Source: Amycolatopsis sp. NBC_01480
Lineage (GTDB): Bacteria > Actinomycetota > Actinomycetes > Mycobacteriales > Pseudonocardiaceae
Assembly (NCBI RefSeq): GCF_036227205.1
Contig: NZ_CP109442.1
Span: forward strand, 1,798,001-1,862,000
DNA: 64,000 bases
Direction: 5' to 3'
The notes under the pieces were generated by a model that had not been told where the DNA came from, searched no databases, and saw nothing but the letters and a program-made list of their open reading frames with translations. Of this stretch, positions 1-64,000 are shown one piece after another. Position numbers and translations under genes: made by a program. How positions within the stretch are numbered: the first letter of the stretch is position 1; each line of letters starts with the position of its first letter.

Positions 1-1161
1 GGCGACCGCGTGTCCAAGGGCATCGTCGGGCTGGTGAAGCTCAGCGAGCACATCCCCGGCTTCACCATCGCGCGTGACGCGGTGATGGAGCGCCTCGGCA
101 TCCCGCCGGTGCTGCTGGAGACGATGGCCTTCCCGTCGGTGTTCGCTTCGGCCGAGACGCGCAAGGCGCTGGCCGGCACCGGCGTCGAGGTGCCACGGCT
201 CGAGGACTACGCGGCCACGCTGTGGCGGTACTGGCGCGAGCACCTCGACCCGTTCCGCGCGCGCAAGCACGGCCCGCGCGGCGAACTCGACGGGCGGCGC
301 GTGATCATCACCGGCGCGTCTTCGGGCATCGGGCGCGCGACGGCGCTGAAGGTCGCGGAAGCGGGCGGCGTGCCGTTGCTCGTGGCGCGGCGGCAGCACG
401 AGCTGGAAGAGGTGCGCGACGAGATCATCGCCGCCGGCGGCACGGCGTCGGTGTACCCGGCGGACCTGACCGACGAGGACTCGGTGCACAAGGCCGTGGA
501 CGCGATGCTGGCCGAGCACGGCCGGATCGACATGCTGGTGAACAACGCGGGCCGCTCGATCCGCCGGTCGATCAAGCTGTCGTACGACCGGATGCACGAC
601 TACGAGCGCGCGATGGCGATCAACTACTTCGGCGCGGTGCGGCTGATCCTCGCCGTGCTGCCGCACATGTCCGAGCGGAAGTTCGGGCACATCGTGAACG
701 TGTCGTCGATCGGCGTGCAGGGCATCGCGCCGCGGTTCTCCGCGTACGCCGCGTCGAAGGCCGCGCTGGACTACTTCTCCCGCATCGCGGCCACCGAGAC
801 GCACGGTGACGGGATCACGTTCACCACCATCCACATGCCGCTGGTGCGCACGCCGATGATCCGGCCGACGAAGATCTACGACGCCTTCCCCACGAAGTCG
901 CCGGAGCAGGCGGCCAACATGGTGATGAAGGCACTGCTGGAGCGCCCGAAGCACATCGGGACCCCGGCGGGGCAGGCGATCGGGCTCGCGTACACGCTCA
1001 CGCCGGGCCTCACCGACGCGATCGCGTACCAGGGTTTCCGGATCTTCCCGGACTCCACGGCGGCCGGCGGCTCGGGACAGCTCAAGATCGGCCGTGGCGA
1101 GAAACACCTGTCGAAGGCCGCGATGACGCTGGCCCGGTTGTCGCGCGGCTTCCACTGGTAG
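1..1161 (+). CDS. C-terminal part of a reductase/SDR fusion protein (5' truncated by window edge)
   Basis: The reading frame is open to the first base of the window, so the gene starts upstream and the GTG at 10 is probably internal. The visible part has about 95 residues of linker or helical sequence and then a complete short-chain dehydrogenase: the NAD(P) motif TGASSGIG near residue 100, NNAG near 180, the catalytic Ser in NVSSIG and the YAASK Tyr/Lys pair near 245-250. Actinobacterial proteins of about 650 residues join an N-terminal extended-SDR fatty acyl-CoA reductase domain to a C-terminal classical SDR, and this fragment fits the second half of that architecture. The substrate is likely a long-chain acyl or aldehyde compound; this is inferred from the family. 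It ends in TAG, followed by about 120 bp with no gene. Confidence 0.8.
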   Translation, partial: GDRVSKGIVGLVKLSEHIPGFTIARDAVMERLGIPPVLLETMAFPSVFASAETRKALAGTGVEVPRLEDYAATLWRYWREHLDPFRARKHGPRGELDGRRVIITGASSGIGRATALKVAEAGGVPLLVARRQHELEEVRDEIIAAGGTASVYPADLTDEDSVHKAVDAMLAEHGRIDMLVNNAGRSIRRSIKLSYDRMHDYERAMAINYFGAVRLILAVLPHMSERKFGHIVNVSSIGVQGIAPRFSAYAASKAALDYFSRIAATETHGDGITFTTIHMPLVRTPMIRPTKIYDAFPTKSPEQAANMVMKALLERPKHIGTPAGQAIGLAYTLTPGLTDAIAYQGFRIFPDSTAAGGSGQLKIGRGEKHLSKAAMTLARLSRGFHW

Positions 1162-1270
1162 TCACGGAGGGTCTGCGGGGGTGAGGCCGTTCAGGGGACG
1201 ATCACCAGGTAGGGCCCGACACGTGGCGGTGAATCACCAGTCCTGACGGCGGCGACACAATGTGCGCGGG

Positions 1271-1276
1271 TACGGT
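1271..1276 (+). promoter_or_regulatory. Candidate -10 box of a leaderless promoter
   Basis: TACGGT lies seven bases upstream of the ATG at 1284. That is the spacing expected when transcription begins at the start codon, as is common in actinobacteria. No Shine-Dalgarno sequence is visible before either the ATG at 1260 or the one at 1284. Confidence 0.4.
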
Positions 1277-1283
1277 CGGGCGC

Positions 1284-2834
1284 ATGGTTCCCGAGCGAGA
1301 CAACGGCCTCCTGCCCGTGCGGCGTGAGTACACCGAAGCCTGGCGCGGCTTCGATCGCAACGAGGTGCGTCAGTACCTCGATCATCTGGAGGCGCAGCTG
1401 CGCCGGCTGCTGAGTGATCGCGACGCGGCGGCGGCGCAGGTAAACACGCTCGCGCGTGAACTGGAGTCCGCCCGCGGCGAGGTGACGAAGCTGCAGGGCC
1501 GCGTCGAGGAGCTGATGAAGCCGCCGGAGCGGCTCGAGGACCTGGACGAGCGGATGCAGCGCACCGTCCAGCTCGCGCAGGCGCGCGCGGAGGAGATCAC
1601 GAAGCGTGCGCAGGTGGCGGCGGAGAAGCATTGGGCTTCGTCCACCGAGGCGTCGACGAAGCTGCGCGAGCGCTACACGCGGCTCGTGGCCGAGCTGGAC
1701 AAGCAGGCCGAAGCGCTGCACTCGGAGCACGAAGAGGCTCTGAAGGAGACGCGCGCGGAGGTGCAGCGGCTGACCGTCGAGGCGGCACAGCGCCGGGAAC
1801 TGCTCGACAACGAGGCGGAGCGCAAGCGCCGCAAGATCGAGCGCGACTTCGACGGCAAGATCACCGCGGAGCGCAGCGCGCACGAAAAGCTCATCGCCGA
1901 CCAGCGCACGGCGAGCAAGAACCAGGCCGAGCGCCGCATCGCGGAGGCGACGGCCGAGGCCAAGCGCCGCGTCGACGAGGCCACCACGGAAGCCAAGCGC
2001 CGCCTCGACGAGGCCACCACGCAGGCCGCGCAGCGCACCACCGCGGCCACCCGCAAGGTCGAGCGTCTCGCCGAAATCCGCGAGCAGGCCCGCAAGAACC
2101 TCGCGATGGCCGACGAGGTCCTCGGCCGCAGCGAAGGACTCCTGGCCGCCCTGCCCGCCGAGTCCGTCATCCCGTCCGCCTCCAAACTGGTCGGCGGCGA
2201 CGATGCTCCTTCGGGCAACGGTGGGTCTTCCGGCTCGGCTGCGGGCCGTCCTTCTCCGACGGCCGGTGCTTCTGCGCCTACGTCCAACGGCGGCCCTGCG
2301 GGCGCGAGCGCCAATGGCGGGGCTGCGGCCAACCGGGGCGCGTCCAATGGCGGTGCCCCGGCCGGTGCCGGTGCCGCCAATCGCGGCGCATCCAACGGCG
2401 GCACCTCGGCCGGCGCTGGCGCGAACGGCGGCACTGCGGCCAACCGCGGCACGTCCAACGGCACCGCCCCGGCCGCTGCCGGCGCGGGTGCGGGTGCCAA
2501 TGGCAACGCCGCGTCCAACGGCGGTGCGTCCAAGGGCAGTGCGGCTGCTTCGGCCCCTGCTGCCTCCCCGGCCCCTTCGACGGCACCGAAGCCCAAGCCG
2601 TCAACGGGATCGACCGACTCGCCGACCACCCCGGGCACGCCGACGGTCAAGCCCGCGGCGGGCAACCCGCTCATGAAGTCCAACGCCCCCAAGCCGAAGC
2701 CGTCCCCCGGCAACGGCAAGACCCCCGGCAATTCGGCCAGCGAAGCCAACTCCGGCAACGAGGGCTCCGGAAGCCAGGGCGGCAACAACTCGGGCAAGCC
2801 GCTCTCCCCGACTGCGGGCAAGCCCGCATCCTGA
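1284..2834 (+). CDS. DivIVA-like coiled-coil protein with low-complexity tail
   Basis: A cytoplasmic protein of 516 residues. Residues 10-40 resemble the DivIVA N-terminal domain (REYTEAWRGFDRNEVRQYLD), a membrane-curvature and polarity module. Residues about 30-280 form an almost continuous coiled coil rich in Ala, Glu, Arg and Lys, including near-repeats of the type EATTEAKRR. Residues about 300-516 are low complexity, rich in Gly, Ala, Asn, Ser and Pro, with repeated NRGASNGG-type units. This resembles DivIVA/Scy-type scaffolds of polar growth, but the tail has no recognisable fold. I chose the ATG at 1284 because a -10-like hexamer sits seven bases before it; an in-frame ATG at 1260 is the alternative. 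A perfect hairpin follows the stop. Confidence 0.75.
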   Translation: MVPERDNGLLPVRREYTEAWRGFDRNEVRQYLDHLEAQLRRLLSDRDAAAAQVNTLARELESARGEVTKLQGRVEELMKPPERLEDLDERMQRTVQLAQARAEEITKRAQVAAEKHWASSTEASTKLRERYTRLVAELDKQAEALHSEHEEALKETRAEVQRLTVEAAQRRELLDNEAERKRRKIERDFDGKITAERSAHEKLIADQRTASKNQAERRIAEATAEAKRRVDEATTEAKRRLDEATTQAAQRTTAATRKVERLAEIREQARKNLAMADEVLGRSEGLLAALPAESVIPSASKLVGGDDAPSGNGGSSGSAAGRPSPTAGASAPTSNGGPAGASANGGAAANRGASNGGAPAGAGAANRGASNGGTSAGAGANGGTAANRGTSNGTAPAAAGAGAGANGNAASNGGASKGSAAASAPAASPAPSTAPKPKPSTGSTDSPTTPGTPTVKPAAGNPLMKSNAPKPKPSPGNGKTPGNSASEANSGNEGSGSQGGNNSGKPLSPTAGKPAS

Positions 2835-2845
2835 TCAAGCACCAC

Positions 2846-2883
2846 GCAAAGAAGCCCCTCCCGGCCGGGAGGGGCTTCTTTGC
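2846..2883. terminator. Perfect bidirectional hairpin terminator
   Basis: Two 19-base arms (2846-2864 and 2865-2883) are exact reverse complements meeting at a central GGCC, with A-rich and T-rich outer ends (GCAAAGAAG and CTTCTTTGC). It lies 12 bp after the DivIVA-like gene and would work in either direction. It also forms the left border of the degenerate repeat array. Confidence 0.8.
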
Positions 2884-3297
2884 GTCTGGTGGCGGCGGGC
2901 TCCGCGTCTGACGCACAGAAGACGGCAGCGCTCCCGCCTGGTGATCAGAAGGCTGCGGCGCTCTACGCCTCGCACAAGGAGGGTGGCGGGGCTCTGCATC
3001 CGGTGCTCAGAAAGCGCAGGGCTCCCGTCTGGTGATCGGAAGGCTGCAGCGCCGCAAAGAGTGCGGCGGGCTCTGCGTCTGACGCGCAGAAAAGCGGCAG
3101 TGCTCCGCGTCTGGTGCTCGGTGCTTTCTGCGTCTGGTGCTCGGCAGCGGCAGGCTCTGCATCTGGCGCAAGAGGGCGGCAGGGCTCTGCGTCTGACGCG
3201 CAGAACGCGCGGGACTCCGCGTCTGGCCGAGGGCTCTGCGTCTAGTGCAAAGAGGGCGGCGAGGTTCCGCATCTGGTGCTCAGAACGCGGCACCGGT
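2884..3297. repeat. Array of about 14 degenerate tandem repeats
   Basis: About 410 bp are built from variants of a unit near GGGCTCTGCGTCTGRYGC followed by CAGAA and GCGGCA, roughly 20-34 bp per copy. Clear copies begin near 2896, 2989, 3018, 3067, 3128, 3152 and 3182. Variation is mostly substitution at a few positions (GCGTCTG/GCATCTG, GACGC/GGTGC) with spacing changes that break any reading frame. Open frames cross it on both strands, but they are Arg/Ala/Ser-rich shifts without start sites, so I treat it as non-coding. Bases 3298-3442 show no gene. Confidence 0.7.
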
Positions 3298-3442
3298 CCG
3301 CGGCCCGTGCGCGGAGGGCGGCGGTGCGCGAAGGCCGTTATCCGAGCCGCAAAGCACCGGCCCGGATAACGGGGCGGCGGCTCCGCGCCTGCCGCCGCCC
3401 CGGGCCGGAGAGCCTCCAGATGGGAGGCTCGGAGGGGAAGTC

Positions 3443-4078
3443 TCAGATGGCGCCGGCGCGCAGGGCGTACGCGACGGCGTGGGCGCGGTTGTTCAGGCCG
3501 CAGCGGGTCATCAGGCCGTAGAGGACGTTCTTCACGGTGCGTTCGGAGTAGCAGAGCTTGGCGGCGATCTCCTCGGTGCCGAAGCCCTCGGCGACGAGGC
3601 GGAGGACGTCGCACTCGCGGGCGGCCAGGCCGGAGAGGGTGAGGCCGTTGGGCTCGAGGACGTCGCGGCGCATGCGCTGCACCTGGCCGAGCAGGGCGCC
3701 CTGCAGGCGCGGCGGCAGGGTGGCCGTGCCGTCGCCCGCGGCGAGCACCGCGGCGACCAGCTCGGCGCCGCCGGTTTCGCGGCGGGGCAGGATCGCCACG
3801 ATGCCGCACTCGATGGCCGTCATGAGGTCACTCTCGCGGAAGTGGTCGGCGACGATCACCAGGTCCGGGCCCGCCAGGTGCTCGGACTCGCGGCCCAGCT
3901 CCTTCACCCGCGCGAGCACCCGATCGGTGACGTGCTCCTCCATCACGAGGACGACGTCGGCCTGCGCGGCCGAGTCCTCGGGCAGTACCTGCAGCTCGGC
4001 GCGGGTCCCCAGCAGACTCGCGGCGCCGGCCTTGGTGATCGGGTCCGAGGCGAGAACAGCGACTTTGACGAGCTTCAC
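3443..4078 (-). CDS. LuxR/NarL-type regulator with pseudo-receiver domain
   Basis: A DNA-binding protein of 211 residues. Residues 1-120 have the fold order of a response-regulator receiver, but the usual acidic pair is reduced to SDP (residues 11-13) and the strand that should end in the phosphoacceptor Asp reads DVVLVMEE, so classical phosphorylation is unlikely. Residues about 145-211 are a LuxR-type helix-turn-helix (LSGLAARECDVLRLVAEG, then SERTVKNV). The GTG at 4078 follows GTAGGAGTAC at good spacing; upstream in-frame GTGs at 4096 and 4093 lack this. The protein is a paralogue of the regulator at 17309-17902, and the two genes share an upstream element. No sensor kinase is nearby, so the signal is unknown. 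Confidence 0.8.
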   Translation of the reverse strand: MKLVKVAVLASDPITKAGAASLLGTRAELQVLPEDSAAQADVVLVMEEHVTDRVLARVKELGRESEHLAGPDLVIVADHFRESDLMTAIECGIVAILPRRETGGAELVAAVLAAGDGTATLPPRLQGALLGQVQRMRRDVLEPNGLTLSGLAARECDVLRLVAEGFGTEEIAAKLCYSERTVKNVLYGLMTRCGLNNRAHAVAYALRAGAI

Positions 4079-4130
4079 GAGTACTCCTACCACCACTCCA
4101 CGTTGACGGCAGTCAGTCTCGCGTGCGCGA

Positions 4131-4144
4131 CTTCACGTTTTCTC
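4131..4144 (-). promoter_or_regulatory. Shared upstream element of the pseudo-receiver regulator genes, copy 1
   Basis: Read on the minus strand this is GAGAAAACGTGAAG, 53 bases before the GTG at 4078. The second regulator gene has GAGAATTCGTGAAG 54 bases before its ATG. In both, ACTGA follows at the same offset downstream. GTGAAG could be a -35 element or an operator half-site. Further GTGAAG/CTTCACG half-sites lie at 4174-4179 and 4208-4214. Confidence 0.45.
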
Positions 4145-4209
4145 CCCGCGAATCTCCACGGCCCGCAGAGTTTGTGAAGAACGTGGCTGTCAGCCCAGGT
4201 CAGCGGACT

Positions 4210-4566
4210 TCACGACGCCTTCTTGACCGCCTTCACGGACCGGCCGAGCGACCCCGGCGCCGCGCTCCGGCTCTCCGGACCCGGCGCAGCGCGCCCGGCC
4301 GGCTGGCACCCGGCCCAGCACCGGCCGCCCGACACCCGGTCCCGCGCCCCGCGGCCCGGTGCTCCACTGCCCGCCACCCGAGCCCGGCCCAGCTTCCGAC
4401 CGGCCAGTGCCAACCTCCCGGCGGCCACCCAGCCTCGGTGCGGCAGCCGAGGTTCTCGGCTGCCGCCGCCTGGACCCAGCGCGGCGCCCCCGGGCTGTCC
4501 GAGACCTGGCTCAGTACCCGGCCGCCCAGAGCCCGACCGTTCGTCTCCCGGACCCGGCGCCCAGGG
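4210..4566 (-). pseudogene. In-frame tail behind the amber stop of the second WXG100 gene
   Basis: Downstream of the TAG at 4569-4567 the same frame stays open for 118 codons and ends in TGA at 4212-4210. The translated tail is rich in Gly, Pro, Arg and Ala and ends in KAVKKAS. Just before the TAG the protein reads GRPGTEPGLG; 24 codons later the same ten residues recur, followed by CAG (Gln) at 4497-4495 where the first copy has TAG. This is the pattern expected if a CAG became TAG by one transition, cutting off a once-longer C-terminus. Read-through, or chance in GC-rich DNA, are the alternatives. Confidence 0.45.
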
Positions 4567-4884
4567 CTATCCGAGACCTGGCTCAGTACCCGGCCGCCCG
4601 GTTTCCGACCTGGTGCCCGGACCCGCGCCGGGGCCGGAGCTGTCCGCGATCTCCTCGAACGCGTCCCGCGCCCGGTCCAGGCACTCCGGCATCCGGGCCA
4701 GTGCCTCGGTCCACTCCTGTTTCGCCGCGTTGTAGCGCGCCCGGGCCTCCGCCGGCCACGCGGCCAGGTCCTGTTCCACAGTGGACTCCAGCTCCGCCAT
4801 CACGGCGCGGAGGCCGCCGGTGGTGGCGCCCATCCGGTCCAGGATGTCGTCGGCGTGGCTGAAGTCGGAACCGCCGCCCGTCAT
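4567..4884 (-). CDS. WXG100-family protein, second of pair
   Basis: A small alpha-helical protein of 105 residues that would form a helical hairpin and a heterodimer with its neighbour for type VII (ESX) secretion. The turn reads AAWPAEARARY, with Trp-Pro-Ala in place of Trp-x-Gly, so the signature is degenerate in this partner. Helical regions are about residues 10-40 and 50-80; residues 82-105 are a Gly/Pro/Thr tail. The start ATG at 4884 lies two bases after the stop of the upstream WXG100 gene, implying translational coupling. The stop is an amber codon with an open frame behind it. No ESX core or ATPase gene is in the window. Confidence 0.75.
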   Translation of the reverse strand: MTGGGSDFSHADDILDRMGATTGGLRAVMAELESTVEQDLAAWPAEARARYNAAKQEWTEALARMPECLDRARDAFEEIADSSGPGAGPGTRSETGRPGTEPGLG

Positions 4885-4886
4885 GT

Positions 4887-5138
4887 TCAGGTTCCGCTCG
4901 GGCCGCCGGTTCGGTTTCCGGCCGTGGACCTCGCGCCGGCGGTGGCCGCCATCAGGTCCTCCAAGCGGCCGACGATCACGTCGAACTGTTGTTCCCATTC
5001 GTTCATGGCCTGGCCGAAGCGGACGGAGGCCTCGCCCCGCCAAGACGTCTGCAAAACGGCCATCTCGGTGTTGACCTGGCGCAAGTGCGCGTTGGCGGAT
5101 TCGATCGCCCGGGCGAACTGCCCCGCTGTGTCCTGCAT
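4887..5138 (-). CDS. WXG100-family protein, first of pair
   Basis: A protein of 83 residues with the canonical Trp-Arg-Gly turn in LQTSWRGEASVRF at about residue 35, flanked by two amphipathic helices. This is the standard ESAT-6/CFP-10 layout for type VII secretion. The ATG at 5138 follows GAGGAGAGGC; an in-frame ATG five codons upstream has no comparable ribosome site. The tail (TAGARSTAGNRTGGPSGT) is Gly/Thr/Ser-rich. It is the leading gene of the two-gene unit. The large SARP gene is divergent from it, across the 328-bp region 5139-5466. Confidence 0.8.
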   Translation of the reverse strand: MQDTAGQFARAIESANAHLRQVNTEMAVLQTSWRGEASVRFGQAMNEWEQQFDVIVGRLEDLMAATAGARSTAGNRTGGPSGT

Positions 5139-5466
5139 GCCTCTCCTCGCCACATCCCCAGCCCGCCTGCGATCGGCAGGCGAGGCACCACCGAGGGTGA
5201 TCCAACGACCGGAGCCGGCGGTACCGAACCCCCTGGTGCTATGCCCGAATTTCGGTGATCATTGCCTGCCGGGCCCCCGGCCGGGGCCTGGGTGAGTTTT
5301 CCTGCCGTTCGCCGCTGGGCCGGATGGCTGAAACGCGCGGGCCCGACAATCGGGAAACCGGACCGGGCGAGCAACCCTCCCCAGGGCCGCCGCGTCACCG
5401 TTTCGGGCGTAAGCTCACCACTGGCATCCGGCGTGTGACGATCCGTCAGCGCGTGAAGGGAGACCC
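5139..5466. promoter_or_regulatory. Divergent intergenic region between the WXG100 pair and the first SARP gene
   Basis: These 328 bases carry no convincing gene. TAAGCT at 5410-5415 is a plausible -10 box for the SARP gene, whose ribosome site AAGGGAG (5456-5462) precedes the ATG at 5467. I did not find a good -35 partner or a clear inverted repeat. Confidence 0.35.
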
Positions 5467-8400
5467 ATGTCGGCAGCGGACGGCGCGGGGCCAGGCTTCA
5501 CCGCGCCGAGGGTCCAGCTGCTCGGCCCGGTAAAGGCCTGGCGAGGGGACACCGAGCTCGACCTCGGCTCCGCCCACCGGCGCACGGTCTTCGCCGTGCT
5601 GGCCATGTCGCCGAACCGCACGGTGTCGCGCGAGGAGCTGATCGACGCGGTCTGGGGCGACGCTCCCCCGGCCAGCGCCCAGGGCAGCATCTACACCTAC
5701 ATCTCCGGCCTGCGCCGGGTGCTCGAGCCCGGCCGCGCCCGGGGCACCGGCCCGCAGCTGCTCGCGTCCATCGGCTCCGGCTACTCGCTGTGCGTGGAGT
5801 CCGAGACCATCGACGTGCACCACTTCGAGGCCCTGCGCGAAAAAGCCCATCGCCACCTCACCGCCGACGAGCTGCGGCCCGCCCGCCAGGTGCTCGACGA
5901 GGCGCTCGGGCTGTGGCACGGCACCCCGCTGTCCGGGCTGCCCGGGCCGTTCGCCGACGCGCAGCGCGCCCGCCTCGAAGAGCTGCGGCTGGCGACCGTC
6001 GAACGGCGGGCGCTGGCGGTCCTGAACGACGGCGGTCACGGCGAGCTGGTCGCCGGGCTGACCGCGCTCACCCAGGAGCACCCGTTCCGGGAGACGCTGC
6101 GCGGCCTGCTGATGCGCGCGCTGGACGCCGGCGACCGCCGCACCGAGGCGCTCGCCGTCTACACCGACGTGCGGGACCGGCTGATCGAGGCGTCCGGCAC
6201 CGAGCCCGGCCCGGCACTGCGCGAGCTGTACGAGCGCATCCGCGACGGCGAGTCCCGGCCCGCCGCCCCGCCGTCCACGCCCCGTCCCTCGCCTGCGCCC
6301 GCCCGCGTGCCGCGGTTCCCGGTGCCGGTCCTGCCCCCGCGCCCGGACGTGTTCTTCGACCGGACCGAAGAGACGCTGCTGGTGCGCGAGGCCGTCGCCG
6401 GGCTGCCGAGCGGGCTCGGCCGGTCGGTCTGGGTCGAGGGCGAGCCGGGCATCGGGAAGACCGCGCTGCTGGCCGAAACCCTGGCCATGGCCCAGGAAGC
6501 CGGCTGCAAGCCGCTGTTCGCCGCGGCCGACGCGCTGGACCAGCGGTTCGCGCTGCGCCCGTTGCTCGACGCGCTGGGCGTGCACCCTCGGGCGTCGGAC
6601 CTGCGGCGCGCCGAGCTGGCCGTGGCGCTGGCGGAGAACCCGGACCAGGACCCGGTCGAGGGCCTGCTCGGGCTGGTCCGCGAGCTGTGCGCGGACGAGC
6701 CGCTGGTGCTCGTGGTCGACGATCTCCAGTGGGCCGACGAAACCACGCTGCGCGTCTGGCGCTACCTGAGCCGCGAGACGCGACGGCTGCCGCTGCTGCT
6801 GATCGGCGCGTGCCGGCCGATCCCGCGGCCCGCCGCGCTGGACAGCCTGCGCGCCGAGCTTTCCGCCGACGGCGCTGACGTGCTCGCGCTCGGCCCGCTG
6901 CCCGAGAGCGCCATCCGCGACCTCTCGGCCGACCTCACCGGCGCCCCGCCAGGCCAGGTGCTGCGGATCCTGATCTCCTACGCCGCCGGAAACCCGCGCT
7001 ACGCCAAGGAAACCGTCGAGACGCTGCTGTCGAACTCGATGATCCTGCTGGACGGCGCGCAGGCCATCGTGGACGGCAACAGCTGCCGCTCCATCCCGTC
7101 CCCGCTGGGCTCGCGCGTGACGCTCTACCTCAGCTTCCTGTCCAGCGGCACACGCGACGTGCTGCGCTGGGCGGCGTTGCTGGGTAAGGAGTTCTCACTC
7201 GCCGACATCGCGATCGCCACCGAGCGCCAGGCGACGGCGCTGGTCGGCGCCGTCGAAGAGGCGCTCGCGGCCGGAGTGCTCGTCGAGTCCGACGACCGCC
7301 TGAAGTTCCGGCATCCGCTGCTGCGCCGGGTGCTCTGCGAAAAGACGCCGGCCGCGATGCGCGTCGCGCTGCACCGCCAGCTGGCCGAGGCGTTCCACGG
7401 CGCGGGCGCGTCGCCGGAGCGGGTGGCCGAGCAGCTCGCCGCGGCGCCGGTGCAGATCGACTCTTGGGTGACCGCCTGGCTGCTCGAGCACATCGGCTCG
7501 GTCGCCACCGGCTCGCCGCGGATGGCGGTGGACCTGCTGCGGCACGTGGTCACGCAGGGCACGCTCCCGGCCGAAGCACGCGAGCCGCTCACCGCCACCC
7601 TGGCGCGGCTGCTGTTCTGGCTCGGCCGCGAACCCGAGGCGGAGGCGCGGTCCGTGGTCGCGCGCACCGAGGACAGCAGGCAGGCCGCGGAAATGCGCTG
7701 GATCCTGGCCTACATCTACTACCGGCGCGGCGAGTTCGCCGAGGCCGCGGAAGAGGTCCGGCGGACGCTGGCCGACCCGAACGTGCCGGAGATGTGGCGC
7801 GGCCGCCACGAAACCCTGCGCGTGACGATCGAGCGGCTGGCCGCCGACGAGACGTCCCAGCCGGACCTGTCCGAGCTGGGTGTCCTCGACGGACTCGACG
7901 ACGCCGCCGAGCCGCTGGACACCGCCCGCCGCCTGGCCGCGATCCGCGCCGTGCCCGGCGAAATGCACCTGGCCGGCGCCGTGCACTACTACTGGCGCGG
8001 GCGCTGGCCCGAGGCGCTGGCCGAGCTGGACACGGTGATCAAGGGCGGCGCGGAGACGGCGTCGTACGTGCTGCGCAGCCCGGGCTCGGCACTGCTGGTG
8101 CACGGCGTCGGCGCGTTGATCGCCGGGCACCGCAACGAGCCGGAGGAGGCGCGCGCCCACCTGGACGCGGCTTCCCGGCAGCACTGGCCCAACGACCTGG
8201 AGCCCAACGGCGGCGACTACCTGCTGGCGGCCGAGGCCCAGCTGGCGGAGCTGGAAGGACGGCCGGAGGCGGCATTGGCGGCGCTCTCGCCGTTGCTGGA
8301 CCCCGGTTACCCGCCGTCGGCGCGGCAGCAGTGGCTGCCGGACCTGGCACGGCTGGCCGTGCAGCTCGGCGATCAACGGGCGCACCAGGCGCTGCGGATG

Positions 8401-8736
8401 ATGGGCACCGGCGACACCGCCGACATGCCGCCCGCGCACGCGGCCGCGGCGGCGCATTGCCGTGGTCTGGTCACCGCCGACCCGGACGCGATCCTCGGGG
8501 CGGCCGCGCACTACGAACTGGCCGGGCGGGTGCTGAAGCACGCGCGGGCGAACGAGGACGCGGCGATCCTGCTCGCCGGGAGCGGGCGGCTGGACGAGGC
8601 GCGGACGGCGTTCCGCACGGCGTTGACGAGCTACACGACGCTCGGCGCGGTCTGGGACGTGAAGCGGGCCGAGGGGCGGATGCAGCCGTTCGGGATCCGC
8701 CGGGCCAACCCCGTGCGGCGGGCCGCGGGCGAGTAA
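5467..8736 (+). CDS. SARP-family regulator with AAA/NACHT-like ATPase and TPR-like tail
   Basis: A transcription factor of 1089 residues. Residues 15-110 are the OmpR-like winged helix of the SARP/AfsR class, and 115-265 the bacterial transcriptional activation (BTAD) helical domain. After a Pro-rich linker (265-292) comes a P-loop ATPase with Walker A GEPGIGKT (325-332) and Walker B LVLVVDD (413-419). The rest is helical, Ala/Leu/Glu-rich and TPR-like. There is no C-terminal LuxR helix-turn-helix, unlike the tandem paralogue that follows. The ATG has AAGGGAG five bases upstream. Family members typically control secondary metabolism or development, but no biosynthetic cluster adjoins, so targets are unknown. 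Confidence 0.85.
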   Translation: MSAADGAGPGFTAPRVQLLGPVKAWRGDTELDLGSAHRRTVFAVLAMSPNRTVSREELIDAVWGDAPPASAQGSIYTYISGLRRVLEPGRARGTGPQLLASIGSGYSLCVESETIDVHHFEALREKAHRHLTADELRPARQVLDEALGLWHGTPLSGLPGPFADAQRARLEELRLATVERRALAVLNDGGHGELVAGLTALTQEHPFRETLRGLLMRALDAGDRRTEALAVYTDVRDRLIEASGTEPGPALRELYERIRDGESRPAAPPSTPRPSPAPARVPRFPVPVLPPRPDVFFDRTEETLLVREAVAGLPSGLGRSVWVEGEPGIGKTALLAETLAMAQEAGCKPLFAAADALDQRFALRPLLDALGVHPRASDLRRAELAVALAENPDQDPVEGLLGLVRELCADEPLVLVVDDLQWADETTLRVWRYLSRETRRLPLLLIGACRPIPRPAALDSLRAELSADGADVLALGPLPESAIRDLSADLTGAPPGQVLRILISYAAGNPRYAKETVETLLSNSMILLDGAQAIVDGNSCRSIPSPLGSRVTLYLSFLSSGTRDVLRWAALLGKEFSLADIAIATERQATALVGAVEEALAAGVLVESDDRLKFRHPLLRRVLCEKTPAAMRVALHRQLAEAFHGAGASPERVAEQLAAAPVQIDSWVTAWLLEHIGSVATGSPRMAVDLLRHVVTQGTLPAEAREPLTATLARLLFWLGREPEAEARSVVARTEDSRQAAEMRWILAYIYYRRGEFAEAAEEVRRTLADPNVPEMWRGRHETLRVTIERLAADETSQPDLSELGVLDGLDDAAEPLDTARRLAAIRAVPGEMHLAGAVHYYWRGRWPEALAELDTVIKGGAETASYVLRSPGSALLVHGVGALIAGHRNEPEEARAHLDAASRQHWPNDLEPNGGDYLLAAEAQLAELEGRPEAALAALSPLLDPGYPPSARQQWLPDLARLAVQLGDQRAHQALRMMGTGDTADMPPAHAAAAAHCRGLVTADPDAILGAAAHYELAGRVLKHARANEDAAILLAGSGRLDEARTAFRTALTSYTTLGAVWDVKRAEGRMQPFGIRRANPVRRAAGE

Positions 8737-8921
8737 AGCGGCGGATTCGAATTGGGAGAAACGGCCACCACACACCGATTCCGCTCATGTGAGCGCCCTG
8801 ACCGCCCCGATCGGCAACCTGTCCGCAGGACACTGTGGATCGACGGGGTCGCGCGCTGCCGTTACGTGATCCGCTCCCGGTAGGCTCGCCGAAATCAGGA
8901 CGGTACGTCGAACGGAACGAC

Positions 8922-11900
8922 ATGCCAGGGGATGGGCACAACGGGTTGCGGGTGGACGTGCTCGGTCCCTTGCGGGCCTGGCGCGGACGAGCTGAGGTCA
9001 AGCTCGGGCCCGCTCGTCAGCGTGCCATCTTCGCGATGCTGGCGGTCAACGCCGGGCGTTCCGTGCCCCGCGGGGAGCTCATCGCGGGGGTGTGGGGCGA
9101 CTCGCCGCCGGCCAGCGTCGAGGGCAGCGTGCACACCTACGTTTCCGGGCTCCGCCGCGCGCTGGAGCCGGAGCGGACACGGTGGGCCGCGGCCAGCGTG
9201 CTGGTGTCCGAGCCCGCGGGCTACTCGCTCGACCTCGGCCCGCAGGCGCTCGACGCGGCGATGTTCGAGCAGCACCGTGAACAAGCCCAGCAGTACGCGG
9301 CCGAGGGCGACCACGAGCAGGCGGCGGCCGCGCTCGACGCCGCGCTCGCCTTGTGGAACGGGGAAGCGCTCTCCGGCGTCCCCGGTGAATTCGCCGAGCG
9401 GCACCGGAAACACCTCGCCGAGCTGAGGCTGGACACGCTCAAACGCCGGGCCGAAGCCGTGCTCGCGCTGGGCGGGCACCAGGACCTGATCGCGGAGCTG
9501 ACCGTGCTCGTCGGCGAGCACCCGCTGCACGAACCGCTGCGGGAGTCGCTGATGCTCGCGCTCTACCGCAGCGGGCGGCCGTCCGACGCGCTGGACGTCT
9601 TCCGCGAAGCCCGCGCCACGCTGCGCGCCGAGCTGGGCGTCGAGCCCGGGGCCGAGCTTCGTGAGCTGCAGCAACGGATCCTCGCGCAGGACCCCGCGCT
9701 GGAACTGCCCCGCCCGGCCGAGCCGGAGCCCGAACCGGCGCCGGTGTCCGTGCTGCCGACCCGGATCAGCCGCGCGATGCACGGCGGTGCCGAGGGCCCG
9801 CTGTTCGGCCGCGAGGTCGAGGCGCGGCGGCTGGCCGAGCTGCTCGACGAGGTGCACGACGGCCGGGGCCGCGCCGTCTGGATCGAGGGCGAGCCCGGCA
9901 TCGGCAAGTCCGAGCTGCTCGCCAGCGCGTTCGGGCACGCGGCCGATTCGGGCCTGCAGGTCGCCTGGGTGGCCGCGGACGAGCTGAGCATCCGGTTCCC
10001 GTTGCAGGTGATCATGGAATGCCTGGCCATCGACGCCGCCTCGCCGGACCCGCGCCGGGCGCGCGTGGCCAAGGAGCTGACCGGCGACCAGCCGGCCCGG
10101 CGCACCTGGGGCACCAGCGATCCGGTGCTCGGCGCCGTGGACCGGCTGCTGTCCCTGGTCGACGAGCTGTGCGCGGCCGCCCCGCTGGTGCTGGTGATCG
10201 ACGACCTCCAGTGGGCCGACGAGTCGAGCGTGCTGGTGTGGCACCGGCTTTGCGCCGCCACCCGGCAGCTGCCCCTGCTGCTGGTCGCCGCCACCCGCCC
10301 GGCCCCCGACCGCGCGGAGCTGGCCCAGCTGCGCCGCGGGGTCGAGCAGCGTGACGGCGTGGTGCTGGACCTGGCCCCGCTCGTCGCGGACGACGTGTCC
10401 CGGCTGATCGAGGAGCTGCTCGGCGCCGATCCCGGCCCCGGGCTGCGCGAGCTGGCCGCCCGTGCCGCCGGGAATCCGTTGTACGTCAAGGAGATGGTGG
10501 ACGTCCTGGTCCGCGCCGGTGCGGTCGAGGTCGGCCACGGGCGCGCCGACGTGGACGACCCGGCGGAGTTCGAGACCCCGCGCTCGCTGGTGGCGGCGGT
10601 CGACCGGCGGCTCGACTTCCTGCCGCCGGAGACGCAGGACGTGCTGCGCTGGGGCGCGCTGCTGGGCATGGAGTTCGCGGTCGGCGACATCGCGGCGGTG
10701 CTCGGCATCCGGCCGTCGGACCTGTTGGGCCCCTTGGAAGAGGGCGTGGCCGCGAACGTGCTGATCGACACCGGCACCCAGCTCGCGTTCCGCCATCCCC
10801 TGCTGCGCCAGGCCCTTTACAGCCGGCTGCTCTCGGGCACACGCGCCGCGTTGCACCGGCAGGCCGCCGAAGCGCTGGCGAGGATCGGCGCACCGGTGAA
10901 ACGGGTCGCGGAGCAGCTCGTGGCCGCGCCGTCCACAGTGGACCCCTGGGTGCTCGACTGGCTGGCGGAGAACCAGTCCGCCGTGTCCAACCGCGCGCCG
11001 CTGATCGCCGTCGAACTGCTCGAACGAGCGCTGGCCGCCTGTCTGCCGACCGATCCGCGACGCGAGGTGCTGATCACCGCGCTGGTGAAGGTGCTGTTCC
11101 GGCTGGAGCGCGGCCCGGAGACGCTGGCCGAGCAGGCGCTCGAGCTGTGCCAGGACCCGGAGAACCTCGCCGAGATACGGCACCTGCTCGCCGCCATCCG
11201 GTTCCGGCAGGGCAAAGTCGAGCTGGCCGTGGAGACGCTGGGCAAGGCGTCCGAGGACCCCGAGGTGCCGGAGATCTGGCGCGTCCGGCACCGGCACCTG
11301 CTGGCCAACTTCCGCCGCGGCGGGCTGGACGACCTCGACCTCGCCGAATCGAGGGCATACGCCGCCCGCGCCGACGCCCACGGCGACCGGTACCTGACCG
11401 CGCACGCGCTGCAGACGCTGTGGCTGGTGGATTCCGTGCGGCGCCACCACGCGAGCGCGCTGGAGCACATCGACCAGGCCATCGACGCCGTCGGCGACGA
11501 GCACGAGCTGGCCGATCTGCACCTGGACCTGCTGGACAACCGCGTTTTCACGCTGCAGAACCTGGACCGCCTCGGCGAGGCCGATCGGACGCTGCGCGCC
11601 GCGGGCGAGATCGCGCTGCGGCACTCGATGCCGATCGGGCTGCAGGTTTCGGTCGCCGTGCACCGGTACTGGGAGGGCCGCTGGGACGAGGCGCTGGTGG
11701 AGCTGGACACCGTCACCGAGGACGGGCCGGCGATCACGTTCTACGGCCTGCGCGAGCCGGGTGCGGCCGCGCTGCTGCTGCACGGCGTCGCGTCGCTGAT
11801 CGCCGCTCGCCGCGGTGAACGGGGCCAGGCCGCGGCGCACCTGGACGCGGCCGAGGAGTACGCGCCGGCGACGGGCGCCGAGCGGGAGAGCTTCGACTTT

Positions 11901-12620
11901 CTGTTGGTGGCGCACGCACTCGTGGAGCTGCAACGCGGCGACGTCAAGCAGGCGCTGGCGATCCTCGAGCCGATCCTGAACCCGACGTACGCGCAGATGA
12001 TGCTGCGCCACCAGTGGTTGCCGATGTTCGTGCGGCTTTCGCTCGACGCGGGCGACCTCGACCGCGCGCAGCGGGCGCTCGCCGTCTGCGAGGAAGAGTC
12101 GGCGAAGGAACGCGAGCCGGCCCGCGCGACCGCCGCCACGGCGTGGTGCCGCGGCCTCATCGACGGCGACCCCGGGCCGGTGCTGGAGACCGTGGAGCAC
12201 TTCCGCCGGGCGGGCCGGAAACCGGAGCTGGCGAGCGCGCTGGAGGACGCCGCGGTGCTGCTCGCGCAGACCGGCGACATGGTCGGCGCGCACGCGGCCT
12301 TCGACGAGGCCGCCGAGCTGTACACCTCGCTTTCCGCGCGATGGGACCTGCAACGCGCCGAGAAACGTCTGCTGGACCTGGGTGTCCGGCAGGGCTCGCG
12401 GTTCTCCGTCGTCCGCCCGGGCTTCGGCTGGGACGCGCTCTCCCCGATCGAGGTCCGCATCGCGACGCTCGTCGCGGCCGGCCGCTCGAACCCGGACATC
12501 GCGACGGAACTGGCTCTGCCGCGGCGGACGGTGCAGGCGCATGTGGCTCGGCTGTTGGGGAAGCTGGAGTCGCCTTCGCGTAGTGGCGTGGCGAACGCGG
12601 TGGCGCGCCGGACTAGCTGA
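8922..12620 (+). CDS. SARP/LAL hybrid regulator with N-terminal winged helix, ATPase and C-terminal LuxR HTH
   Basis: A paralogue of the preceding gene, 1232 residues from the ATG at 8922. Domains in order are SARP winged helix (about 10-105), BTAD (110-260), P-loop ATPase (Walker A GEPGIGKS, Walker B LVLVIDD followed by LQWADES), a long TPR-like region, and a LuxR-type helix-turn-helix in the last 60 residues (SPIEVRIATLVAAG, then RRTVQAHVARLLGKL). It therefore has a predicted DNA-binding domain at each end. TAGGCT at 8881-8886 is a possible -10. A GTG at 8835 is in frame, but the sequence before 8922 does not look coding. The intergenic distance of 185 bp suggests its own promoter. Confidence 0.85.
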   Translation: MPGDGHNGLRVDVLGPLRAWRGRAEVKLGPARQRAIFAMLAVNAGRSVPRGELIAGVWGDSPPASVEGSVHTYVSGLRRALEPERTRWAAASVLVSEPAGYSLDLGPQALDAAMFEQHREQAQQYAAEGDHEQAAAALDAALALWNGEALSGVPGEFAERHRKHLAELRLDTLKRRAEAVLALGGHQDLIAELTVLVGEHPLHEPLRESLMLALYRSGRPSDALDVFREARATLRAELGVEPGAELRELQQRILAQDPALELPRPAEPEPEPAPVSVLPTRISRAMHGGAEGPLFGREVEARRLAELLDEVHDGRGRAVWIEGEPGIGKSELLASAFGHAADSGLQVAWVAADELSIRFPLQVIMECLAIDAASPDPRRARVAKELTGDQPARRTWGTSDPVLGAVDRLLSLVDELCAAAPLVLVIDDLQWADESSVLVWHRLCAATRQLPLLLVAATRPAPDRAELAQLRRGVEQRDGVVLDLAPLVADDVSRLIEELLGADPGPGLRELAARAAGNPLYVKEMVDVLVRAGAVEVGHGRADVDDPAEFETPRSLVAAVDRRLDFLPPETQDVLRWGALLGMEFAVGDIAAVLGIRPSDLLGPLEEGVAANVLIDTGTQLAFRHPLLRQALYSRLLSGTRAALHRQAAEALARIGAPVKRVAEQLVAAPSTVDPWVLDWLAENQSAVSNRAPLIAVELLERALAACLPTDPRREVLITALVKVLFRLERGPETLAEQALELCQDPENLAEIRHLLAAIRFRQGKVELAVETLGKASEDPEVPEIWRVRHRHLLANFRRGGLDDLDLAESRAYAARADAHGDRYLTAHALQTLWLVDSVRRHHASALEHIDQAIDAVGDEHELADLHLDLLDNRVFTLQNLDRLGEADRTLRAAGEIALRHSMPIGLQVSVAVHRYWEGRWDEALVELDTVTEDGPAITFYGLREPGAAALLLHGVASLIAARRGERGQAAAHLDAAEEYAPATGAERESFDFLLVAHALVELQRGDVKQALAILEPILNPTYAQMMLRHQWLPMFVRLSLDAGDLDRAQRALAVCEEESAKEREPARATAATAWCRGLIDGDPGPVLETVEHFRRAGRKPELASALEDAAVLLAQTGDMVGAHAAFDEAAELYTSLSARWDLQRAEKRLLDLGVRQGSRFSVVRPGFGWDALSPIEVRIATLVAAGRSNPDIATELALPRRTVQAHVARLLGKLESPSRSGVANAVARRTS

Positions 12621-13005
12621 CGCGGCGGCGGACAGCGGGTGGCCGCCGGGATCTCGGCGTTGTGGAACTCCCTGTGGGAGCGCACTTCGGACTTGGAACT
12701 GGTGGCTTCAAGCGAGACGCCACGCTGCCGGACGCGACGCAGCCAAACCGGCCCTCCTCGCATTCCTGCCCCAGCCGGACACGCGCGGCCTGACGAGCGC
12801 ACCCGTTGCCATGGTGCGAGCGGCCCGGCGCGCAGCACCGCAATCCAGCCGACCCTGATCGCGGGTTCCTTCGACGAGCGCATCAAGCGTCGGCGTACTG
12901 GGCGGGGATGGCGCAGCAGGAACAACCCCTGCCGCCGGCCCCCAGCCTGGCCAGTCGATGACCCGAGCATCCGGTTCGCTGAGAATCGATCAGCCTCGGC
13001 CTTGG
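12621..13005. other. Intergenic region without a supported gene
   Basis: These 385 bases separate the second SARP gene from the convergent HNH gene. Several frames are open on both strands, but none has a ribosome site, a start with typical codon choice, or a family resemblance. No terminator hairpin with a T-tract was found. Confidence 0.5.
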
Positions 13006-14199
13006 TCAGGCGGCTGCTTCGTGCCCGTCCCTGGTGTCACCGGCGGCGTTGTTCGCCCGGCTTTCGTGCAGTGGCGGGGGTTTCGTGGGGTAGACCCGCC
13101 CCGTCGGTGTGACGACCGCGCCTTCACCGCCGGACGCCGAGGTGAATGTCCAGCCCGGTTCGTCTTTCAGGCGGTGGTGTCGCCGGCAGAGCGGGGCGAG
13201 GTTCTCTTCGGCGGTCGGGCCGCCTTTCGCGAAGTCGCGGGTGTGGTCGATGTCGCTGTACTGCGAGGGGCGGTGGCATCCCGGGAGCCGGCACACCCGG
13301 TCCCGCGCCTGCACGAGGCCGGCGAGAGCGGGCGGCGGACGGTAGCGGGCCCGGCCGACGCTGAGGACCTGTCCGGTGTCGGGTTCGGTGATGATCCGGC
13401 GCCACACCGAGTTCGAGTCCGCGGCGAGTGTCCGCGCCAGCCACGCCGGCACGGCACCGTAGCCGGATAGCTCGGCAGGCTCCTCGTTCAATCCGGCCAG
13501 CGTCAAAAGGTCCGTATAGAGGTAGACGACGGGCTTGATGCCGCTGTCACCCGGCGTGCGGTTCAGCAGCCGATCGGCCAGGACATCCGCACGCAACTGG
13601 TCCAGCGTCCGGTCCTCGTCGCCTCGGCGCAGCCTCCGCGCTTCCTGATCGAGGGAAGTGTAAATCGCCGATGCTTGTTCCACCGGCAGCTCACACAGCA
13701 AGGTGGACATCGTCTCGTCCTGGTGAATCAGGCACACATTACGGTCGCGCCGTCGCGCCCGGGATCTTCGCTCGTATCCTTCGGCGTCAACCTTCTGCAC
13801 CACCCGATTCACCGCCACACGCAACGACGACGGATTCTTCCCCGCCAACCGGGTCGCGACAATCGCGTCGACCTGCCGCGCCAGCTCGTCGGAAAGGGCG
13901 ACGGTCGGCTCGAACACCATCCGCGCTTTGAAAGCGTTGATCTCTCCACGCCGGAAAGCCGCGAACGTCTGCGGCAATCGGGTTGTCAACGCCTGCGCCA
14001 ACGCGACATCGGCACCGGCCCGCCGCTCCGTCACCGACAATTCCAACGCAAGCTCAGCCGTCACGGACCGGGCAGAACCACCTGCTGCCGCGAACAACGC
14101 GAAATCATCAGCCTGCTCGGCCTCCAGCTGCGCCACCCGGACGGCCCGCTCATGAATCCGGGACAAAACATCGGAGGCAGAATCCCCATAACAGCTCAC
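13006..14199 (-). CDS. DUF222/HNH endonuclease domain protein (13E12-repeat-like)
   Basis: A protein of 397 residues. The N-terminal two thirds are the helical DUF222 region typical of the actinobacterial 13E12 family. Residues about 305-355 are an HNH nuclease module: Cys pair in CRLPGC, the DH of DIDHTRDFAKGG, the Asn of EENLAPLC and RRHHRLKD as the final His/metal part, so catalytic residues appear intact. These genes are multicopy in many actinomycete genomes; a role in mobile-element spread or DNA processing is suspected, not shown. The start is a GTG with GCAGG right beside it, a weak ribosome site. Base composition is slightly less GC-rich than its neighbours, compatible with transfer. 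Confidence 0.8.
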   Translation of the reverse strand: MSCYGDSASDVLSRIHERAVRVAQLEAEQADDFALFAAAGGSARSVTAELALELSVTERRAGADVALAQALTTRLPQTFAAFRRGEINAFKARMVFEPTVALSDELARQVDAIVATRLAGKNPSSLRVAVNRVVQKVDAEGYERRSRARRRDRNVCLIHQDETMSTLLCELPVEQASAIYTSLDQEARRLRRGDEDRTLDQLRADVLADRLLNRTPGDSGIKPVVYLYTDLLTLAGLNEEPAELSGYGAVPAWLARTLAADSNSVWRRIITEPDTGQVLSVGRARYRPPPALAGLVQARDRVCRLPGCHRPSQYSDIDHTRDFAKGGPTAEENLAPLCRRHHRLKDEPGWTFTSASGGEGAVVTPTGRVYPTKPPPLHESRANNAAGDTRDGHEAAA

Positions 14200-14284
14200 C
14201 CTGCAATTCTACCGGCGCCATCCGGCGGAAACGTCACTAAATAGAGTGAACAAACATTCCATATCAACGAGCGTGAATACTCAT

Positions 14285-15112
14285 TCAGCCATATACGGTG
14301 CCTTTCAGGATCCCTCGAACAATAAACCGGCCCAGCACCAGGAACAGGACGACAACCGGCAGCACAGCCAAAGTCGCGCCGGTCAGCATCAGCGCGTAAT
14401 CCGTGTAATACCCGCTGGCCAAATGCGACAGCACCACCTGCACGGTCGGCGCATCATTGGGGTCGAGCACCACCAGCGGCCAGAAATAGTCGTTCCACGA
14501 AGCCAAGAACGTCAGCATCGCGAGCACCGCCGCCTGCGGGCGCAGCGCCGGAACGGCCACGTGCCAGAACGTCCGCACCACCGAGGCACCGTCCACAGTG
14601 GCCGCGTCCACCAACTCGCGCGTGACCGCCGCCTCGCAGGCCTGGCGCATCCAGAACACGCCGAACGCGCCCACCAGCGCGGGCACGATCACCGCCTCCA
14701 GCCGGCCGTACCAGCCGATGTCGCTGACCACCAGGTACAGCGGGATCACACCGAGTTGCGTGGGGACCATCGCCGAGCCGACCACGAACAGGAACAGGCT
14801 GTTGCGGCCGGGGAACTTCAGCCGCGCGAAGGCGTAGCCGGCCAGGCTCGCGAGGACCACATTGGACACCATCACCGTGGTCGACACGATCAGCGAATTG
14901 CCGATGGCGGCCCAGAAATCGACGGTGTCGAAGACCTTCCGCACGTTCTCGAAGAAATGCCCGCCCGGCAGCATCACCGGCGTGGTGCTGCCGATCGCCG
15001 AATCGTCGCGGGTGGACACCACGAACGACCAGTACAGGGGGAACACCGAGGCGCCCAGCACGGCCACCAGCACCACGTAAACCCAGCCGCCCGCCCGGCC
15101 GCGGGGCTTCAC
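14285..15112 (-). CDS. Sugar ABC transporter permease, MalG type
   Basis: An inner-membrane permease of 275 residues with about six transmembrane helices. The EAA-type cytoplasmic loop that contacts the ATPase is seen as ELVDAATVDGASVVRTFWHVAVP. The GTG start at 15112 overlaps the TGA of the upstream permease by four bases (GTGA). It works with the permease at 15109-16020 and the lipoprotein at 16026-17294 as a CUT1 carbohydrate importer. No ATPase gene is present, so a shared multiple-sugar ATPase (MsiK type) elsewhere is expected. The resemblance to the cebEFG-like set at 29.9-33.1 kb is strong, so a glycan oligosaccharide is a fair guess for the substrate. Confidence 0.85.
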   Translation of the reverse strand: MKPRGRAGGWVYVVLVAVLGASVFPLYWSFVVSTRDDSAIGSTTPVMLPGGHFFENVRKVFDTVDFWAAIGNSLIVSTTVMVSNVVLASLAGYAFARLKFPGRNSLFLFVVGSAMVPTQLGVIPLYLVVSDIGWYGRLEAVIVPALVGAFGVFWMRQACEAAVTRELVDAATVDGASVVRTFWHVAVPALRPQAAVLAMLTFLASWNDYFWPLVVLDPNDAPTVQVVLSHLASGYYTDYALMLTGATLAVLPVVVLFLVLGRFIVRGILKGTVYG

Positions 15113-16020
15113 GACGCGCTCACGAACCGGCGCACCAGCCGGTAGTTGAACACCGCGAACACCGCGCAGAACACGAACATCACCCAGGACAGCGCGGCCG
15201 CGTAACCGGCGTCGAACTTGCTGAAACCCTGCTCGTACAGGTACATCGTGAGGGTCTGGAACTGCCGGTCGTTGCCGCCGGAGCCGGTGGGGTCGAACAG
15301 CTGCGGCTCGGCGAACAGCTGGAGGCCGTTCACCGTGGCGGCCACGACGGTGAACGCGATGGTCGGCCGGATACCGGGCACGGTGACCGACCAGAACGAG
15401 CGCCAGCGGGAGGCGCCGTCCAGCGCCGCCGCCTCGTACAGGTCCTGCGGCACCGCCTGCATCGCGGCCAGGTAGATCAGCGCGTTGTACCCGGTCCAGC
15501 GCCACATCACCATGGTGGCCACGGCCAGGTGCGAGGACCACTGCCGCGCCTGCCACGAGATCGGGTCGACGCCGAACCAGCCGAGCACCTCGTTGACCAC
15601 GCCGTAGTCGCGGCTGAACAGCTGCCCGAACACCAGCCCGACGGCCACCACCGACACCACGTTCGGCAGCAGCACCCCGGTGCGCCACCAGGTCGCGCCC
15701 CGCAACGGCCGGTTCAGCAGCGCCGCGATGCCGAGCGCGAGGAAGAACTCCGGGACCGCCGAGAGCAGGAAGATGCTGGTGGTGTTGAAAAGCGCGTTGT
15801 AGAAGCGCGAGTCGGCGAGCAGCTCGGCGTAGTTGGCCAAGCCGAAGCGGCCCTCGTCACCGGAAAGCAGATTCCAGCGGTGCAGCGAGACCCACGCCGT
15901 GTAAAGCATCGGAAACGCGCCGAAAACGACAAAAACCGCGAAAAACGGGGCGATGAACAGGAAGGGCGTGCCCTTCCGATCGAACCTCGCCAGCAGGGCC
16001 GGCCGGCGTTCACGCAGCAC
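15109..16020 (-). CDS. Sugar ABC transporter permease, MalF type
   Basis: A permease of 303 residues with six predicted membrane helices, beginning with a short basic cytoplasmic segment (RERRPALLARFDRKG). The EAA loop reads DLYEAAALDGASRWRSFWSV. Start GTG at 16020; the substrate-binding protein ends at 16026, five bases upstream, so the genes are one operon. It partners the MalG-type permease with which it overlaps by four bases. Confidence 0.85.
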   Translation of the reverse strand: MLRERRPALLARFDRKGTPFLFIAPFFAVFVVFGAFPMLYTAWVSLHRWNLLSGDEGRFGLANYAELLADSRFYNALFNTTSIFLLSAVPEFFLALGIAALLNRPLRGATWWRTGVLLPNVVSVVAVGLVFGQLFSRDYGVVNEVLGWFGVDPISWQARQWSSHLAVATMVMWRWTGYNALIYLAAMQAVPQDLYEAAALDGASRWRSFWSVTVPGIRPTIAFTVVAATVNGLQLFAEPQLFDPTGSGGNDRQFQTLTMYLYEQGFSKFDAGYAAALSWVMFVFCAVFAVFNYRLVRRFVSAS

Positions 16021-16025
16021 CGCGG

Positions 16026-17294
16026 CTACTTGATCGCTTCGCGGCCCGTCCTGACCGCGTCGTCCCAGGCCTGTTGCACGTCCTCGGACTTGTCCTCGAT
16101 CCGGCCGAGGGCGTGCCCGAACTCGGGGCGCACGTCGGCGTCGTGAAGACCGCGGTAATTGGGGCGCAGCGTGTCCGCCGAAGAGGCGTAGAGCTGCCCG
16201 ACCGGGGCGTTCGAGAAATACGGGTCGGTGTGGGCGACGACCTGCGGGTCCTTGTAGGCCGGCGGCTCACTCGGCAGGATCCCGTCGGACAGGAAGAGCC
16301 GCTTCTCCTGCTCCGGCGCGGTCAGCCAGCGCGCGAGGTCGTACGCCTCTTTCGGGTGCGCGCTCTGCTTCGGGATCGTCAGGAACGAGCCGCCCTGGTT
16401 GCCGCTGGCGCCCGGAACGGTGGTGACGTCCCATTTCCCGGTGTTGCCGTCACCGCCCGCTTCCTTGATCTGCGTGAGCATCCACGCGGGGCAGGCGATG
16501 GTGGCGAAGGAGCCCTGCTTGATCGCGACGTTCCACGCCTGTGTGTACGTGGTGGCGGCCGCGGTCTCGCCCTTCTGCGCGATCCCGCCGGCGAGGAAAA
16601 AAGCGTTGCGCACAGCGGGGTTCGTGTCCGCGATGTAGGAATCGTCCTTCGAGGAGAAGTAGTTCTCCGGCGACTGGTTGAGCATCGCGGTGTAGACACT
16701 GCCCGCGGAGTCCGCGAACTTCACCTTCGGCAGCTTCGCGGTGAAGCGGTCGGCGAGGTCGGCGTACGCCTGCCAGGTCGGCATCAGCTTCGCCACGGAC
16801 GCGCGGTCGGACGGCAGGCCGGCCTGCTCGAACAGGTCGCGGCGGTAGCACATGGCCAGGCTGCCCATGTCGGTGCCGAGGCCCAGCACGTAGTTCCCGT
16901 CCGTGCCCTGCGCCCACTTCCACGGCGACCACTGGTTCTTCAGCTGGTCCGCGCCGTAGTCGGCGAGGTTGACGAACTTGTCCTTGGCCCGGATGTACTG
17001 CGGGACGTACTGCTCCTCGACCGCGACCACGTCGGCCGCGCCGCGGCCCGCCGCCAGCTGCGTGGCGAGGGTCTTGAAGTGCGTGTCGAAGTCGGTGACC
17101 CGGCTCTGGATCTCGATATTCGGATGCTGCTTCTGGTACTCCGCGAAGAGCGGCCCGTAGCCGAACTCCCCGAACGTCGCCACGGTCAGCTTGATCTTGC
17201 CGGCTGCGGCGTCGGAGCCACCACAGGCGGACGCGAGCAGGAGGAGCGCGGTCGTCAGGACAGCGACGGCCGGGCGTCGGGTCAGCGTTCGCAC
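16026..17294 (-). CDS. Extracellular sugar-binding lipoprotein of CUT1 ABC transporter
   Basis: A protein of 422 residues with a lipoprotein signal (TALLLLASAC, lipobox Cys at about residue 24) and a family 1 solute-binding fold. It resembles the CebE-like protein at 29915-31222 in the N-terminal segment (LTVATFGEFGYGPL) and in the aromatic-rich WSPWKWA and CPAWMLTQIKEAG regions. Start GTG 17294. Its ribosome site GAGGGAAG overlaps the stop of the upstream regulator gene, so the pseudo-receiver regulator and transporter are probably co-transcribed. The ligand is unknown. Confidence 0.85.
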   Translation of the reverse strand: MRTLTRRPAVAVLTTALLLLASACGGSDAAAGKIKLTVATFGEFGYGPLFAEYQKQHPNIEIQSRVTDFDTHFKTLATQLAAGRGAADVVAVEEQYVPQYIRAKDKFVNLADYGADQLKNQWSPWKWAQGTDGNYVLGLGTDMGSLAMCYRRDLFEQAGLPSDRASVAKLMPTWQAYADLADRFTAKLPKVKFADSAGSVYTAMLNQSPENYFSSKDDSYIADTNPAVRNAFFLAGGIAQKGETAAATTYTQAWNVAIKQGSFATIACPAWMLTQIKEAGGDGNTGKWDVTTVPGASGNQGGSFLTIPKQSAHPKEAYDLARWLTAPEQEKRLFLSDGILPSEPPAYKDPQVVAHTDPYFSNAPVGQLYASSADTLRPNYRGLHDADVRPEFGHALGRIEDKSEDVQQAWDDAVRTGREAIK

Positions 17295-17308
17295 GGGGTG
17301 AGCTTCCC

Positions 17309-17902
17309 TCAGATAACACCTGCGCGCAGGGCGTAGGCGACGGCATGCGGTCGGTTGCGCAGCTTCAGCCTATTGGTCATGCCGTAGATGACGTTCTTCA
17401 CGGTCCGTTCCGAGTAGCAGAGCTTGCCCGCGATCTCGGCCGTGTCCCAGCCCTCGGCCATCAGCCGGAGCACGTCGACCTCGCGCGGCGACAGCGCGGC
17501 GCCGCCCGCGGCGTGCTGCAGGCTCTGCGCCTGGCCCAGCAGATCGCGCAGCGAGCTCTCCCGGCCGGTCGCGGCCGCGACGATGCTCTTCACCAGCTTG
17601 TCGCCCGCGATCGCCTCGCGCGGCAGCACCGCGGCGACGTGGCAGGCGGCCAGCTCCGGCAGCTCTTCGGCCTCGACGTGCCCGGCCACCAGGACGATGG
17701 CGGCGGGCGTCTCGGACGCGGCGGCGCGCAGGGCGGCCTTCACGTCCGGCGTCACGCGGCTCGCGGCGAACACCAGCACGGCGGCCTCACCACGGCGCTG
17801 GCCCGGCACCACCTGGATCTCCTCGCACGAGCGGAGGTGCTCGATGAGCCCCGCCAGCGCGATCGGGTCCGAAGCCCACGCCGCCACCCTGACCTGATCC
17901 AT
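17309..17902 (-). CDS. LuxR/NarL-type regulator with pseudo-receiver, first gene of a sugar ABC operon
   Basis: A protein of 197 residues, paralogue of the regulator at 3443-4078. The receiver-like half lacks the phosphoacceptor Asp (the strand reads AAVLVFAASRV). The C-terminal 60 residues form a LuxR helix-turn-helix (LSPREVDVLRLMAEG, SERTVKNVIYG). The ATG at 17902 follows AGGGAGGTAACG, a strong ribosome site, and beats an upstream in-frame start at 17938. The stop lies 14 bp before the sugar-binding lipoprotein, whose ribosome site it overlaps. A transporter-linked regulator that is neither LacI, GntR nor ROK is unusual. Confidence 0.85.
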   Translation of the reverse strand: MDQVRVAAWASDPIALAGLIEHLRSCEEIQVVPGQRRGEAAVLVFAASRVTPDVKAALRAAASETPAAIVLVAGHVEAEELPELAACHVAAVLPREAIAGDKLVKSIVAAATGRESSLRDLLGQAQSLQHAAGGAALSPREVDVLRLMAEGWDTAEIAGKLCYSERTVKNVIYGMTNRLKLRNRPHAVAYALRAGVI

Positions 17903-17955
17903 CGTTACCTCCCTGAAGAAACACCCATCCCGTGTCATCAGTGTGCTGAGGGTGC

Positions 17956-17969
17956 CTTCACGAATTCTC
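17956..17969 (-). promoter_or_regulatory. Shared upstream element of the pseudo-receiver regulator genes, copy 2
   Basis: On the minus strand this is GAGAATTCGTGAAG, 54 bases before the ATG at 17902. It matches 12 of 14 bases of the element before the paralogue and has ACTGA at the same offset downstream. Likely a shared promoter or autoregulatory site. Confidence 0.45.
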
Positions 17970-17976
17970 TAGCCGC

Positions 17977-17995
17977 CGTGAAGCCATTCTTCACG
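17977..17995. promoter_or_regulatory. Inverted repeat CGTGAAG-N5-CTTCACG between regulator and glycosidase genes
   Basis: Seven-base perfect arms flank CCATT. It lies in the 168-bp divergent region between the pseudo-receiver regulator and the family 3 glycosidase, so one bound protein could act on both. Related sequences occur at 37719-37736 and 63834-63860. Confidence 0.45.
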
Positions 17996-18070
17996 ACGCG
18001 AAGCCGGGGGCGGCCAGCGCTTCCGATACCGTCGCGAGGGACACCGACCGCTCCAGACGGCAAGGAATTC

Positions 18071-19270
18071 ATGAAGGCGCAGGCAACCAAGCGGCTACCA
18101 GTGGTTTTCTTCACGGCGCTGCTGTTCCCCGGGATCGTTTCCGGCTGCGCTTCACCCACGATCTCCGGCACCGCGATGGCGCGCCCCTCGGCGGCCGCCG
18201 GTGGCTCCTCGGTGGCCTCTCCACCTGCGGCTGCACCGTCTTTGCCGCCTTCTTCACCGGCCTCTTCACCGGCTTCGGCGTGCGGCGCGAAGGTCGCCTC
18301 GATGGACGTCCGCGCGCAGGTGGCCCAGCTCGTCGTGCCGGGGGTCGACGCCGCAAATCCGGCGGCCGCGGTGGAACTGGTGCGCTCGCAGCAGATCGGC
18401 GGAATCTTCGTGGGCGGCAATAACACCACGCTGTTGCAGAATGGCGCATTGAACGCCGTGCAAGCGGCCGCGAAGATCCCCGTCTCGGTGGCGGTCGATG
18501 AAGAAGGCGGCCGAGTTCAGCGCATCGACGATCTCGACGGCTCACTGCCGAGCGCCCGTCAGCTCGCCGCCACGAAAACGCCGGCCGAGGTGCAAGCGCT
18601 CGGCGTCCAGCGCGGGCAGCAGCTGCGCGCCCGCGGGGTCACTGTCGACTACGCGCCCGACGCAGACGTCAGCGACGAACCGGACGACGCGGTGATCGGC
18701 GACCGCTCGTACAGCCCGGACCCGGTGAAGGTGCGGCAGTACGCGATGGCGTTCGCGAACGGGCTGCGCCAGAGCGGCATCACGCCGGTGCTCAAGCACT
18801 TCCCCGGCCACGGCCACGGCTCCGGCGACTCGCACAAGGGCACCGTCACCACGCCGCCGCTGGACCAGCTGCGGCAGGTGGACCTCCAGCCGTACCGCAA
18901 CATCGCCGAGTACGGGAAGATCGAGGTGATGGTCGGCCACCTCGACGTGCCGGGCCTGACCAACGGCGTCCCGGCGTCCATCTCCCCCGCCGCGTACCAG
19001 CTCCTGCGCGGCGAATACCACTTCGCCGGCCCGGTGATCACCGACGACCTGGGCGGCATGAAGGCGATCACCGACCAGTACTCCCTGCCCGACGCGGTGC
19101 TCAAGGCCCTCCAGTCGGGCGCCGACGAGGCCCTGTTCTCCTCGGGCTCCGGCAATGTCGGCCAGGTGCTCGACCGGCTGACGAAGGCGGTCGCCGACGG
19201 GGACCTGCCGGCCGACCGCGTGGCCGCTTCGGTGCAGCGCGTGCTGACGTCGAAGGGCGTCTGCGGCTGA
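18071..19270 (+). CDS. Secreted lipoprotein glycoside hydrolase family 3 (NagZ-like)
   Basis: A protein of 399 residues from the ATG at 18071, preceded by AAGGA. Residues 1-25 are a lipoprotein signal (lipobox IVSGC), followed by a Ser/Pro/Ala linker to about residue 75. The catalytic domain has VDEEGGRVQR, the family 3 motif KHFPGHG, the DSHKG segment with the His/Asp general acid-base pair typical of beta-N-acetylhexosaminidases, and VITDDLGGMKAI with the likely nucleophile Asp. It probably removes N-acetylglucosamine from peptidoglycan or chitin fragments at the cell surface. It is divergent from the regulator/sugar transporter operon, which may import the product; that link is inference. 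Confidence 0.85.
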   Translation: MKAQATKRLPVVFFTALLFPGIVSGCASPTISGTAMARPSAAAGGSSVASPPAAAPSLPPSSPASSPASACGAKVASMDVRAQVAQLVVPGVDAANPAAAVELVRSQQIGGIFVGGNNTTLLQNGALNAVQAAAKIPVSVAVDEEGGRVQRIDDLDGSLPSARQLAATKTPAEVQALGVQRGQQLRARGVTVDYAPDADVSDEPDDAVIGDRSYSPDPVKVRQYAMAFANGLRQSGITPVLKHFPGHGHGSGDSHKGTVTTPPLDQLRQVDLQPYRNIAEYGKIEVMVGHLDVPGLTNGVPASISPAAYQLLRGEYHFAGPVITDDLGGMKAITDQYSLPDAVLKALQSGADEALFSSGSGNVGQVLDRLTKAVADGDLPADRVAASVQRVLTSKGVCG

Positions 19271-19363
19271 GCACTGCCGGGCGAACTCTATGAACTCAAC
19301 ACCGCCCTCGGTGTCCTCCGGTGTGATCCTGGTCCCGCTTGCCGGTCGATCAAGGAGGATCGA

Positions 19364-20275
19364 GTGTCGTGTAAACGTCTTCTCGCCGGAGCCGCGGTCG
19401 CGCTCGGGCTGAGCTGTCTCATCGCCGCTCCGGCGGCCGCAGCGCCGACGGGGATCGTCGACCGGCCGGTGGCCACCACCGGGTGCGGCAAGCCCGCGCC
19501 GGCCGGCGGGACGGGCCATCTGACGTCCGGCGGCGTCGCCCGCGATTACCTGATCCACCTGCCCGACGGCTACAACGCGCGGCGGCCGTACCCGCTGGTG
19601 CTTTCGTTCCACGGGCACGGGCGCACCTCGCAGTACCAGGAGGAGCTTTCGGGCTTCTCGAAGACGGACGCCATCGCGGTATACCCCCAGGGGGTCACCG
19701 GCACGGACGGCGAGTCGGCCTGGACCGGCGCGCCGTACTCCGCGCCGGTGGACGACGTGCTGTTCACCAGCGACCTGATCACCTCGCTGCAGCAGCAGCT
19801 GTGCGTGGACCCGGCCCGGATCTACGCCGCGGGCAAGTCCAACGGCGGCGGTTTCGTCGGCGTGCTCGCCTGCCGGCTGCCGAGCCGGATCGCCGCGTTC
19901 GCCCCGGTTTCGGGCGCGTTCTACCCCCAGGGCGGCGCGTGTCAGCCTTCGCGCCGGGCACCGTTGATCGACTTCCACGGCACGGCGGACACCACGATCC
20001 CGTACGGCGGCAACCCGGCCAAGGGCCTGCCGTCCATTCCGGACTGGCTGGCGGGCTGGGCCTCACGTGACGGCTGCTTCCCGCGTCCGCTGGAGTTCTC
20101 CTCGGCGCGCGACGTCGTGACGCAGTGGTGGCTCGGCTGCTCGCTGGTGCACTTCCAGGTGCAGCACGCCGGGCACGTCTGGCCGAGCACCAAGCCGAAC
20201 CTGGACTCGGCGACGCCTACGACGATCGATGCGACGCCGGTGATCTGGCAGTTCTTCCGGGCGCATCCGCTGTAA
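19364..20275 (+). CDS. Secreted PHB-depolymerase/feruloyl-esterase-family hydrolase
   Basis: A protein of 303 residues with a Sec signal peptide ending near APAAAAP. It has the alpha/beta-hydrolase fold of the LpqC/PHB-depolymerase type: SFHGHGR oxyanion region, nucleophile Ser in GKSNGGG, an Asp in DFHGTADTTIPYGG and a His in HAGHVWP. Members act on short polyester, acetyl-xylan or feruloyl esters; the true substrate cannot be told. The GTG start follows GGAGGATCGA. A hairpin begins four bases after the stop. Confidence 0.8.
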   Translation: MSCKRLLAGAAVALGLSCLIAAPAAAAPTGIVDRPVATTGCGKPAPAGGTGHLTSGGVARDYLIHLPDGYNARRPYPLVLSFHGHGRTSQYQEELSGFSKTDAIAVYPQGVTGTDGESAWTGAPYSAPVDDVLFTSDLITSLQQQLCVDPARIYAAGKSNGGGFVGVLACRLPSRIAAFAPVSGAFYPQGGACQPSRRAPLIDFHGTADTTIPYGGNPAKGLPSIPDWLAGWASRDGCFPRPLEFSSARDVVTQWWLGCSLVHFQVQHAGHVWPSTKPNLDSATPTTIDATPVIWQFFRAHPL

Positions 20276-20278
20276 GTG

Positions 20279-20324
20279 CTCGTGAGTGTTCATGCCGGTT
20301 CTAACCGTCATGAACACTCACGAG
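20279..20324. terminator. Palindromic intergenic terminator, dispersed copy 1
   Basis: Arms of 16 bases (20279-20294 and 20309-20324) are perfect complements (CTCGTGAGTGTTCATG), with an inner CGGTT/AACCG pairing in the loop. It sits between convergent genes. A close relative is at 39866-39915, so this is a repeated element rather than a unique terminator. Confidence 0.75.
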
Positions 20325-20329
20325 TCTCT

Positions 20330-21619
20330 TCAGGCGGGGGCGACCAGGAGCGTGACGGTGCGGTTGGCGTCCGGGTCGCCGTCCGGGTGGGCGGCAGTGG
20401 ACTGGTCGGCGCTGCCCATCGCGAACGCCGTCAGCGGGAGGCCGCTCACGGTCGCCAGCACGCGGGCCGCCGACGCCGCCCGCGCGAGGGCGACCGTCGA
20501 GCCGCCGGTGGCGGGACCACCCGCGACTGTGACACCGTGGCCCAACACTGTCACGCGGACTGACTGTCCTTTGAGGACTTCGCCCCAGTGCTGGAGCGCC
20601 CGGCGTCCCTCGGCACTCGGCGACGTCGCGTTCGGAGCGAACAGGCCGGCGTCGAAGGACACTGAGACGTCCGTTTCGCCGGGCTTCGTGTGGACGCCCG
20701 GCGCGGCCAACGCGGTGGCGAGCGCGGCGAGGCGCTCGTGACGGGCGGCGGCCGCGGCGGCGTCACGGGACTTCGCGGCGTTCAGCCGGTCCAGCTCGGC
20801 CTGCAAGCTGGACGCGGCCGGTGCAGCACCGGCGGCCGACCCCGAGACGACCGCCGGCGCCGCCCCGAACGGCACCGTCACCACCACCACACCTCCCGCC
20901 ACCAGGATCACGGCCGCCCCCGCCGCCAGCGCCCGCCACGGCACCTGCCGCCGACGCCCCCACCCCGACCGCACCCGCGCCACCCGCCGCCGCCCCGCCA
21001 TGGCCGACGGTTCACCAGGCACCAGCTCCAGCACCCGCGCCCAGGCCTCATCGGCCGCGTCGAGGTTCCCGGCTTGGGCGTAGACCCGGGCGAGGAGGTC
21101 CAGGCGGGCTGGTTCACCGCCGCCGGGCCACGGAGTAATGCCACTGGCACCGCCGCTCGGCCGCGAGTTGCCGCCACTGTCCAGCGCCACCTCGGCATCT
21201 CCGAGCACCGAGGTGGTCGCGGTGTCCCCCTCAGGACCACTGCGACCGCCTCGCCCGGCACCACCGGAGTTGCCTCCCCCCGCGCGGCCGCTGCCGCCGC
21301 CGGAGCCATCCCCCGCCGACCCACCGCCACTCCGCCCAGCACCGCCGGCGCGGTCCGCCGCTGAGCTACCACCGCCACTCCGCCCGGCACCGCCGGAGCC
21401 ATCCCCAACCGACCCACCGCGGCCGAATCGCCCGGCAGCGCCAGAATCGTCCCCCGCCGAGCCGCCGTGGCAGCCCCGCGCCAGGCCGCCGCCACCACCA
21501 GCACCGCCGCCGGATTGCTCCAGCAACCGCACCGCACCGTCGAAATCCCCGCCCCGCGCAGCTTCAGCCGCCTCGGCGAGGGTCAGTTCCCCGCCGAGCG
21601 TCTCCAGTGACCCGGTCAT
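20330..21619 (-). CDS. TPR-like/OmpA-like membrane protein, last gene of Hsp70 operon
   Basis: A protein of 429 residues. Residues 12-36 are a TPR-like helix (AEAARGGDFDGAVRLLEQ). Residues 37-168 are a Gly/Ser/Ala-rich insert with a 16-residue repeat (GGAGRSGGGS at about 76 and 92). Residues 170-215 continue the TPR-like helices (ARVYAQAGNLDAADEAWARVLEL). One membrane helix lies at about 229-250, then a short coiled coil and an OmpA-like domain (SFDAGLFAP at 321-329, ending NRTVTLLVAPA). The insert seems to have expanded in a loop between helical repeats. The ATG overlaps the Hsp70 stop by four bases (ATGA). The C-terminal domain may bind the cell wall; function is unknown. Confidence 0.7.
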   Translation of the reverse strand: MTGSLETLGGELTLAEAAEAARGGDFDGAVRLLEQSGGGAGGGGGLARGCHGGSAGDDSGAAGRFGRGGSVGDGSGGAGRSGGGSSAADRAGGAGRSGGGSAGDGSGGGSGRAGGGNSGGAGRGGRSGPEGDTATTSVLGDAEVALDSGGNSRPSGGASGITPWPGGGEPARLDLLARVYAQAGNLDAADEAWARVLELVPGEPSAMAGRRRVARVRSGWGRRRQVPWRALAAGAAVILVAGGVVVVTVPFGAAPAVVSGSAAGAAPAASSLQAELDRLNAAKSRDAAAAAARHERLAALATALAAPGVHTKPGETDVSVSFDAGLFAPNATSPSAEGRRALQHWGEVLKGQSVRVTVLGHGVTVAGGPATGGSTVALARAASAARVLATVSGLPLTAFAMGSADQSTAAHPDGDPDANRTVTLLVAPA

Positions 21620-24111
21620 TTCCGCTCCTGCTGGATGCCGCTGTTCGGGGTCCCGCGGCCGTCGTCCGGCAACAGCGCGCGCAGGCGGCGGTTCAGGCTC
21701 GGCAGCGCAGGCCAGTTGCTCGTCGCGATGAGGCGTTCACCTTCGCGGACCAGTTCGCGGGCCTGGGCCGGGGAGGACATCCGCTCCTGCGACGCGCGCA
21801 GGGCGTTGAAGATCTCGACGTCGAGTGAGCCGTCGCGGCGCAGGAGGCGGACCTGGAGGTCCAGTGCCTGCTCGGAAAGCTGCTCGGCGGCGGGCACGTC
21901 GCGCGTGTTCTGCAGGTCGGCGTAACCGCGTTCGATGTCCGCCAGCTCCTTGCGGTCCTCCTCGGCGCCGACGCGGTCGACCAGGTCACGGCAGTGCTCG
22001 ATCTGGTCGCGCACCCGCTCCAGCACCTCCGGGACGCGCAGCTCCTCCTCGATGTCGTCCAGCTCGGCCTGGACGCCGCGGATCCGGGCCTCCGCGGAGA
22101 CGGCCGCGCTCTCGTCCGTGGCCGCGGACGCCACTTCCTCACGAACCGACGGCACCACGCCCTGGTCGTCGAGGCGCATCAGCAGGCCGCGGGCCCGGTC
22201 CGAGCGCGTCACCTCGACCTGCGTGCGCAGCTGTTCGTGGCGCGCCTCCACCTCGTTCATCAGGCGGCGCAGCGTCGGCGGGTCGGGCACGGTGCGGGTG
22301 TTCAGGTCGACCGCGGCGTCGAACTGCTCGTTCAGCAGCGGCACCTCCGCGACCACCGAGACCAGCCGGGATTCGTTCATCTCGAAGAACATCTGCACCT
22401 CGCTGCCGCGCGGCAGGTCGCGGCGCAGGTCCTCGGCCCGGATCTCGATCAGGCCGACGGCGAGGTTGCGCTCGCCGCGCTTGCGCTCGCCCTCGACGAT
22501 CGGGATCCGGATCGCCGCGCCGGCATCACTGCGGCGCAACGTGACCGTGGTGTGGAACGGCTGATTGGCCTTCGCCGGCAGCGTGGTGTTCTTCAGCAGC
22601 ATCGGGGTGAACGTGCCGTCGGCCTCGGTCAGGCCCACGGAGTTGACCACCGTCTGCCCGGTCATCTCGTTGACCCACTGGGTGATCGTGATCGAGTCCG
22701 GGCTGACCGGCACCCGCGCGCCGGAGGCGTCCATCAGCTCCACGTCGAACCGGTTGCGCGCCAGATCGGCCAGCAGCACGTCGACGGTGAACGTGCCGTC
22801 GACGGCCAGCGCGACCTCCGCGGTCCGGTACGAGGGGCGGCGGCCCGGGTCGTTCAGCGCGATCCGGAACCGGCTCCAGTCGGCGCCGCCCGGTGTCGAG
22901 CAGCGGCCGGAGACCGGCACGGAGGTCAGGCTCGTGGTCGGCGGATAGGACAGCTCCAGGGTGAACTCGCCGCGTTTCGGCGCGACGGTGGCGCGCGGCA
23001 ACGCGACGGTGCCGGCGTAGACCGCGGCACCGCGCGCGACCACCGTGCTCGGGTCCTGGCTGTGGTCCAGCCGGATGCCTAGCCCTTCGGTGGGATCCGC
23101 GAGCAGCTCGCGCAGGCTCGGCGACAGCGTCGGACCGCCGACCAGCAGCAGCCGGTCGATGTCCGACGGCCCCAGGTTCGCCTTCGCCAGCGCCTCCCGG
23201 CACAGCTCGATCGCCCGCCGGTAGAGCGGCCAGGCCAGCTGCTCGACGTCCTCACGCCGCAGGGTGTACTCGAACATGTCCTGCTGCCCGTCACCGCGGT
23301 CGAGGTCCACCATCACCTGCGCCTGGCCGGTCTGCGAAAGCGCGATCTTGCCCGCCTCCGCCCCGGTGCGCAGGAACGCGAAGTTGCGCCGCCATTGCGG
23401 GTTGTCCCGCCGGAAGTCCTTCAGCCCCAGCTCTTTCGCCGCGGCCGGGGCGAGCAGCCGGTCGACGATCGCGGCGTCGATGTTCTTGCCGCCGAGGCTC
23501 GTGTCGCCCGCGTGGTCCAGCACCTTCAGCTCGCCGTCGACGGTGCTGACCACGGCCGAGTCGAACGTGCCGCCGCCGAGGTCGAACACCATCCAGTACG
23601 CGCTGCTGGTCTCGTTCTGGAAGCCGTACGCGAAGGCCGCCGCGGTCGGCTCCTGCACCAGCGGGCACGGCGCGGTGAAGCCGGCCAGCTTCGCGGCCTC
23701 GCTGGTGGCGTTGGTCTGGTTGAGCAGGAAGGCCGCGGGCACGGTGATCACCGCGGCCGCGGGCGCCTCGCCCCCGAACCGGCGGGCGGCGTCGCCGCGC
23801 AGGGTCTTGAGCACCTCGGCCGAAAGCTCCACCGGGCTCATCGAGACCGCGGACCGGGCGAACCGGCGCTGCACGTCCGCGAAGCCCATGGCCTGCTTGA
23901 ACTCGATCTGCACGTTCTCCGGGTCGCGCTCGAGACGGTCGCGGGCGGCGGCGCCGACCTGGATCACCCCCGCCTTCGGGATCCACACCGCCGACGGCGT
24001 GTAGTCGCCCTGGGCGTTGCTCTTGATCACCGTGACACCGCCGCCGGCCAGCACCGCCAGCGCGCTGTTGGTCGTGCCGAGGTCGATGCCGAAGTCAATG
24101 GTGTCGCGCAT
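21616..24111 (-). CDS. Non-canonical Hsp70-family chaperone with inserted beta domain
   Basis: A protein of 831 residues, about 200 longer than DnaK. Residues 1-370 are the actin-like ATPase domain: DLGTTNSA (10-17), VFDLGGGTFD (175-184) and LLLVGGPTLSPSLREL (321-336). The usual hydrophobic Asp-Leu-rich linker is missing. Residues about 380-485 look like an extra beta-sandwich domain, and a recognisable substrate-binding beta domain follows (LLKNTTLPAK 505-514, IVEGERKRG 538-546). Residues 605-825 are helical and coiled-coil. It is translationally coupled to GrpE-like and TPR/OmpA-like genes and lies downstream of a J-like membrane protein, so it is probably a dedicated membrane-associated chaperone rather than the housekeeping DnaK. 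Confidence 0.85.
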   Translation of the reverse strand: MRDTIDFGIDLGTTNSALAVLAGGGVTVIKSNAQGDYTPSAVWIPKAGVIQVGAAARDRLERDPENVQIEFKQAMGFADVQRRFARSAVSMSPVELSAEVLKTLRGDAARRFGGEAPAAAVITVPAAFLLNQTNATSEAAKLAGFTAPCPLVQEPTAAAFAYGFQNETSSAYWMVFDLGGGTFDSAVVSTVDGELKVLDHAGDTSLGGKNIDAAIVDRLLAPAAAKELGLKDFRRDNPQWRRNFAFLRTGAEAGKIALSQTGQAQVMVDLDRGDGQQDMFEYTLRREDVEQLAWPLYRRAIELCREALAKANLGPSDIDRLLLVGGPTLSPSLRELLADPTEGLGIRLDHSQDPSTVVARGAAVYAGTVALPRATVAPKRGEFTLELSYPPTTSLTSVPVSGRCSTPGGADWSRFRIALNDPGRRPSYRTAEVALAVDGTFTVDVLLADLARNRFDVELMDASGARVPVSPDSITITQWVNEMTGQTVVNSVGLTEADGTFTPMLLKNTTLPAKANQPFHTTVTLRRSDAGAAIRIPIVEGERKRGERNLAVGLIEIRAEDLRRDLPRGSEVQMFFEMNESRLVSVVAEVPLLNEQFDAAVDLNTRTVPDPPTLRRLMNEVEARHEQLRTQVEVTRSDRARGLLMRLDDQGVVPSVREEVASAATDESAAVSAEARIRGVQAELDDIEEELRVPEVLERVRDQIEHCRDLVDRVGAEEDRKELADIERGYADLQNTRDVPAAEQLSEQALDLQVRLLRRDGSLDVEIFNALRASQERMSSPAQARELVREGERLIATSNWPALPSLNRRLRALLPDDGRGTPNSGIQQERK

Positions 24112-24640
24112 TCCTGTCCTCCGTCTGGCCGGGGGCGACCGGGCATCCCACGATGACCTGCCCCATCTGGATCCGGCGGTCGGCCAGGTACACCGACGGC
24201 CGCACGGTCTCCACCACCCGCTCGGCGGTGAAGCCGGGTTCGTCTTGGAACAACAGGACTTCCAGCGCCAGGCCGGAGTCGAAGGCCATCCCGTCGTGGT
24301 CCTGGACGGCCACTCCGGCGGCTTCGAGCGCCTCCTGGCTCATCGTGAGCAGCCGGCCGGCCTGGCGCGCGGCCCGGTCGTCCGCGCCGTCGAGCCGTTT
24401 GCGGGCCCGCCACAACGCCGTCGCGGCGGTAGCCAGGTCCGATTCGGACAGTGCCGGGCCCCCGGTGTCCGCCGGCCGCCGCTCGGCGGCCGCGAGCGCG
24501 GCCGAGACCTGGGTGACCAGTTCCCGCAGCCGTGCTCGTTCCTCCTTGCCCCACAACGGTTCCTCGATGCGGAACTCCCGGTGCTGCCGGCGTTGCCGGG
24601 CTTCGACGCGCCACCGCGCGTACGTTCCTCGAACAGTCAA
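24095..24640 (-). CDS. GrpE-like nucleotide-exchange protein
   Basis: A protein of 181 residues. The N-terminal two thirds are helical and Arg/Ala/Glu-rich. The C-terminal part (AERVVETVRPSVYLADRRIQ, then GQVIVGCPV) resembles the small beta domain of GrpE that contacts the Hsp70 ATPase domain. The TTG start at 24640 follows GGGAGACGGCT, which overlaps the stop of the J-like gene. The 3' end overlaps the Hsp70 gene by 17 bases. Position and C-terminal pattern support an exchange factor; the long GrpE coiled-coil is shortened, so I call it GrpE-like only. Confidence 0.6.
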   Translation of the reverse strand: MTVRGTYARWRVEARQRRQHREFRIEEPLWGKEERARLRELVTQVSAALAAAERRPADTGGPALSESDLATAATALWRARKRLDGADDRAARQAGRLLTMSQEALEAAGVAVQDHDGMAFDSGLALEVLLFQDEPGFTAERVVETVRPSVYLADRRIQMGQVIVGCPVAPGQTEDRNARHH

Positions 24641-24650
24641 AGCCGTCTCC

Positions 24651-26171
24651 CTAGTCTCGTCCGGCCAGCGAAGACGGCACCGCGATCAGCAGCACCACCG
24701 CGGTGGACACGGTCAGCCAGCCCGCGATCGCGGTCCCGTTCGCGTGCGCCACCCAGAAGCCGGTGGCCACAGCCGCCTGGGTGAGGAACAGCAACGGCAT
24801 CCGGGCCGGGCCGGCGTAGGCGTTGCCGGTCGCGGCGACACTGCACAGCAGCCCGAGCGTGCCGATCACCAGGCACGGCAGCAGCGGCGAGGCCAGCAGC
24901 GTGGACAGGAACACCATGCCGAGCGCGACGTGCAACAGAGCGAAGAACGTCGCCGGGCCTTTGGCCGGCGGCCGCGCCGGCACCGGCCCGCCCTGCCGCA
25001 GCCGGCGCATCGTGGCGATCATGCGCCGGGCCTGCTCCTGGTCCCCCGGCCTTCGCGAATGGGCGAGGATCTGCTCCAGCGCCTGCTCGGCCTCGGCGTA
25101 GCGGCGCAGCCGGGTCAGGGTGGTGACCCGGCTCCACAGCTGGCCGACGTCGGTCGGAGGGAGCGGCGCCGTGGTCGCGGACTGCTCGTTGCGCGTGATG
25201 GTCGCGAGCGTCTCGGAGTCGGTGCTCAGCCGGCGCGCGAGCGCGAACACCTCACGCGCGAGCTGGCGGGACGAGGCCGGCACTTCCGAGAGGGCGACGC
25301 CGATGTTGTTCGCCGCGATCGCCGCCGTCTCCCGCAATCGGCCGGCGCGCCGGTAATCCTCGAACGGCATCACGCGCTCGAGCCGGTCCAGCATCGGGGC
25401 CAGCTCGTTGAGCGCGCGTTCCGCGGCCTCTCTCGCGCTACCGTTGTCGATGAGCTTTCGCAGCTCCTTCAACAAGTCCTCACCGCGGCTGAAGGTGTCG
25501 CCGGCGGCTTCGGTGCGCGCGGCGGTCTCGGTGGCCTTGTCGACGCCCCACATCGAGAGGAAGCCGAGCAGCCGGTCGGGCTCCGGCGAGGTGGCGGCCA
25601 GCGAGACGAGCGGGGCCACCAGCGCGGCCGGCAGCGCGGCGCGCAGACCATCCACTGTGGACTCGTCGAGCCGCCGGTCGCCGCTGGTGCCCACCCGGTG
25701 GCGCAGGTGCTGCCAGAACGCCTCGCTGCGCTGGGTGAACGCCCAGTTGCGCGCGGCGTCGTTCCACAGCGGCATCGGGTGGTCCTCGGTCCGTTCGGCC
25801 TCGGCGTCCAGCGCCGCGGCGTGGGCCTTCACCGCGGCGTCGTGCCGGTCGTGCAGCTGAGGCGGGCAGTCGCAGTCCTCGGGTGCGCCCCAGTGGCCGA
25901 ACAGCTCGTCGACGAGCCGGTGCTCGGTGTTGCCCAGCTCGTCGAACGCCGAGCGGACCTGGTCCGGCGTCGCGTCTTCGGGGACGCCCGGCGGGCGCGC
26001 GCCGACTTCGAGCGCGCCCAGCACCCGCAGCCGCCGCTCGCGGACGGCCCGGCGGGTGGCCGTGGCGGGCAGGCCGGTGATCCGGAACGGGTTGCGGCGG
26101 TACAGCTCCGGCGTCGCGACGGCCTTCAGCCGTGTCGCGGCCGTCCGGCTCCGGCCCTCGTTCGCACCCAT
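24651..26171 (-). CDS. J-domain-like membrane protein, first gene of Hsp70 operon
   Basis: A protein of 506 residues. The N-terminus (NPFRITGLPATATRRAV, then FDELGNTEHRLVDELF) follows the helix pattern of a J-domain-like module, but the essential His-Pro-Asp tripeptide is not visible. The middle is helical, with a Cys pair at CDCPP and TPR-like segments (LRRYAEAEQALEQIL). The last hundred residues hold about four membrane helices and end SSLAGRD. It probably anchors the Hsp70 system in the membrane. Start ATG 26171. The 105-bp gap to the divergent NlpC gene would hold both promoters. It is possible that this is not a true J protein. Confidence 0.65.
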   Translation of the reverse strand: MGANEGRSRTAATRLKAVATPELYRRNPFRITGLPATATRRAVRERRLRVLGALEVGARPPGVPEDATPDQVRSAFDELGNTEHRLVDELFGHWGAPEDCDCPPQLHDRHDAAVKAHAAALDAEAERTEDHPMPLWNDAARNWAFTQRSEAFWQHLRHRVGTSGDRRLDESTVDGLRAALPAALVAPLVSLAATSPEPDRLLGFLSMWGVDKATETAARTEAAGDTFSRGEDLLKELRKLIDNGSAREAAERALNELAPMLDRLERVMPFEDYRRAGRLRETAAIAANNIGVALSEVPASSRQLAREVFALARRLSTDSETLATITRNEQSATTAPLPPTDVGQLWSRVTTLTRLRRYAEAEQALEQILAHSRRPGDQEQARRMIATMRRLRQGGPVPARPPAKGPATFFALLHVALGMVFLSTLLASPLLPCLVIGTLGLLCSVAATGNAYAGPARMPLLFLTQAAVATGFWVAHANGTAIAGWLTVSTAVVLLIAVPSSLAGRD

Positions 26172-26276
26172 GCCGCAGAAGTTAAGGCGGGACGGCCGGG
26201 ACCGGTCCCGGCTCCTGGGTGACCGGGGTCACTGAAAGTCGGTGGAACCTCGGGCGGCCGAGCGCGTGTACCCGGC

Positions 26277-27296
26277 ATGAACAGCAGAAAGCACGGGACC
26301 CGGCGCTGGGGCTGGCCGCTGGTCCTGGCCGTGGTCGTCGCGGGAGCGGTGGGGACCACGGCGTCGGCCGCTCCGGAGCCGACTCCCCTCGAGAAGTACC
26401 GCGAACTCTCGCAGCAGGCCGAGAAGCTCAGCCAGGACCTGCTCGGCGCGCAGGCCGACCTCGACGCCAAGCAGGCCGACCTCGCCCGCGCCGGGCAGGA
26501 CCTCGCGGCGGCGAAGGACGCCGGCACGAAGGCGGCGGGCGAGCAGCAGCGGCACCAGGTCGACGTGGACCGGTTCGCCGGCGCCGCCTTCACCGACAAC
26601 TCCCAGCTGAACCGGCTTTCCGCGCTGCTGAGCGGCGGATCCGTCACCGACTACCTGCAGCGATCGTCCGCGCTGGACGTGGTGGCCGCGAACCAGCAGG
26701 CGGCGCTCGACACCCTGGCCGACGCCACCCACGCGGCGAACGACGCCACCGCCAAGGCCGCCGACGCCGAGCACCGCGCCCAGGCCGCCCGCGACGCCGC
26801 GGCCAAGCTGAAGTCCGACATCCAGGCGCGGCAGCGCTCCCTGGACGACCAGATGCACCAGCTCGAGGCCGCCGCCGGCAACCTGACCTCCGCCGACCGC
26901 AAGGCGCAGCGCGACGAGGGCGGCGCCCCGCCGGACGTCCGCGCGCCCGCGGGAGCCGCGCAGGCCGCCGTCGACGCCGCGCTGAGCCGGCTGGGCAAGC
27001 CGTACCAGACGGGCGCGACCGGCCCCAACGCGTTCGACTGCTCCGGGCTGATGCTCTGGGCCTACGCCAAGGCCGGGGTGAGCCTGCCGCGCACCAGCCG
27101 GGCGCAGTCGACGTTCGGCACCGCGATCCCGCGCGATCAGCTCCAGCCCGGCGACCTGGTGTTCTACTATTCGCCGGTCTCCCACGTCGGGATGTACCTC
27201 GGCGACGGCAAGATGGTGCACGCGCCGGACACCGGGGACGTCGTGAAGATCTCCCCGCTGCTGCAGAGCCAGTACGCCGGGGCCCGCCGCCCGTAG
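26277..27296 (+). CDS. Secreted NlpC/P60 peptidoglycan hydrolase with coiled coil
   Basis: A protein of 339 residues. A signal peptide of about 32 residues ends at TTASAAP. Residues about 35-220 are coiled coil with many Ala, Gln and Asp, as in RipA/RipC-type hydrolases where the coil restrains the enzyme. Residues 228-339 are an NlpC/P60 domain with catalytic Cys in NAFDCSGL, His in SHVGMYLGDG and a third polar residue in MVHAPDTG. It likely cuts stem peptides during division or growth. No Shine-Dalgarno sequence precedes the ATG. It is separated by only 15 bp from the sigma factor gene. Confidence 0.85.
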   Translation: MNSRKHGTRRWGWPLVLAVVVAGAVGTTASAAPEPTPLEKYRELSQQAEKLSQDLLGAQADLDAKQADLARAGQDLAAAKDAGTKAAGEQQRHQVDVDRFAGAAFTDNSQLNRLSALLSGGSVTDYLQRSSALDVVAANQQAALDTLADATHAANDATAKAADAEHRAQAARDAAAKLKSDIQARQRSLDDQMHQLEAAAGNLTSADRKAQRDEGGAPPDVRAPAGAAQAAVDAALSRLGKPYQTGATGPNAFDCSGLMLWAYAKAGVSLPRTSRAQSTFGTAIPRDQLQPGDLVFYYSPVSHVGMYLGDGKMVHAPDTGDVVKISPLLQSQYAGARRP

Positions 27297-27311
27297 CCGA
27301 GGAAGCCACCG

Positions 27312-27827
27312 ATGCCCGTACCCGCCGTCACGGCCGACGAGGTGGTGACGGTGCTGCACGCCCAGTGGACCCCGCTGGTCCGGCTGGCGACGCTGCTGGT
27401 CGACGACCAAGAGGCCGCGCGCGACCTCGTCCAGGACTGTTACGAGGCCGTGCTGCGCCTGCGCCCGGAGGTCGGCGACGAGGACCACCTCGTCGCCTAC
27501 CTCCGGCGCGCGGTGGTCAACCGCGCGCGCTCGGCGCTGCGGCGGCGCGGCATCGTGCTGCGGTACCTGGCGAAGCTGCGCCCGCACTCCGCCCCGCCCG
27601 CCGACCGCGACCTGCTGACCGCCGAAGCCCACCGCGAGCTGCTCGGCGCGCTGGACCGCCTGCCGCCGCGCCAGCGCGAGGTGCTCGTGCTGCGGTACTA
27701 CTGCGAATTGGGGGAGGCCGAAATCGCCCGCACCCTGGGCATTCCGCCCGGCACCGTCAAGTCGACGGCCCACCGCGCGCTGGCCGCCCTCCGCCGCCGG
27801 ATGAAGGACGGGACGCATGAACTCTGA
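27312..27827 (+). CDS. ECF sigma factor, SigE family
   Basis: A protein of 171 residues containing sigma region 2 (LVRLATLLVDDQEAARDLVQ, about residues 23-42) and region 4 (LPPRQREVLVLRYYCELGEA, then PPGTVKSTAHRALAALRR). No extra C-terminal domain is present. The stop overlaps the next gene, a membrane protein, by 11 bp, the usual sigma/anti-sigma arrangement. Co-transcription with the upstream NlpC/P60 gene (15-bp gap) suggests a cell-envelope response; that is inference. The ribosome site is AGGAAG upstream of the ATG at 27312. Confidence 0.85.
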   Translation: MPVPAVTADEVVTVLHAQWTPLVRLATLLVDDQEAARDLVQDCYEAVLRLRPEVGDEDHLVAYLRRAVVNRARSALRRRGIVLRYLAKLRPHSAPPADRDLLTAEAHRELLGALDRLPPRQREVLVLRYYCELGEAEIARTLGIPPGTVKSTAHRALAALRRRMKDGTHEL

Positions 27828-28689
27828 CCCGAGCCTCGAAGACGACCTCGCCGCCGCCCTGCGCGCGCGGGCCGAGTCGGTGCCGGACACCCCCTGGCAG
27901 CCGCGGGCGAGCATGCGACGTGACGCCGCGAACCCTTGGCGGGAAAGGAAACCCCGCCGCGTGGGCGCGATGCTGGTGGCGGCCGCCGCGGTGGCGCTGG
28001 CGGTGGTCGTGGTCGTCGTCTCGCAGGGGCCCGCCACGGCGCCCACCGCTGCGTCCATTTCGGACACTCCGGGGCACCTCGCGCCGGGCCACTTCTACTA
28101 CTCGCTGTCGGTCTCGGCGGACGGTTCCGGGGAGCGGGTGCGGAGCGAGATCTGGCAGCCGGAACCGTCGACGGGCGTGTGGCTCCGCCGTAGCCAGGTC
28201 GGGAACGGCGACCCCGCGACGTCAAGCGGCCGCTGCCTTTCGTTCAACACCCTCGCGGCGACCGACGCCTGCACCCTCGCCCCGGGCTGGGCCAACCCGA
28301 GCCCGGAATTCCTCGCCCACGCCCCACGCGACCCGGCCGTGATCGCGGCGCAACTGGCGGCGGCAGTCCCGGGGAACAACGACACGGTTTCGCACCCGTC
28401 GAGCGCGTACGCCACGCTTGCCGTCCTGCGCGTCGCCGCCCGCGCGAACGGGCTGCCCATCGATCTCTCACGCGCATTGCAACGCACGGCTGCCTTGCTG
28501 GCCCCGGCGAGTGCTTCCCGGAATCTGGATGGGGTTCCGGGCACTGCGTACACCGCGTCGTCTTCGGACGGGCTTGGGGCGGTGGTGATCTTCGATGCGG
28601 AGGGTACTTACATCGGCAGCCCGGCTGAGTCGTTCACTCGCGGAGTGGCGACCGAGGCTGGGGCTCCGCCGGTGAAACTGTTCCCCTGA
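27817..28689 (+). CDS. Membrane protein, probable anti-sigma partner (CU044_5270-like)
   Basis: A protein of 290 residues. A cytoplasmic N-terminus of about 45 residues is followed by one strong membrane helix (GAMLVAAAAVALAVVVVVV, about 49-67) and an extracytoplasmic domain of about 220 residues with two conserved-looking Cys (GRCLSFN and DACTLA). The layout and the 11-bp overlap with the sigma gene suggest a membrane anti-sigma or signal-sensing partner. I see no zinc-binding anti-sigma motif, so the assignment rests mainly on context. Confidence 0.65.
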   Translation: MNSDPSLEDDLAAALRARAESVPDTPWQPRASMRRDAANPWRERKPRRVGAMLVAAAAVALAVVVVVVSQGPATAPTAASISDTPGHLAPGHFYYSLSVSADGSGERVRSEIWQPEPSTGVWLRRSQVGNGDPATSSGRCLSFNTLAATDACTLAPGWANPSPEFLAHAPRDPAVIAAQLAAAVPGNNDTVSHPSSAYATLAVLRVAARANGLPIDLSRALQRTAALLAPASASRNLDGVPGTAYTASSSDGLGAVVIFDAEGTYIGSPAESFTRGVATEAGAPPVKLFP

Positions 28690-28697
28690 ACCGAAAA

Positions 28698-29726
28698 TCA
28701 GCTCGACTCGCGCACCGTCAGTGACACCGGCAGAACCTGGTGCGCCGGCTTGATCTCCTGACCTTCCAGCAACTGCATCAACGTCACGACCATCGCGTGC
28801 ACCTGCTCGCGCGGGTCCTGGTGGACCGACGTCAACGGCGGCGTCATGGCCGGCGCCAGCGTTGCGTTGTCGTCGAAGCTGACCACGGCGACGTCGTCCG
28901 GGATGTGGCGGCCGGCGGCGGACAGGGTGCGCAAAGCGCCGACCGCCATCATGTCGCTCGCGACGAACACCGCGTCCAGGTCAGGGGCCCGTTCCAGCAG
29001 CGCCGACATCGCCCGCGCGCCGCCGGCCAGGGTGAAGTCAGATTCCTCGGCCAGGCCCGACGGGTCGAGGCCCGCGTCCACCAGCGTCTTGCGCCAGCCC
29101 GCGAGCCGGTCGATCGGGGCGCCCTGGTCCTGGGGGCCGGCGATGGTCGCGACGCGACGGCGGCCCGCCTCCACCAAGTGTGAGACGGCCAGGCGCGCGC
29201 CGTTCTCGTTGTCGAAGTCGACCACGTGCACGCCGCGGCGGAGGTCGGCCGCCTGGCCGCCGAAGACGACCGGCACACGCAGCAGCCGCAATGCGCGCGG
29301 CAAAGGATCAGCGCGGTGGGGAGCGAACACCAGCACCCCGTCGACGTGCCCGCCCTCCAGGAACCGGACCGTGCGAGTCAGATCTTCGCGGGTATCACTG
29401 AAGATCAGCACCATCTGGCAGCCGACGTCGGCCAGCTCGCGGTAGCCGGCGCGCATCACCGCGGTGCGGTACGGGTCGTCGAGCAGCCGGGCCTCAGGCT
29501 CCGAGAGCACCACTGCGATCGCGCCCGTCCGCCGCGTGACCAGCGATCGCGCGGCCTGGTTCGGCGAGTAGCCGAGGTCCCGCGCGGCGGCCAGCACCTT
29601 CTCCCGCGAGCGGGCGCTCACGTACGTGTCGTCGTTCAACGCCCGCGAAGCCGTCGACCGGGAAACCCCGGCGAACGCCGCCACGTCCTCCAGCGTCGGC
29701 CGTTCGTCGTCCGATTTGGGCGCCAC
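28698..29726 (-). CDS. cebR: LacI-family repressor, CebR-like
   Basis: A repressor of 342 residues. The LacI helix-turn-helix is at the N-terminus (TLEDVAAFAGVSRSTASRAL), with the hinge helix at SPNQAARSL, followed by a periplasmic-binding-protein-like effector domain. It is divergent from the sugar transporter and beta-glucosidase operon, and that intergenic region holds two palindromes matching the known CebR operator TGGGAGCGCTCCCA. Streptomyces CebR represses cellulose/cellobiose utilisation and releases DNA with cellobiose; the same role is inferred here. The GTG at 29726 follows GGAGG at eight bases; the in-frame GTG at 29735 is too close to it. Confidence 0.85.
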   Translation of the reverse strand: MAPKSDDERPTLEDVAAFAGVSRSTASRALNDDTYVSARSREKVLAAARDLGYSPNQAARSLVTRRTGAIAVVLSEPEARLLDDPYRTAVMRAGYRELADVGCQMVLIFSDTREDLTRTVRFLEGGHVDGVLVFAPHRADPLPRALRLLRVPVVFGGQAADLRRGVHVVDFDNENGARLAVSHLVEAGRRRVATIAGPQDQGAPIDRLAGWRKTLVDAGLDPSGLAEESDFTLAGGARAMSALLERAPDLDAVFVASDMMAVGALRTLSAAGRHIPDDVAVVSFDDNATLAPAMTPPLTSVHQDPREQVHAMVVTLMQLLEGQEIKPAHQVLPVSLTVRESS

Positions 29727-29792
29727 TGGGTTCACCTCCGGTCCGGTTGACGGCGCTGCCCTGATGATCGCGCCCAGCTTAGCGGGACCGAT

Positions 29793-29808
29793 CCGGGAGC
29801 GCTCCCGG
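29793..29808. promoter_or_regulatory. CebR-type operator 1
   Basis: CCGGGAGCGCTCCCGG is a perfect 16-bp palindrome between the divergent cebR and cebE genes, 67 bp upstream of the cebR start. It differs from the CebR consensus at the outermost core pair. It probably mediates autoregulation. Confidence 0.8.
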
Positions 29809-29832
29809 AAGGAAACACTCTGATAACCGACC

Positions 29833-29861
29833 TTGACATGGGCAAGTACCTGCCACAGACT
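29833..29861 (+). promoter_or_regulatory. Promoter of the cebEFG-bglC operon
   Basis: TTGACA at 29833-29838 and CAGACT at 29856-29861 are separated by 17 bp. The predicted transcription start falls at the edge of operator 2, so bound repressor would block initiation. Confidence 0.6.
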
Positions 29862-29870
29862 CGGCAGCCA

Positions 29871-29888
29871 TCTGGGAGCGCTCCCAGA
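29871..29888. promoter_or_regulatory. CebR-type operator 2
   Basis: TCTGGGAGCGCTCCCAGA is a perfect 18-bp palindrome whose core is identical to the published Streptomyces CebR site TGGGAGCGCTCCCA. It lies just after the predicted -10, 27 bp before the cebE start. Confidence 0.88.
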
Positions 29889-29914
29889 AACCGACCTTCA
29901 AGGGGTTGACGACG

Positions 29915-31222
29915 GTGACAACGTTCCGGAAGGGCCTGGTCCTCGCACTGGGCATCACGATGACGGCGCTGGGCGTGGCGGCCTGCGGCGGTGGCGGCAG
30001 CAGCAGCGACGTCCCCGCGGCCGCCGGGCCGAACGAGCACGTGGACCTGACGCTGGCCACGTTCACGGAATTCGGCTACGAAGCGCTCATCCCGGAGTAC
30101 GAGCGGCTGCACCCGAACATCACGATCACCCACCGCAAGACCGGCCAGGGCGGCCCGTACGCGCAGGACATGATGACCAAGCTCGCCGCCGGCTCCGGGC
30201 TGGCCGACGTGCAGGCCGTGGAGGAGGGCCATCTCTCCGACATCCTCGACAAGTCCTCGAAGTTCAACGACCTGGCCAAGATCGGCCCGGCCGACGCGAC
30301 CGCGGACCGCTGGCTGCCGTGGAAGTACGACGCGGGCAAGGACAAGGACGGCAAGCTGATCGGCTACGGCACGGACATCGGGCCGGACGCGATGTGCTAC
30401 CGCAAGGACCTGTTCGCCGCGGCCGGGCTGCCGACCGATCCCGAGGCGGTGAAGTCGCTCTTCTCCAGCTGGGACAGCTACTTCCAGGCCGGGGCCGACT
30501 ACGTGGCCAAGACCGGTGGCAAGGCCTGGTTCGACTCGGCGGCGCAGAACTTCAACGCCATGGTCAACCAGCTGCCGGTCGGCTACCTCGACAAGAGCGA
30601 CAAGCTGACGCTCGACACCAACCAGGGCATCAAGGACGCCTGGGCGAAGGTGACCGGCGCCGTCGCGAAGGGCGAATCGGCGAAGCTCACCGCGTTCAGC
30701 AACGAGTGGAACTCCGGGTTCAAGCAGAACGCGTTCGCCACCAAGGTCTGCCCCGCGTGGATGCTCGGGGTGATCAAGGAGCAGGCCGGCCCGGAGAACG
30801 CGAACAAGTGGGCGGTCACCGCGGCGTTCCCCGGTGGCGGCGGCAACTGGGGCGGCTCGTACCTGACCGTGCCGACGCAGAGCAAGCATCCGCGTGAAGC
30901 CGCCGAGCTGGCCGCCTGGCTGACCGCGCCGGAGCAGCAGATCAAGGCGTTCGAGGCCAAGGGCAATTTCCCCAGCCAGGTCAAGGCGCTGGCCAGCCCC
31001 GAGCTGCTGAACTCCACTGACGCCTACTTCGGCGGCGCGAAGGTCGGCGAGCTGTTCGCCGAGCAGGCCAAGAAGGTGACCCAGGCGCAGTACAAGGGCC
31101 CGGGTGACGGGCAGATCCAGGACACCGTCGCCAGCGCGGCACTGCAGGCCGTGGAACAGGGCACCTCCGCCGCGGACGGCTGGCAGCAGCTCGTGGACGG
31201 CGCGAAGAAGCTCACCCGCTGA
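29915..31222 (+). CDS. cebE: Cellobiose/cello-oligosaccharide-binding lipoprotein, CebE-like
   Basis: A family 1 solute-binding lipoprotein of 435 residues with lipobox LGVAAC followed by a Gly/Ser linker. It begins the ligand-binding fold at DLTLATFTEFGYEALIPEYE and has Trp/Tyr-rich segments (DRWLPWKYDAG, SSWDSYFQAG) likely to stack on sugar rings. The GTG at 29915 has AAGGGG nine bases upstream; the TTG at 29906 is too close to that site. First gene of an operon with two permeases and a family 1 beta-glucosidase under CebR-type operators, hence cello-oligosaccharides as likely ligand. Confidence 0.85.
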   Translation: MTTFRKGLVLALGITMTALGVAACGGGGSSSDVPAAAGPNEHVDLTLATFTEFGYEALIPEYERLHPNITITHRKTGQGGPYAQDMMTKLAAGSGLADVQAVEEGHLSDILDKSSKFNDLAKIGPADATADRWLPWKYDAGKDKDGKLIGYGTDIGPDAMCYRKDLFAAAGLPTDPEAVKSLFSSWDSYFQAGADYVAKTGGKAWFDSAAQNFNAMVNQLPVGYLDKSDKLTLDTNQGIKDAWAKVTGAVAKGESAKLTAFSNEWNSGFKQNAFATKVCPAWMLGVIKEQAGPENANKWAVTAAFPGGGGNWGGSYLTVPTQSKHPREAAELAAWLTAPEQQIKAFEAKGNFPSQVKALASPELLNSTDAYFGGAKVGELFAEQAKKVTQAQYKGPGDGQIQDTVASAALQAVEQGTSAADGWQQLVDGAKKLTR

Positions 31223-31224
31223 CG

Positions 31225-32211
31225 ATGACGGTCACCGACAAGCTCGCCGCGGACCACCCGGCCGAGGTGCGGACCCCCGCGCCCCGGCCGGGCTGGCGCG
31301 ACCGCCTCGCCCGGTGGGACGTCAAGGCCTCGCCCTACTTGTACGTGGCGCCGTTTTTCCTCGTGTTCGGCGTCGTGGGGCTGTTCCCGCTGCTCTACAC
31401 CGCGTACGTCTCGCTCTTCCACTGGAAGGCGGGCGACGACAACCCGGACTTCATCGGCCTCGACAATTTCAAGGAGCTGTTCGCCGACGCGCAGTTCTGG
31501 CACGCGCTGGAGAACACCGTCAGCATCTTCCTGCTCTCCAGCATCCCGCAGATCATCATCGCGATCGGGCTGGCCGCGCTGCTGACCACCGGGATCCGCG
31601 GCGCGACCGGCTGGCGCGTCGGCATCCTGCTGCCGTACGCGGCGAGCCTGGTGGCGCTCGGGATCATCTTCGCGAACCTGTTCGGCCCGAAGTACGGTCT
31701 GGTCAACGGCCTGCTCCAGACCATCGGACTGTCCCCTGTGGACTGGCAGGCGAACCGATTGGCCAGCCACGTGGCCATCGCGATCATGGTGAACTGGCGC
31801 TGGACCGGCTACAACGCGCTGATCGTGCTCGCCGCCATGCAGGCCATCCCGCGGGAGCTGCACGAGGCGGCGCTGATCGACGGCGCGGGCTCGGTGCGCC
31901 GGTTCCGGCACATCACCCTGCCGCTGCTCAAGCCGACGCTGATCTTCGTCACCATCACCTCGACGATCGGCGGCCTGCAGATCTTCACCGAGCCCAAGCT
32001 GTTCGACGCCATGCCCGGTTCGAACAACGGCGGCTCCACCCACCAGTTCCAGACCGTGACGCTGTACCTGTACCAGACCGCGTTCGAGAACTTCGACCTC
32101 GGTTACGCGTCCGCGATCGCCTGGCTGCTGTTCCTGATCATCGTGGTGATCGCGCTGGTGAACTACCTGCTCACCGGCCGGCTCGCGCGCACGCCGGGGA
32201 GGAAGAAATGA
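31225..32211 (+). CDS. cebF: Cellobiose ABC transporter permease, CebF-like
   Basis: A permease of 328 residues with a basic cytoplasmic N-terminus of about 35 residues and six predicted helices. The ATPase-contact loop reads ELHEAALIDGAGSVRRFRHI. It starts two bases after the cebE stop and ends in the ATGA overlap with cebG. Confidence 0.85.
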   Translation: MTVTDKLAADHPAEVRTPAPRPGWRDRLARWDVKASPYLYVAPFFLVFGVVGLFPLLYTAYVSLFHWKAGDDNPDFIGLDNFKELFADAQFWHALENTVSIFLLSSIPQIIIAIGLAALLTTGIRGATGWRVGILLPYAASLVALGIIFANLFGPKYGLVNGLLQTIGLSPVDWQANRLASHVAIAIMVNWRWTGYNALIVLAAMQAIPRELHEAALIDGAGSVRRFRHITLPLLKPTLIFVTITSTIGGLQIFTEPKLFDAMPGSNNGGSTHQFQTVTLYLYQTAFENFDLGYASAIAWLLFLIIVVIALVNYLLTGRLARTPGRKK

Positions 32212-33065
32212 CCACGCTCACCGGAAATCTGCGCGCCCGGGCCGGCCGCCTGGGCAAACCGCGCAAGGCCACCTACTGGGTGCTGGCCGTGTTCGTGCTC
32301 GGCTCGCTGTTCCCGTTCTACTGGTCGTTCCTGGTGGCCAGCCGGGACAACGGAATCCTCACCGAGCGCGTGCCACCCCTGCTGCCGGGCGGCAACTTCT
32401 TCGCCAACGCCGCGCGCGTGTTCGACACTGTGCCGTTCTGGAAGGCGCTGGCCAACAGCGTGATCGTGTCCGGCACGGTCACTTTGACCACGGTGCTGTT
32501 CTCCTCACTGGCCGGGTTCGCCTTCGCCAAGCTGCGTTTCCGCGGCCGCAACGGGTTGTTCGTGTTCATCGTGGTGACGCTCGCGGTACCCACCCAGCTG
32601 GGCATCATCCCGTTGTTCATCGCCATGTCGAAACTCGGCTGGGCCGGCGGGCTGCAGTCGGTGATCGTGCCGAACCTGGTCACCGCGTTCGGCGTGTTCT
32701 GGATGCGGCAGTACACAGTGGACGCTGTGCCGTACGAGCTGATCGAGGCCGCACGGGTGGACGGGTGCAGCATGATCCGGATCTTCTGGAACGTCTGCCT
32801 GCCCGCGGTCCGCCCGGCCGCGGCGATCCTGGCGATGTTCACGTTCATGATGTCCTGGAACGACTTCCTCTGGCCGCTGGTGGTGCTGAACGTCGGGAAC
32901 CCGACCGTCCAGGTGGCGCTGGAGAAGCTGCAGAGCGGGTACTACGTGGACTATTCGCTGGTGCTCGCGGGCACCACGCTGGCGACCATCCCGATCCTCA
33001 TCGTCTTCCTCCTGCTCGGCCGCCAGATCGTGGCCGGGATCATGCAAGGTGCCGTGAAAGGGTGA
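32208..33065 (+). CDS. cebG: Cellobiose ABC transporter permease, CebG-like
   Basis: A permease of 285 residues with six helices and the EAA loop ELIEAARVDGCSMIRIFWNV. The start overlaps the cebF stop by four bases, and the stop lies two bases before the beta-glucosidase ATG. Energy must come from an ATPase encoded elsewhere, as with MsiK in Streptomyces. Confidence 0.85.
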   Translation: MTTLTGNLRARAGRLGKPRKATYWVLAVFVLGSLFPFYWSFLVASRDNGILTERVPPLLPGGNFFANAARVFDTVPFWKALANSVIVSGTVTLTTVLFSSLAGFAFAKLRFRGRNGLFVFIVVTLAVPTQLGIIPLFIAMSKLGWAGGLQSVIVPNLVTAFGVFWMRQYTVDAVPYELIEAARVDGCSMIRIFWNVCLPAVRPAAAILAMFTFMMSWNDFLWPLVVLNVGNPTVQVALEKLQSGYYVDYSLVLAGTTLATIPILIVFLLLGRQIVAGIMQGAVKG

Positions 33066-33067
33066 CC

Positions 33068-34456
33068 ATGTCCGCAGAGCCGCTGCCGGAGCCGGAGCCG
33101 GCCTTCCCCGAGGGGTTCCTCTGGGGCGCTGCCACCGCGGCGTTCCAGGTGGAGGGTTCGACCACCGCCGACGGCCGGGAGCCGTCGGTGTGGGACGCCT
33201 TCGCCGCGCGGCCCGGCGCGGTGGCCGGCGGCGACACCGGCGAGCCGGCCGCCGACCACTACCGGCGCTCGGGCGAGGACGTCGAGCTGATGCGCTCGCT
33301 CGGCCTCGGCGCGTACCGGTTCTCCCTGTCCTGGCCCCGGATCCGGCCCGGCGGGCGGCCGAACGAGCGCGGCATCGGGTTCTACGACCGGCTCGTCGAC
33401 CGGCTGCTGGCGGCCGGGATCCAGCCGTGGGCCACGCTGTACCACTGGGATCTGCCGCAGGCGCTGGAGGACGTCGGCGGCTGGACCTCGCGGGACACCG
33501 CGTTCCGCTTCGCCGAGTACGCCGAGACGATCGTGCCCCGGCTCGGCGACCGCGTGGCCGGCTGGTCCACGCTCAACGAGCCGTGGTGCGCCGCGATGCT
33601 GGGCTACGCCAAGGGGATCCACGCGCCGGGCCGCACCTCGCCCACGGCCGCCGTCGCCGCCACCCACCACCTGCTGCTCGGGCACGGGCTGGCGATGGAC
33701 GTGCTGCGGCGGCACGCGCCGGGCGTGCCGTCCGGCGTCACGCTGAACCTTTACCCCGTCAAGGCTTTCTCGGACGGCGAGGCGGACGCCGAGGCCGCCC
33801 GGCGGGTGGACGGGCAGCAGAACCGGCTGTTCCTGGACCCGGTGCTGCGCGGGGGCTACCCGGACGACGTGGCCGCGGACCTCGCGCCGTTCGGCTTCGA
33901 CGCCGTGGTGCGGGACGGCGACACCGCCGTGATCGCCGCACCCGTCGATTGGCTCGGCGTGAACTACTACCGCGGCTACCACGTGACCGGGACGCCGCGG
34001 CCGGGCAGCACCCCGGCCGGCGCGGAGTGGCTCGGCGCGGACGACGTCCACTTCCTGCCCGACCCGGCCGCCCCGCGGACCGACTCGGGCTGGGAGGTCC
34101 AGCCGGCCGGGCTGACCGAGTCACTACTCCAGGTCCACCGCGGCTACCGCCCGATCCCGTTGTACATCACGGAAAACGGGGCGTCCTATCCGGACGTCCT
34201 GCGCGATGGCACCGTGGCGGACGCCGACCGCGTCACATTCCTCGACGCGCACCTGCGCGCGGCGCACGCGGCCCTGGCCCACGGCGTGGACCTGCGCGGT
34301 TACTTCTACTGGTCGCTGCTCGACAACTTCGAGTGGGCCGAGGGCTACGCCAAGCGCTTCGGCCTGGTGCACGTCGACTACGCGACCCAGCGCCGGACGC
34401 CGAAGCAGAGCGCGCACTGGTACTCCGGCGTGATCAGCCGCAATGCGCTGTCCTGA
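33068..34456 (+). CDS. bglC: Glycoside hydrolase family 1 beta-glucosidase, BglC-like
   Basis: An enzyme of 462 residues without signal peptide, so cytoplasmic. Family 1 signatures are present: N-terminal FPEGFLWGAATAAFQVEGS, acid/base Glu in STLNEPWC (about residue 175), nucleophile Glu in YITENGASY (about 366) and the aglycone-side region FEWAEGYAKRFGL. It would hydrolyse imported cellobiose and short cello-oligosaccharides to glucose. It is the last gene of the ceb operon, matching the Streptomyces order, although there cebR is not divergent. Confidence 0.88.
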   Translation: MSAEPLPEPEPAFPEGFLWGAATAAFQVEGSTTADGREPSVWDAFAARPGAVAGGDTGEPAADHYRRSGEDVELMRSLGLGAYRFSLSWPRIRPGGRPNERGIGFYDRLVDRLLAAGIQPWATLYHWDLPQALEDVGGWTSRDTAFRFAEYAETIVPRLGDRVAGWSTLNEPWCAAMLGYAKGIHAPGRTSPTAAVAATHHLLLGHGLAMDVLRRHAPGVPSGVTLNLYPVKAFSDGEADAEAARRVDGQQNRLFLDPVLRGGYPDDVAADLAPFGFDAVVRDGDTAVIAAPVDWLGVNYYRGYHVTGTPRPGSTPAGAEWLGADDVHFLPDPAAPRTDSGWEVQPAGLTESLLQVHRGYRPIPLYITENGASYPDVLRDGTVADADRVTFLDAHLRAAHAALAHGVDLRGYFYWSLLDNFEWAEGYAKRFGLVHVDYATQRRTPKQSAHWYSGVISRNALS

Positions 34457-34519
34457 GCGGGTTTCCGGCCCTGGCGGATGAGCCCGCGTCAGACCTCAGG
34501 TTGATCTTGCCTCCCCCTT

Positions 34520-34536
34520 CCGGCGGAAACCGCCGG
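34520..34536. terminator. Possible hairpin after the ceb operon
   Basis: CCGGCGG and CCGCCGG pair around an AAA loop. There is no T-tract, so it may only weaken read-through into the MerR gene. Confidence 0.35.
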
Positions 34537-34623
34537 CTCGCCTTGACCACGACGTAGCGTCATGGTTTCCACTGGGTGAGCCGGCGCATCCGCGTCGGGT
34601 GGAACCAGGGGCAGGGGGACGGC

Positions 34624-35343
34624 GTGGGGTGGTGGAGCACCAACCAGCTCGCCGAGCTGGCCGGCACGACCGAGCGCGCGATCCGGCATTACCACCAGGT
34701 GGGCCTGCTCGCCGAGCCCGCGCGCCGGGCCAACGGCTACAAGCGGTACGGCGTGCCCCACCTCGTGCGCGTGCTGCGGATCAAGCGCCTGACCGGGCTC
34801 GGGCTCTCGCTGGCCCAGATCGCCGAGCTGGGCGACGCCGACGAGCATCCCGAGAAAGCGTTGCGGGCACTGGACAGCGAGCTGGCCGAGGGCATCGAAC
34901 GGATGCAGCGGGCGCGCGCCGAGCTCGCCGTGATCCTGGACCAGGCCGCGCCGACCGACCTCCCGCCCGATCTGGGCCGGGCGCTGGCCGACGCGGGCTC
35001 CCCGGCGACCGAGCGTTCGCTGAGCGTCGTGCTGAGCCAGGTGCTCGGCCCGGCGCCGCTCGACGCCTACGTGGAGACACTGCGAACGCACGGTTCGGAG
35101 CCCGTCCTCGCCGAGTTCGACGCCCTGCCCGCCGACGCCGACGAGCGGACCCGCCAGGATCTGGCCGAGCGGATGCGTGAGGCGCCCTCGGTCCGGAAGC
35201 TGCTCGCCGAGTTCCCGACCTTCCAGGAGACGAGCGCCGGCGCGCCACACGGCGAGGAGTTCGCCCGGGCCGCGATCGTCCGGGCTGTGGCCGAGCTGTA
35301 CAACCCCGCCCAGATCGACGTGCTGGCGCGGATGGACTGCTAG
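34624..35343 (+). CDS. MerR-family regulator
   Basis: A protein of 239 residues. The N-terminal winged helix (STNQLAELAGTTERAIRHYH, then GYKRYGVPHLVRVLRIKRL) is typical MerR, followed by a dimerisation helix. Residues about 110-239 are a helical, acidic domain with no Cys cluster, so metal sensing is unlikely; such C-termini often bind small organic ligands. The GTG at 34624 follows GGGGGAC; an upstream GTG at 34576 lacks a ribosome site. It has no obvious partner; the neighbouring secreted peptidase gene is 76 bp downstream in the same direction. Confidence 0.8.
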   Translation: MGWWSTNQLAELAGTTERAIRHYHQVGLLAEPARRANGYKRYGVPHLVRVLRIKRLTGLGLSLAQIAELGDADEHPEKALRALDSELAEGIERMQRARAELAVILDQAAPTDLPPDLGRALADAGSPATERSLSVVLSQVLGPAPLDAYVETLRTHGSEPVLAEFDALPADADERTRQDLAERMREAPSVRKLLAEFPTFQETSAGAPHGEEFARAAIVRAVAELYNPAQIDVLARMDC

Positions 35344-35419
35344 CGGATTCCCGTTCGCGGCAAGCTTTTCACCCCATTGTCGCGACGCTTTGTCGCGCCC
35401 TCATGAAGGAAGTAAACAG

Positions 35420-36865
35420 ATGCGCAGAACCTTGTCCATAACCCTCGCTGCCGCCGCATTGGCGGCAGCGGTGGTCCCGGCGGCTTCGGCCTCGACGGAG
35501 GCGACTTCGCTGAACTCGGTGGCGTGGGGCCCGTGCCCCGCCGACGTCACCGCGCCCGATCTCCAGTGCTCGACCATCAAGGTCCCGGTGGACTACCGGA
35601 AGCCGGACGGGCCGAAGTTCGACCTGGCGATCTCCCGGCTGCCGAGCACGAACCCGGCGCACCGCCGCGGTGTGCTGCTGACCAATCCGGGCGGTCCCGG
35701 CGGTGAGGGCCTGGATTACCCGCACATCCTCAACATCATCAAGCTGCCGGCCAGTGTGCGCGACGCCTACGACGTGATCGGGTTCGACCCGCGCGGCGTC
35801 GGCCACAGCGCGCCGGTGACGTGCGATCTGACGGCCGAGCAGAAGGCGTTCGGCAACTTCCCGCGGTACGCGCACAACCAGGCCGACGTCACGAAGGCGG
35901 CCGAGGAAGCGAAGACCCTCGCCACTCAGTGCGCGACGTCGAAAACGGCGTCGATGCTGCCGTACATCACCACCGCGAACTCGGCCCGCGACATGGACCG
36001 GATCCGGGTGGCGCTGGGCGAGCAGAAGGTGTCGTACCTCGGTTATTCGTACGGCACCTATCTCGGCGCGGTGTACACCACGATGTTCCCGGAGCGCAGC
36101 GACCGGATCGTGCTCGACAGCAACATGGGCCCCGGCGGTTACGACTTCACCGCCATGCGGAACTTCGCCCTGGGCCTGCAGGACCGGTTCCCGGACTTCG
36201 CGAAGTTCGCCGCCGCCAATCCCCAGTACGGCCTGGGCAGCACCACGGAGCAGGTCACCGCGAAGTTCTACGAACTCGCCGCCCGGCTGAAAAAGGCCCC
36301 GGTCCACGGAATCGACGACAACGCGTTCCGCGGGCTCACCTTCGGCAATCTCTACGGCAGTGATTACGCCTATCTGGCCGGGGCCTGGCACGACCTCGAC
36401 ACGAACCAGCCCGTGTCCCCGCAGCCCGTGCCCCCGAACCTGGACAACCTCAGTTCCAGCCGGCTGTACACGATCTGCGGCGACTCGCGCTGGCCGCGGA
36501 CGATCCCGGCGTACCAGGCCGCGATCGCGGTGGACCGGGTCCGGTACCCGATGCTGGGCGCGTCCACGGCCAACGTCAGCCCGTGCGCGTACTGGCCGTC
36601 CGACCCGGTCGAGCCGCCCGTGCGCATCGGCGACCGCGGGCCGTCGAACGTGCTGATGGTGCAGAACCTCCGCGACCCGGGCACCCCGCTCGCCGGCGCG
36701 CTGAAGACGCGGCAGGCTCTCGGAAACCGGGCCCGGATGGTGACCGTGGACCAGGGCGGCCACGGCGTCTACCTGATCACCCGCAACCAGTGCGCGAACG
36801 ACACGGTGACCGCGTTCCTGGCGAACGGTCAGCGTCCGGCGCACGACCTCGCCTGCGCGGGCTGA
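35420..36865 (+). CDS. Secreted tripeptidyl aminopeptidase-like alpha/beta hydrolase
   Basis: A protein of 481 residues. The signal peptide ends near ASAST (about residue 25). The family S33 hydrolase core has the oxyanion segment LLTNPGGPGGEG, nucleophile Ser in GYSYGTYLG (about residue 215), and the catalytic His in VDQGGHGVYL near the C-terminus. Cys pairs (GPCP, LQC, VTC, TQC, ANDT/LAC) suggest disulfides. It resembles Streptomyces Tap/SlpD/E-type mycelial peptidases that trim tripeptides from secreted proteins. The ATG at 35420 follows AAGGAAG. A terminator follows. Confidence 0.85.
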   Translation: MRRTLSITLAAAALAAAVVPAASASTEATSLNSVAWGPCPADVTAPDLQCSTIKVPVDYRKPDGPKFDLAISRLPSTNPAHRRGVLLTNPGGPGGEGLDYPHILNIIKLPASVRDAYDVIGFDPRGVGHSAPVTCDLTAEQKAFGNFPRYAHNQADVTKAAEEAKTLATQCATSKTASMLPYITTANSARDMDRIRVALGEQKVSYLGYSYGTYLGAVYTTMFPERSDRIVLDSNMGPGGYDFTAMRNFALGLQDRFPDFAKFAAANPQYGLGSTTEQVTAKFYELAARLKKAPVHGIDDNAFRGLTFGNLYGSDYAYLAGAWHDLDTNQPVSPQPVPPNLDNLSSSRLYTICGDSRWPRTIPAYQAAIAVDRVRYPMLGASTANVSPCAYWPSDPVEPPVRIGDRGPSNVLMVQNLRDPGTPLAGALKTRQALGNRARMVTVDQGGHGVYLITRNQCANDTVTAFLANGQRPAHDLACAG

Positions 36866-36871
36866 GCGTGG

Positions 36872-36907
36872 AACCGGCAGCACCTGACCCCAGGTGCTGC
36901 CGGTTTT
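36872..36907. terminator. Rho-independent terminator between convergent genes
   Basis: A perfect 15-bp stem (36872-36886 with 36891-36905), loop ACCC, ends in TTTT. It serves the peptidase gene and, in reverse, the SDR gene. Confidence 0.85.
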
Positions 36908-36919
36908 CCTTGTCCGGCC

Positions 36920-37633
36920 TCAGATCGCGGTGCGCCCACCGTCGACGGCAATGGTCGCGCCAGTGACATAGCCGGCCCGCGGCGAGGCGAGGAACGCCAC
37001 CACCTCCGCGATCTCTTCCGGCTGCGCCACCCGCTTCAGCGCCGTAGTGGCACCGAGCGCTTCGAACCGCTCCTTGCCCTCGGGCCGGGTGTAGACCGGC
37101 CCGGGCGCGACGGTGTTCACGCGCACCCCGCGTGGGCTGTACTCCGCTGTCCAGCCCTGGGTGAGCGACGCGAGCGCGGCCTTCGTCGCGCCGTACGCGG
37201 TGCCGGTCGGCAAACCGAGACTGCCCGCCATGCTCCCGATGTTCACGATGCTGCCGGCCCCCTTGCGCGCCATCGCCGGGGCGAAGGCCGCCACCAGGTA
37301 GTACGGCGCGCGGACGTTGCCGTTGAACATCGCGTCGAAGTCCTCGACCTTCAGGTCTTCGGATGGGCCCCACGTGGCCCGGCCCGCGTTGTTGACCAGC
37401 ACGTCGAGCTCGCCGACCTCGTCGGCGAGCCGCCCGATCGCGGCGACATCGGTCAGGTCCGCGGCGATGAAGCGGGCCGAGCCGCCTTCGCCGGTGATCT
37501 CGCCGACGACCTCCGCCCCGCGCCCGGCGTCCCGGCCGACCACCACCACGGTCATCCCGTCGGCGGCCAGGCGCTTCGCGATCGCGCGGCCGATCCCCGA
37601 CGTGGCGCCGGTGACCAGGGCTTTCACAGACAT
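36920..37633 (-). CDS. Short-chain dehydrogenase/reductase
   Basis: A classical SDR of 237 residues. Cofactor motif TGATSGIG (8-15), NNAGR near 82, catalytic Ser in NIGSMAG and YGATK around 148-152, and the C-terminal GATIAVDGG. The basic residues after the first strand (VGRDAGRG) favour NADP(H). The ATG follows AGGAGTAGGTC. Substrate unknown; it is flanked by unrelated genes. Confidence 0.85.
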   Translation of the reverse strand: MSVKALVTGATSGIGRAIAKRLAADGMTVVVVGRDAGRGAEVVGEITGEGGSARFIAADLTDVAAIGRLADEVGELDVLVNNAGRATWGPSEDLKVEDFDAMFNGNVRAPYYLVAAFAPAMARKGAGSIVNIGSMAGSLGLPTGTAYGATKAALASLTQGWTAEYSPRGVRVNTVAPGPVYTRPEGKERFEALGATTALKRVAQPEEIAEVVAFLASPRAGYVTGATIAVDGGRTAI

Positions 37634-38158
37634 GACCTACTCCTGTCGTTCTTCGTCCAGACCAGGCTGTTCGCTATGGCCGATCCTATCGATCTCGTCA
37701 TCGGGCACGCCGGTGCGCGGAAGCCATTCTTTTCGCCCGCTCGAATAGCCCGAGCCCCATTCAGCGGGACACCCGATTCGGTTTACCGGACAAAGCGGAC
37801 GCGGCCGGTTGACCAGCGGGAACTCGGTGGTCTGGACCAGCAGGGTGAACCCGTTGCCCCGGCCGCGACGAGCGGGTATAACTTTCTTCACAACACGGAT
37901 TAAGTCGGCAAGAGAACTCCCCTCCCCATCGCCCCCGAAATTGCCGGCTCGCTTTTGTGCCATGCCGTTTTCGATTCGGTCATGGGCGCGATGCCCCACG
38001 CGTACGCGGCGACGAAGCCGCCACCGCGGGGTTGAACTCCGGCCCCGGGTCGCTTCGGCATGCCCTCGGCTGGCCCGGCGGCCGGGCCGCGAACCGGACC
38101 CGCCCGCCGTGGCCCGCCGCGCTCTCCCCTCCCCGACTTCCCCCTGGAGATCACGGAC
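37634..38158. other. 525-bp upstream region of the chitinase gene
   Basis: No gene is supported here. It contains an A/T-richer patch around 37868-37912 with TATAAC at 37877-37882, a possible -10, and at 37719-37736 the motif GGAAGCCATTCTTTTCGC, related to the inverted repeat at 17977-17995. The length suggests control of the chitinase by distal regulators. Confidence 0.4.
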
Positions 38159-39502
38159 ATGCGCATCTCGAAGCTCAGAGCGCTCGCGGTCGCGGCGCTG
38201 CCGGTCGTGGCCGGCGTCGCGCTCACCCTCACCCCCGGCGCGAGCGAGGCCGCGCCCCACGCCGGCGGCGCCTTCCCCGCCCACTACGCGGCGCCGTACC
38301 TACAGGTCAGCGACTCCGACATCGGCGACCTGGCCGCCGACCAGAGCGCCACCGGCACGAAGTTCTACACGCTGGCGTTCCTCACCCCGTCGTCCGGCTG
38401 CAACCAGCTGTGGGAGGCGAACGGCACCGGCGTCGGCTCGTTCAAGTCGCAGATCAGCGCGCTGCAAGCCGCGGGCGGCAACGTGATCCCGTCGTTCGGC
38501 GGCGCGCAGGGCGGTGAGATCGCGCAGACCTGCACGGACCAGAACAGCCTGACCGCCGCGTACGCCAACGTGGTCAACACCTACGGCACCCCGCGGCTGG
38601 ACTTCGACATCGAAGAGGACACGATCAAGGACACCGCGGCGAACCAGCGCCGCAACTCCGCGCTCGCCGCGCTGCAGCAGCAGAACCCGAGTGTCCAGGT
38701 CGACTACACCCTCGCCGTCGCCCCGGACGGCCTGCCCAGCACGCAACTGGACATCCTGCGCGACGCCAAGAACAAGGGCCTGAAGGTCAGCGTCGTGAAC
38801 CTGATGGTGATGGACTTCTACGACGGCCAGCCGGTGATCAGCGACGCGCTCGCGGCCGCGCGGTCCACCGCCGGCCAGCTGGCGAGCCTGTACGGGATCT
38901 CGACCTCGGCGGCGTACGGGATGATGGGCCTCACGCCGATCGCCGGCAACAACGACGACGGCGCGCCGTTCAGCCAGTCCGACGCCCAGCAGCTGGAGAC
39001 CTTCGCCGCGCAGAACGGTGTGCAGGAGCTGTCGTTCTGGGAAGTCCAGGACTACGACAAGGCCACCGGCTACGCGTACTCGCGGATCTTCAACGCCATC
39101 TCCGGCGGCACCACGCCCCCGCCGACCGGCGGCAAGCAGATCACCGGTTACGGCGGCAAGTGCGTCGACGTCGCGGGCGCGAACAGCGCCAACAGCACCG
39201 CGGTGGACCTGTACACCTGCAACGGCACCAACGCGCAGCAGTGGACCTCGACCGGCAGCACGCTCCAGGCGCTCGGCAAGTGCCTGGACGTCGCCTCGGC
39301 CGGCGTCGCGAACGGGACCAAGGTGCAGATCTACGACTGCAACGGCAGCGCCGCGCAGCAGTGGACGCACAACGGCTCCAACGAGCTGGTGAACACCGGC
39401 TCCGGCAAGTGCCTCGACGCCACCGGCCCCAGCTCGGCCGACGGCACGCCGTTGCAGATCTGGACCTGCACGGCGGCTTCGAACCAGCAGTGGACGTGGT
39501 AA
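38159..39502 (+). CDS. Secreted GH18 chitinase-like protein with ricin-type lectin domain
   Basis: A protein of 447 residues. The signal peptide runs to about residue 32 (GASEAAP). Residues about 40-320 are a GH18 barrel: the active-site strand reads LDFDIEE with the catalytic Glu, and the product-side segment reads VNLMVMDFY. A Thr/Pro linker leads to a ricin-B lectin domain (about 328-447) with three repeats each ending in QQW (NAQQWTS, AAQQWTH, NQQWTW) and paired Cys. The protein would bind and cut chitin or related glycans outside the cell. The ATG follows GGAGA. Signal sequence, catalytic Glu and lectin repeats are all intact. Confidence 0.85.
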   Translation: MRISKLRALAVAALPVVAGVALTLTPGASEAAPHAGGAFPAHYAAPYLQVSDSDIGDLAADQSATGTKFYTLAFLTPSSGCNQLWEANGTGVGSFKSQISALQAAGGNVIPSFGGAQGGEIAQTCTDQNSLTAAYANVVNTYGTPRLDFDIEEDTIKDTAANQRRNSALAALQQQNPSVQVDYTLAVAPDGLPSTQLDILRDAKNKGLKVSVVNLMVMDFYDGQPVISDALAAARSTAGQLASLYGISTSAAYGMMGLTPIAGNNDDGAPFSQSDAQQLETFAAQNGVQELSFWEVQDYDKATGYAYSRIFNAISGGTTPPPTGGKQITGYGGKCVDVAGANSANSTAVDLYTCNGTNAQQWTSTGSTLQALGKCLDVASAGVANGTKVQIYDCNGSAAQQWTHNGSNELVNTGSGKCLDATGPSSADGTPLQIWTCTAASNQQWTW

Positions 39503-39533
39503 GGCGGTAATTAACCGACCTGGACGCCACCAG

Positions 39534-39569
39534 CCGGTGGGGAGTTTTCCTTGCTCCCCACCGGTTTTT
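39534..39569 (+). terminator. Rho-independent terminator after the chitinase gene
   Basis: Stem of 11 bp (39534-39544 with 39554-39564), a nine-base loop, then TTTTT. Confidence 0.8.
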
Positions 39570-39647
39570 CCGCGTTTTCCCCGTCATGAGCCGCGTCGCG
39601 CGCCGTCGGACCCACGTCAGGCCCGGCGAGGAGAAGCGAGGAGCGCG

Positions 39648-39893
39648 ATGACCGTCCAGAGCCACCACCCCGTGGAGGACGCGGTCGGCGAGGTCGGCCT
39701 GTGGCTGACCGGCGAGTTTTCCGGACGGCTGCCCGCCCCGGCCGTCGCCGAAGTGGTGCGGGTGACCCGGCGGGACCTCGAGGGCCGCATCGATCCGGAA
39801 GACCTCGGCGAGATGCTGCACCGGATGAGCCGCACCCGGCTGCTGCGCATGCTGGCCAGCCCGAGGACTCGTGAGTGTTCAGGACGGTTCTAA
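39648..39893 (+). CDS. Small three-helix protein, DUF3562-like
   Basis: A protein of 81 residues without signal or membrane segment. Three predicted helices (about 8-22, 30-45, 50-70) with a DUF3562-like pattern (WLTGEFSGRLPAPAVAEVVR). Such three-helix bundles are thought to dimerise; a precise role is unknown. The ATG follows GAGGAG at good spacing. Its last seven codons and stop lie inside the palindromic element at 39866-39915, so the hairpin has been captured as coding sequence. Confidence 0.6.
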   Translation: MTVQSHHPVEDAVGEVGLWLTGEFSGRLPAPAVAEVVRVTRRDLEGRIDPEDLGEMLHRMSRTRLLRMLASPRTRECSGRF

Positions 39894-39915
39894 CCGTCCT
39901 GAACACTCACGAGTC
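39866..39915. terminator. Palindromic intergenic terminator, dispersed copy 2
   Basis: Perfect 24-bp arms (39866-39889 and 39892-39915) separated by CT, followed by TTTT. It shares CTCGTGAGTGTTCA and the centre GGTTCTAACC with the element at 20279-20324. The differing inner bases remain paired in each copy, so structure is conserved. Confidence 0.85.
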
Positions 39916-39923
39916 TTTTGCTG

Positions 39924-40163
39924 CTAGACCCCGGTTCCGCCCGAGTTCGGCAGCACGCGGCTGCTGAGCGGCAGGGTGTGCGGCCGCTCCGGCGGCCACC
40001 AGACCTGGGCGGGCGGCGGGGGGACCTCGTCGTCGGGGAGTTCGAGGGCGTCGAGGCCGCGTTGCCAGCGGTTCCAGTGCGCGGAGCACAGCCCGCGCCA
40101 CAACGAAGGCTCCGCGCATTCCAGCCGTCGGCACGGCTGCACCTGCTGCCTGCTGCTGTCCAT
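39924..40163 (-). CDS. Small protein with a Cys/His cluster, unrecognised
   Basis: A protein of about 79 residues from the ATG at 40163; GTG 40166 is an alternative with GGGAG eight bases upstream. Residues 10-33 contain CRRLEC, then GLCSAHWNRWQRG, which could bind zinc through three Cys and one His, as in small HNH-like or zinc-ribbon modules. The C-terminal half is Pro-rich (DDEVPPPPAQVWWPPERP). The frame stays open upstream, but composition there is unlike a gene. No function can be given. Confidence 0.45.
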   Translation of the reverse strand: MDSSRQQVQPCRRLECAEPSLWRGLCSAHWNRWQRGLDALELPDDEVPPPPAQVWWPPERPHTLPLSSRVLPNSGGTGV

Positions 40164-40358
40164 CACGTTCGCGACTCCCACTGTGACTCGGCTCCCGGCC
40201 CGGCCCAGTCTGCCTCGGGAGCGGCCCGAACACCCCGCCCTCGCCGGGAACACAACCCTTGCGCACCAACGGAACGAGGAGGCCAGCCTACTCCTGCCGG
40301 ATACTCCCGTGTCGACCTCCCGGCGCCGGGCGGGCACCCGTTCAGCGGTTGACGGGCA

Positions 40359-41084
40359 CTAGCCCGCGGTGAGATCACGAACGAAGCGGGCCGCGACCTC
40401 GCGCAGCTTGACGTTGGTGTGCTGCGACTCGGTGATCAGCCGCTGCATGGCCTGCTCCTCGTCGATCCGGTGCACGGCCATCAAGATCCCCTTGGCCTGC
40501 TCGATCACCGCGCGGTTGCGCATCGCGGCGTCGAGGTTTTCGGCGAGCTGCAGGGCCTGCTGGTACCGGCGCGCGGTGCGCAGCACGGACACCACGACCA
40601 CCGTGTACAGCCGGAGCACCTTGGTGTCGAGCTCCTCGAACCCGTGCGCGCCGTAGCCGAAGAGGTTCACCGCGCCGGAGAGCTGATCGTCGACCCACAA
40701 CGGGGCCGCGAGGTAACTGCCGACGCCTTTTTCCTTGGCCGCGGCGGTGAACATCGGCCATTCCTCGCTCGCGGTGCTGACGCTCAGGCGCACCACCTCG
40801 CCGGTCGCCGCGGCGCGCAGGCAAGGTCCTTCGCCGGCGGCGTACTGCGCTTGATCCAGCGCGTACGCCGTGTTGTGGGTCCACGCGGCGGTCTCGGGGC
40901 CGCTCTCGCGGACCAGGGTGATGCTGGCGAGGTCGGCGCCCTCGATCACCCTGGCCGCCTCGCCGCAGATCGCCTCGAACACCTCGGCGTTGTCCGGCGC
41001 GGACTCCAGGGTCCCGGTCAAGTCCGCCATCGCTGCGGTCAGCTCGTCCAGCCGCTCGGCCATCTCGTCTCCGCTCGTCGCCAC
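40359..41084 (-). CDS. GAF and ANTAR domain protein
   Basis: A protein of 241 residues from the GTG at 41084, which follows GAGAGG. Residues about 20-165 are a GAF sensor domain; the final 55-60 (NRAVIEQAKGILMAVHRID to LREVAARFV) are an ANTAR helical RNA-binding domain with the conserved Ala, Lys and Gly of the first helix. ANTAR proteins act by stabilising antiterminator hairpins with paired hexaloops in target RNAs. The GAF ligand is unknown and no kinase is adjacent. Confidence 0.85.
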   Translation of the reverse strand: MATSGDEMAERLDELTAAMADLTGTLESAPDNAEVFEAICGEAARVIEGADLASITLVRESGPETAAWTHNTAYALDQAQYAAGEGPCLRAAATGEVVRLSVSTASEEWPMFTAAAKEKGVGSYLAAPLWVDDQLSGAVNLFGYGAHGFEELDTKVLRLYTVVVVSVLRTARRYQQALQLAENLDAAMRNRAVIEQAKGILMAVHRIDEEQAMQRLITESQHTNVKLREVAARFVRDLTAG

Positions 41085-41285
41085 GACGATCCTCTCGTGC
41101 CTCTTCCGTGGCACGATGCCCCGGCCGCTGTCTCGCTCAGCGGATCCAGCCGGAATCGTACCGCGCCCCGAGACCCCGGGGCGATACCCTTCCGGCTGCG
41201 TTGCCATGATTCAACGGATTCTCGCCAAGGCCCCTGACCAGGTCTTTTCCGTTTCGGCCAGGTTGGCTGGAACTCGTTGCCCGGG

Positions 41286-41291
41286 TAAGTT
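41286..41291 (+). promoter_or_regulatory. Candidate -10 of a leaderless promoter for the GlxA-like gene
   Basis: TAAGTT lies six bases before the ATG at 41298 and there is no Shine-Dalgarno sequence, so the transcript probably begins at or next to the A of the start codon. Confidence 0.5.
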
Positions 41292-41297
41292 AATGCC

Positions 41298-42275
41298 ATG
41301 CACACTGTCGCCGTGCTCGCGTTGGACGGGTTCGTCCCCTTCGATCTGGCCACCCCGCTGGAGGTGTTCGCGCGCACCCGGCTGCCCGACGGGCGCACGC
41401 CGTACCGGGTGCGGGTCTGCGGGATGACCACGACCGTCGAGTCGGAGTCGTTCACCCTCACCCCGCGCCACAGCCTGGCCGCGCTCGCCGAGGCGGACAC
41501 CATCATCCTGCCGGGCTGCGCGGACCCGGCCGCGCCCGTGCCCGGCGAGGTGATCGAGGCCCTGCGCGCGGCGGCCGCCCACGGCACGCGCCTCGCGTCG
41601 ATCTGCACCGGCGCGTTCATCCTGGCCGCCACGGGATTGCTCGACGGCGGCCGCGCGACCACGCACTGGCTCGCCGCCCCGGCGCTGGCCGCGGACCACC
41701 CGGAGATCGAGGTCGACCCGGACGTGCTCTACGTCGACAACGGCCAGTTCCTCACCTCGGCGGGCGCCGCGGCCGGGCTGGACCTCTGCCTGCACCTGAT
41801 CCGCCGCGACCACGGCTCGGCCGTCGCCGCCGACTGCGCGCGCCTTTCGGTGATGCCGCTGGAACGCGAGGGCGGCCAGGCGCAGTTCATCGTGCACGAG
41901 CAGCCGCCGGCTCCGCAGGGTTCGGTGCTGGAGCCGTTGCTGGCGTGGCTGGAGGACAACACCGCGCGCGAGCTGACGCTGGAAGACATCGCGGTCCAGG
42001 CCCGGATGTCGACGCGCACGCTGAATCGCCGTTTCCGCGAGCAGGTCGGGACCACGCCGCTGCAATGGCTGCACCGCGCCCGCGTCCGCCAGGCCCAGTA
42101 CCTGCTGGAAGCGACCGGGCACTCGGTCGACCGCATCGCCGACCAGGTGGGCTTCGGCTCGGTCACCGCGTTCCGGGAACGGTTCAAGCGCGTGGTCGGC
42201 ACGAGCCCGCAGGCTTACCGGACGGCGTTCCGCAATCCGTCGCAAGCCGAGTTGGTCCGGTTAGGACAGTCCTGA
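41298..42275 (+). CDS. GlxA-family AraC-type regulator
   Basis: A protein of 325 residues. Residues 1-165 are a DJ-1/PfpI-like domain with Cys in SICTGAFILAATGLL, the GlxA-family ligand domain. Residues about 215-320 form two AraC helix-turn-helix units (LEDIAVQARMSTRTLNRRF and VDRIADQVGFGSVTAFRERF). Family members often control amino-acid, betaine or aldehyde metabolism. The 3' end is four bases from the convergent HxlR gene. It lacks a neighbour that would indicate its regulon. Confidence 0.85.
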   Translation: MHTVAVLALDGFVPFDLATPLEVFARTRLPDGRTPYRVRVCGMTTTVESESFTLTPRHSLAALAEADTIILPGCADPAAPVPGEVIEALRAAAAHGTRLASICTGAFILAATGLLDGGRATTHWLAAPALAADHPEIEVDPDVLYVDNGQFLTSAGAAAGLDLCLHLIRRDHGSAVAADCARLSVMPLEREGGQAQFIVHEQPPAPQGSVLEPLLAWLEDNTARELTLEDIAVQARMSTRTLNRRFREQVGTTPLQWLHRARVRQAQYLLEATGHSVDRIADQVGFGSVTAFRERFKRVVGTSPQAYRTAFRNPSQAELVRLGQS

Positions 42276-42279
42276 ACGG

Positions 42280-42732
42280 TCACTCCCCGGACGGCACGCG
42301 CTCGACGTGCGTGGCGGCACTGTCGAGCGTGACCCCGTCACGATCGAGCACCCGCACCACCGGCACCGCCTGACCAGTCGCGTCGTCGATCAGCGCGGAA
42401 TGCGCCTCACCGTCCGCGAAAGCGTTGCGCTCGCCCCACTGACGCAGGCTGACGATGACACCGAACAAGTCCCGGCCGCGCTCCGTGAGCCGGTACTCGG
42501 TCCGGGTGCCGGCGTCGTTGGGCACTGACGCCAGGATTCCCGAATCCACCAACGTCCGGAGCCGGTCACTGAGGATGTTGCGGGCCATGCCGAGGCTGCG
42601 CTGGAACTCCGTGAACCGGCGGGCGCCGTCGAAGGCGTCGCGCACGATCAGGAGCGACCAGCGGTCGCCGATCAGGTCCGCGGCCCTGGCCACGGGGCAC
42701 TGCGGGTCGGTCCAGTCCCGTCGATGGGTCAC
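42280..42732 (-). CDS. HxlR-family regulator
   Basis: A protein of 150 residues. The winged helix of the HxlR type spans about residues 12-105: DPQCPVARAADLIGDRWSLL, RRFTEFQRSLGMARNILSDR and the wing TRTEYRLTERG. One Cys near residue 12 is in the position used by redox-sensing members. It is divergent from the MFS transporter, with an intergenic region containing GAAAC (42759-42763) and GTTTC (42781-42785), a possible operator. It likely represses the transporter. Confidence 0.85.
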   Translation of the reverse strand: MTHRRDWTDPQCPVARAADLIGDRWSLLIVRDAFDGARRFTEFQRSLGMARNILSDRLRTLVDSGILASVPNDAGTRTEYRLTERGRDLFGVIVSLRQWGERNAFADGEAHSALIDDATGQAVPVVRVLDRDGVTLDSAATHVERVPSGE

Positions 42733-42814
42733 GCCACCGCTCCGATCGGTTGCATTTCGAAACTGAATGTCCTAACTTTGGTTTCAATCTACAACCAAGA
42801 CGAGGGGGATGGCC

Positions 42815-43999
42815 ATGGAACGGCCGGTGAAGGCCCTGCTGGCGACCATCTGCGCGGTCGCGGTGGCGAACGTCTACTACGCCCAGCCCCTGCTCGACCG
42901 CCTCGGCACCGAGCTGTCCATCCCCACCGGCGAACTCGGCTTCGTGGTCGGCGCCGGGCAGGTCGGCTACCTGCTCGGGCTCGTGGTCCTGCTTCCGTTG
43001 GGGGACCTGGTTTCCCGCCGGACGCTGACCGTCAGCCTGCTGGCCGCGACGGCCGCCGGGACCGGGCTGGCCGGGTTCTCCGCCAGCCGGGCCCTGCTCC
43101 TGATCGGGCTGCTGATCGCCGGGTTCTTCTCCGTGGTCGTGCAGGTCGCGGTCGCCTACGCCGCGGCACTGAGCGACCCGGCCGAGCGCGGCCGCACCAT
43201 CGGCGCCGTGACCAGCGGGGTGGTGGTCGGGATCATCCTGGCCCGGACGGTCTCCGGGACCGTCGCGGATCTGGCCGGCTGGCGCGCCGTTTACCTCGGC
43301 ACCGCAGTGCTTTCCCTCGCGCTGACCGCGCTGGCCTTCACCCGGCTCCCGGCCGAAACCCGGACGGTGGCCAACCCGGCGCGGACCTACGTCACGGCAC
43401 TGGCATCGGTCGGAGTGCTCACCCTGACCAATCGGGTCTTCCGCGTCCGCGCCGTGATGACGCTGTTCCTGTTCGCCTCGTTCGGCGTGCTGTGGAGCGG
43501 GATTTCGTTGCCGCTGAGCGGATCGCCGTGGCACCTGTCCACCAGCGAGATCGGCCTGTTCGGGATTGCGGGCCTCGCCGGGACACTCGGCGCGGCCCGC
43601 GCCGGCGCCTGGTCCGACCGCGGCCACGGCGGCGCGCTGACCGCCGTGGCGCTGGCCGTGCTCATCGGATCCTGGGCGGCGACCGAGTCGGCCCCGCGAT
43701 CACTGGTCCTGCTGGCGCTCGGCGTTGTCCTGCTCGACGCGGCCGTCCAAGCCGTCCACGTCACCAGCCAGAACCAGATCGTCGCCACCCGGCCCGCCGC
43801 GAGCAGCCGCCTGATCGGCAGCTACATGGTGTTCTACTCGGTCGGCAGCGCGCTCGGCGCCGTCACCGCGACCACGCTTTACGCCGCGTCGGGCTGGGCG
43901 GCGGTCAGCACCGCCGGCGCCCTCTATGCGGTGGCGGCGCTGGCGGTCTGGACGGTCGGCCGGCTTCAGATGACGATGACCCGGCGTCCGCGCGTGTGA
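42815..43999 (+). CDS. MFS transporter
   Basis: A protein of 394 residues with about 12 membrane helices. The loop between helices 2 and 3 reads PLGDLVSRRTL, the major-facilitator signature. Helix 1 begins VAVANVYYAQPLLDRLG, typical of DHA1-type efflux pumps. The ATG at 42815 has GAGGGGG at six bases; the ATG at 42809 lies too close to it. It is divergent from the HxlR gene, suggesting inducible efflux. Its 3' end overlaps the convergent quinone oxidoreductase gene by 34 bp. Confidence 0.85.
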   Translation: MERPVKALLATICAVAVANVYYAQPLLDRLGTELSIPTGELGFVVGAGQVGYLLGLVVLLPLGDLVSRRTLTVSLLAATAAGTGLAGFSASRALLLIGLLIAGFFSVVVQVAVAYAAALSDPAERGRTIGAVTSGVVVGIILARTVSGTVADLAGWRAVYLGTAVLSLALTALAFTRLPAETRTVANPARTYVTALASVGVLTLTNRVFRVRAVMTLFLFASFGVLWSGISLPLSGSPWHLSTSEIGLFGIAGLAGTLGAARAGAWSDRGHGGALTAVALAVLIGSWAATESAPRSLVLLALGVVLLDAAVQAVHVTSQNQIVATRPAASSRLIGSYMVFYSVGSALGAVTATTLYAASGWAAVSTAGALYAVAALAVWTVGRLQMTMTRRPRV

Positions 44000-44859
44000 C
44001 CGGCGTGGCTGTCGACGTGCGCCGCCGCGGCGTCCGCGAGCGAGTACGACTTCTCCACCGGGATGTGGAGTTTTCCTTGTGAGATCAGGCTTGCCGCCTC
44101 GACGAGCGCGTCCGGCACACTCCCGGCCACGCCGGAGAACCGGACACCGAGCTCCGGCGCGCCGAGGTCGGCGATGGTCAGCACCTTGCGCGGATCCCCG
44201 GTCAGCTCGACGAGTTCGCGGATCACCCCCGAACCGGCCAGGTCCAACGCCGCGTCGACCGGGCCGAGCCGGCGCACGCGTTCGACCCAGCCCTCGCCGT
44301 ACGTCGTGGCGACGGCGCCCAGGCTCCGCAGGTAGTCCTGGTTCGCGGCCCCGGCCGTGCCGATCACCGTGATGCCGCGTTCGCGGGCGATCTGCAGCAG
44401 CGCCGAGCCGACTCCGCCGGACGCGCCGCTGACCAGCAGCGTCTGCCCGGGCCGCACCCCGACCTCGCGCAGGAGGCGCAGCGCCGTCTCCACCACCGAC
44501 GGGTACCCGGCCGCTTCCTCGAACGTCAGCCCCTCGGGCATCCGGGCCCAGGCCGACAGCACGGCGAACTCGGCGTAGGTGTCGGCGCCTTCCCCGAACA
44601 CGCGATCACCGACCTCGATTCCTTCAACGCCCGCACCGATTTCGTCCACCACTCCGGCCGCGTCGATCCCGACGCCGGAAGGCAGTTCCGTCGGATGGGC
44701 GCCCAGAACCTGGCCTTCCCGAACCCTCCAGTCGACGGGGTTCACGCCCGCCGCCCGCACGGCGATGCGCACCTGGCCGGGTCCCGCGTGGGGCTCCTCG
44801 GCGTCTTCGAGGCGCAGGACTTCCGGACCGCCGAACTCGGCGAAGCTCACTCTCTTCAT
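43966..44859 (-). CDS. NADP-dependent quinone oxidoreductase-like protein (MDR family)
   Basis: An enzyme of 297 residues of the zinc-independent medium-chain dehydrogenase type. N-terminal GroES-like part (PGQVRIAVRAAGVNPVDWRV), then the Rossmann motif LLVSGASGGVGSALLQIA. No catalytic or structural zinc Cys cluster is seen. It probably reduces quinones or enones. It is divergent from a TetR gene and shares a palindromic operator with it. The 3' end overlaps the MFS gene. Confidence 0.85.
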   Translation of the reverse strand: MKRVSFAEFGGPEVLRLEDAEEPHAGPGQVRIAVRAAGVNPVDWRVREGQVLGAHPTELPSGVGIDAAGVVDEIGAGVEGIEVGDRVFGEGADTYAEFAVLSAWARMPEGLTFEEAAGYPSVVETALRLLREVGVRPGQTLLVSGASGGVGSALLQIARERGITVIGTAGAANQDYLRSLGAVATTYGEGWVERVRRLGPVDAALDLAGSGVIRELVELTGDPRKVLTIADLGAPELGVRFSGVAGSVPDALVEAASLISQGKLHIPVEKSYSLADAAAAHVDSHAGHTRGRRVIVI

Positions 44860-44873
44860 GCCTTCGAACGTAG

Positions 44874-44888
44874 CACTAACGGTTAGTG
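44874..44888. promoter_or_regulatory. TetR-type operator CACTAAC-G-GTTAGTG
   Basis: Perfect seven-base arms around a single G, lying 14 bp from the oxidoreductase start and 24 bp from the divergent tetR start. ACTAAC/GTTAGT palindromes are common operators of TetR repressors of oxidoreductases. The tetR -10 TAGTGT (44901-44906) lies six bases before its ATG. Confidence 0.7.
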
Positions 44889-44912
44889 TTTTGCATCTGG
44901 TAGTGTCAGATC

Positions 44913-45506
44913 ATGACCACGCCGCCCGGACGCCGTGAGCGCAAGAAGGCCGCGACCCGGCAGAAGATCGCCGACACCGCGCTGCGGCTCTTCGCCGAGC
45001 GCGGGTACGACGCAGTGGGCATCCGCGACGTGGCCGCCGAGGCCGACGTCGCCGTCACCACGCTGTTTTCCCACTTCGCCTCCAAAGAGGCCCTGGTGTT
45101 CGAGCAGGACGAAGACTTCGAGCTGCGCCTCACGCGGGCGGTCACCGACCGGGCGCCGGACGATCCGCCGATCCCCGCGCTGCGCCACGAGATCCACGCC
45201 CTGGTGCGACATTGCGCGGCGGACAGCACCAATCCGCTCTGGCGCATGATCGACGGGTCACCGGCGCTGCGGAAGTACGAGGAGTCGATGCGGCTACGTC
45301 ACGCGGAGTCGCTGGCCACGGCCATGGCCGCCGACCCCAGTCTGGGACTGACCACAACCGCGGCCCGGACGATCGCGCGGTTCGTGATCGACGCCTATTC
45401 GCTGGCCCGCGAGGCAGCCGACCCGGACACCGCGGTGGACGAGATCTTCCGGATGATCGAGGCGGCCTGGGCCGTCGCCGGCGCGCGGGAAACCGTTACG
45501 CCCTAA
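44913..45506 (+). CDS. TetR-family repressor
   Basis: A protein of 197 residues. Helix-turn-helix at about 30-50 (VGIRDVAAEADVAVTTLFSH), preceded by an Arg/Lys-rich N-terminus, then a helical ligand domain. It is divergent from the quinone oxidoreductase with a perfect palindrome between, so it likely represses both. The ATG is six bases after TAGTGT, without a ribosome site, so the transcript may be leaderless. The stop overlaps the convergent membrane-protein gene by three bases. Confidence 0.85.
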   Translation: MTTPPGRRERKKAATRQKIADTALRLFAERGYDAVGIRDVAAEADVAVTTLFSHFASKEALVFEQDEDFELRLTRAVTDRAPDDPPIPALRHEIHALVRHCAADSTNPLWRMIDGSPALRKYEESMRLRHAESLATAMAADPSLGLTTTAARTIARFVIDAYSLAREAADPDTAVDEIFRMIEAAWAVAGARETVTP

Positions 45507-46354
45507 GGCTTCTTCGGGTGGTTCGCGTCGTATTCGTGGACCGCCGAGCGCTGGGTGCGGGTGCGCAGGAGCACCTCTTCCGGCTCGTCGTCCACGTCGT
45601 TCAGGCCGAGTTCCACCGCGCGGCGGATCTGCTCCCGGTTTTCGCGCACGACCGAAGAGAAGAAGTCGTCGATGCGGGGGTCCAGCAGGACCTCCAGCAG
45701 CACCCGGAACGACGTGTCCACGGTGGCGCGCACGATCTCGTCGTGGAAGGGCAGCCGCTTGAGCCGGCCCAGCTGCGGGTCCTCCGACAGCTTCTCGGTG
45801 ATGATGGACCGCAGCTCGACCTTGTTCTCGTTCAAGGACTTCGCCAGGTTCTCCGGGTAGTTGCCGGTCTCCAGCACCTTCACGACCTCGTCCAGCACCG
45901 CGACGGTGATCGGCTTCTTGATGGCGCGCACGATCGGCTCGGACAGCTTGTCGACAAGCCGGTAAGTGAACTGCTCGCCCACAGCGCGGTCCGCGCCCCG
46001 GCCGATCCGGATCAGCAGCAGGAGCACCACCAGCACGTGATGCTGCGCGACGAAGTTCGGATGCGCGATCGGGATCATCGCGAACACCTCGTACCAGTTG
46101 CGCGCGATGAACGCCGCGCGCCAGCCGACCTTGCGCCAGCGCCAGAGGAAGTGCAGCAGGAAGATCCCGCACACCACGCAGTCGACGGTGAACAGCCACT
46201 GCCCGTCGCCGCCGGTCTGCGGGGTGAGCAGCAGGTAGACCGGCAGCCCGACGGAGATGAGGGCGAGCACGAACATCACCCAGTCGTCCGTGTGCACGTT
46301 GCCGGGGAGGATCCCGCTGTTCAGCTCGTGCTCCCGCGGGCGGGTGGTGGTCAT
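45503..46354 (-). CDS. Membrane protein resembling ion-transport family
   Basis: A protein of 283 residues. The N-terminal half holds about three or four membrane helices (WVMFVLALISVGLPVYLLL, WLFTVDCVVCGIFLLHFL, then HVLVVLLLLIRIG), like the voltage-sensor half of ion-transport proteins, but no pore selectivity motif is visible. The C-terminal half is soluble and helical (KLSEPIVRAIKKPITVAVLD to NDVDDEPEE). The ATG at 46354 follows GGAGAAGGC; the longer upstream frame is Arg/Pro shadow. Function unknown; transport is only suggested. Confidence 0.65.
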   Translation of the reverse strand: MTTTRPREHELNSGILPGNVHTDDWVMFVLALISVGLPVYLLLTPQTGGDGQWLFTVDCVVCGIFLLHFLWRWRKVGWRAAFIARNWYEVFAMIPIAHPNFVAQHHVLVVLLLLIRIGRGADRAVGEQFTYRLVDKLSEPIVRAIKKPITVAVLDEVVKVLETGNYPENLAKSLNENKVELRSIITEKLSEDPQLGRLKRLPFHDEIVRATVDTSFRVLLEVLLDPRIDDFFSSVVRENREQIRRAVELGLNDVDDEPEEVLLRTRTQRSAVHEYDANHPKKP

Positions 46355-46407
46355 GCCTTCTCCAGTGGTCAACGGGGAGCGTCGAACGCGGTATCGCCCG
46401 ATCATGG

Positions 46408-46560
46408 CACGCCACGCTGACCACAGCCGCGCGACACCGCGCGGGCGGCGACCCGGCGAAGATCTACCCGCACACCAAGCTGGACGGCACGCCGACGAAA
46501 ACCGGCAGCCGCTGGGCCCGCTCGCGGCGAATCGGCGGCGGGGAATGCGCCCCAATGATG
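46408..46560 (+). pseudogene. Possible coding remnant abutting the insertion sequence
   Basis: One frame here reads GGDPAKIYPHTKLDGTPT and then KTGSRWARSRRIGGG, with almost every third base G or C and with Lys, Tyr and His that are rare in shadow frames. It has no start codon, no ribosome site, and runs straight into the IS110-family element at about 46567. It may be the 5' or internal fragment of a gene cut by the insertion. I cannot name the parent gene. Confidence 0.3.
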
Positions 46561-46567
46561 CTCCTAT

Positions 46568-47820
46568 GGTTGGTCAAGGGGTGAGGTGTTGGAGGGCGGC
46601 GAGGTCTGCTGTGAGGTGTGGGTAGATGTTGCGGGCGATGTAGCGTTTGAGTTTGCGGATGATGTGTTTTCCGTTGCTGCGGTTGGGTGTTCGGTGTGTG
46701 GTGACGTAGTCGCGGGTGGGTTGGTGGGTGGCCATGCGGGTGATGGTGATGCGGTAGAGGGCGGCGTTGGCGTGGCGGTCGCCGCCGCGGTTGAGTCGGT
46801 GCCGGTCGGTGAGGCCTGAGCTGGCTTGGTGGGGTGCGGTGCCGGTGAGCATGGCGAAGGCGGGTTCGCTGCGGAGGCGGTCGGGGTTGTTGCCGGCGGT
46901 GATGAGCAGTTGGCCGGTGGTGTCGGGGCCGAGGCCGTGCTGGGCGAGGGTGCGGGGCGCGATGAGGGTGATCAGGGCGGTGAGCTGGGTGTTGAGCCGG
47001 GTGACGGCCTGGTCGTAGTGGCTGATCATGGTGGCGAGATCGTGCAGCGCGATGCGGGTGGCGGTGCCGGCGTCGAGCAGGGCGTGGGCGAGGCCGGTGC
47101 CGGTGTTGTCGGTGCCGGGCAGGGCCAGGCAGGCTGCCAGCAGCCGTGCCGGGGTGAGTCCGGTGAGCTGTTCGCGCAGATCGTCGGGTGCGGTGACGAG
47201 CAGGGCGCGCAGGGTGTTCCAGGCGGCGGTGCGGGCTTTGATCCAGGTGTCGCGGGTGCCGCGCAGCACCCGCACCGACTCGATCGGGCCGGTGCGGAGT
47301 TTAGGGGCGGCGGTGGCGTCGCCGGACTGCGTCGCCGCGGCGGCGCTGATCGCGTCCAGCGGGTCTGTCTTGCCTTGCCGGCGTCGTTTCTGCCGGTTCG
47401 GCCGGTTGACCTCCACCACCCGGACGTGCTCACCGGTCAGGTAGCGGGTCAGCCCGGCCCCGTAGGAGCCGGTGCCCTCCACCCCGACCGCGGTGACCGT
47501 GCCGAAGCCACGCAACCAGGCCAGCAGTGCCTGGTAGCCGGCACCGGTCGCGGCGAACCGGCGGGTGCCCAGCACCTGCCCGAGCGTGTTCTTCACCGCG
47601 GCCCAGTGGAAGTCACGATGGGTGTCCACCCCCGCCGTGATCACCTGCCCGGTGGCCGCGGCATCGGCTGTGACAGGGGCGGGCTGGGTTTTACCGGGGA
47701 GTTTTGCCATGCTGGTCGTGTCGTTCCTTCTCGGATGGTTCTGGGCGGGCAACGGCACCCCACCGAACCGCGGTGAGCGGACAACACTGTGATCAGCGGC
47801 CTGCGGCTACAGGCTCCTAT
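46568..47820. mobile_element. IS110-family insertion sequence (boundaries tentative)
   Basis: The unit holds one transposase gene on the minus strand and a non-coding stretch upstream of it. GCTCCTAT occurs at 46560-46567 and again at 47813-47820, a possible flanking core repeat of the short kind left by IS110 recombinases. No terminal inverted repeats are seen, as usual for this family. Stem-forming sequence (GGCCTGCGG to CAGGCTCC, and CCCGGTG to CACCGGG farther out) lies beyond the transposase start, so the true right end could be as far as about 47930. Confidence 0.6.
46574..47710 (-). CDS. IS110-family transposase (DEDD recombinase)
   Basis: A recombinase of 378 residues from the ATG at 47710, or 394 from the GTG at 47758. 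The N-terminal RuvC-like domain carries the acidic DEDD set: GVDTHRDFH, VEGTGSYG, and KTDPLDA. The C-terminal domain has the Ser-containing transposase_20 region (FAMLTGTAPHQASSGLTDRH). The gene looks intact, so the element could be active. Both candidate starts have poor ribosome sites. IS110 enzymes are guided by a bridge RNA encoded in the non-coding end; here that would be 47711-47930. Confidence 0.88.
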   Translation of the reverse strand: MAKLPGKTQPAPVTADAAATGQVITAGVDTHRDFHWAAVKNTLGQVLGTRRFAATGAGYQALLAWLRGFGTVTAVGVEGTGSYGAGLTRYLTGEHVRVVEVNRPNRQKRRRQGKTDPLDAISAAAATQSGDATAAPKLRTGPIESVRVLRGTRDTWIKARTAAWNTLRALLVTAPDDLREQLTGLTPARLLAACLALPGTDNTGTGLAHALLDAGTATRIALHDLATMISHYDQAVTRLNTQLTALITLIAPRTLAQHGLGPDTTGQLLITAGNNPDRLRSEPAFAMLTGTAPHQASSGLTDRHRLNRGGDRHANAALYRITITRMATHQPTRDYVTTHRTPNRSNGKHIIRKLKRYIARNIYPHLTADLAALQHLTP

Positions 47821-47977
47821 CAGGTCACACACCCCGCACCCGGTGAGGCAAGCGGGACCACCGGGCCGGCCGACAGATCATTGGACAGACACCAACGGTC
47901 AGTGGCATACAGAGTCACACCGGCCCGGTGACCCCACCCCCACATCCTCACAGTGGCGTTCGGTGTGTGGAATCGAG

Positions 47978-48129
47978 GCTGGGCGCGGAGCGCCTCCGTT
48001 GAGGGTGGTGGTGGGGCAGGGCTGGAGCACCCAATGCCGCATTGGGTGCGTTGAACAAGGGCTGGGCGCGGAGCGCCTCCGTTGAGGGTGGCGGCGGGGC
48101 AGGGCCGGAGCACCCAATGCGGCATTGGG
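47978..48129. repeat. 83-bp tandem duplication with internal palindromes
   Basis: Two copies offset by 83 bp start at CTGGGCGCGGAGCGCCTCC (47979 and 48062), continue through GTTGAGGGTGG and GGGGCAGGG, and end at a palindrome. Copy 1 has an 11-bp perfect stem (GCACCCAATGC, 48027-48037 with 48039-48049); copy 2 keeps CCCAATGC/GCATTGGG. They differ at a handful of positions. The hairpins may terminate the DUF4232 gene. The rest of 47821-48134 shows no gene. Confidence 0.75.
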
Positions 48130-48134
48130 GCGGA

Positions 48135-48665
48135 TCAGCGAACGGGGGCAGCGCCCGCCGTCACGGGGCCGACGGTCAGGCTGTGCGCGTCGGCGGAGTT
48201 GTCGAGCGGGCCCTGGTTCCAGGGCAGCGTGATGTGCGGGTCGGAGTCGGTGCCGCGCGGGTCGGTGGTGCCGGGCGCGGTGACGGTGACGCTCGAGGGG
48301 TGCGCCTGGTTCTCCGGCGCCTCGATTCCGGTCCAGTGCAACAACATCGTGGCCGCCTGGCCGTCGGCGATGGTCACCGTCGGCGCGAGGTCGGTCGCGA
48401 GCGTCACGGTGATGCCGTCGGCGCCGGTGAGCGCGACGGGCAGCGCGCCCTGGAAGTTGCAGGACACCCCGGGCTTGGCGGTGAACTGCACGTACGCGTA
48501 CCGCTGGCCGGCGCCCGGGTCACCGGCGAGCAGCGCGGTGTCGACCTGCCCGGCGGTGCAGCGGTAGTCGGTCGGCATCGCGGACGCCGTGCCGGCACCC
48601 GCGAAAACCGCGGTGGCCCCGGCGATCGCGGCCACGGCGGCGAGGTGGCGAAGTCCGATGGTCAT
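48135..48665 (-). CDS. Secreted DUF4232 protein
   Basis: A protein of 176 residues with a signal peptide ending at GTASAMP (about residue 29). The mature part matches the DUF4232 pattern: Cys early (YRCTAGQ), Tyr-rich strand (RYAYVQFT), a second Cys (SCNFQGALPVAL) able to form a disulfide with the first, and late LHWTGIEAP. The fold is a secreted beta-sandwich of unknown role, common in actinomycetes. Confidence 0.75.
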   Translation of the reverse strand: MTIGLRHLAAVAAIAGATAVFAGAGTASAMPTDYRCTAGQVDTALLAGDPGAGQRYAYVQFTAKPGVSCNFQGALPVALTGADGITVTLATDLAPTVTIADGQAATMLLHWTGIEAPENQAHPSSVTVTAPGTTDPRGTDSDPHITLPWNQGPLDNSADAHSLTVGPVTAGAAPVR

Positions 48666-48896
48666 GGTCAGTGTTCCTCCTCTTCGCGAGCGGACGATCC
48701 GCCCGCCGCGCGACCGGCGGTGATTCTTTCATCACCCGGCGCGCTCACTCGTGAAATATGCCCACCACTCGAACGGATTACCGCCGTAAGTGGGATTGGC
48801 CGCAAGGAGGCAACCCTGAGCGCCCGTGGACGTCCAGGACCTACGGACTTGTCACAAACTTGTTTGACCTCAGCGGAAAGCGCACGCGGAAAAGAA

Positions 48897-50015
48897 TCAG
48901 CTTCCAGTGAAGGAGTTGATCAAGGTGTGCGGGGTGCCTTCGCCCAGCATCAGGTAGAGATCGGCGGCCCCGCCATTGGCCGCGGCACTGCGCGCGAACA
49001 TGGCCTGCTCGTATTCGGTCAGCGCGGTCTCGACGTCGCCGGGAAACGCCGCGATCGCTTTGCCCAATTCGGCGCCGTCGTACAGAGCCAGGTTCGCGCC
49101 TTCGCCGTTAGGGGCCGCGAGATGTGCGGCGTCGCCGAGCAAGGTCACTCCCGGTGTCCGGTCCCATCGGTGCTCGACGGGCAGGGTGTGGATGTGACGC
49201 AGGACCGGCGCCGTCTCGCCGTCGGCGATCAGCGCGGTGAGCCGCGGCGCCCAGCCGTCGAACTCGTCCGCGATCCGGGCCGCGGCCGCGGCGGGATCGG
49301 TGAAATCGATGCCGGCAAACCAATCCAGCGGCCGGGCGAGCATGACCCAGGTGTGCAGATTCCCGTGGCGCTCCCGGTGGGCCAGGATCCCCCGGCCCGG
49401 CTCGAGCACCATCATCGCGCCGCCGCCGACGGTTTTCGCGCTGGTCGGGTGCCGGGTGTCGCCGTCGAACAGGTGGGTCTCGATGAACGAGATGCCGGTG
49501 TATTCGGGCACCGCACCGGAAACCAGTGACCGGACGCGGGACCAGGCGCCGTCCGCGCCGACCAGCAGGCTCGTGGTGACGGTGGCGCCGTCGGCGAAAC
49601 CCACCTCGTGACGGCCGTCGCCGAGCGCGCGCACACCGTCGACCTTGTGTCCCCAGTGGACAGTCCCGGCCGGGAGCGAGTCGAGCAGCAGCTGCCGCAG
49701 TTCACCGCGCTGCACCTCGGGATTACCGCCCGTGCCGTCGTCGGGTACGTCGAGCAGCAGGCTCCCGGTTCGATCCAGCAACCGCATCGCCTGCCGTCCC
49801 TCCAGGACGAGCTTGCGGAACTCCCCGGTCAGGCCCGCGGCCTCCAGCGCCGGCTGGCCGTTGTACCCGCGGATGTCGAGCAGCCCGCCCTGAGTGCGCG
49901 CCGAGGGCGACGTTTCCGCCTCGTAGACCGTGGCCGGAACGCCGTGGATGTGCAGCACCCGCGCCAGCATCAGACCGCCGAGGCCCGCGCCGATGATCGT
50001 GACCGGTGTGGTCAT
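48897..50015 (-). CDS. FAD-dependent monooxygenase, TetX-like aromatic hydroxylase
   Basis: An enzyme of 372 residues from the ATG at 50015, which follows GGGGAAGG. FAD motifs: VTIIGAGLGGLMLA at the N-terminus, LLVGADGAWSRVR in the middle, and GVTLLGDAAHLAAPNGEG near residue 290. A TetX-like N-terminal segment (ARTQGGLLDIRGYNGQPALE) supports hydroxylation of a polycyclic or aromatic compound, perhaps detoxification of an antibiotic. It is divergent from a TetR gene with two strong operators, so the substrate may also be the inducer. Its real substrate is unknown. Confidence 0.85.
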   Translation of the reverse strand: MTTPVTIIGAGLGGLMLARVLHIHGVPATVYEAETSPSARTQGGLLDIRGYNGQPALEAAGLTGEFRKLVLEGRQAMRLLDRTGSLLLDVPDDGTGGNPEVQRGELRQLLLDSLPAGTVHWGHKVDGVRALGDGRHEVGFADGATVTTSLLVGADGAWSRVRSLVSGAVPEYTGISFIETHLFDGDTRHPTSAKTVGGGAMMVLEPGRGILAHRERHGNLHTWVMLARPLDWFAGIDFTDPAAAAARIADEFDGWAPRLTALIADGETAPVLRHIHTLPVEHRWDRTPGVTLLGDAAHLAAPNGEGANLALYDGAELGKAIAAFPGDVETALTEYEQAMFARSAAANGGAADLYLMLGEGTPHTLINSFTGS

Positions 50016-50045
50016 GGTGTTCCTTCCCCAGCTCGCCGACCCCCG

Positions 50046-50062
50046 TTGGATCGTCACTCCAA
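50046..50062. promoter_or_regulatory. TetR operator, site 1
   Basis: TTGGATCGTCACTCCAA has five-base arms TTGGA/TCCAA with a seven-base spacer. It shares core and spacing with site 2. Confidence 0.65.
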
Positions 50063-50074
50063 TCAGGTTAGCAC

Positions 50075-50099
50075 AGGTTTGGATCGACGCTCCAAACCT
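50075..50099. promoter_or_regulatory. TetR operator, site 2
   Basis: Nine-base perfect arms (AGGTTTGGA and TCCAAACCT) flank TCGACGC. Site and spacing match site 1, 29 bp away, so two dimers may bind. The tetR -10 GATACT (50102-50107) adjoins and lies six bases before the tetR ATG, so repression of tetR itself is expected. Confidence 0.75.
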
Positions 50100-50113
50100 G
50101 CGATACTGGGCGC

Positions 50114-50788
50114 ATGGCCAAGAAGACGGAGAAGCGAGCCCCCCGGCGCACGGACGGCCTGTCCCGGGAGGTGATCATCCAGGCGGCGACCGAGCTCCTG
50201 GACAACGGCGGCGAGAGCGCGCTGACCCTGCGCGCGCTCACCGTCCACCTGCACACCGGTTACGGGGCGATCTACCACCACGTCGCGGACAAGAACGACC
50301 TGCTCGCGGCCACCGCCGACGACCTCATCACCCGCGTGCTGTCCGGCGCGGCCACCGGCAAGGACCCGCGCGAAACCTTGCGCCGCCTCGCTTTGGGGCT
50401 GTTCGACACGATCGACGCGCACCCCTGGGTCGGGGCGGAGCTCTCCCGTCAGCCGTGGCGGCCCGCGCTGCTGGACTTCTACGAGAGCATCGGCAAGCTG
50501 CTGGCCGCGCTCGACGTCCCCGAGCGAGCGATCTTCGACGCCGCCGGCACGCTCGTGAACTACGTCATCGGCGTCGCCGTGCAGAGCGCCGCGAACGCCC
50601 GTCACCTCGAAGGCGGCGAGGACCGGGCGGCCTTCCTCGACTCCACCGCCTCCCGATGGGCGGAGCTCGACCCCGATCGGTACCCGTTTGTCCACGCGTC
50701 CATCACCAAGCTGCGCGAGCACGACGACCGCGAGCAGTTCCTCGCCGGCGTCGACATCTTCCTGAGCGGAATCGCCGCTCTGCGTTAG
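50114..50788 (+). CDS. TetR-family repressor with TetR C-terminal ligand domain
   Basis: A protein of 224 residues. The helix-turn-helix is at about 40-60 (LTLRALTVHLHTGYGAIYHH). The C-terminal domain has the layout of antibiotic-sensing TetR proteins. It is divergent from the TetX-like monooxygenase and is likely its repressor. The ATG has no ribosome site and a -10-like GATACT six bases upstream, so the transcript is probably leaderless. The stop overlaps the convergent ArsR gene. Confidence 0.85.
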   Translation: MAKKTEKRAPRRTDGLSREVIIQAATELLDNGGESALTLRALTVHLHTGYGAIYHHVADKNDLLAATADDLITRVLSGAATGKDPRETLRRLALGLFDTIDAHPWVGAELSRQPWRPALLDFYESIGKLLAALDVPERAIFDAAGTLVNYVIGVAVQSAANARHLEGGEDRAAFLDSTASRWAELDPDRYPFVHASITKLREHDDREQFLAGVDIFLSGIAALR

Positions 50789-51765
50789 CCGAGCAGCGCT
50801 TCGCCCAGCGGCGTCGTCAGATAGAGGACGCCGCGGCCGGACCGTTCACGAACGACGAGGCCGGTTTCGCGCAGCACGCGCAGGTGCTGGGAGACGGCGC
50901 TCGGCGTCACGGCGAAAACCCGGGCCAGGTCGGTGGTCGTGGCGGGTGAGCGAAGGGCTTCCAGCAGTCCGGCGCGCATCGGGCCCAGCAGCTGGGTCAC
51001 TGCGGACGACGGCGGGCGAGTGCCGGCCGTCCAGAGCGCGCCGACGCCGCGCGCCGGGTAGCGGACCGTGGTCTGGGTGGTCGTATTGCCTTTGATCAGC
51101 ACGTACGCCGAGCCGAGCGCGACCGGCATCAGCACCAGTCCGCCCGGGCCGCGGTTCACCACTTTCTCGGCCCGCCGGCGTTCGCCGTCAAGAGTCAGGC
51201 GGCCGTCCGCCCAGTGCAGGTCCGGGTGCAGGTCGGCGAACAGCCGCGCGGCGCCGCCCGCGGCCAGCTGCCGGGCGCGGTAGGCGACGTCCGCGTCGAG
51301 CACCGCCCGGATCCGCGGCCAGTGCGGGGCGATCAGCCGGTCGTGGGCCGTCCGCAGCTCCGCCGCGATCGCGCGCAGGCCGGCCGCCGGGTGCGCGGCG
51401 AGTTCGGCCGCGGCGGGCGGCAGGTCGTCGCCGAAGACCCGCTGGAGGCTGGCGCGGACCTGACGGGCGGTGGTGCGGCGCAGAGCCGCGAGGTCTTCGT
51501 CCAGCGAGGTGCCGGCGCCGGCGGGCGCGGGCACCAGGAAATTGGGCCAGCGCGGGCGATCTCCGGTGATCAGCGGCCAGGTGCGCGGCAGGTCGAGCGG
51601 CCGCGCGGCCAGCTCGTCCGACGCCCAGCGGAACCACCGCAGGTGCAGCGCCCGGCGGTCCTGCCCGCCCAGTTGTTGCAGGGCCGCAATGGTTTCCGAC
51701 AGCGGGGAGACGGCGAACCGGGTCTCCGCCAGCTCGGCCACCCCGAGTTCGACCGTCGTCGCCAC
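50785..51765 (-). CDS. ArsR-family regulator with N-terminal DUF5937-like domain
   Basis: A protein of 326 residues from the GTG at 51765. Residues 1-220 are a helical domain of the DUF5937 type (ELGVAELAETRFAVSPLSET). The last 90 hold an ArsR winged helix (LLEALRSPATTTDLARVFAV, then SAVSQHLRVLRETGLV). No metal-binding Cys motif is present. CATACT lies six bases before the GTG, so a leaderless message is likely. The divergent MFS gene starts 66 bp away and is its likely target; similar ArsR/MFS pairs are frequent in actinomycetes. Confidence 0.8.
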   Translation of the reverse strand: MATTVELGVAELAETRFAVSPLSETIAALQQLGGQDRRALHLRWFRWASDELAARPLDLPRTWPLITGDRPRWPNFLVPAPAGAGTSLDEDLAALRRTTARQVRASLQRVFGDDLPPAAAELAAHPAAGLRAIAAELRTAHDRLIAPHWPRIRAVLDADVAYRARQLAAGGAARLFADLHPDLHWADGRLTLDGERRRAEKVVNRGPGGLVLMPVALGSAYVLIKGNTTTQTTVRYPARGVGALWTAGTRPPSSAVTQLLGPMRAGLLEALRSPATTTDLARVFAVTPSAVSQHLRVLRETGLVVRERSGRGVLYLTTPLGEALLG

Positions 51766-51831
51766 GGCCCGAGTATGTAGCAAAGAGCTAAATCCTGTCG
51801 GACGACGGCCGCCGCGCCCGAAGATCGCATC

Positions 51832-53016
51832 ATGCCCCGTCTCCCCTCCTCGTACTGGCGCCTGTGGTGGGCCGGCGGCATCGACAACGTCGGCGACGGG
51901 GCCTTCGCGGCGGCCGTCCCGCTGCTGGCGGTCACGATCACGCGCGACCCGCGGCTGGTGGCGGCGGTCTCCGCGGCGACGTACCTGCCGTGGCTGCTGC
52001 TCTCGCTGCCGGCCGGCGCGCTCGTCGACCGGCACGACCGCGTGACGCTGATGTGGCGTTCGCAGGCTGTCCAGGCGGCGCTCGTCGGGACCGTCGCGGT
52101 GCTGGCCTCGACCGGCCGGAGCAGCCTGATTTCACTGGCCGTGGCAGCGTTCGCACTGGGCTGCTGCGACGTCGTCTTCGACAACGCGAGCCAGGCCTTC
52201 CTGCCCGAGATCGTGCCGAAACCATTACTGCACAAGGCAAACGGCGCTCAGCAGGCGATCACGACGGTCGGCGTGCAGTTCCTCGGGCCGCCGGTCGGCA
52301 GCGCGCTGTTCGCACTCGCCGCCGCGCTGCCGTTCGGCCTCGATGCCGGTTCCTTCGCGCTGTCCGCGAGCCTGCTCGCCACGCTGCCACGCGCGCGAAA
52401 GCCACCGGCGCGCACGGCGATCGCCGACGGCCTGCGCTGGCTCGCGCGGCACCGGCTCCTGCGCACGCTCGCGATCTTGCTGGGCGTCAACACCTTCTGC
52501 GGCCAGCTCGCCACCGCGACGCTGGTCCTGCTGGCCACCGAGACGCTGCACGTGTCCACCGCCGGCTACGGCCTGCTGCTCGCGGGAGCGGCGTTCGGCG
52601 GCCTGCTCGGCGGGCTGGTGAACGCGCGGATCGTCACCGCGTTCGGCGCGCTGCCCGCCCTGCTGGGCGCGCTCGCCGGCAACGTCTTGGTGTTCGCCGC
52701 CATCGGCCTGAGCCCGGACGCGGTGGTGCTCGGCGTCCTGCTCGCCGCCAACGGTTTCGCCACCACGCTGTGGAACGTGGTGACCGTGAGCCTGCGCCAG
52801 CAGGTCGTGCCGGACGAGCTGCTCGGCCGCGTCACCAGCGTGTACAAGCTGCTGGGCAAGGGCCTGATCCCGCTCGGCACGCTGACCGGCGGGCTGGTGG
52901 CGCACGCCTTCGGGCTGCGCGCTCCGTACCCGGTGGCGGGAGTCCTGCGTGGACTCGCGCTGCTGGCCGCGCTGCCGGTGCTGGTGAGTGCCCTGCGGAC
53001 GAAATCCGCCGGCTGA
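51832..53016 (+). CDS. MFS transporter
   Basis: A protein of 394 residues with about 12 membrane helices and the loop signature LPAGALVDRHDRVTL between helices 2 and 3. Overall pattern is like enterobactin/macrolide-type exporters of the EntS class. It is divergent from the ArsR-type regulator, so it is probably induced by a toxic compound. I found no ribosome site before the ATG, so this too may be leaderless. Confidence 0.85.
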   Translation: MPRLPSSYWRLWWAGGIDNVGDGAFAAAVPLLAVTITRDPRLVAAVSAATYLPWLLLSLPAGALVDRHDRVTLMWRSQAVQAALVGTVAVLASTGRSSLISLAVAAFALGCCDVVFDNASQAFLPEIVPKPLLHKANGAQQAITTVGVQFLGPPVGSALFALAAALPFGLDAGSFALSASLLATLPRARKPPARTAIADGLRWLARHRLLRTLAILLGVNTFCGQLATATLVLLATETLHVSTAGYGLLLAGAAFGGLLGGLVNARIVTAFGALPALLGALAGNVLVFAAIGLSPDAVVLGVLLAANGFATTLWNVVTVSLRQQVVPDELLGRVTSVYKLLGKGLIPLGTLTGGLVAHAFGLRAPYPVAGVLRGLALLAALPVLVSALRTKSAG

Positions 53017-53096
53017 CCGATCGGCCGGCGGCAGTTACCCTAGAAATGTCTTTCATGTTTTACGCCCGTCCTGACCTGCGGCAAAGGAGTCCCGAC

Positions 53097-54515
53097 GTGC
53101 CGAGCACCGCATCCCGCTTCCGCAGCCTCAGCACCGGGTTGCCGCCCGGCCCCGGCCGAGTTTTCCTCCGGCGGGCGGTGGTGCTGGGCGGGAGCGTGGC
53201 CGGGCTGATGGCCGCGCGGGTGCTGAGCGACCACGCCGAGGAAGTCGTCATCGTTGAGCGCGACGAGCCCGGCGCAGGTGCCAAGCCGCGTCCGGGAGTG
53301 CCGCAGGGCGGCCATGTGCACGCCCTGCTGCCGGCCGGGGCGGTGCAGCTGGAGCGGTGGTACCCCGGGTTCACCGAGGAGGCGGTCGCGGGCGGCGCGA
53401 TCATCCCGCCGTCCGACGGCTCCCGGACCCGGCGGTTCATCAACGCCATCGCCCGGCCGCAGGCGCCGGAGCCGCTGTTCCTGCTGGGCACCCGCCCGTA
53501 CCTGGAGGATCTGGTACGGCGCCGGACCCTGGCCATCACAAACGTCCGGCAGGTGACCGGCCGCGCGGAAGGGCTGGTCTTCGACGGGGACCGGGTGACC
53601 GGCGCGAGTTACCGCCCCGAGGAGGACGGCGAGCCGGTCACCTTGGAGGCCGACCTCGTGGTCGACGCGATGGGCCGCGCCAGCCGCCTCGGCGACTGGC
53701 TGGAGGGGGCCGGCTGGGAACGCCCGCCGATGCGCCGGATGCCGATCAAACTCAACTACGCCACCGCCTTGTTCCGCTACGACGAGAGCATCACCGACAT
53801 CTGCACGGTCCTCTCGCAAGCCGGCGCGGACGTCACCCCGGACGGGGCGGCCCGGATCGGCGGCGTCCTGCGGGTGGAGGGCGACCGCTGGATCATGCTG
53901 ATCTCGGGTTACGCCGACGACCGCCCGACCCGCGACCCGCAGGACTTCATCACCCGGTGCCGCCGCGACTTCCCGGCGGTGTTCGGCGACATCGCCGAGC
54001 GCGCGGAGATGCTCGGCGAAGTGCTGACCTACCACCAGGCCGACAGCCGGCGGCGGGATTTCCACGCGCTGCGCCGGTTCCCCGCGGGCCTGATCGCCAC
54101 GGGTGACGCGGTGGCGTCGTTCAACCCGGTCTACGGGCAGGGCATGACCTCGGCGGCCCTGCACGCCTCCTGCCTTTCCGCCTACCTGCGGGCCGAACCG
54201 TCGCTGCGCGAACCGGCCAAGGCGTACTTCGACCAGGTGCGTGTCATCGTCGACGCCGCCTGGCAGATCTCCGCCTTCGCCGACCTCGAACTCCCGCACG
54301 TCGACGGGCCGTACCCGCCCGGGTACCAGGTCATCCGGTGGCTCACCGGCCGGATGTTCACCGCGTCGCTGACCGATCCCCGGACCGACGACCTCCTGAG
54401 CCGGGTGATCAACATGCTGGCCCATCCGAACTCACTGGCCAGCCCGGCTGCGGTGGCCCGCGCGCTGTGGGTCAGCTGGACACGCCGGCCGAAACCCGCG
54501 GCCACGACGGCATGA
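53097..54515 (+). CDS. FAD-dependent oxidoreductase (halogenase/GGR-like superfamily)
   Basis: An enzyme of 472 residues. FAD-binding AVVLGGSVAGLMAARVL at about residues 24-40, ERDEPGAG after the second strand, and GLIATGDAVASFNPVYGQG near residue 335. It belongs to the large group of NAD(P)/FAD proteins that includes tryptophan halogenases and geranylgeranyl reductases, but no halogenase Lys/WxWxIP motif is visible. The GTG at 53097 follows AAAGGAG; an in-frame ATG at 53046 has no site. The 80-bp gap after the MFS gene could allow co-transcription. Confidence 0.8.
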   Translation: MPSTASRFRSLSTGLPPGPGRVFLRRAVVLGGSVAGLMAARVLSDHAEEVVIVERDEPGAGAKPRPGVPQGGHVHALLPAGAVQLERWYPGFTEEAVAGGAIIPPSDGSRTRRFINAIARPQAPEPLFLLGTRPYLEDLVRRRTLAITNVRQVTGRAEGLVFDGDRVTGASYRPEEDGEPVTLEADLVVDAMGRASRLGDWLEGAGWERPPMRRMPIKLNYATALFRYDESITDICTVLSQAGADVTPDGAARIGGVLRVEGDRWIMLISGYADDRPTRDPQDFITRCRRDFPAVFGDIAERAEMLGEVLTYHQADSRRRDFHALRRFPAGLIATGDAVASFNPVYGQGMTSAALHASCLSAYLRAEPSLREPAKAYFDQVRVIVDAAWQISAFADLELPHVDGPYPPGYQVIRWLTGRMFTASLTDPRTDDLLSRVINMLAHPNSLASPAAVARALWVSWTRRPKPAATTA

Positions 54516-54593
54516 TCAGGACAGCCAGGCCCGGTTCCCCCTTGCGCCGCTTAGGCTTCAAGCGCACTGCCCCAACGAGTCGGGAGAACGGCC

Positions 54594-55196
54594 ATGCGCG
54601 GCACCTCGGCGGTCGCCGGATCCAGCCTGATCGCCCTCGCCCTGCTGAGCGGCTGCGCGAGCGGCGGACAGCCCGCGGCCGACGCGCCGTCGACACCGCC
54701 GGTTTCTTCGGTCGCGCCGCCGCCGGTGTCTTCCGCCTCCGCGCCGTCCGCGGCCGCGGCGAGCCCGGACCCGCGGGGCTGGGCGCTGCTGATGTGCCTG
54801 ACCACCAGCTCGATCTCCATGGCACCACTGGTTTACGCCGGTTCGCCGCACGCCGACCCCGGCGGGTTCACCCAGCGGGCGCGGAGTTCGGCGCAGCTCG
54901 TCCGCAGCGCGGTGACGTCGGTCGACTCGATCCCGCACACCGGGGTGGACGACGTCGACGCCATCGCCACCCGGCTGCGCCAGTCCGTCGACTCGGCCGC
55001 ACCGAAGATCACCGCGTTGTACGACCAGGGCGCGGCAGGCTCGGACGCCGCGGTCACCGCGCGCCTGGACCAGGCGAACGCGCTGCTCGCAGGCATCCAC
55101 CCGGACGGCGGCGAACTCTACGACGCGGCGCAGTCTTCCGAGACCATCGGCGCGGCGTACCGAAGCGCGTCGAGCTGCCCGATCCAGCGCCCGTAG
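54594..55196 (+). CDS. Lipoprotein of unknown function
   Basis: A protein of 200 residues. Lipobox LLSGC with the Cys at about residue 21, a Ser/Pro/Ala-rich linker to about 60, then a helical domain with two Cys (LMCLTTSS and SSCPIQRP) that might pair. I do not recognise a family. It is convergent with the encapsulin gene, three bases beyond its stop. Confidence 0.6.
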   Translation: MRGTSAVAGSSLIALALLSGCASGGQPAADAPSTPPVSSVAPPPVSSASAPSAAAASPDPRGWALLMCLTTSSISMAPLVYAGSPHADPGGFTQRARSSAQLVRSAVTSVDSIPHTGVDDVDAIATRLRQSVDSAAPKITALYDQGAAGSDAAVTARLDQANALLAGIHPDGGELYDAAQSSETIGAAYRSASSCPIQRP

Positions 55197-55199
55197 GCC

Positions 55200-55997
55200 T
55201 CAGGCGGTCAGGCCGACCGCAGCTTCGGCGGTGTTCACCAGGAACGTCAGCGTTTCCTGGAAATAAAGCTCCACAGTGGACGAATCGTGGCCGAGGTAGC
55301 CGATCGACAGGTCCTGGCCGAGGTGCAGCTCGTAGTCGCCGCCGCGGGTGGAGAGCACGCAGGCGCCCTCGATGGCCGGGGTCCAGATGATGTCGCCGTC
55401 GATGATCTGCTTCAGGTGGTCGATCACCGGATAACCGTGGCTGGCTGCCTCGATCGCGGCGGTGTAGGCCGCTTTGCTCAGCAGCACCGCGTACGGGCCG
55501 ACGACGCCGGCCGCGCGCAGTTCGGCCAGCGCGTCACCGATCACGCGCGGGTACTCGCTCGCCTCCGCGGGCAGGGCGAGCGGGCTCAGCGACGAGGCCG
55601 GGCGGATGCCGTCGATGCCGGCGTCGGCGAAGCCGTCGAAGACCACCCGGTCCTCGGCGTATGCGATGTTCTGCGCGCCGTCCTTCACCGGCTGCCAGTC
55701 GGCGTCCTTCGCGCCCCACTCCACCGAATCGACGGCGTCGCGGCTGACCGTGAACGGCACCCGCAGGTCGACGATCCGCTGGGCCGTGCGCAGCCGCGCC
55801 TGCACCCCGGTCAACGGCGATTCGATCTGGTCCAGGTGCCCGGTGCCGACGGCCGACAGCGACAGGTCACCGGCCACCACCACGTCGACGACCCGGCGCG
55901 CGGAGGCCAGCTCGCGGAACGTGCGGCGGGCCTCCTCCTCGATCTCCGACCAGGCGGCCGAGGAGATCGGGGCGAGTTCGCGATGCAGGTTGTTCAT
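55200..55997 (-). CDS. Encapsulin shell protein, family 1
   Basis: A shell protein of 265 residues. It has the HK97-like fold pattern of linocin/encapsulins: N-terminal RELAPISSAAWSEIEEEA, the E-loop region (VDLRVPFTVSRDAVDSVEWG), and the C-terminal LSIGYLGHDSSTVELYFQET. These shells are expected to be 24-30 nm compartments. The ATG overlaps the stop of the DyP peroxidase by four bases (ATGA), and the peroxidase carries a targeting peptide, so it is the cargo. A TCCACAGTGGA motif lies inside the gene at 55270-55280. Confidence 0.9.
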   Translation of the reverse strand: MNNLHRELAPISSAAWSEIEEEARRTFRELASARRVVDVVVAGDLSLSAVGTGHLDQIESPLTGVQARLRTAQRIVDLRVPFTVSRDAVDSVEWGAKDADWQPVKDGAQNIAYAEDRVVFDGFADAGIDGIRPASSLSPLALPAEASEYPRVIGDALAELRAAGVVGPYAVLLSKAAYTAAIEAASHGYPVIDHLKQIIDGDIIWTPAIEGACVLSTRGGDYELHLGQDLSIGYLGHDSSTVELYFQETLTFLVNTAEAAVGLTA

Positions 55998-57073
55998 GAC
56001 CGGGCACTCCTTCGCAGACTGCCGATGCCGAGTGACGCATCGGGCTCGGATGGCGGCTCGTTTTCCGGCTCCGGCCGGGATTCCGACCCGGAGACCGGCG
56101 GGGACGACGGCGCGGGCGGGTCCTCCAGGAACTCCGCGGTCGGCACGTAGAACAGCGCGCCGGTGACGACCGTGGAGAAGTCGAGAATGCGGTCGTAATT
56201 GCCGGGCGGCGACCCGACGAACATGTTCTCCAGCATCCGCTCGATCACCGCGGGCGATTTCGCGTAGCCGATGAAGTAGGTGCCGAACTCGCCGTACGCC
56301 GGGCGCCCGAACGGCATGTTGTCGCGCAGGATGTCCAGCTCGTTGCCGTCCTCGTCGGTGATCACGTTCAGCGCGATGTGGGAGTCGGCGGGCTTCTCCT
56401 CGTCCGAAAGCTCCACATCGGACAGTTTGCGCCGCCCGATCACCAGCTCCTGCTGCTCGGTGGACAGCGCGTTCCACGCCGTCATGTCGTGCAGGTACTT
56501 CTGGACGACGACGTAGCTGCCGCCGTCGAAGTCACCGTCGTCATCGACCAGCACGGCCTCGCTCGCGCCGCGGCCGGTCGGGTTCTCCGTGCCGTCGACG
56601 AAGCCCAGCACGTCACGCGCGTCGAAGTAGCGGAAGCCCTGCACCTCGTCGACCACGGTCACCGCGCCTTCGAGCCGCGCCATGATCAGCGTCTCCAGCT
56701 CGAAGCACAGGTCCATCCGGTCGGCCCGGAGGTGGAACAGCAGGTCGGCACGGCTGACCACGCTCTCGTGCCGGTCGCCCTTGAACACCGGCAGCTCGTG
56801 CAGCTCGCCCGGGCGCGGCCCGCCGTAGATCCGGTCCCACGCCGCGGAGCCGATGCCGGTCACGCAGGACAGGCCGCCGGTCAGCGACCGGAACCCGACC
56901 GAGCGCTGGAGTCCGGGCAGGTCCGTCAGCAGATCCTTGACGGTGTCCTCGGCGCCCTCGTTCACCCGCACCACCAGGAAGATCGCCGCCCGGGTCAGCG
57001 GCCCGACCACGTCCTGCGGCTCGGGCGGCAGGTCCGCTGAAGCCTCGGTCACCCCGCCCGCCATCAGCCCCAC
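55994..57073 (-). CDS. DyP-type haem peroxidase, encapsulin cargo
   Basis: An enzyme of 359 residues. The DyP GXXDG motif is GFVDGTENP, with the distal Asp. The proximal haem His is in ADSHIALN (about residue 228) and an Arg follows at ILRDNMPF. Residues 316-345 are a Pro/Ser/Glu-rich flexible linker, and the final stretch SLGIGSLRRS is a typical encapsulin targeting peptide. The peroxidase precedes and overlaps the shell gene, consistent with co-assembly. The GTG at 57073 follows GGGAGGGG; an ATG at 57064 is the alternative. Predicted role: oxidative detoxification or oxidation inside the shell. Confidence 0.9.
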   Translation of the reverse strand: MGLMAGGVTEASADLPPEPQDVVGPLTRAAIFLVVRVNEGAEDTVKDLLTDLPGLQRSVGFRSLTGGLSCVTGIGSAAWDRIYGGPRPGELHELPVFKGDRHESVVSRADLLFHLRADRMDLCFELETLIMARLEGAVTVVDEVQGFRYFDARDVLGFVDGTENPTGRGASEAVLVDDDGDFDGGSYVVVQKYLHDMTAWNALSTEQQELVIGRRKLSDVELSDEEKPADSHIALNVITDEDGNELDILRDNMPFGRPAYGEFGTYFIGYAKSPAVIERMLENMFVGSPPGNYDRILDFSTVVTGALFYVPTAEFLEDPPAPSSPPVSGSESRPEPENEPPSEPDASLGIGSLRRSARS

Positions 57074-57141
57074 ACGCCCCTCCCGTCACCGGATATCAGC
57101 TCGCGCATCCTAACCCGGTACCCGATTTCGGCCCCGCTGAC

Positions 57142-57780
57142 TCACACGGCTGGGGAATCGGCGCAGACCAGCTGTTCCAGCAGGCGCGGCACGCTCTGCT
57201 CGAGGTCTTCAGCGGCGCTGTCCCGGCCCGCCAGGTGCTGGAGCAGGGCCCGCTGGAACAGGCCGTCGAAGGTGGCGTACGCGACCGGCGGGGTGACCTT
57301 CGCGGGCACGCCGGCGAACTCGGCGTAGCGCTCCACCACCCGCCAGACCATGGCCTCGCGCTGCTCGTCGATGTCCAGCACGTCGGCGCGGAAGGACTCC
57401 TCGAACAGGCTCTGGTTGCGCAGGTCGTACCAGAGCCGGTGCATCACCGCGTCGGCGCGCAGGGTGCCGGCCATCGCGGCGCCGAAGCCGCGCTTGAGGT
57501 CCTTGGCGGAGTGCGCGGCGGCCACCACGTCGTCGTACCGGGTGACGCAGACTTCCTCGAACTGGCGGACCGCGTACGTCAGCAGCTCGACCTTGTCCGC
57601 GAAGTAGTAGTGCAGCACGCCGTGGGAGAAGTCCGATTTCTGCGCGATCTCCCGCAGGCTCGTGCGGGCGTAGCCCAGCTCGGAGAGCGCCTGCAGCGCC
57701 GACTCCGCCAGCTGCGCGCGCCGCTGGGCGAACTTGTCCACGCTGCGGCGCGAGATCCGCTCTCTCGCCTCGGTCACCAC
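57142..57780 (-). CDS. TetR-family repressor of the downstream divergent operon
   Basis: A protein of 212 residues from the GTG at 57780 (AGGAAACC upstream). Helix-turn-helix about 40-58 (TSLREIAQKSDFSHGVLHYY). The C-terminal part is of the BetI-like class, often binding acyl-CoA or aldehydes. It is divergent from the SDR/ligase operon, and two near-identical operators lie in the intergenic region. A GTG three bases later is an equal alternative start. Confidence 0.85.
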   Translation of the reverse strand: MVTEARERISRRSVDKFAQRRAQLAESALQALSELGYARTSLREIAQKSDFSHGVLHYYFADKVELLTYAVRQFEEVCVTRYDDVVAAAHSAKDLKRGFGAAMAGTLRADAVMHRLWYDLRNQSLFEESFRADVLDIDEQREAMVWRVVERYAEFAGVPAKVTPPVAYATFDGLFQRALLQHLAGRDSAAEDLEQSVPRLLEQLVCADSPAV

Positions 57781-57847
57781 GGTTTCCTGTCGCCTCGGGA
57801 AGTCCACGCAGTTCGCGGACCTCTCGCAGTCTAGCGTCGCACGAGAT

Positions 57848-57864
57848 CTTGACGACTGTCCAAG
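57848..57864. promoter_or_regulatory. TetR operator, site 1 of the SDR/ligase operon
   Basis: CTTGACGACTGTCCAAG, an imperfect palindrome. Site 2 lies exactly 22 bp away, two helical turns, so the two dimers would sit on the same face. Confidence 0.75.
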
Positions 57865-57869
57865 AAAAT

Positions 57870-57886
57870 CTTGACGATCGTCCAAA
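57870..57886. promoter_or_regulatory. TetR operator, site 2 of the SDR/ligase operon
   Basis: CTTGACGATCGTCCAAA, matching site 1 at 14 of 17 positions with centre ACGATCGT. It ends 58 bp before the SDR start. Confidence 0.75.
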
Positions 57887-57944
57887 TTTCGCTGATGATG
57901 TGAGCCACGCCGCATCCGAGGCCTGTCTCAAGGAGGAGATGTTG

Positions 57945-58748
57945 ATGGTTTCGTACGACCTGACCGGGCGGAAAGCACTGGTCACCGGTGGAGCGCAGGG
58001 CCTCGGGGCCGGTATGGCCGAAGCGCTGGCCGCGGCCGGCGCCGCCGTCGTCATCGGCGACGTGCAGGAAGACCTGGGCCGCGCGACGGCCGACACGATC
58101 AAGCAGACCGGCGCCACCGCGGGCTTCGTCCGGCTCGACGTCACCGACGACGCGGACTGGGAGCGGGCCGTCACCGAGGTGGTCGCCGAACTCGGCGGGC
58201 TGGACATCGTGGTGAACAACGCCGGGGTCGAGATCACCGGGCTGGTCGCCGACCTCGACCCGGCCGGCGTGCGGAAGATGCTCGAGGTCAACGTGCTCGG
58301 CACTTCGCTCGGCGTGAAGCACGCCTTCCGCGCCATGCGCCCGGGCGGCCCGGCCGGCAATGGCGGCGCGGTGGTGAACATCTCGTCAGTCGCGGCGACC
58401 ATCGCCTTCCCCGGCATCGCAGGGTATTCCGCGACCAAGTCGGCCGTGGACCGGCTCACCCGGGTGGCCGCGATGGAGTCCGGGAAGCTCGGCTACGGCG
58501 TGCGCGTGAACTGCGTGTACCCCGGCCTGGTGCCCACGCAGATGGGCAGCCAGCTGGCGCAGGACGTGGTCGATGTCGGGCTCTTCCCGAGCGTCGAGGA
58601 CGCGATCGGCGCCGTCGTCGCGCAGACACCGGCCGGGCGCCTCGGCGAGGTCTCCGACATGGCCGACGCGGTGGTGTTCCTCGCCTCCGACGCCGCCCGT
58701 TTCATCACCGGCGCCGGCCTGCCGGTCGACGGCGGCATGGGCATGTGA
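57945..58748 (+). CDS. Short-chain dehydrogenase/reductase
   Basis: A classical SDR of 267 residues: TGGAQGLGAG cofactor motif at 14-23, NNAGV near 89, catalytic Ser in NISSVAA and YSATK around 160-164, and GLPVDGGMGM at the end. Asp after the second strand (IGDVQED) favours NAD. The ATG at 57945 has AGGAGGAG at six bases; the ATG at 57939 is too close to it. First gene of an operon with a saccharopine-dehydrogenase-like protein, acyl-CoA ligase and aldo/keto reductase under the TetR operators. Confidence 0.85.
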   Translation: MVSYDLTGRKALVTGGAQGLGAGMAEALAAAGAAVVIGDVQEDLGRATADTIKQTGATAGFVRLDVTDDADWERAVTEVVAELGGLDIVVNNAGVEITGLVADLDPAGVRKMLEVNVLGTSLGVKHAFRAMRPGGPAGNGGAVVNISSVAATIAFPGIAGYSATKSAVDRLTRVAAMESGKLGYGVRVNCVYPGLVPTQMGSQLAQDVVDVGLFPSVEDAIGAVVAQTPAGRLGEVSDMADAVVFLASDAARFITGAGLPVDGGMGM

Positions 58749-58776
58749 CCGCGCTCCTCCAACGAAAGGCTGATTC

Positions 58777-59904
58777 ATGACCAGCGCCAAGCCCGTTGTC
58801 GTCTACGGGGCCTCCGGTTACACCGGCCGGCTGATCTGCGAGTACCTGCGCGAGTACAACGTCCCCTTCATCGCCGCCGGCCGCGACAAGGCCCGGCTGC
58901 AGGAGACGCTCGACCACATCCCCGGCCTCGACACCGTGGACCACGAGGTGGTCGAGGTCGCGCACGAGGTCGAGCCCTTGAGCGAGCTGTTCGCCGACGC
59001 CAAGGTCGTCTGCAACACCGTGGGCCCGTTCAGCGAGTACGGCCACGAGGTCGTCGAGGCCTGCGCCCGCACCGGCACGCACTACCTCGACACCACCGGC
59101 GAGCAGGACTGGCTGATCACCGCCGAGGAGCAGTACGGCGCGCGGATGGCCGAGCAGGGCCTGCTGCTCTCGCCCGGCGTCGCGCAGATGTACACCACCG
59201 GCGAGATCGCGGCGAACCTCTGCCTCGAGACGCCCGGACTGGACACTTTGGACATCCTGGTGTTCTGGAAGGGCTACCCCACCGTCGCCTCGACGAGGAC
59301 GATCCTGGTCAACGCCGCGCTTTCTTCGGCGTATTACCTGGAGCAGAACGAATATCAGCAGTGGCCCGCGGACGGCGGCCCGCAGGACGTGGTCGTGCCC
59401 GGCTATCACGAGGTCGGGCTGGCGCTGCCCTGGGGCGGCACCTCGCACCCGGTGTGGTTCAAGCGCGACCCGCGGGTGGCGAACGTCAAGGCCCTCGGCG
59501 GGGTCTTCGACCGCGCGCTGATGCAGGGCGTGCCGCAGATCGTCGCGGCCGTGCTGGAGCAGGTGAAGGACCTGCCCGAGGCGGAGAAGATCAAGGTGCT
59601 GCACGAGCAAGCCGCCGCGGTGCGCGACGAGATGCCGCCGCGGGAGAACCAGCGGCTCAACACCTCCCTGGACTCGGTGCACGCGTCCGGGCCGCTGGGC
59701 CGCGCGCACTGCGTCATCCACGGCACCTGCAACTACAAGCAGACCGGGCTGATGCAGGCGTACGCCGCGTACTCGCTGTTGCAGCAGCCGCCGAAGCAGG
59801 CCGGGTTCGCCTCCGCCTGCCAGGCGTTCGGCCACCGCGAGCTGCTCGGTGTGCTCCGGAGCTTCGGCCTGGTGTCGAACCCGATCCTGACCGTGCACGC
59901 CTGA
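58777..59904 (+). CDS. Saccharopine dehydrogenase-like NAD(P)-binding protein (DUF5938-like)
   Basis: A protein of 375 residues. The Rossmann fold begins VVVYGASGYTGRLICEYL, as in saccharopine-dehydrogenase-like and trans-acting enoyl reductase proteins. Residues about 80-110 (VCNTVGPFSEYGHEVVEACA) and HYLDTTGEQDWL match the group. No transmembrane segment. The biochemical role of this subgroup is not established; context suggests oxidation or reduction of a CoA-linked or lipid intermediate. Confidence 0.75.
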   Translation: MTSAKPVVVYGASGYTGRLICEYLREYNVPFIAAGRDKARLQETLDHIPGLDTVDHEVVEVAHEVEPLSELFADAKVVCNTVGPFSEYGHEVVEACARTGTHYLDTTGEQDWLITAEEQYGARMAEQGLLLSPGVAQMYTTGEIAANLCLETPGLDTLDILVFWKGYPTVASTRTILVNAALSSAYYLEQNEYQQWPADGGPQDVVVPGYHEVGLALPWGGTSHPVWFKRDPRVANVKALGGVFDRALMQGVPQIVAAVLEQVKDLPEAEKIKVLHEQAAAVRDEMPPRENQRLNTSLDSVHASGPLGRAHCVIHGTCNYKQTGLMQAYAAYSLLQQPPKQAGFASACQAFGHRELLGVLRSFGLVSNPILTVHA

Positions 59905-59920
59905 CCCCGGAGGACGAGCG

Positions 59921-61465
59921 GTGCGACTGAGCGACTACCTCGACAAGGGCGCCTCCCTGGACCCCGGAGCGCCCTGCCTCACCATGGCCGGCACGTCCTT
60001 CAGCTACGGCGACGTGCGCGAGCTGTCCTGGCGGGTCGCGCGGGCGCTGGCGCGCTCGGGCGTCCGGCCGGGCGGCAAAGTCGCGATCCTGTCCGGCAAC
60101 GACCCGGTCTCCTTCGGCTGCGTGTTCGGCATCAGCCGCGCGGGCGCGGTGTGGTGCCCGGTCAACCCGCGCAACGAGGCGGCCGAGAACTCGGAGCTGC
60201 TGGACCTGTTCGACTGCACCTGCCTGCTGGTGCAGGAGTCGTTCGCACCGCTCGTCTCCCGGATCCTCCCGCTGCTGCCGAAGCTGGCCACGGTGGTCTG
60301 CCTCGACGGCTCGATCCCCGGTACCGTCTCGCTGCCGGACTGGCTCGACGGGCTCGAAGACGGGCCGTGGGAAGTCCAGCCGCCGGACGACGTGGTGATG
60401 CTCGTCGGCACCGGCGGTACCACCGGGCGGCCCAAGGGCGTGGTGCTCACCGGGCACAACGTCGAGACGATGTCCGCGCTGACGCTGATGAGCTACCCGT
60501 TCTCCGGGCGGCCGCGGTACCTGGCGCTGGCGCCCCTGACCCACGCGGCCGGCGTGCTGTGCTTCCCCGTGATGGCGCTGGGCGGGGAGATCGTGGTGAT
60601 GCCGGCGCCGGACCTCGACGAGTTCCTCACCCTGGTCGAGCGGCACCGCATCACCCACAGCTTCCTGCCGCCGACGCTGATCTACCTGCTGCTGGACCGG
60701 CCCGCGCTGGCGTCGACGGACCTTTCGTCGCTGCAGTGTCTTTGGTACGGCGCGGCGCCGATGTCGGCCACCAAGCTGGAAGAGGCGATCACGCGGATCG
60801 GGCCGGTGCTCGGCCAGCTGTTCGGGCAGAGCGAGGCGCCGATGATGATCTCGACGCTGGCCCCGGCCGAGCACTTCCACGCCGACGGCTCGCTCGCCCG
60901 CGAGCGCTTCACCTCCGCCGGCCGGCCGACGCCGCTGACGCAGGTCGCGATCATGGCCGAGTCCGGCGCGCTGCTGCCGCCCGGCGAACGCGGCGAGATC
61001 GTGGTCCGCGGCCCGCTCGTGATGCCGGGTTACTACCGGGATCCCGACGCCACCAAGGCTGTGCGCGAGCACGGCTGGCACCACACCGGCGACATCGGCT
61101 ACCTGGACGCCGAGCACTACCTGTACATCGTGGACCGGGCCAAGGACATGATCATCACCGGCGGCTTCAACGTCTACTCGGCCGAGGTCGAGCAGGCCCT
61201 GATGACCCACCCGGCGGTGCAGGACTGCGCCGTGGTCGGGCTGCCGCACGAGAAGTGGGGCGAGCAGGTGACCGCCGTCGTCAAGCTCCACAGTGGACAG
61301 ATCGCGACGCCGGACGAGCTGCGCGCCACGGTGAAGGAGCGCCTCGGCAGCGTGAAGACGCCGAAGGCGGTGCTCGTCTGGCCGGACCTGCCCCGCTCGA
61401 AGGTCGGCAAAGTACTGAAGACCGACGTCAAGGCGCGGTTGCTGGAGCTGCGGATCGGGGGATGA
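59921..61465 (+). CDS. AMP-dependent acyl-CoA synthetase/ligase
   Basis: An enzyme of 514 residues in the adenylate-forming superfamily. The P-loop-like motif reads VGTGGTTGRPKGVV (about 161-174), with YGAAPMS (about 275), the conserved Asp in GWHHTGDIGYLD and the catalytic Lys in SKVGKVLKTDV near the C-terminus. It would activate a carboxylic acid, possibly aromatic or fatty, to its CoA ester. The start GTG follows a GAGGACGAG site and the upstream gene ends 16 bp before. It contains TCCACAGTGGA at 61287-61297. Confidence 0.88.
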   Translation: MRLSDYLDKGASLDPGAPCLTMAGTSFSYGDVRELSWRVARALARSGVRPGGKVAILSGNDPVSFGCVFGISRAGAVWCPVNPRNEAAENSELLDLFDCTCLLVQESFAPLVSRILPLLPKLATVVCLDGSIPGTVSLPDWLDGLEDGPWEVQPPDDVVMLVGTGGTTGRPKGVVLTGHNVETMSALTLMSYPFSGRPRYLALAPLTHAAGVLCFPVMALGGEIVVMPAPDLDEFLTLVERHRITHSFLPPTLIYLLLDRPALASTDLSSLQCLWYGAAPMSATKLEEAITRIGPVLGQLFGQSEAPMMISTLAPAEHFHADGSLARERFTSAGRPTPLTQVAIMAESGALLPPGERGEIVVRGPLVMPGYYRDPDATKAVREHGWHHTGDIGYLDAEHYLYIVDRAKDMIITGGFNVYSAEVEQALMTHPAVQDCAVVGLPHEKWGEQVTAVVKLHSGQIATPDELRATVKERLGSVKTPKAVLVWPDLPRSKVGKVLKTDVKARLLELRIGG

Positions 61466-61503
61466 TCGGGGCCGACACCATCGGCAGCGAGGAGCACCCT
61501 GAC

Positions 61504-62433
61504 ATGACAAAGCCCGTGGCCTGGTACGGCTGCATGGGCCTGGGCGGCGGCTGGGACACCGAGCCGTACCGGCCGGCCGACGTCGACGCGGCGGAGGCGG
61601 CCGTGCGGGCCGCGCTGGACATCGGGATCACCGCGTTCGACCACGCCGACATCTACCGCCACGGCAAGGCGGAGGCGGTGTTCGGCGAGGTGCTGGCGCG
61701 GGATCCCGGTCTGCGCGAGCGGATCCTGATCCAGTCGAAGTGCGGCATCCGGCTGGGCTCGCCCGGCTATTACGACCTGCGCGGGCCGCGCATCACCGAG
61801 CGCGTCGAGCAGAGCCTGACGCGGCTGCGCACCGATCACCTCGACGTCCTGCTGCTGCACCGTCCCGACCCGCTGGCCGACCCGGCCGAGATCGCGGCCG
61901 CCCTGCACCGGCTGCACGAACAGGGGCTGGTGCGGAGCTTCGGCGTGTCCAACATGAGCGGCGCGCAGATCGCGAGCCTCCAGGCCGAGCTGGACCAGCC
62001 GCTGGTCGCGAACCAGCTGGAGATGAGCCTGGCGCGGCGCGGCTGGGTCGAGGCGGGCGTCCTGGTGAACACCCCGGAGGCGGCGGCCGTCGGCTTCCCG
62101 CACGGCACGCTCGAACACTGCCGCGCGCACGGGATCCGGTTGCAGGCCTGGGGCGCGCTCGCGCAGGGCGCCTACACCGGACGGCAGCGGACGCCGGAGG
62201 AAGTCGCGACCGCGGAGCTGGTCGTCGAGCTGGCCAAGGCGAAGGACACCACACCGGAAGCCGTGGTGCTGTGGTGGCTGCGGCGCCACCCGGCCGGCAT
62301 CGCGCCGGTCATCGGCAGCTCCACCCCGTCCCGCATCGAGGCCTGCCGCGACGCCGTGACGCGCGAACCGGAACTCACGCACGAGGAGTGGTACGCCCTC
62401 TGGACCACCGCGCGAGGCGCCGCCCTGCCGTGA
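61504..62433 (+). CDS. Aldo/keto reductase
   Basis: A protein of 309 residues of the AKR superfamily. The catalytic tetrad appears as Asp/Tyr in FDHADIYRHGKAE, Lys in IQSKCGIRLG and a His in LLLHRPDPLAD. The C-terminal GSSTPSRIEAC binds NADPH. It is similar to oxidoreductases of the YdhF class. The ATG at 61504 follows GAGGAG. It is the last gene of the operon, ended by a hairpin. It probably reduces an aldehyde or ketone. Confidence 0.85.
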   Translation: MTKPVAWYGCMGLGGGWDTEPYRPADVDAAEAAVRAALDIGITAFDHADIYRHGKAEAVFGEVLARDPGLRERILIQSKCGIRLGSPGYYDLRGPRITERVEQSLTRLRTDHLDVLLLHRPDPLADPAEIAAALHRLHEQGLVRSFGVSNMSGAQIASLQAELDQPLVANQLEMSLARRGWVEAGVLVNTPEAAAVGFPHGTLEHCRAHGIRLQAWGALAQGAYTGRQRTPEEVATAELVVELAKAKDTTPEAVVLWWLRRHPAGIAPVIGSSTPSRIEACRDAVTREPELTHEEWYALWTTARGAALP

Positions 62434-62441
62434 CAAACGCA

Positions 62442-62478
62442 AAAGCGGGGCCGGTCCACTGTGGACCAGCCCCGCTTT
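62442..62478. terminator. Bidirectional terminator between convergent genes
   Basis: AAAGCGGGGC/GCCCCGCTTT and GGTCCAC/GTGGACC stems with one C/A mismatch, centred on T62460. The stem includes the palindrome TCCACTGTGGA. Confidence 0.85.
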
Positions 62479-62499
62479 GCGCGGTTCAGACTGCGTTCG

Positions 62500-63648
62500 T
62501 CACGCGCTGCGGCGGCGGCGAACCAGCAGCAGCATCGCGCCACCGCCGAGGACCAGCGCGGCGCCGATCCCGATCGGGAGCGAGGCGTCGACACCGGTGT
62601 TCGCCAGCGGGGCCTGGCCCGAGTTGTTGCCGGCCGGGGTGGACGGCGGCGCCGTGGTCGGCACCGCGCCCGCGGCGGTCCAGCTGACCGAGGCGTTGGC
62701 GCTGACCGAGGTCTTCTCCGACTGCGCCACGATCAGCGACTGCGCCGGCTGCTTGGCGTAGTTCTCGCCGACGAACAGGCGCCCGGTGTCCAGGTGCCCG
62801 ACGGCCTTCAGCACGAACTGGCCCGTGCCGTCCTTGGCGTCCTTGGGGATGTCGACGTACAGCTTGGTGCCGTCCTTGACATCGCCGGTCTTCAGCGCGT
62901 CGCCGTTGGCGTCGGTGAGCTTGACGCCCTCGGGCAGCTGGCTCGCGAGGTCGGTGACGTCACCGGTGGTGGCCACGGTGAACGGGCCGATCCGGCTGCC
63001 CGCCGCGCCGTCGGCCTTGGCCGGGGTGACGCTCAGGGTCGGCTTGGGCTGCTGGCCGATGCCGGTGTTCGCGCTGCCGGTCAGGTAGTCGTAGAGCGCG
63101 AGCACGTCGGCCGAGGCGTCGGCGTTCTCGTACGGCAACGGCTTGTCGCGGTTGAGGTTCTTGCCATCGCTGAAGTGCCACACCGCGGCCTGCGTCGCGG
63201 TGACGGCCTCCTGCTCGGACAGCCCGTCGTGGAGCGTGACGCCCTTCTTGCCCAGCGTGCTCTGCAGCGCGGCGGCGCCGTTGGCCGGGAAACCCTCGTG
63301 CAGCACCCAGTTGATCTTGTCGCTGTTCTTGGTGAACGGCGACTTCGGGTTCGGGTACTTCGTCCACGGCTGCTCGACCATGGTCTGGTCGGTGCGCAGG
63401 TCGGTGTCGATCTCGACGCAGTACATCTTGAGCATGCTGCCGTCGGAGAGCTTCAGGCCGAACAGCTCGGTGACGAAGCTGCTGCCGCCCTCGAGGTTGA
63501 CGCTGAACCCTTCGGTGCCGCTCTTGGGGATCACCTTGCCCTGGGCCGCACCGTCGTCGGCGTTGGCGGCCGGCGCCGCCACCAGCACCGCGGCGGCCGC
63601 GGCGAGCACCGCGATCCCGCCCTTGACCAGCCCTGACCTGCCGTGCAT
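62500..63648 (-). CDS. Sortase-anchored thioester (TQXA) surface protein
   Basis: A cell-wall protein of 382 residues. Signal peptide to about 30 (VAAPAANADD). Residues about 40-200 are a thioester-domain pattern: Cys in MYCVEIDT (about 76) and the TQxA motif TQAAVWHFSDG (about 152), which would form an internal Cys-Gln thioester able to bind a host or surface target covalently. Residues 205-320 look like beta-rich spacer domains. A Thr/Pro linker precedes LANTG, an LAxTG sorting motif for class E sortase, then a membrane helix and RRRRSA tail. The 352 bp upstream hold the promoter region. Confidence 0.85.
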   Translation of the reverse strand: MHGRSGLVKGGIAVLAAAAAVLVAAPAANADDGAAQGKVIPKSGTEGFSVNLEGGSSFVTELFGLKLSDGSMLKMYCVEIDTDLRTDQTMVEQPWTKYPNPKSPFTKNSDKINWVLHEGFPANGAAALQSTLGKKGVTLHDGLSEQEAVTATQAAVWHFSDGKNLNRDKPLPYENADASADVLALYDYLTGSANTGIGQQPKPTLSVTPAKADGAAGSRIGPFTVATTGDVTDLASQLPEGVKLTDANGDALKTGDVKDGTKLYVDIPKDAKDGTGQFVLKAVGHLDTGRLFVGENYAKQPAQSLIVAQSEKTSVSANASVSWTAAGAVPTTAPPSTPAGNNSGQAPLANTGVDASLPIGIGAALVLGGGAMLLLVRRRRSA

Positions 63649-64000
63649 AAGTCTCCTATCCGAAGCCCTGAACCCACCAGACCGTCACGAGCCGCGTGAG
63701 ACCACAATCCCCGATCACCCGGCCACCCATTTGGGCGAAGTTCCACCCATTCAAGCGATACGGGAGCATACACGCGTCACACACACGCTCACTCGGGGTG
63801 TACCTAAAGCTGCCACCTCGTCCGTTCGGGCCGCGTGACGCCATTCTGCACGGGGCGAAGACGTCCATTCCCGACGGACGTTCACCACGCCGCCGGACCG
63901 CGTTCACCGGCCTTTTCCCGCACAAAAACGGGGCGGCTGCGGCCATTCAGCTGCGGGAACTGCGCCGGTCGGCGGAGGCGTCGCGGCACAGTTCCCGCTA
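63649..64000. other. Upstream region of the thioester protein gene
   Basis: No gene is supported in these 352 bases. At 63834-63860 the sequence CGTGACGCCATTCTGCACG and the following eight bases match the element at 17977-18003 in 23 of 27 positions. A gene beyond 64000 may begin outside the window. Confidence 0.4.
63834..63860. promoter_or_regulatory. Copy of the CGTGAnGCCATTCT motif
   Basis: Aligned with 17977-18003 it has four mismatches in 27, and the arms CGTGACG/TGCACG are partly palindromic. It lies 186 bp upstream of the thioester gene. Its role is unknown. Confidence 0.35.

Follow-up and report, generated by a model that had tools for sequence, protein, structure and literature searches.

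Does the genome of Amycolatopsis sp. NBC_01480 encode a membrane-bound Hsp70 machine of its own beside the housekeeping DnaK system, and how would such a machine be triggered if its J protein lacks the His-Pro-Asp (HPD) motif? The question is raised by four minus-strand genes, J, G, H and O, that lie adjacent to or overlap each other at 20330-26171 of the window, i.e. the whole stretch of 64,000 nucleotides analysed here. A sequence-only reading had seen in them a dedicated envelope-associated chaperone machine. The four open reading frames, their lengths and their spacings (J/G/H/O: +10, -17 and -4 bp) are as it gave them. The host genome comprises 10.1 Mb. Genes and their parts are:

26172..26276, strand not assigned: divergent intergenic stretch of 105 bp that separates J from the gene at 26277
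24651..26171, minus strand: J, predicted membrane protein of 506 aa with a J-like N-terminal domain without HPD, helical (TPR-like) repeats and four C-terminal membrane helices
25902..26111, minus strand: J-like domain of J, about residues 21-90, from a profile match and AlphaFold2 helices
24663..24962, minus strand: predicted membrane helices of J, residues 404-503, from AlphaFold2 and hydropathy
24095..24640, minus strand: G, candidate GrpE-like nucleotide exchange factor of 181 aa
24140..24337, minus strand: putative GrpE-type beta-wing of G, about residues 102-167, from a profile match
21616..24111, minus strand: H, Hsp70 of 831 aa with nucleotide-binding domain (NBD, 7-370), inserted beta domain, substrate-binding domain (SBD-beta, about 485-605) and helical C-terminus (611-811)
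22672..22974, minus strand: inserted beta domain of H, about residues 380-480; it separates NBD from SBD at the linker position of other Hsp70s
20330..21619, minus strand: O, 429 aa with a Gly-rich N-terminal stretch, a TPR hairpin, one membrane helix and an OmpA-like domain
20873..20929, minus strand: predicted membrane helix of O, residues 231-249, with basic residues on its N-terminal side
20342..20680, minus strand: degenerate OmpA-like domain of O (PF00691, E 0.0018, under its cut-off; alignment A5)

The operon promoter is expected in the divergent intergenic stretch. GC content by codon position supports coding for J, G, H and for O beyond its first 480 nt; these 480 nt, the Gly-rich part, show no coding bias by this measure. 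Of the 23 other rows of alignment A5, 21 lack the Gly-rich first third of O wholly or almost wholly; O of the close relative Amycolatopsis saalfeldensis is also long (476 aa). The dN/dS ratios calculated against A. saalfeldensis (L008) are 0.52 for J, 0.31 for G, 0.18 for H and 0.38 for O, which suggests that all four genes are maintained.

Matches to the G alignment in genome contigs defined 57 loci. Their hosts include Amycolatopsis, Saccharothrix, Lentzea, Actinoplanes, Plantactinospora, Micromonospora, Nonomuraea, Kribbella, Streptomyces, Actinomadura and the acidobacterium Edaphobacter (L063). J, G and H are consecutive on one strand at 54 loci, and at 48 O comes after H, so the gene order that the sequence-only reading proposed to look for in other genomes is conserved. 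G and H are at most 25 bp apart in 54 of 54 loci, most commonly with an overlap of 8 bp (33/54; start codons were chosen by script). The loci outside the 54 are L053 with J downstream, L055 at a contig end and L064 with a 25-residue match. Six loci have no O: the sequences of L024, L027, L039 and L049 run out no more than 500 bp beyond H, those of L015 and L063 do not. Among 80 genomes of the genus, strong matches were obtained for J in 17, for G in 16 and for O in 18, and all three, which this joint count covers, are found together in 16. H is present in each of the seven stretches with the operon that were compared and in none of the three partial ones. The view that four unrelated genes became neighbours by chance is refuted by the conserved order, the overlaps and the joint presence or absence of J, G and O.

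Hsp70, J-domain and GrpE genes likewise share one operon in the housekeeping set of the same genome (L105), which also contains a MerR/HspR-like gene named HspR by eye. Unlike J-G-H-O, this operon shows no membrane parts. Its DnaJ has HPD and its DnaK has R167 and a linker span of 23 residues, unlike J and H. The Hsp70 set of the window is separate from dnaK-grpE-dnaJ, as had been claimed. HAIR is the operator of HspR; no match to its motif with at most three mismatches occurs anywhere in the window. A HAIR-like site with two mismatches precedes dnaK at L105; such a site also arises in 29 of 200 shuffles.

J matches a J-domain profile over 67 columns (hhalign, Prob 93.5, E 2.2e-7; controls below 1%). 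In the AlphaFold2 model (mean pLDDT 92.6), helices 27-31, 39-54, 68-79 and 81-89 follow each other in the order of the J fold, and the HPD position falls within the loop 55-67. Profile and helix pattern together uphold the J-like assignment. When compared with single sequences, the J profile reaches a Prob of just 10% with DnaJ and of 0.3% with DjlB and DjlC, and the Pfam J-domain model did not find J of the window in a scan of its own genome at E<=1e-3. Foldseek and VIA-align searches with the whole J model returned no J-domain chain among the matches listed; helical repeats dominate, and such a search is uninformative on a 70-residue domain inside a 505-residue model. Neither HPD, the motif of type I-III J proteins, nor HPE is present in any of 52 N-terminal rows (the 55 rows of alignment A3 minus three that are too short), which confirms the reported lack of HPD. 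At the C-terminus, AlphaFold2 places the four helices of membrane length that had been described (404-424, 429-447, 456-476, 483-503), and a hydropathy scan recovered three of them. A membrane helix beyond residue 200 is found in 54 of 56 J homologues. J is thus predicted to be anchored in the membrane.

H is an Hsp70 (PF00012, E 5e-72), and the catalytic residues D8, T11, K70, E171, D194, T199 and D201 are kept in 38 of 38 family members. A second HSP70 stretch, SBD-beta, lies in the same frame as the NBD (E 4.6e-4) and can be aligned to DnaK. The H model aligns with ATP-bound BiP up to residue 605. With the DnaK equivalog model NCBIfam TIGR02350, H scores 251.5 bits, below the cut-off of 822.55. 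The span between NBD and SBD comprises 124-135 residues in 44 listed H members versus 23-25 in DnaK and HscC. Instead of a short hydrophobic interdomain linker, H contains some 105 additional residues, for which six strands are predicted (383-388, 397-405, 416-421, 440-446, 452-460, 473-478); their fold might, at a guess, be Ig- or FNIII-like.

R167 of DnaK binds the aspartate of HPD, and HPD normally docks at the interdomain linker. In the H family, the R167 position is Arg in none of 81 members, the N170 position is Gln in 79 of 81, and the Q378 position is occupied by Phe, Tyr or Leu. In these residue counts, the short sequences P0168 and P0181 were left out of the 45 distant Hsp70s. H forms a clade of its own in the Hsp70 tree, in which the long branch own_L103 stems from a wrong reading frame and was ignored. 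The idea that loss of R167 is unique to the H family was rejected: five Hsp70s linked to GAP1-N2 proteins (two weaker Hsp70-like matches, L161 and a second one in L167, were left out of this test) and two other Hsp70s of the own genome also lack it. In such divergent Hsp70s, the common reason may be that partners with HPD were lost.

From the joint loss of HPD and R167 we infer that J and H co-evolved; in the most economical reading, their machine would be insulated from DnaJ and DnaK. A tentative proposal, more open to doubt than to belief, goes further: the HPD-R167 trigger, treated as universal, would here be replaced, the HPD-less J activating the R167-less H through the inserted beta domain, with a linked Ser/Thr kinase and FHA protein gating the cycle at the membrane. 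Alternatively, the J-like domain could be a pseudo-J similar to Pam16 that tethers or inhibits H, whose ATP hydrolysis would then depend on the binding of clients or on a DnaJ encoded elsewhere. The 52 HPD-less rows speak for it. Passages of two reviews state that stimulation is lost with most changes of HPD in other J proteins (PMC13254874, PMC8215388), so that J may not stimulate H, and one of them describes Pam16 as an inhibitory pseudo-J (PMC13254874). However, a designed HPD-less J domain that stimulates Hsc70 is cited in a recent review (PMC13254874), and the residues of H at the R167 and Q378 positions would make an unlinked DnaJ of the HPD type a poor activator. The pseudo-J is considered doubtful.

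Type IV J proteins, e.g. Pam16, have a J fold without HPD, as J does. Unlike in the type IV case, no J gene other than the HPD-less one was found linked to the Hsp70, which has itself lost the matching Arg. According to section 7 of a 2026 review, it is an enigma whether J proteins that lack HPD are mere accidents or the outcome of positive selection (PMC13254874). An HPD-less J gene kept in at least two phyla beside an R167-less Hsp70 offers a natural pair to test that question.

G matches the GrpE profile (hhalign, Prob 80.6, E 1.3e-5; controls 0.6-0.9%) with its beta-wing alone; the long paired N-terminal helix of GrpE lies outside the matched span. PF01025 is the commonest Pfam match of G homologues (10 of 26 at E<=1, best single E 4.1e-4). 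G of the window itself scores 11.3 bits, under the Pfam cut-off, and was not found when its own genome was scanned with PF01025 at E<=1e-3. By profile, then, G appears to have a GrpE-type beta-wing, and to this extent the GrpE-like assignment holds. The subdomain IIB loop of H (DnaK 284-300) comprises 15-20 residues in 80 of 81 family members versus 17 in DnaK and 11 in HscC. This fits the expectation if H uses GrpE.

In E. coli, HscC and the membrane-anchored DjlB and DjlC also combine a diverged Hsp70 with J proteins of similar size (475-483 aa) in one neighbourhood, and these tail-anchored J proteins have an altered motif, HPE. The operon could accordingly be the actinobacterial counterpart, a housekeeping chaperone for membrane proteins. 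Unlike H, E. coli HscC, the one yardstick of this comparison, keeps R167 and N170, has no insert and has a short GrpE loop, so that H does not group with the HscC type. The HscC stretch (16 features) contains no GrpE, OmpA-like or kinase gene, and HscC is described as probably acting without GrpE (PMC8215388). Moreover, the J profile fails on DjlB and DjlC, and H has its own clade, although the place of HscC, a long branch, is unsure. Such a counterpart is quite improbable.

A membrane helix is found in 48 of 49 O homologues, and O is, like J, predicted to be anchored in the membrane; the anchoring that the sequence-only reading assigned to both proteins is thus borne out by prediction. The positive-inside rule suggests that the N-terminus of O is inside and its C-terminus outside. 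In OmpA structures, the Asp of the GH-T-D position and an Arg presumably hold peptidoglycan via diaminopimelate. Among 24 O homologues the Arg is present in 24, the Asp in just two, so that the O family mostly lacks the residue pair of OmpA-like peptidoglycan binders. As the Asp is so rare, it is doubtful that the OmpA-like end docks to peptidoglycan, as had been suggested.

A Ser/Thr kinase gene is located at most 200 bp before J or G at 31 of the 57 loci. It overlaps G by 4 bp in 12 of these 31, and the kinase ends with a Trp-Arg-Arg-Gly tail in 27. These counts are based on one HMM built from eight seed rows including a wrong-frame row from L063; the true L063 kinase scores 332 bits and belongs to PF00069. 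L060 and L063, where the upstream kinase lies beyond the 200-bp cut, are outside the 31, and L031, L033 and L059 with partial, odd-tailed or lower-scoring kinases are among them. All five actinobacterial operon kinases scanned belong to PF00069. FHA and winged-helix genes cluster at six of the 57 loci (two scanned were PF00498), and FHA also occurs at L063 (PF00498) and L183 (tblastn). In Edaphobacter (L063) the kinase is followed by J with a fused receiver domain, another ORF, G, H and FHA. Within Amycolatopsis, the kinase-less form of the window coexists with kinase-J-G-H-O (L183-L185, with FHA in front at L183), and L186 has J-FHA-kinase-G-H-O. The operon of the window has no kinase gene. 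Nor does its genome contain a close kinase of the operon type: its 22 matches share 27-37% identity with the L017 operon kinase, and the operon kinases compared are 49-77% identical to one another. The linkage of the genes in much of the family suggests that the machine was probably phospho-regulated via the Ser/Thr kinase of the operon, with FHA in some. The kinase and FHA genes of relatives, the beta insert, the R167 loss and the patchy occurrence described below go beyond the sequence-only reading.

Taken together, J-G-H-O is best read, with a probability of roughly 0.6, as a self-contained, membrane-tethered Hsp70 machine, originally phospho-regulated and with a rewired J-Hsp70 trigger. 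Its place would be the cytoplasmic side of the membrane. There J, with its C-terminal helices as anchor, would present to H a J-like domain without HPD and a TPR-like surface. H would bind and hydrolyse ATP and grip peptides with an ordinary SBD, while the trigger would be rewired by a J without HPD, an H without R167 and a beta domain in place of the linker. G would open the NBD for nucleotide exchange, and O would tie the machine to the cell-wall side via its single membrane helix. Stimulation of H by J, a physical complex and clients in the envelope are presumed; the machine may, as first suggested, fold or sort exported or cell-wall proteins. Of the envelope-associated machine first proposed, the separate Hsp70 set, the gene order, the J-like and GrpE-like proteins and the anchoring have stood; the peptidoglycan docking has lost ground. 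If the reading is true, bacteria have an Hsp70 machine that is tethered to the membrane and has an exchange factor of its own, to which many species add a dedicated kinase. Hsp70/J/GrpE machines, the membrane-anchored J-Hsp70 pairing of HscC-DjlB/C and the Hsp70-GrpE-J sets of GAP1-N2 systems are already known; J-G-H-O differs from each of them by tested features. In titles and abstract openings of the open-access papers listed by the literature searches, no description of the four-gene set was found.

The GAP1-N2 GTPase-centric systems likewise combine a non-canonical actinobacterial Hsp70 with GrpE and a J or TPR protein, according to parts of their description (Kaur et al., 2020, PMC7159879). 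By analogy, J-G-H-O might be a conflict system for defence or self/non-self discrimination with Hsp70 as an NTP-driven switch. The ingredients, there Hsp70, GrpE and DnaJ/TPR-FNIII, are the same by name in the passages concerned (PMC7159879), and R167 is also lost in the five GAP1-N2 Hsp70s checked. Kinase and FHA partners, remnants, partial sets and patchy occurrence would suit a conflict system, too: G matches were found in 18 of 80 genomes of the genus, 19 of 150 of the family and 9 of 296 of the class, samples that overlap, include the genome of the window and hold some partial or stop-bearing matches. Yet GAP1-N2 systems are linked to a GAP1-N2 protein, and PF20013 has no match in the own genome of the window at E<=1e-3. 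In addition, none of 14 GAP1-N2 regions contains J or G of the J-G-H-O family, and the five Hsp70s from these regions form a separate clade (99/100). PADLOC gave no match for the four proteins at E<=1, and no effector-like gene was noticed among the part of the neighbour families looked at. A conflict system is unlikely.

For the membrane-tethered machine, the patchy spread can be followed at the chromosomal site of the window. The operon is present there in G322 and G356 and missing in G362, G321 and G330 between the same conserved flanks. A 29-residue end of O remains at this site in G362 (24.9 bits, weak). In G296, a piece of 43 residues from the beginning of J, with a stop in it, lies close to the esterase-like flank gene (21.0 bits, weak). 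Recent gain by insertion is not favoured, since both remnants, with their weak scores, point to loss. Partial sets occur in three of the 80 genus genomes: G324 has J alone, G331 and G341 have O and a piece of G. The G match of G377, one of the 16 genomes with J, G and O, contains one TGA.

The GrpE-like protein G carries a basic N-terminal motif of the R-Q-R-R-H-H-R-x-F-R-I type (residues 16-28) that is well conserved in the alignment columns of its homologues and lies outside the C-terminal beta-wing. This motif recurs in two Amycolatopsis genomes that have retained the gene for the TPR/OmpA-like protein O, at about 4334-5538 of locus L181 (G331:C27) and about 5057-6231 of locus L182 (G341:C1). 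At both loci, a single ORF upstream of O has a G-like start including the motif, and its end resembles, as judged by eye, the C-terminal tail of the Hsp70 H. Neither the GrpE wing nor the Hsp70 core nor the J-like protein J was found at L181 or L182. The genome of strain NBC_01480 itself has a second GrpE match confined to the wing (G000:C1:3149745-3149945, 30 bits), distant from all its Hsp70 matches. Other members of the genus have similar wing-only matches.

Near its N-terminus, O contains a long Gly/Ser-rich stretch (window approximately 21155-21514). The base composition of this stretch shows no coding bias, and it is mostly missing in the other rows of the 24-row alignment of O homologues.

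In the acidobacterium Edaphobacter (L063, 6532-8812), the J region consists of two separate ORFs, the first of which has a response-regulator receiver domain preceding the J-like part. Septum_form (PF13845) was matched in 12 of the 55 aligned J homologues; in that of L017, a relative's locus with an operon kinase, it is positioned after the membrane helix.

At 26277-27827 of the window, beside the operon, lie a divergent gene for a secreted protein of NlpC/P60-like type and a gene resembling that of a sigma factor, both named by eye. In G322 (L175), only short matches to the NlpC/P60-like gene (26277) and to the gene at 27817 are left.

Two further non-DnaK Hsp70s are encoded in the strain's own genome (L102 and L104), both lacking R167, the DnaK arginine that binds the HPD aspartate of J proteins. 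Downstream of the L104 Hsp70 gene lie first an ORF of 120 aa and next two short genes that appear WXG100-like by eye.
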